From an uncultured Trueperaceae bacterium (GTDB taxonomy: Bacteria > Deinococcota > Deinococci > Deinococcales > Trueperaceae), in contig CALCHY010000337.1 in NCBI GenBank assembly GCA_937907415.1, positions 1 to 9,179 on the forward strand: DNA of 9,179 nt. Reading direction: 5' to 3'. The notes below the pieces were generated by a model. That model saw only the letters and a list, made by a program, of their open reading frames with translations. It searched no databases and was not told the DNA's origin. Position 1 is the stretch's first letter. Each line of letters starts with the position of its first letter. Made by a program: the position numbers and the translations under genes. This document shows positions 1 through 9,179 of this stretch, one piece after another.

Positions 1-149
1 AGGCCAGTTACAACCCGACCAAGGGGAGGTTCTAGATGACTGAGGACGGCTGGGTCCGGACGGAGTCACGTCTCTAGGCTGAAGTTCCGCATGGTGAAAG
101 CGTAGTTCGCTCGTCCTGCACGCGAAGTGCGGGCTGTGCGGGGTTCTGT

Positions 150-1561
150 CTACACGCTTATGCTATTCAGCAAGTCCAGCGCCTGCTGCTGCGCGCGGAT
201 GGGGCTGGTGGTCATGGGGAACGTCACGCCGGTGGCGGGATGCTGGCAGGAGTCCGGGGTGATGGTCGCCAGGTGCTCCAAGCGACCCTTGAAGGTCCGA
301 GCGGGCGAGCCGTCAGACAGGCTGTTCGTGCGCGCCTTGCGCATGGCGGCGGCTGACCTCTCGGCGAGCGCCACCGAATCGCGCTCCTGGTTGGAGTCAT
401 CGTCCTCGACCGTCGGTTCGACCAGGCGCGCTCCAGGTGACACCTGACGTAGTAGACCTGCATGCAGATGAGCAGGTGCGCCTTCACCCGGTCGCTTGAA
501 TGGCGGTGGATGGGCCTGACCTTCAGGTCGACGCCTTTGTCGGCGCGCACCGCCTCCGCGGCGCTCAGGTCCTCTGCGCTCTCGCTGATGCTGATGATGT
601 AGATGCAAGTCCATGGCCGCCTCGGAAGCGACGCTCCCCTGTTCGACTTCGAACTCGAATTTGTCGTCGTGAATGGCATGCGTATAGCGCTTGCTCATGG
701 GGTACTTCGCGAGCTTCTCACCCACCCGCAGGCCGGTCCGCGCCTAGCCCTGCAGGCGGCCCAGCACCAGGTTGCCGCAGGCGATGAGGTGCTCGCAGGG
801 GTAGTCGGCGTGCGTCACCTCCGCCAGGTTCTACTCCCCGAACAAACTCGGCTAGATGACGCCATCCACCAGCTTCTTGAGGCCGTCGCTCTTCAGCGCC
901 GTCACCCAATCCGCCCCGGCTGCCCTCAGGGCATCATGGTGCGTCCCGGCGATCGTTCCCCGATCACCCACCAACGTGAACGACTTCAGCCCGAAGTGCC
1001 CCCAGAGCTTCTTCGCGGGCGGCAAGAGCGTGCGGGCGTCACCCGTGTTGCCCGGGAACGCCGACAGCGCGATGGGCCTACCCGCGTCATCGGTGAGCAG
1101 CCAGAAGCTGATCTGCCGCTTACCCGCTTCTTAACGCGGTAATGATCGAACCTTGCAAAGCGGCGCTTCTCGCCCTTCACGTAGGTGGAGTTCAGGTCGA
1201 ACAGCACCCGCGCGCCCCACCCAGGTGCCAGGCCGCCTACTTGCCCTCGACGCGCGCCTGCCGCGAAACGAGCCGGCCCATGGCGTGATTCACGGTGTGC
1301 TGGTCGACGCCCTGCACCCCGAACTCAGCCGCCGGCGTGGTGTCGGGGCACGCCCTAGTCGCCGCTAGCTTGCTTTTGGGGTTCAGCGCCCAGAACGCGA
1401 CCAGCGTCTCGCCCCTAAGCACCCGCCGCAGCACCAGAACCTGCACTTCCGTGACCGCGCCCGTCAGGTTGACCACGGCGCACCTTGCCGTCCTCGCGCC
1501 ACGCCTCCCTGAGCAAGATCGCCGGCCTAGAGGTGCGGTTGGAGACAATGTCAATGTGCAT
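150..1561 (-). pseudogene. Decayed IS1634-family (DDE) transposase
   Basis: Transposase remnant read on the minus strand in alternating frames. The N-terminus MHIDIVSNRTSRPAILLREA starts at 1561. It is followed in another frame by VLRRVLRGETLV and NPKSKLAATR, then LFDLNSTYVKGEKRRFARF near 1200. Next comes a long stretch with LTDDAGRPIALSAFPGNTGD and LVGDRG (about 1120-950). The C-terminal part is VDLKVRPIHRHSSDRVKAH and DGSPARTFKGRLEHLATIT, ending in TAG at 150-152. These blocks, in this order, are typical of IS1634-family transposases. At least five frame changes are needed, and in-frame TAG codons lie at 852-854, 831-833 and 744-746. About 65-70 residues appear to be missing after RGETLV. 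The usual segment with the catalytic Glu before VDLKVRP also looks lost. The element cannot make an active enzyme. I found no convincing terminal inverted repeats. Confidence 0.85.
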
Positions 1562-1751
1562 GGGCGAAGAAACCACGCCATGCAGCATGCAAACGGCACT
1601 TGCAGCGCGCGTTACATGGGTACGCGGTAAGCGCAACACAACCGGTCCGATCATCCGTACCATCGTCAGGGACACGAGAACGAAGGGGTTAGGTTTCGGT
1701 GATCGCTTGGAACTTCAGTGTAGTCAGTCGCTGCCGAACGCCAGAAGGGTG

Positions 1752-1807
1752 GCCCGCTGTAGACGGGCTTCGGTCGAGAACTACCCAGGGTGTGCGTTCA
1801 AGCACAC
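1752..1807 (-). terminator. Possible hairpins downstream of the helicase gene
   Basis: Two short perfect inverted repeats lie just past the helicase stop codon. GTGTGC (1790-1795) pairs with GCACAC (1802-1807) around a 6-base loop. GCCCG (1752-1756) pairs with CGGGC (1764-1768) around a 7-base loop. Neither is followed by a T tract on the minus strand, so an intrinsic terminator is only weakly supported. The rest of 1562-1813 shows no gene that I can defend. Confidence 0.25.
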
Positions 1808-1813
1808 GCAATC

Positions 1814-4800
1814 CTACTCGTCCACAAGCTGGACGAAGATGGTTTCAACGCCTGAGTGTCCCACAAGGGCAATTTCACCGACTATCAACTCAGACTCTAG
1901 GTCCAAATAGAGCGCGAAGAGATCAGGCGAATGAAACAATCGCCTCCGCTCCGCTATTACCGCGATTAGGCGATCATTAGGTGTCAGGGCGAACCACAGT
2001 CGACTTGCCCGAATGGGTGGGTTGAGCTTCTTCAATAGGTCGGAGGCTTTGTCCACTTGGGGCGAATGGGCGGGCTTCTCAGAACGTACCTTCTCCGAAG
2101 TCACGGATATGGGCTTGGATATCGAACCATGCATGAATTGGGGCTCTACGAGGAGCCCAGTTGCCTGGCAGCGCTCCAATGACTGCCGCAGGTATCGGCG
2201 ACCGGTGAACGGACTTATCACAGTATGGTGCGGATGCGCGGCTTCACCTGCGACTGTTACGACTGCCATAGACCTCAAGAGGGGGGTGCGGCACTCCTCG
2301 CAATGAACGAGAAGGCGGCTAACTACGGTTTTGCCGCTCACCGTGCAGGTGCCCGCGGCACCGGGTGCAACTAGCAGTCCGCTCTCCTCGCAGCGGACGA
2401 ACTCACTCTCCAGGCCCCATAGACCTGTCTCGGGGCAAAGGCAAAGCAAACGCTTAAGAACACACTTTCCCGAGATGTCGGAGACGCCCAGTAGGTCTAG
2501 CCTTGTTCGCATCCCAGACTGCTCACACGTGGCAGTCTCCGACGGCAGTACGTGAGTCCCACTCTCTTCGCAAACGAAGAGTTCTGTCGCCAAAGCTAGG
2601 GCGTTGGAGAACGCAGAGGGAAATAGCAGACTATTGTCCACGACTAGGCCGCTAATCGCGGACCTGCCGACCTCGTCCGGCATGAGATGAGCCCCGCTCA
2701 CCGCGCATCGGAACATCTCCTCCGGAGCAGCAAGCCGAGAGGCGTCTCTGTCCGATCGGACCAACAAGTCTTTGCGGATTGGTTTGCCGCTGACTGAACT
2801 TGGAGCAGACTCTTGTGGCAGGACGCTATCGCCCGATATTGCGCAAGTTAGAAACTCCGAGATGTGTCCGATTACGCCCGACACGGCACATGCTCCCTCT
2901 TGGTCTGTACGGTAGCGGCGGCCGCTAACTTGACTGACCGCGAGGTAGCCAAGAAGCACCGGCTCGCATGTGAACTCGCAAGTGTCGACTTCATCTGAGG
3001 CCGCAACTTTTCCGGTTACGGCGCACTTGGTAGCGTGATTAGGCGAGACCCATCGGGAGGAGATTTCGCTTCTCCAAGCTTCTGTCGGAAGTAGACGTTC
3101 TCCTGACACCTCGCATGTCACTAGTTCATCTTGGAGCCCTAGCCTGCCGCTCCAACTGGATGGGAGTAGTAGGAGAGAATCGACGATAAGACCGCTGACT
3201 TCGGAGACGCCGGTTTCGTCAGGTAATAGAAGCCTGTCCGTGACTGCGCAGCGCATCATTTCTTGCTGGGTTGCTAGCCGACTCGGGTTCTTCTGCGAAG
3301 GTATCAATAGGTCTCTCTTTACGAGCTTTCCACTGGCGTCGCTGATAGAGGCCTCTTCGGGTAGCACAAGTGCGCCGGAGAGCTCGCACACCACAAACTC
3401 CGTTATGTGACCTGCGGTGCCGGACATCGCAGAGCATGCTCGCTGGTCTGTCCTATACCTTTGGCCGCTGACCTGGCTAATCGCGAGACGGCTTTCATGT
3501 GCCATTGAACCCGTAAACTCGCACGCTGCGACCTCATCAATTGCCGCGAGCAAGCCGGTCACGGCGCATGCGACGACATTCCGAGGCGCAAGGGGTCGTG
3601 ACGAGAAGGCGCTCAGAACGGCTTCGGTAGGAAGTAGGATGTCGCCAGAGAAGGCACAGACTACGGCAGCTTCCGGCAGCATGCGCACACCAGAAACGGA
3701 AGAAGTAACCATCAAATGTGACAAAGCCTGCACTCCCGTAACGCCACATGCACTGAGGTCGCTTTCTGGGAAGTGTCCGCCCGTCAATTGGCACTCCGCT
3801 AGAGTTGGGCCAGACAGGATCTCGCCCTGTCCGCCCAGGAGCAGAACGGTCCTTGCCTCGGGCCCGTTGTCGTATCGATACCGAACCACAACCTCTCTCA
3901 TTTTCTCGAGCGTGCCCTCTGCCGAAACCAGTTCGGCGGTAGTCCGAGGTGTGAACCGTTCTGTCAGGCGTCGAGTCAAATCGGGTGAAGCGCCCGCCTT
4001 TTGAAGCTCTAGGGAAAGGCGTGCCAAATAGAAATCATTGAATGCCCTCAAGGATGAATCACCTTGGACGGCCGATTGGAGGGCCGCCAAGGCTGGCTCG
4101 GGGTAAGAGTCCCGCGTCAAGCTCTTGGTGCGTATTGCGGCATGCCATCTGGAAATGGCGTGCGCTGCCGCCGGGGAGTCCGGCACTTCGTCCCCAAGCC
4201 AACCACTAGTTGGGCTCTCGGCTCTAACCAGGCGTTGTAGGCGGTCTACGGCATTTGAACAAGACGCCAATGCGGTAATACTACCAGTCAAGCGTAGTCT
4301 AGTGGTCAAGATGCTAGTGTGCGTCCAGGTTAGGAGAGGAGATAGCTTCTGAACCCAATCGCTCGTAACCTGATATAGGTGATCCTTCGGCAAATCGCGA
4401 GGCGACAATGAGTGTAACCGTTTCGCCGAATGGGTACCAATGATGCGTTCAAAGATGCTCTGTCCTTCTGCATAGAGTCGGGTTGGTCTTCCACAGGACT
4501 CGTGCGATGGTGCTCGGAGGTTGGGGTCGGCGGGGTCGAACGTGGCGAAGTGAATCCCGATGCCATCCTCAAGTAGTCGGAGGCGACCATCATCCATCTC
4601 TGTAACGTCGCCACGACTTGCAAAATGCAGCTTTACTAAGTCCCTTACAGCCATGCGTGGGTTCACGGGTTTGATGTCTGGCGAATCGGGTCCAGCATGA
4701 TGAAGGGAGTCCAAAGAACTGGTCCCAAGGCTCTCAATCATCAATGATTGGCTCTCATCGTATAGGCGTTTGGCCCGATTTATGCTCTCTTCGATGCGTT

Positions 4801-6457
4801 GGCGGCTCTCACGAACGTCCTTGCCAGCGAGCGCTAGGAGAACAAGGTTCTTGATTTGCTCTTCTACGTCCTCGTCTCGGTTCAGTACGCCAAGAATGCC
4901 TTCAATGTCTCCAATCGCACGGGATATGAGCTGGAGGCGCTCCATCAACCTAGCGACGACGAGTTCCTCCACGGACCCTTCGACTACGAGGTTAGTGACG
5001 ATAACGTTAGAGTGCTCCGAGCCTAGCCGTTGGACTCGGCCAATTCGTTGCTCAAGTACCATAGGATTCCAGGGGAGATCGTAGTTCACCACGATATTGC
5101 CAGACTGGAGATTCACACCCTCTGCGCCTGTATCGGTGCTGATGAGCACGTTGACTCGGGGAGGGTTCTCCTGATACTTCAGGATGTCGTTGTCTTGCCT
5201 GTGCACGTAGTCTCCACCGATGTACCCAACACGCGCACCACGTGCTTTTAGTGCTTTCCCCAGCGCCCGCTGCGTTGCCTTACGCCTAGTGAAGATTACT
5301 GTGTGCCAAGAATTTGGTTTCTGCGCTCGGAGCCCATCAATTAGTTCGAACAAACGTTTGGCCTTACAGCCCAAGGGAGACGACTCGGCGATACGCTGTA
5401 CCTCGTCAATGACACTTTGCCTCACGTTTGCTTGGTTTTTCGGGTTGCCGATCTGTTTGGCGAAGGCAGCTGGACTGCTCATCAAGGCAATAGCGAGGTT
5501 GACTCGCTGAAGCGGGTTGGCGTGGGGTAGATGGGTACGAAGAAGTGCTTCAAGTCGGTTCTCAATGCCGGTTGCTTCGCAACGCCACGTCTCAACCTTC
5601 CGTTCAGGGAAGGATAGTCCTGATTCAAGGCGTGTCGTGCGGACTGCATACTCACTAACGATTCGTCGGAACCGAGCAACTTCGCTGGTTTTGATGGATC
5701 TCGCGGCTACTTTATCGCTCAAGTATCTATCAGAAAAGGCACGCGGCGAACCCAGTGGGTTCTCGTGACCTCTGGCTCCCGACATTATGTCAACTAACGA
5801 ATAGAGATCCCAAAGCCGGTTCTGTATCGGTGTTGCGGATAATAGAAGTGTGAACTGGAACGCAGTGTCTGAGGTCACGCGCTTTATCGCTGTCGCAATC
5901 CTTGGAACCTTGCTCGCTCCGAAGAGGTTCCGCAGTTTATGAGCCTCGTCAAGCACCAACATGTCGAAATCTGCATTTGCCAAAGCGTCGATTCTCTTGA
6001 GGGCCGACGCATAAGTGGTGATGACTACCTGTGTATCGTTTGAAATGAGTTGCGAGAGCCTTTGCCCGGTGCCGAAATCGGCTTGAAGCCTGAACTTACT
6101 CGTGAGCTCCGCCTTCCACTGTGGAAGGAGAATCTTAGGCGCCAGGACTAGAACCCGCCCGACCCTCTTTCGGACCATGAGTTCGCTGATAATCAGTCCG
6201 GCACTGATCGTCTTCCCCATGCCGACGTCGTCCGAGATTAGCTGCACTGGGCCTAGGCGGCAGAAAGTTATGAGGTTCTGGACCTGGTGTCTAAATGGTT
6301 CAACTAGGCCCGACCAATGTACGGCCGACTTTATGTCAGCGGCATCGCGCACGATGATGGATGAAGCGAGGGTGAACTCGATGGCCGCAAGTGCGGCGGC
6401 AGCCATTTCCGGGGGCTGTGCAGCCTCAAGCACGGGAATGTGAGTCTCGATCTCCAT
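1814..6457 (-). CDS. Giant SNF2/RapA-like helicase with C-terminal 15-residue CxxSG repeat array
   Basis: A predicted ATP-dependent DNA (or nucleoprotein) translocase of the SNF2 group, 1547 residues, presumably cytoplasmic; I see no signal peptide or membrane segment. Helicase motifs are complete and in order: Q-like FRHQVQN (55-61), motif I DDVGMGKT (76-83), Ia VLVLAPKILLPQW (102-114), II DEAH (170-173), III LLLSATPIQNR (204-214), IV HTVIFTRRKA (385-394), V TDTGAEGVNLQ (441-451), VI EQRIGRVQRLG (469-479). A charged helical, probably coiled-coil stretch follows (about 498-580), then an unassigned middle region to 888. Residues 889-1444 form about 37 tandem 15-residue repeats, and 1445-1547 a compact cap. 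RapA is about 970 residues, so the excess is mostly the array. The ATG at 6457 is preceded by an in-frame TAG at 6473-6475, so no longer start exists; there is no clear Shine-Dalgarno. The frame is intact over 4.6 kb between broken transposases. Known relatives include RapA, DrmD (DISARM) and DpdE. The exact subfamily and the substrate are unknown. Confidence 0.95.
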   Translation of the reverse strand: MEIETHIPVLEAAQPPEMAAAALAAIEFTLASSIIVRDAADIKSAVHWSGLVEPFRHQVQNLITFCRLGPVQLISDDVGMGKTISAGLIISELMVRKRVGRVLVLAPKILLPQWKAELTSKFRLQADFGTGQRLSQLISNDTQVVITTYASALKRIDALANADFDMLVLDEAHKLRNLFGASKVPRIATAIKRVTSDTAFQFTLLLSATPIQNRLWDLYSLVDIMSGARGHENPLGSPRAFSDRYLSDKVAARSIKTSEVARFRRIVSEYAVRTTRLESGLSFPERKVETWRCEATGIENRLEALLRTHLPHANPLQRVNLAIALMSSPAAFAKQIGNPKNQANVRQSVIDEVQRIAESSPLGCKAKRLFELIDGLRAQKPNSWHTVIFTRRKATQRALGKALKARGARVGYIGGDYVHRQDNDILKYQENPPRVNVLISTDTGAEGVNLQSGNIVVNYDLPWNPMVLEQRIGRVQRLGSEHSNVIVTNLVVEGSVEELVVARLMERLQLISRAIGDIEGILGVLNRDEDVEEQIKNLVLLALAGKDVRESRQRIEESINRAKRLYDESQSLMIESLGTSSLDSLHHAGPDSPDIKPVNPRMAVRDLVKLHFASRGDVTEMDDGRLRLLEDGIGIHFATFDPADPNLRAPSHESCGRPTRLYAEGQSIFERIIGTHSAKRLHSLSPRDLPKDHLYQVTSDWVQKLSPLLTWTHTSILTTRLRLTGSITALASCSNAVDRLQRLVRAESPTSGWLGDEVPDSPAAAHAISRWHAAIRTKSLTRDSYPEPALAALQSAVQGDSSLRAFNDFYLARLSLELQKAGASPDLTRRLTERFTPRTTAELVSAEGTLEKMREVVVRYRYDNGPEARTVLLLGGQGEILSGPTLAECQLTGGHFPESDLSACGVTGVQALSHLMVTSSVSGVRMLPEAAVVCAFSGDILLPTEAVLSAFSSRPLAPRNVVACAVTGLLAAIDEVAACEFTGSMAHESRLAISQVSGQRYRTDQRACSAMSGTAGHITEFVVCELSGALVLPEEASISDASGKLVKRDLLIPSQKNPSRLATQQEMMRCAVTDRLLLPDETGVSEVSGLIVDSLLLLPSSWSGRLGLQDELVTCEVSGERLLPTEAWRSEISSRWVSPNHATKCAVTGKVAASDEVDTCEFTCEPVLLGYLAVSQVSGRRYRTDQEGACAVSGVIGHISEFLTCAISGDSVLPQESAPSSVSGKPIRKDLLVRSDRDASRLAAPEEMFRCAVSGAHLMPDEVGRSAISGLVVDNSLLFPSAFSNALALATELFVCEESGTHVLPSETATCEQSGMRTRLDLLGVSDISGKCVLKRLLCLCPETGLWGLESEFVRCEESGLLVAPGAAGTCTVSGKTVVSRLLVHCEECRTPLLRSMAVVTVAGEAAHPHHTVISPFTGRRYLRQSLERCQATGLLVEPQFMHGSISKPISVTSEKVRSEKPAHSPQVDKASDLLKKLNPPIRASRLWFALTPNDRLIAVIAERRRLFHSPDLFALYLDLESELIVGEIALVGHSGVETIFVQLVDE
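2573..3115 (-). repeat. 181-residue superunit, copy 2
   Basis: Residues 1115-1295 of the helicase, from CEVSGERLLP to LATELFV, directly abutting copy 1. By hand I count about 94 identical positions of 181 (about 52 %) and no gaps. The single extra residue sits at the same place in both copies, so the duplication copied a whole twelve-repeat block. Copy 2 keeps a Cys at unit position 76, where copy 1 has CS at 75-76. After it, the array continues with looser repeats; SPFTGRRYLRQSLER near residue 1415 echoes the RYRTDQ repeat. Confidence 0.88.
3116..3658 (-). repeat. 181-residue superunit, copy 1
   Basis: Residues 934-1114 of the helicase, from CAFSGDILLP to LQDELVT. The unit holds twelve 15-mers plus one extra residue near its position 136. 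It aligns without any gap to the next 181 residues. Shared landmarks are CAVTG at unit position 31, CEFT at 46, SQVSGxRYRTDQ at 61, GHIxEF at 83 and RCAV at 136. Confidence 0.88.
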
Positions 6458-6469
6458 TGTTTCGGGTCG

Positions 6470-6475
6470 ATTCTA
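6470..6475 (-). promoter_or_regulatory. Possible -10 element of the helicase gene
   Basis: TAGAAT on the minus strand matches TATAAT at five of six bases and ends 12 bases before the ATG at 6457. I see no good -35 hexamer and no Shine-Dalgarno in the 12-base gap (CGACCCGAAACA). If it is used, transcription would begin only a few bases before the start codon, giving a nearly leaderless mRNA. This rests on one hexamer and is weak. Confidence 0.3.
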
Positions 6476-6495
6476 GAACTTAGTGTCTGACGGGA

Positions 6496-6834
6496 TTATT
6501 GCAGGAGGGATATGTGGATGGAAGTACTGAAGCCGTGTGCCTCGGTACCTTGTCGCAGGACGGCGTACCGTGGCCCTCTATCAGCTTTGGTGAAGGAGGG
6601 GTGGGCGGCCCCGCCTTGTGGTCGTTCGGTGAGGCCGGGTAGTCGGTGTTGATGGAAGCGGTTTAGCCTCTTGGTGACATTCAGCACCGGCAGTAGGAGG
6701 CTTTCGGCGATCTCGTTGTCCTGCGGGCCGTCGACGTCCATCAGGAAGATGGGGGACTTGATGGCGTTGTGATACCGCGCCGTATATTGCGCGGCGCGGC
6801 CCTCCAGTTCACCGGTCGTGTAGCGCTGGGGCAA
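6496..6834 (-). CDS. Unrecognised short reading frame, possible gene fragment
   Basis: A 112-codon frame opening at a TTG (6834-6832) without a convincing ribosome site and ending in TAA at 6496-6498, about 40 bases upstream of the helicase start and on the same strand. An in-frame TGA sits at 6859-6861. The first 55 or so codons (RYTTGELEGRAAQY, SPIFLMDVDGPQDNEIAES) mostly end in G or C, as real coding sequence in a GC-rich genome would. The later part does not, so the 3' half may be decayed or out of frame. I do not recognise the protein. MDVDG also occurs in another frame just upstream (about 6870), hinting at local duplication or a frameshift. It may be a remnant of another mobile gene and need not be expressed. 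Confidence 0.3.
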   Translation of the reverse strand: MPQRYTTGELEGRAAQYTARYHNAIKSPIFLMDVDGPQDNEIAESLLLPVLNVTKRLNRFHQHRLPGLTERPQGGAAHPSFTKADRGPRYAVLRQGTEAHGFSTSIHISLLQ

Positions 6835-6902
6835 CTCTTCACGCGCCTTTTCACGCCGTCAACGTCCATTAAGTCTGCAAATCCCTCCAGAGCCTGTTAT
6901 GG

Positions 6903-7097
6903 CTAGGCTGCCAACCCCACCTCCTCACTGCTGGTCGTCGGTGAAGCTGCGGTGTTGTCGAGCAGTTCCATATCCAGGTACTTCCTGCTCGAGAGCCACT
7001 CCTCGTTCTGCTCTACACGCAAGGCCTTCACCAACCTGAGGCGCGCCTCCCGGTTCGGGAGGATCCGAACTTCCCGCGTCCAGTACTTTAGCGACTG
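6903..7097 (-). pseudogene. C-terminal fragment of an IS256-family (mutator) transposase
   Basis: Minus-strand frame of 64 codons between TAG at 7098-7100 and TAG at 6903-6905. It reads WTREVRILPNREARLRLVKA followed by LRVEQNEEWLSSRKYLDMEL. This matches the typical C-terminus of IS256-family transposases (RVVRIFPNxxAxxRLVxALxxExxEEWxxxRRYLDME). Nothing upstream belongs to it: the DDE catalytic domain is gone, and at 7110 a second IS256 remnant begins on the other strand. It is non-functional, and no inverted repeat was recognised. Confidence 0.8.
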
Positions 7098-7109
7098 CTA
7101 GGGACGCGC

Positions 7110-7604
7110 GTGGGTGCGCTGGTGGCGATGGAGCGCGAGGGCGCCTTTGGGGCGGAGCTCATCGGCTGCTACCAGCGCAACGAGTAGGCGTTGGTGCTGT
7201 AGCGGGCAGCGCATCGGTGGCCGACTACGTTGCGCTCTTCGGCCAGCGCGCGCCAAGGTGGTGAGGAAGCGTCTGGTGGGGTTTACGGCAAGTCCGAAGG
7301 TAATCTACGCCGCTTCTGATTGGGAGTGGGTGTTGCAGTTCGCTCGCGAAGTGGTGGTGCGCTGGAGCGCTTCAACTCCTGGTTGAAGCTCAGGACCAGG
7401 GTCGTTCGAATCTTCCCGGACCGCGAGGCGTGCCGGCGGTTGGTGACAGCACTCAGCGTGGAGCTGTCCGAGGAGTGGCTTTCGGACCGGTGGTCCTTGG
7501 GCATGGGGCCGCACGATGGCCGCGTCGGCCTCGCCAACGGCACCGGAACAGGAAGCCTAGCGATGGCTTGCCCTGGCGGAACGATTAGTCGATTTGAGGC
7601 TTGA
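7110..7604 (+). pseudogene. Degenerate IS256-family transposase with large internal deletion
   Basis: Plus-strand remnant in two recognisable parts. An N-terminal-like stretch reads FGAELIGCYQRNE-stop-ALVL (7146-7202), like the F.TEL..RYQRSEKALVLAL block of the family. It has TAG codons at 7185-7187 and 7200-7202. A C-terminal stretch in another frame from about 7365 reads ERFNSWLKLRTRVVRIFPDR, then LVTALSVELSEEW, closing with a stop at 7602-7604. The core with the DDE residues is missing between them. Its C-terminus differs from that of the minus-strand fragment next door, so they derive from different copies. Confidence 0.8.
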
Positions 7605-7926
7605 CTTGCGAGGCGGTCCCAGGTATGGCCGAGTTCTGAAAAGTGCGTTTGGTGGGCGTGGTAATCGTTAGGAATGTCCTGTCGAAGAGTGATGGACTGT
7701 CTGCTCGAAACAGAACTGACTTGCGACACTTAGACTTCGTGCTTGTATCTTGATACTGGGTCGAGGGAAAGCCGTGTCAGTGCTTGAGTTCGCAGCTCAT
7801 TACCCAGATTGGCTCGCCTCGCCTACTATCGATACTCCGGACTGGCAGCCTGGTCGTTAGAGACCACATAAGCAAGCGTGAGAGCGGTGCAAGCAGCGAG
7901 ATGCTCGACTCAAGAAGGAGGCCCAC
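7605..7926 (+). other. Non-coding stretch: left part of the IS110 element, candidate bridge-RNA region
   Basis: About 320 bases without a defensible gene lie between the IS256 remnant and the IS110 transposase. In IS110-group elements the long non-coding left part encodes the bridge RNA that pairs with target and donor DNA. This stretch has suitable position and length. Small perfect inverted repeats are visible: TGGTC (7851-7855) with GACCA (7862-7866), CGAG (7897-7900) with CTCG (7904-7907), and GTATC (7745-7749) with GATAC (7752-7756; loop too tight as it stands). I could not fold the region or place the exact IS end, so the RNA itself is inference. Confidence 0.35.
7915..7921 (+). promoter_or_regulatory. 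Ribosome binding site of the IS110 transposase
   Basis: AAGGAGG is a near-perfect Shine-Dalgarno sequence five bases before the ATG at 7927. It settles the start that gives MTSGGIDVSK, placing the first catalytic Asp at residue 7 as expected for the family. Confidence 0.75.
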
Positions 7927-8866
7927 ATGACTTCCGGGGGGATCGATGTCAGCAAGTTATCCCTGGATGCGGCCGCCATTCTGGAGCCAGGCGAGGTCGA
8001 GCGGCGGAACCTCGCAAACGACCTTCTGGGACACGGCCAACTGCTGGCGTGGTTGTTGGCGCTCCCCGATCGACTCATCACGTTTGAAGCGACCGGCACT
8101 TACCACCGGCAACTCGTGAAAGTGTCGGAAGACGCCGGAGAACGCGTGAGCGTCCTCAACCCAGCGCAGGTTAGCCACTTCGCGAAGAGCCAGGCGCGGT
8201 TCAACAAGAGGGACAGGATCGACGCGCTCCTGCTAGCCATGTACGGCAAGGGACGCCAACCGGCTCCGAGCCAGGAGGCGAACAGTAGCTTGCAGTCCTT
8301 GGCGCGGGAACTAAACGCCCTGCAAGAAGGCATCACGCGCCTCAAGAACCGCCTGGAGGCTGCCGAGCACGGCCTCGCCCACCTCCCTAAAGCGCCGCAT
8401 CCAAGCGCTAGAAGAAGAGAAGGCGGGGTTGCAAGCGTAGCTCGAGAACGAGGCGCGCCGTGCACGCGAGCGCGAGCTGGCACTGCTTGAGCGCATCCTG
8501 GGTGTCGGCACGAAATCAGCGTTCGCGTTCCTCGCCGAGGTGGGTGACGTCAGCCGCTTCTCATCAGCCGCGAAACTGGTGGCGTACGCCGGCCTCGGTC
8601 CCATGGTCGTGCGATCCGGTAGTAGCGTGGCTAAGCAGACGCGCAACTCAGGAATAGGCTCAGAGGAAGCACGCCAAGCCAGCTACATGGCCAGCCTGGT
8701 CGGCATCCGGCATGACCCCCTCCTGAAGGCCTTCTACGAACGCCTGGTAGCTCACGGGAAGAACAAGAAGGCGGCCCCCCTCGCCTGCGTAGCCATACTC
8801 CTTCGCGTCATGTACGGTGTCCTCATCCATCAGCGCCCGTTCGACGCCAACTATGCGGCCACTTGA
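7927..8866 (+). pseudogene. IS110-family transposase (DEDD), disrupted
   Basis: The N-terminal RuvC-like DEDD domain is complete: GIDVSK with D7, TFEATG with E54, and KRDRIDA with D96 and D99. A coiled-coil linker follows (LKNRLEAAEHG, then LKRRIQALEEEKAG). The C-terminal domain reads ILGVGTKSAFAFLAEVGDVS, AAKLVAYAGLGP and RSGSSVAKQ, where one of the Ser residues is the likely nucleophile; it ends PFDANYAAT before TGA at 8864-8866. The first frame runs to about 8383, where it must shift to the frame that carries the rest. In that second frame a TAG lies at 8438-8440. One frameshift and one amber therefore separate two otherwise well-kept domains, which suggests recent inactivation compared with the neighbouring IS remnants. 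The shift lies in the linker, so programmed frameshifting is conceivable, but the amber argues against it. Confidence 0.9.
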
Positions 8867-8970
8867 CGTTCAAGACAGCATCTGGGCACATCGGCGACAC
8901 AGCGGAGTCCGGTGCATATACCCGCCTTGCTCGCGCCGAGCATTTTGACCTGCCACTCCGTCACACTGAA

Positions 8971-9010
8971 GGCCCCATCGTCTAATGGCCTTCACGGGAC
9001 GCCTTTCAGG
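8971..9010 (+). pseudogene. 5' remnant of a tRNA-Glu gene
   Basis: GGCCCCATCGTCTAATGGCC (8971-8990) looks like the acceptor 5' strand and D arm of bacterial tRNA-Glu (GGCCCCATCGTCTAxxGGCCTAGGAC). The D stem can close as GTCT with GGAC (8997-9000), but the loop is about four bases too long (extra TCAC around 8992-8995). TTTCA (9004-9008) recalls the tRNA-Glu(UUC) anticodon loop without a proper stem. No T arm (GGTTCGAATCC) or matching TGGGGCC acceptor strand follows. I therefore read it as a truncated or decayed tRNA, recognised by recall of tRNA-Glu sequences and not by covariance scoring. The remaining bases to 9179 show nothing I can support. Confidence 0.45.
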
Positions 9011-9179
9011 AAGCTCGGCGCCACCCAATTTACAGGCCCACCCAGACACGAGGGCCGAGCTCTTTCGGCACTGTAGTCACCTACGGGCCCGCCAAGGCAT
9101 TGGCGCAGCGATGCGGCAGTTCAGTGCCTCAAATGCGTGTGTCGAACAACCCTACGTTCGTGCCGACTGAGGCCGCAGC

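What the first reader, a model, noticed from the sequence alone, without database searches (positions are those of the whole stretch)
2126..3793. Strict 15-residue [C/S]xx[S/T]G repeat array of about 37 units in a SNF2 helicase
The C-terminal third of the protein divides into 15-mers with almost no indels. Position 1 is Cys or Ser in about 36 of 37 units and positions 4-5 are usually SG or TG. I do not recognise such an array from RapA, DrmD, DpdE or other SNF2 proteins. A long periodic scaffold fused to a translocase could form a solenoid, a clamp or a ligand-reading surface.
Basis: seen in the sequence. Interest (0 to 1): 0.85.

Follow-up and report, generated by a model that had tools for sequence, protein, structure and literature searches.

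The report
Zinc-free hairpin solenoid on SNF2 motor
A bacterial DNA-motor protein carries a long rod of 37 small repeated hairpins that look like zinc fingers which have lost their zinc, and across its relatives the rod changes length almost only in steps of four hairpins, which points to an unrecognised kind of protein scaffold.

Summary
The array is real: the 1547-aa protein (window 1814-6457, minus) has a SNF2/Helicase_C motor, and residues 889-1444 are 37 units of about 15 residues. No Pfam or NCBIfam model reaches its cut-off there, though single units resemble the one motif in DUF2093. The array recurs in 183 database proteins and 24 genome loci. AlphaFold2 predicts loop-strand-turn-strand units (pLDDT 89 and 95); the nearest solved folds are zinc fingers, all weak. 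Divergent relatives carry zinc-type units (C1, C4, C9, H12; period 15) in the same register. I read the array as a zinc-finger-derived hairpin solenoid without metal.

New: units form 12- or 8-unit blocks. Of 140 end-anchored arrays, 126 have 4n+1 units; of 36 tree-independent length differences, 29 are multiples of four. A quantum of four hairpins (60 aa) is likely. Function is inferred: a multivalent binding arm on a presumed dsDNA translocase, in an accessory and possibly defence-related gene, beside a nuclease gene in 6 of 24 loci.

The parts
1814..6457 (-). SNF2-helicase plus 15-residue-repeat gene, 1547 aa, complete ORF
5024..6244 (-). SNF2-related domain and Helicase_C (residues 72-478); helicase motifs read as intact in the sequence (DDVGMGKT, DEAH, EQRIGRVQRLG; motif roles recalled)
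   Evidence: Pfam PF00176 9.4e-25, PF00271 1.8e-17
3803..4870 (-). family-specific region between helicase and array (about residues 530-885), no Pfam match; a Blastopirellula protein without helicase looks similar by eye
   Evidence: resemblance read from the sequence, not tested
2126..3793 (-). array of 37 fifteen-residue units (residues 889-1444)
   Evidence: loop and two strands in each unit, a helical turn between them in 33 of 37
3251..3295 (-). marker unit 12 (QKNPSRLATQQEMMR) preceded by a 16-residue spacing; ends the first 12-unit block
2708..2752 (-). marker unit 24 (DRDASRLAAPEEMFR) preceded by a 16-residue spacing
2708..3250 (-). internal 12-unit, 181-residue super-repeat (units 13-24); in the alignment the 25-unit relatives lack one 181-residue stretch that covers this block shifted by a few residues
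3389..3478 (-). conserved pair of units 8-9 (RYRTDQ...GHITEF): R1002, D1004, G1016, H1017, E1020, F1021 invariant or nearly so
2846..2935 (-). second copy of the conserved pair (RYRTDQ...GHISEF) in the next block
   Evidence: listing; block profile
1817..2125 (-). C-terminal alpha+beta domain (residues 1445-1547), weakly NTF2/cystatin-like in structure comparison

Best explanation
The array is a metal-free solenoid of zinc-knuckle beta-hairpins. Each 15-residue unit descends from a zinc-finger half-unit C1-x2-C4-x4-C9-x2-H12-x3, in which the ligand places are now C/S1, S/T4, L9 and E/L12. Hairpins stack end to end, and four of them (60 residues, the size of a LIM or FYVE domain) form the structural quantum, so arrays lengthen or shorten by whole quanta, most often by a 12-unit block. 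The rod is held at the end of a SNF2-type ATPase, which I infer to be a dsDNA translocase, and works as a rigid multivalent binding arm: blocks repeat one conserved patch (unit with R9/D11 followed by unit with G8-H9-x-S-E12), so several copies of a partner or a polymeric ligand could be engaged while the motor pulls DNA. The gene behaves like an accessory, possibly anti-invader system, in some lineages next to a PD-(D/E)XK/RNase H-type nuclease gene. Shown here: the array, the block structure and length rule, the predicted unit fold, the register with zinc-type units, the sparse distribution, the adjacent nuclease genes. Inferred: solenoid stacking, zinc-free state, translocation, binding role, defence role.
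Confidence: 0.5

Rival explanations
1. The array is a DNA- or RNA-gripping clamp: the hairpin solenoid wraps the duplex on which the SNF2 motor moves, raising processivity.
For: Fusion to a SNF2 ATPase; adjacent nuclease genes in 6 of 24 loci; K/R at unit position 6 in 55% of units.
Against: Net charge of the array is -18 in the window and -4.5 on average over 143 proteins, though some members are positive (P0110 +14, P0058 +4); the positive position 6 is balanced by D/E at 11-12.
Confidence: 0.2
2. The array is a pentapeptide-repeat-like quadrilateral beta-helix (15 = three pentapeptides; 60 residues = three coils), perhaps a DNA mimic as in MfpA/Qnr.
For: Profile of eight units hits MfpA at E 0.0016 and QnrB1 at 0.011; hydrophobic positions 3, 8 and 13; 4 units x 15 = 3 coils x 20 would explain the quantum; negative net charge in the window. 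Coil length and DNA mimicry are recalled.
Against: Positions 6 and 11, which would be small inward residues of that fold (rule recalled), are K/R (55%) and D/E (48%). AF2 puts a helical turn at positions 10-12 in 33 of 37 units. The 50 rows shown of each PDB fold search include no pentapeptide protein. Zinc-type units share the register.
Confidence: 0.06
3. The array still binds metal or is redox-active: Cys at position 1 (20 of 37 units) pairs between neighbouring units, as a zinc or disulphide sensor.
For: C is 51% at position 1 over 5470 units; in 12-unit blocks C is near-invariant at units 2, 5, 8 and 11; flanking zinc-type modules in one clade.
Against: S replaces C in 42% of units; only 34 of 6299 units keep CxxC; AF2 is confident without metal, though it often is for zinc proteins too (recalled).
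Confidence: 0.12
4. The length rule is only a relic of copying: blocks of 12 or 8 units duplicate as units of DNA recombination, with no structural quantum.
For: Marker spacings recur at 12 (114 gaps) and 8 (39 gaps); 15 of 36 differences are multiples of 12.
Against: Fourteen of 36 differences are multiples of 4 but not of 12 (4, 8, 16, 40), including close relatives 73/69 and 41/37; the window's blocks are too diverged to show as DNA repeats.
Confidence: 0.3
5. A RapA-like RNA-polymerase recycling factor with an unusual C-terminal scaffold, not a defence protein.
For: RapA is among the best solved relatives of the motor and its model scores 118.9 bits.
Against: Far below the RapA cut-off of 576 bits; sparse distribution; restriction, HerA and nuclease genes beside some members.
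Confidence: 0.08

Closest known systems
LIM, FYVE, PHD and related treble-clef zinc fingers (PDB 1joc, 2a20, 7d2t, 2xjz)
   Same: hairpin-knuckle-short-turn arrangement; four units span one 60-residue domain; a LIM finger with its helix reduced to a short turn is described in PMC4999995 (passages seen)
DUF2093 (PF09866)
   Same: short proteins with one unit of the same kind: a single 15-mer scores 14.7 and 17.6 with the unit matrix in two genomes; DUF2093 matches 6 of 24 array segments, best E 0.00057, and is precomputed for 2 of 120 relatives
   Different: one unit only in a 42-position model, no array, no helicase; uncharacterised; matches to arrays cover 10-18 residues where ranges were shown
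Phage proteins of the KpV48 kpv48_08 / Shigella phage Buco gp9 family (Autographiviridae)
   Same: predicted structures match eight units at E 9e-5, TMq 0.63 (Buco); Cys-rich C-terminal parts with CxxC pairs and ligand-poor stretches
   Different: no helicase and no long regular array seen; aligned part not shown; the array's sequence finds no phage record
DISARM DrmD, DpdE, BrxHI/HII SNF2-type helicases
   Same: best-scoring named helicase models for the motor
   Different: NCBIfam scores far below cut-offs; the best stretches listed lie in the helicase part
RapA (RNA polymerase-associated SNF2 protein)
   Same: SNF2 motor with long extensions; sequence relatives by the motor
   Different: 118.9 bits against a cut-off of 576; matched stretches shown are in the motor
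Pentapeptide repeat proteins (MfpA, QnrB1)
   Same: weak profile hit, E 0.0016; hydrophobic residue every fifth position
   Different: residue rule (recalled) not met, predicted unit fold differs
PF13482 / DUF2779 nucleases
   Same: gene of about 500 aa next to the array gene in 6 of 24 array loci; placed among presumed 3'-5' exonucleases, with a PD-(D/E)XK-like domain in DUF2779 and COG2251 proteins (PMC3985635, passages seen)
   Different: a neighbour, not part of this protein; not found in the window

Membership tests
DISARM DrmD (NF038317) | full-length model score at or above the curated cut-off of 610 bits | tested here: not met
   196 bits
DISARM DrmD b (NF038318) | cut-off of 950 bits | tested here: not met
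   180.3 bits
DpdE (NF041062) | cut-off of 500 bits | tested here: not met
   174.4 bits
RapA (NF003426) | cut-off of 576 bits | tested here: not met
   118.9 bits
SNF2-type SF2 ATPase | SNF2-related and Helicase_C domains above gathering scores | tested here: met
   87.7 against 24.9 bits and 64 against 23.5 bits
SNF2-type SF2 ATPase | ATP-driven translocation on dsDNA | not testable with these tools
   inferred from the family
LIM/FYVE/PHD zinc fingers | complete Cys/His zinc-ligand sets | tested here: not met
   1 of 37 window units has Cys at position 4; 34 of 6299 family units have CxxC and none of those has C/H12
LIM/FYVE/PHD zinc fingers | treble-clef fold | tested here: inconclusive
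Pentapeptide repeat family | small inward residue and hydrophobic residue in every five (rule recalled) | tested here: not met
   positions 6 and 11 mostly charged
Pentapeptide repeat family | four-sided beta-helix | tested here: inconclusive
   AF2 gives loop-strand-turn-strand units; no such protein among the rows shown
Described Pfam family covering the array | a model at its gathering score in the array | tested here: not met
   met by none in the window. In relatives, short matches do occur: 7 of 120 listed carry precomputed PF09866 (2), PF26196 (4) or PF00766 (2, one shared); P0101 passes ETF_alpha PF00766 (29.8 against 27 bits) on 19 residues. PF26196 is not in the library at hand, so it was not examined
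DUF2093 (PF09866) | model at its cut-off of 25 bits | tested here: not met
   window segment 10.9 bits
Known phage-defence system | conserved complete operon of a named system | tested here: inconclusive
   restriction, HerA and nuclease genes in some loci, no constant partner set in 24 loci

The most novel reading that the evidence does not exclude
An undescribed class of protein solenoid: zinc-finger hairpins that replaced their metal by packing, with a structural quantum of four hairpins (60 residues), evolving in length only by whole quanta and serving as a ruler-like multivalent arm of a SNF2 motor in an accessory anti-invader system.
Probability: 0.35. Interest if true: 0.82.

Novelty: new variant of a known kind. 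Interest (0 to 1): 0.65.

Why it matters
Long solenoids built from former zinc fingers would show how a metal-dependent mini-fold can turn into a metal-free repeat scaffold, with zinc-type units still present in some relatives and a single-unit cousin in DUF2093. The length rule (4n+1 units, 12- or 8-unit blocks) is a sharp, testable statement about superstructure in a repeat protein, and one structure could check it. For bacterial immunity and DNA processing it marks a family of SNF2 motors in Planctomycetota, Alphaproteobacteria, CPR and other bacteria whose C-terminal arm the libraries searched here do not name, some beside a nuclease gene. The consensus could also serve protein design as an extendable rod.

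Tried and rejected
DNA tandem repeat or recent amplification: TRF finds none. Phage or plasmid cargo: tblastn of the array finds nothing in 72,556 plasmid records at E 1e-3 and 50,697 phage records at E 1e-2. Of 172 IMG/VR stretches that encode a helicase relative, the best 80 (78 loci) were kept and none holds an array by my parser; the other 92 were not seen. Array on unrelated proteins: of 43 array hits of 307-959 aa I read six; they begin inside or after the helicase region, so I take them as truncated or split SNF2 relatives. Three of the six lie on contigs of about 90 kb or more, so a natural helicase-less form is not excluded; the other 37 were only parsed for units. The one clear helicase-less family is a Blastopirellula-type group (8 proteins of 426-452 aa; four read). 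Zinc intermediates inside arrays: weak. Charge-based DNA clamp: not favoured. Pentapeptide helix: see rivals; no pentapeptide protein stands in the rows shown, an absence in limited lists only. Papers on BREX SNF2 helicases (PMC12839542, 12 of 16 passages seen) and a planctomycete proteome (PMC8567305, passages seen) describe no such array in those passages. That the array is undescribed rests on paper searches only (listings and starts of abstracts), in an open-access library.

Full report
WHAT IS THERE. The minus-strand ORF 1814-6457 encodes 1547 aa. Pfam finds a SNF2-related domain (residues 72-297) and Helicase_C (367-478) and nothing at its gathering score in the array. The closest named helicase models (DrmD, DpdE, RapA) are far below their cut-offs; the 25 of 54 PADLOC rows shown have their best stretches in the helicase part (BrxH, DrmD, HmaA, DpdE and others).

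MORE THAN CHANCE. Lag-15 identity is 0.193 against 0.073 +/- 0.011 for shuffles. The array is not a DNA tandem repeat. The commonest residues over 5470 units of 120 homologues are C/S-A/E-V-S/T-G-R/K-R-V-L-P-D-E-L-V-R/T.

FAMILY. A search with the array region found 183 proteins at E<=1e-3 among 7991 scored candidates; 120 were listed, and all but one of these (P0096) list a SNF2 or Helicase_C domain. In ten genomes searched whole, all matches at E<=1e-6 lay at one locus each. In samples of three groups the array was found in 7 of 392 genomes (five SNF2-type by frame length, two helicase-less), 2 of 379 and 4 of 397, seed genomes included. The first look of that tool scored only 4-5 candidates in most larger genomes, so these are lower bounds. 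The gene is accessory and sparse.

BLOCKS AND THE LENGTH RULE. Unit-by-unit identity peaks at lags 3, 6, 9 and above all 12. A 16-residue spacing that precedes a marker unit (EKNPSR type) recurs every 12 units (114 gaps) or, in a 14-protein group, every 8 (39 gaps); 166 of 182 gaps are multiples of 4. The plain parser gives 4n+1 units in 92 of 120 proteins, or 88 of 113 that look full length. With both ends anchored by cap profiles, 143 proteins were examined (120 and 23 from loci), 3 dropped, and 126 of 140 have 4n+1 units, with values 13, 17, 25, 33, 37, 41, 45, 49, 53, 57, 61, 65, 69 and 73. These include at least two pairs of identical entries and some truncated proteins. Of the 14 exceptions, 5 are in the zinc-flanked clade, whose caps differ, and 1 (P0097) is cut short; the other 8 are unexplained. 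On a tree of 135 proteins (five of the 140 left out as incomplete; first 560 residues used, a few with doubtful starts) the count changes at least 54 times, parser errors included. I picked closest pairs with different counts on non-overlapping paths: 29 of 36 differences are multiples of four (p 4e-12 against one in four), 20 of 25 among pairs closer than 1.0. Fifteen are multiples of 12, fourteen are other multiples of 4. In the alignment the 25-unit relatives lack one stretch of 181 residues. The tree is a quick one with weak deep branches, and the null of 25% ignores block copying, so the p value overstates the case; the pattern itself is plain.

ORIGIN. Five divergent relatives (P0106, P0108, P0110, P0117, P0118) have, shortly before the array, zinc-type units C-x2-C-x4-C-x2-H-x3 repeated with period 15. 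Laid on the array unit, ligands fall on positions 1, 4, 9 and 12. With the ligands masked, the in-phase register still scores best of 15 (-26 against -120). The five are related, so this is one observation made five times, and zinc binding itself is read from the pattern. Within arrays, 10 of 6299 units show C9 with C/H12 (about 4.5 expected from the margins), and CxxC units show no such link. Loss of zinc in treble clefs is described (PMC4999995, passages seen); a long quantised array of this kind was not found in searches.

WHERE ELSE. A Blastopirellula-type family of 426-452 aa carries 3-4 units by the parser with a CxxC pair and no helicase (8 proteins). Its N-terminal part resembles the region between helicase and array by eye only. 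DUF2093 proteins of two genomes hold one good unit (scores 14.7 and 17.6), so the unit also exists singly in a described but uncharacterised Pfam family.

NEIGHBOURS. Around 24 array loci the one repeated close neighbour is a nuclease gene of about 500 aa next to the array gene in L004, L009, L010, L015, L017 and L018, four of them directly downstream on the same strand. Three were scanned singly: L004 and L010 give PF13482 with PD-(D/E)XK, L015 gives DUF2779; the others rest on clusters and tallies of 3 and 3 among 90 neighbours. PMC3985635 places both families among presumed 3'-5' exonucleases (passages seen). Others: type I restriction genes before L001, HerA before L002; L113 stands beside genes that read as a type I restriction set (my reading of N-terminal sequences). 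Among 90 neighbours, 3 match a HerA model and 2 a type I methyltransferase model at 1e-10. There is no constant operon and no control set was run, so defence is a lead.

MECHANISM. The arm is acidic in the window and near neutral on average, so I prefer protein binding to duplex wrapping. The patch R9/D11 in one unit and G8-H9-x-S11-E12 in the next is invariant or nearly so at R, D, G, H and E in its first copy in aligned members from CPR to Planctomycetes. At the matching units of 114 internal blocks R9, D11, H9, S11 and E12 are at 60-85% and G8 at 40-60%. Positions 9 and 12 are the former ligand places. A rod with about one patch per block suits multivalent binding of a partner while the motor acts on DNA. 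This step is inference.

CAVEATS. No structure coordinates were seen; unit counts depend on my parser; the family is mostly metagenomic; one record that holds a member is titled Klebsiella pneumoniae but is a MAG bin and may be misassigned.

CHECK.

Noticed in passing
window 7927-8866 (+): IS110-type transposase in two pieces in different frames (DEDD_Tnp_IS110 and Transposase_20), a broken mobile element upstream of the gene.
   Followed up: partly
window 7320-7604 (+): C-terminal remnant of a Mutator-family transposase.
   Followed up: partly
window 1-1910: GC-rich stretch with overlapping ORFs on both strands and no Pfam match in the five tested; coding content unclear.
   Followed up: partly
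L111:8297-9580, L112:9011-10318: Blastopirellula-type 427-435 aa protein with 3-4 of the same units plus a CxxC pair and no helicase; similar neighbouring genes in both genomes by N-terminal reading.
   Followed up: partly
L211 and L212 (about 1501-1626): DUF2093 proteins contain a single unit of the array type (scores 14.7 and 17.6); a possible single-copy relative of the repeat.
   Followed up: partly
L004, L009, L010, L015, L017, L018: Neighbouring PD-(D/E)XK/RNase H-type nuclease gene (PF13482 or DUF2779) beside 13-, 17- and 25-unit members.
   Followed up: partly
L001: 49-unit member on a contig whose record is titled Klebsiella pneumoniae MAG; probably a misassigned bin (my guess).
   Followed up: no
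L040:9971-13668: Bradyrhizobium member split into two overlapping frames (468 aa and 775 aa); frameshift or sequencing error, not resolved.
   Followed up: no
L209:3323-5302 and L210:438-2162: Conserved Autographiviridae proteins that match the array fold in predicted structures; 299 phage records hold relatives of the first, function not known here.
   Followed up: partly
P0106, P0108, P0110, P0117, P0118, P0120, L116: Separate clade on the tree (SH-aLRT 99) with Cys-rich flanks and different caps; could be the zinc-bearing ancestral type, but the tree is unrooted.
   Followed up: partly
P0002, P0048, P0073, P0110: Precomputed PF26196 matches of unknown meaning (family not in the library at hand).
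   Followed up: no
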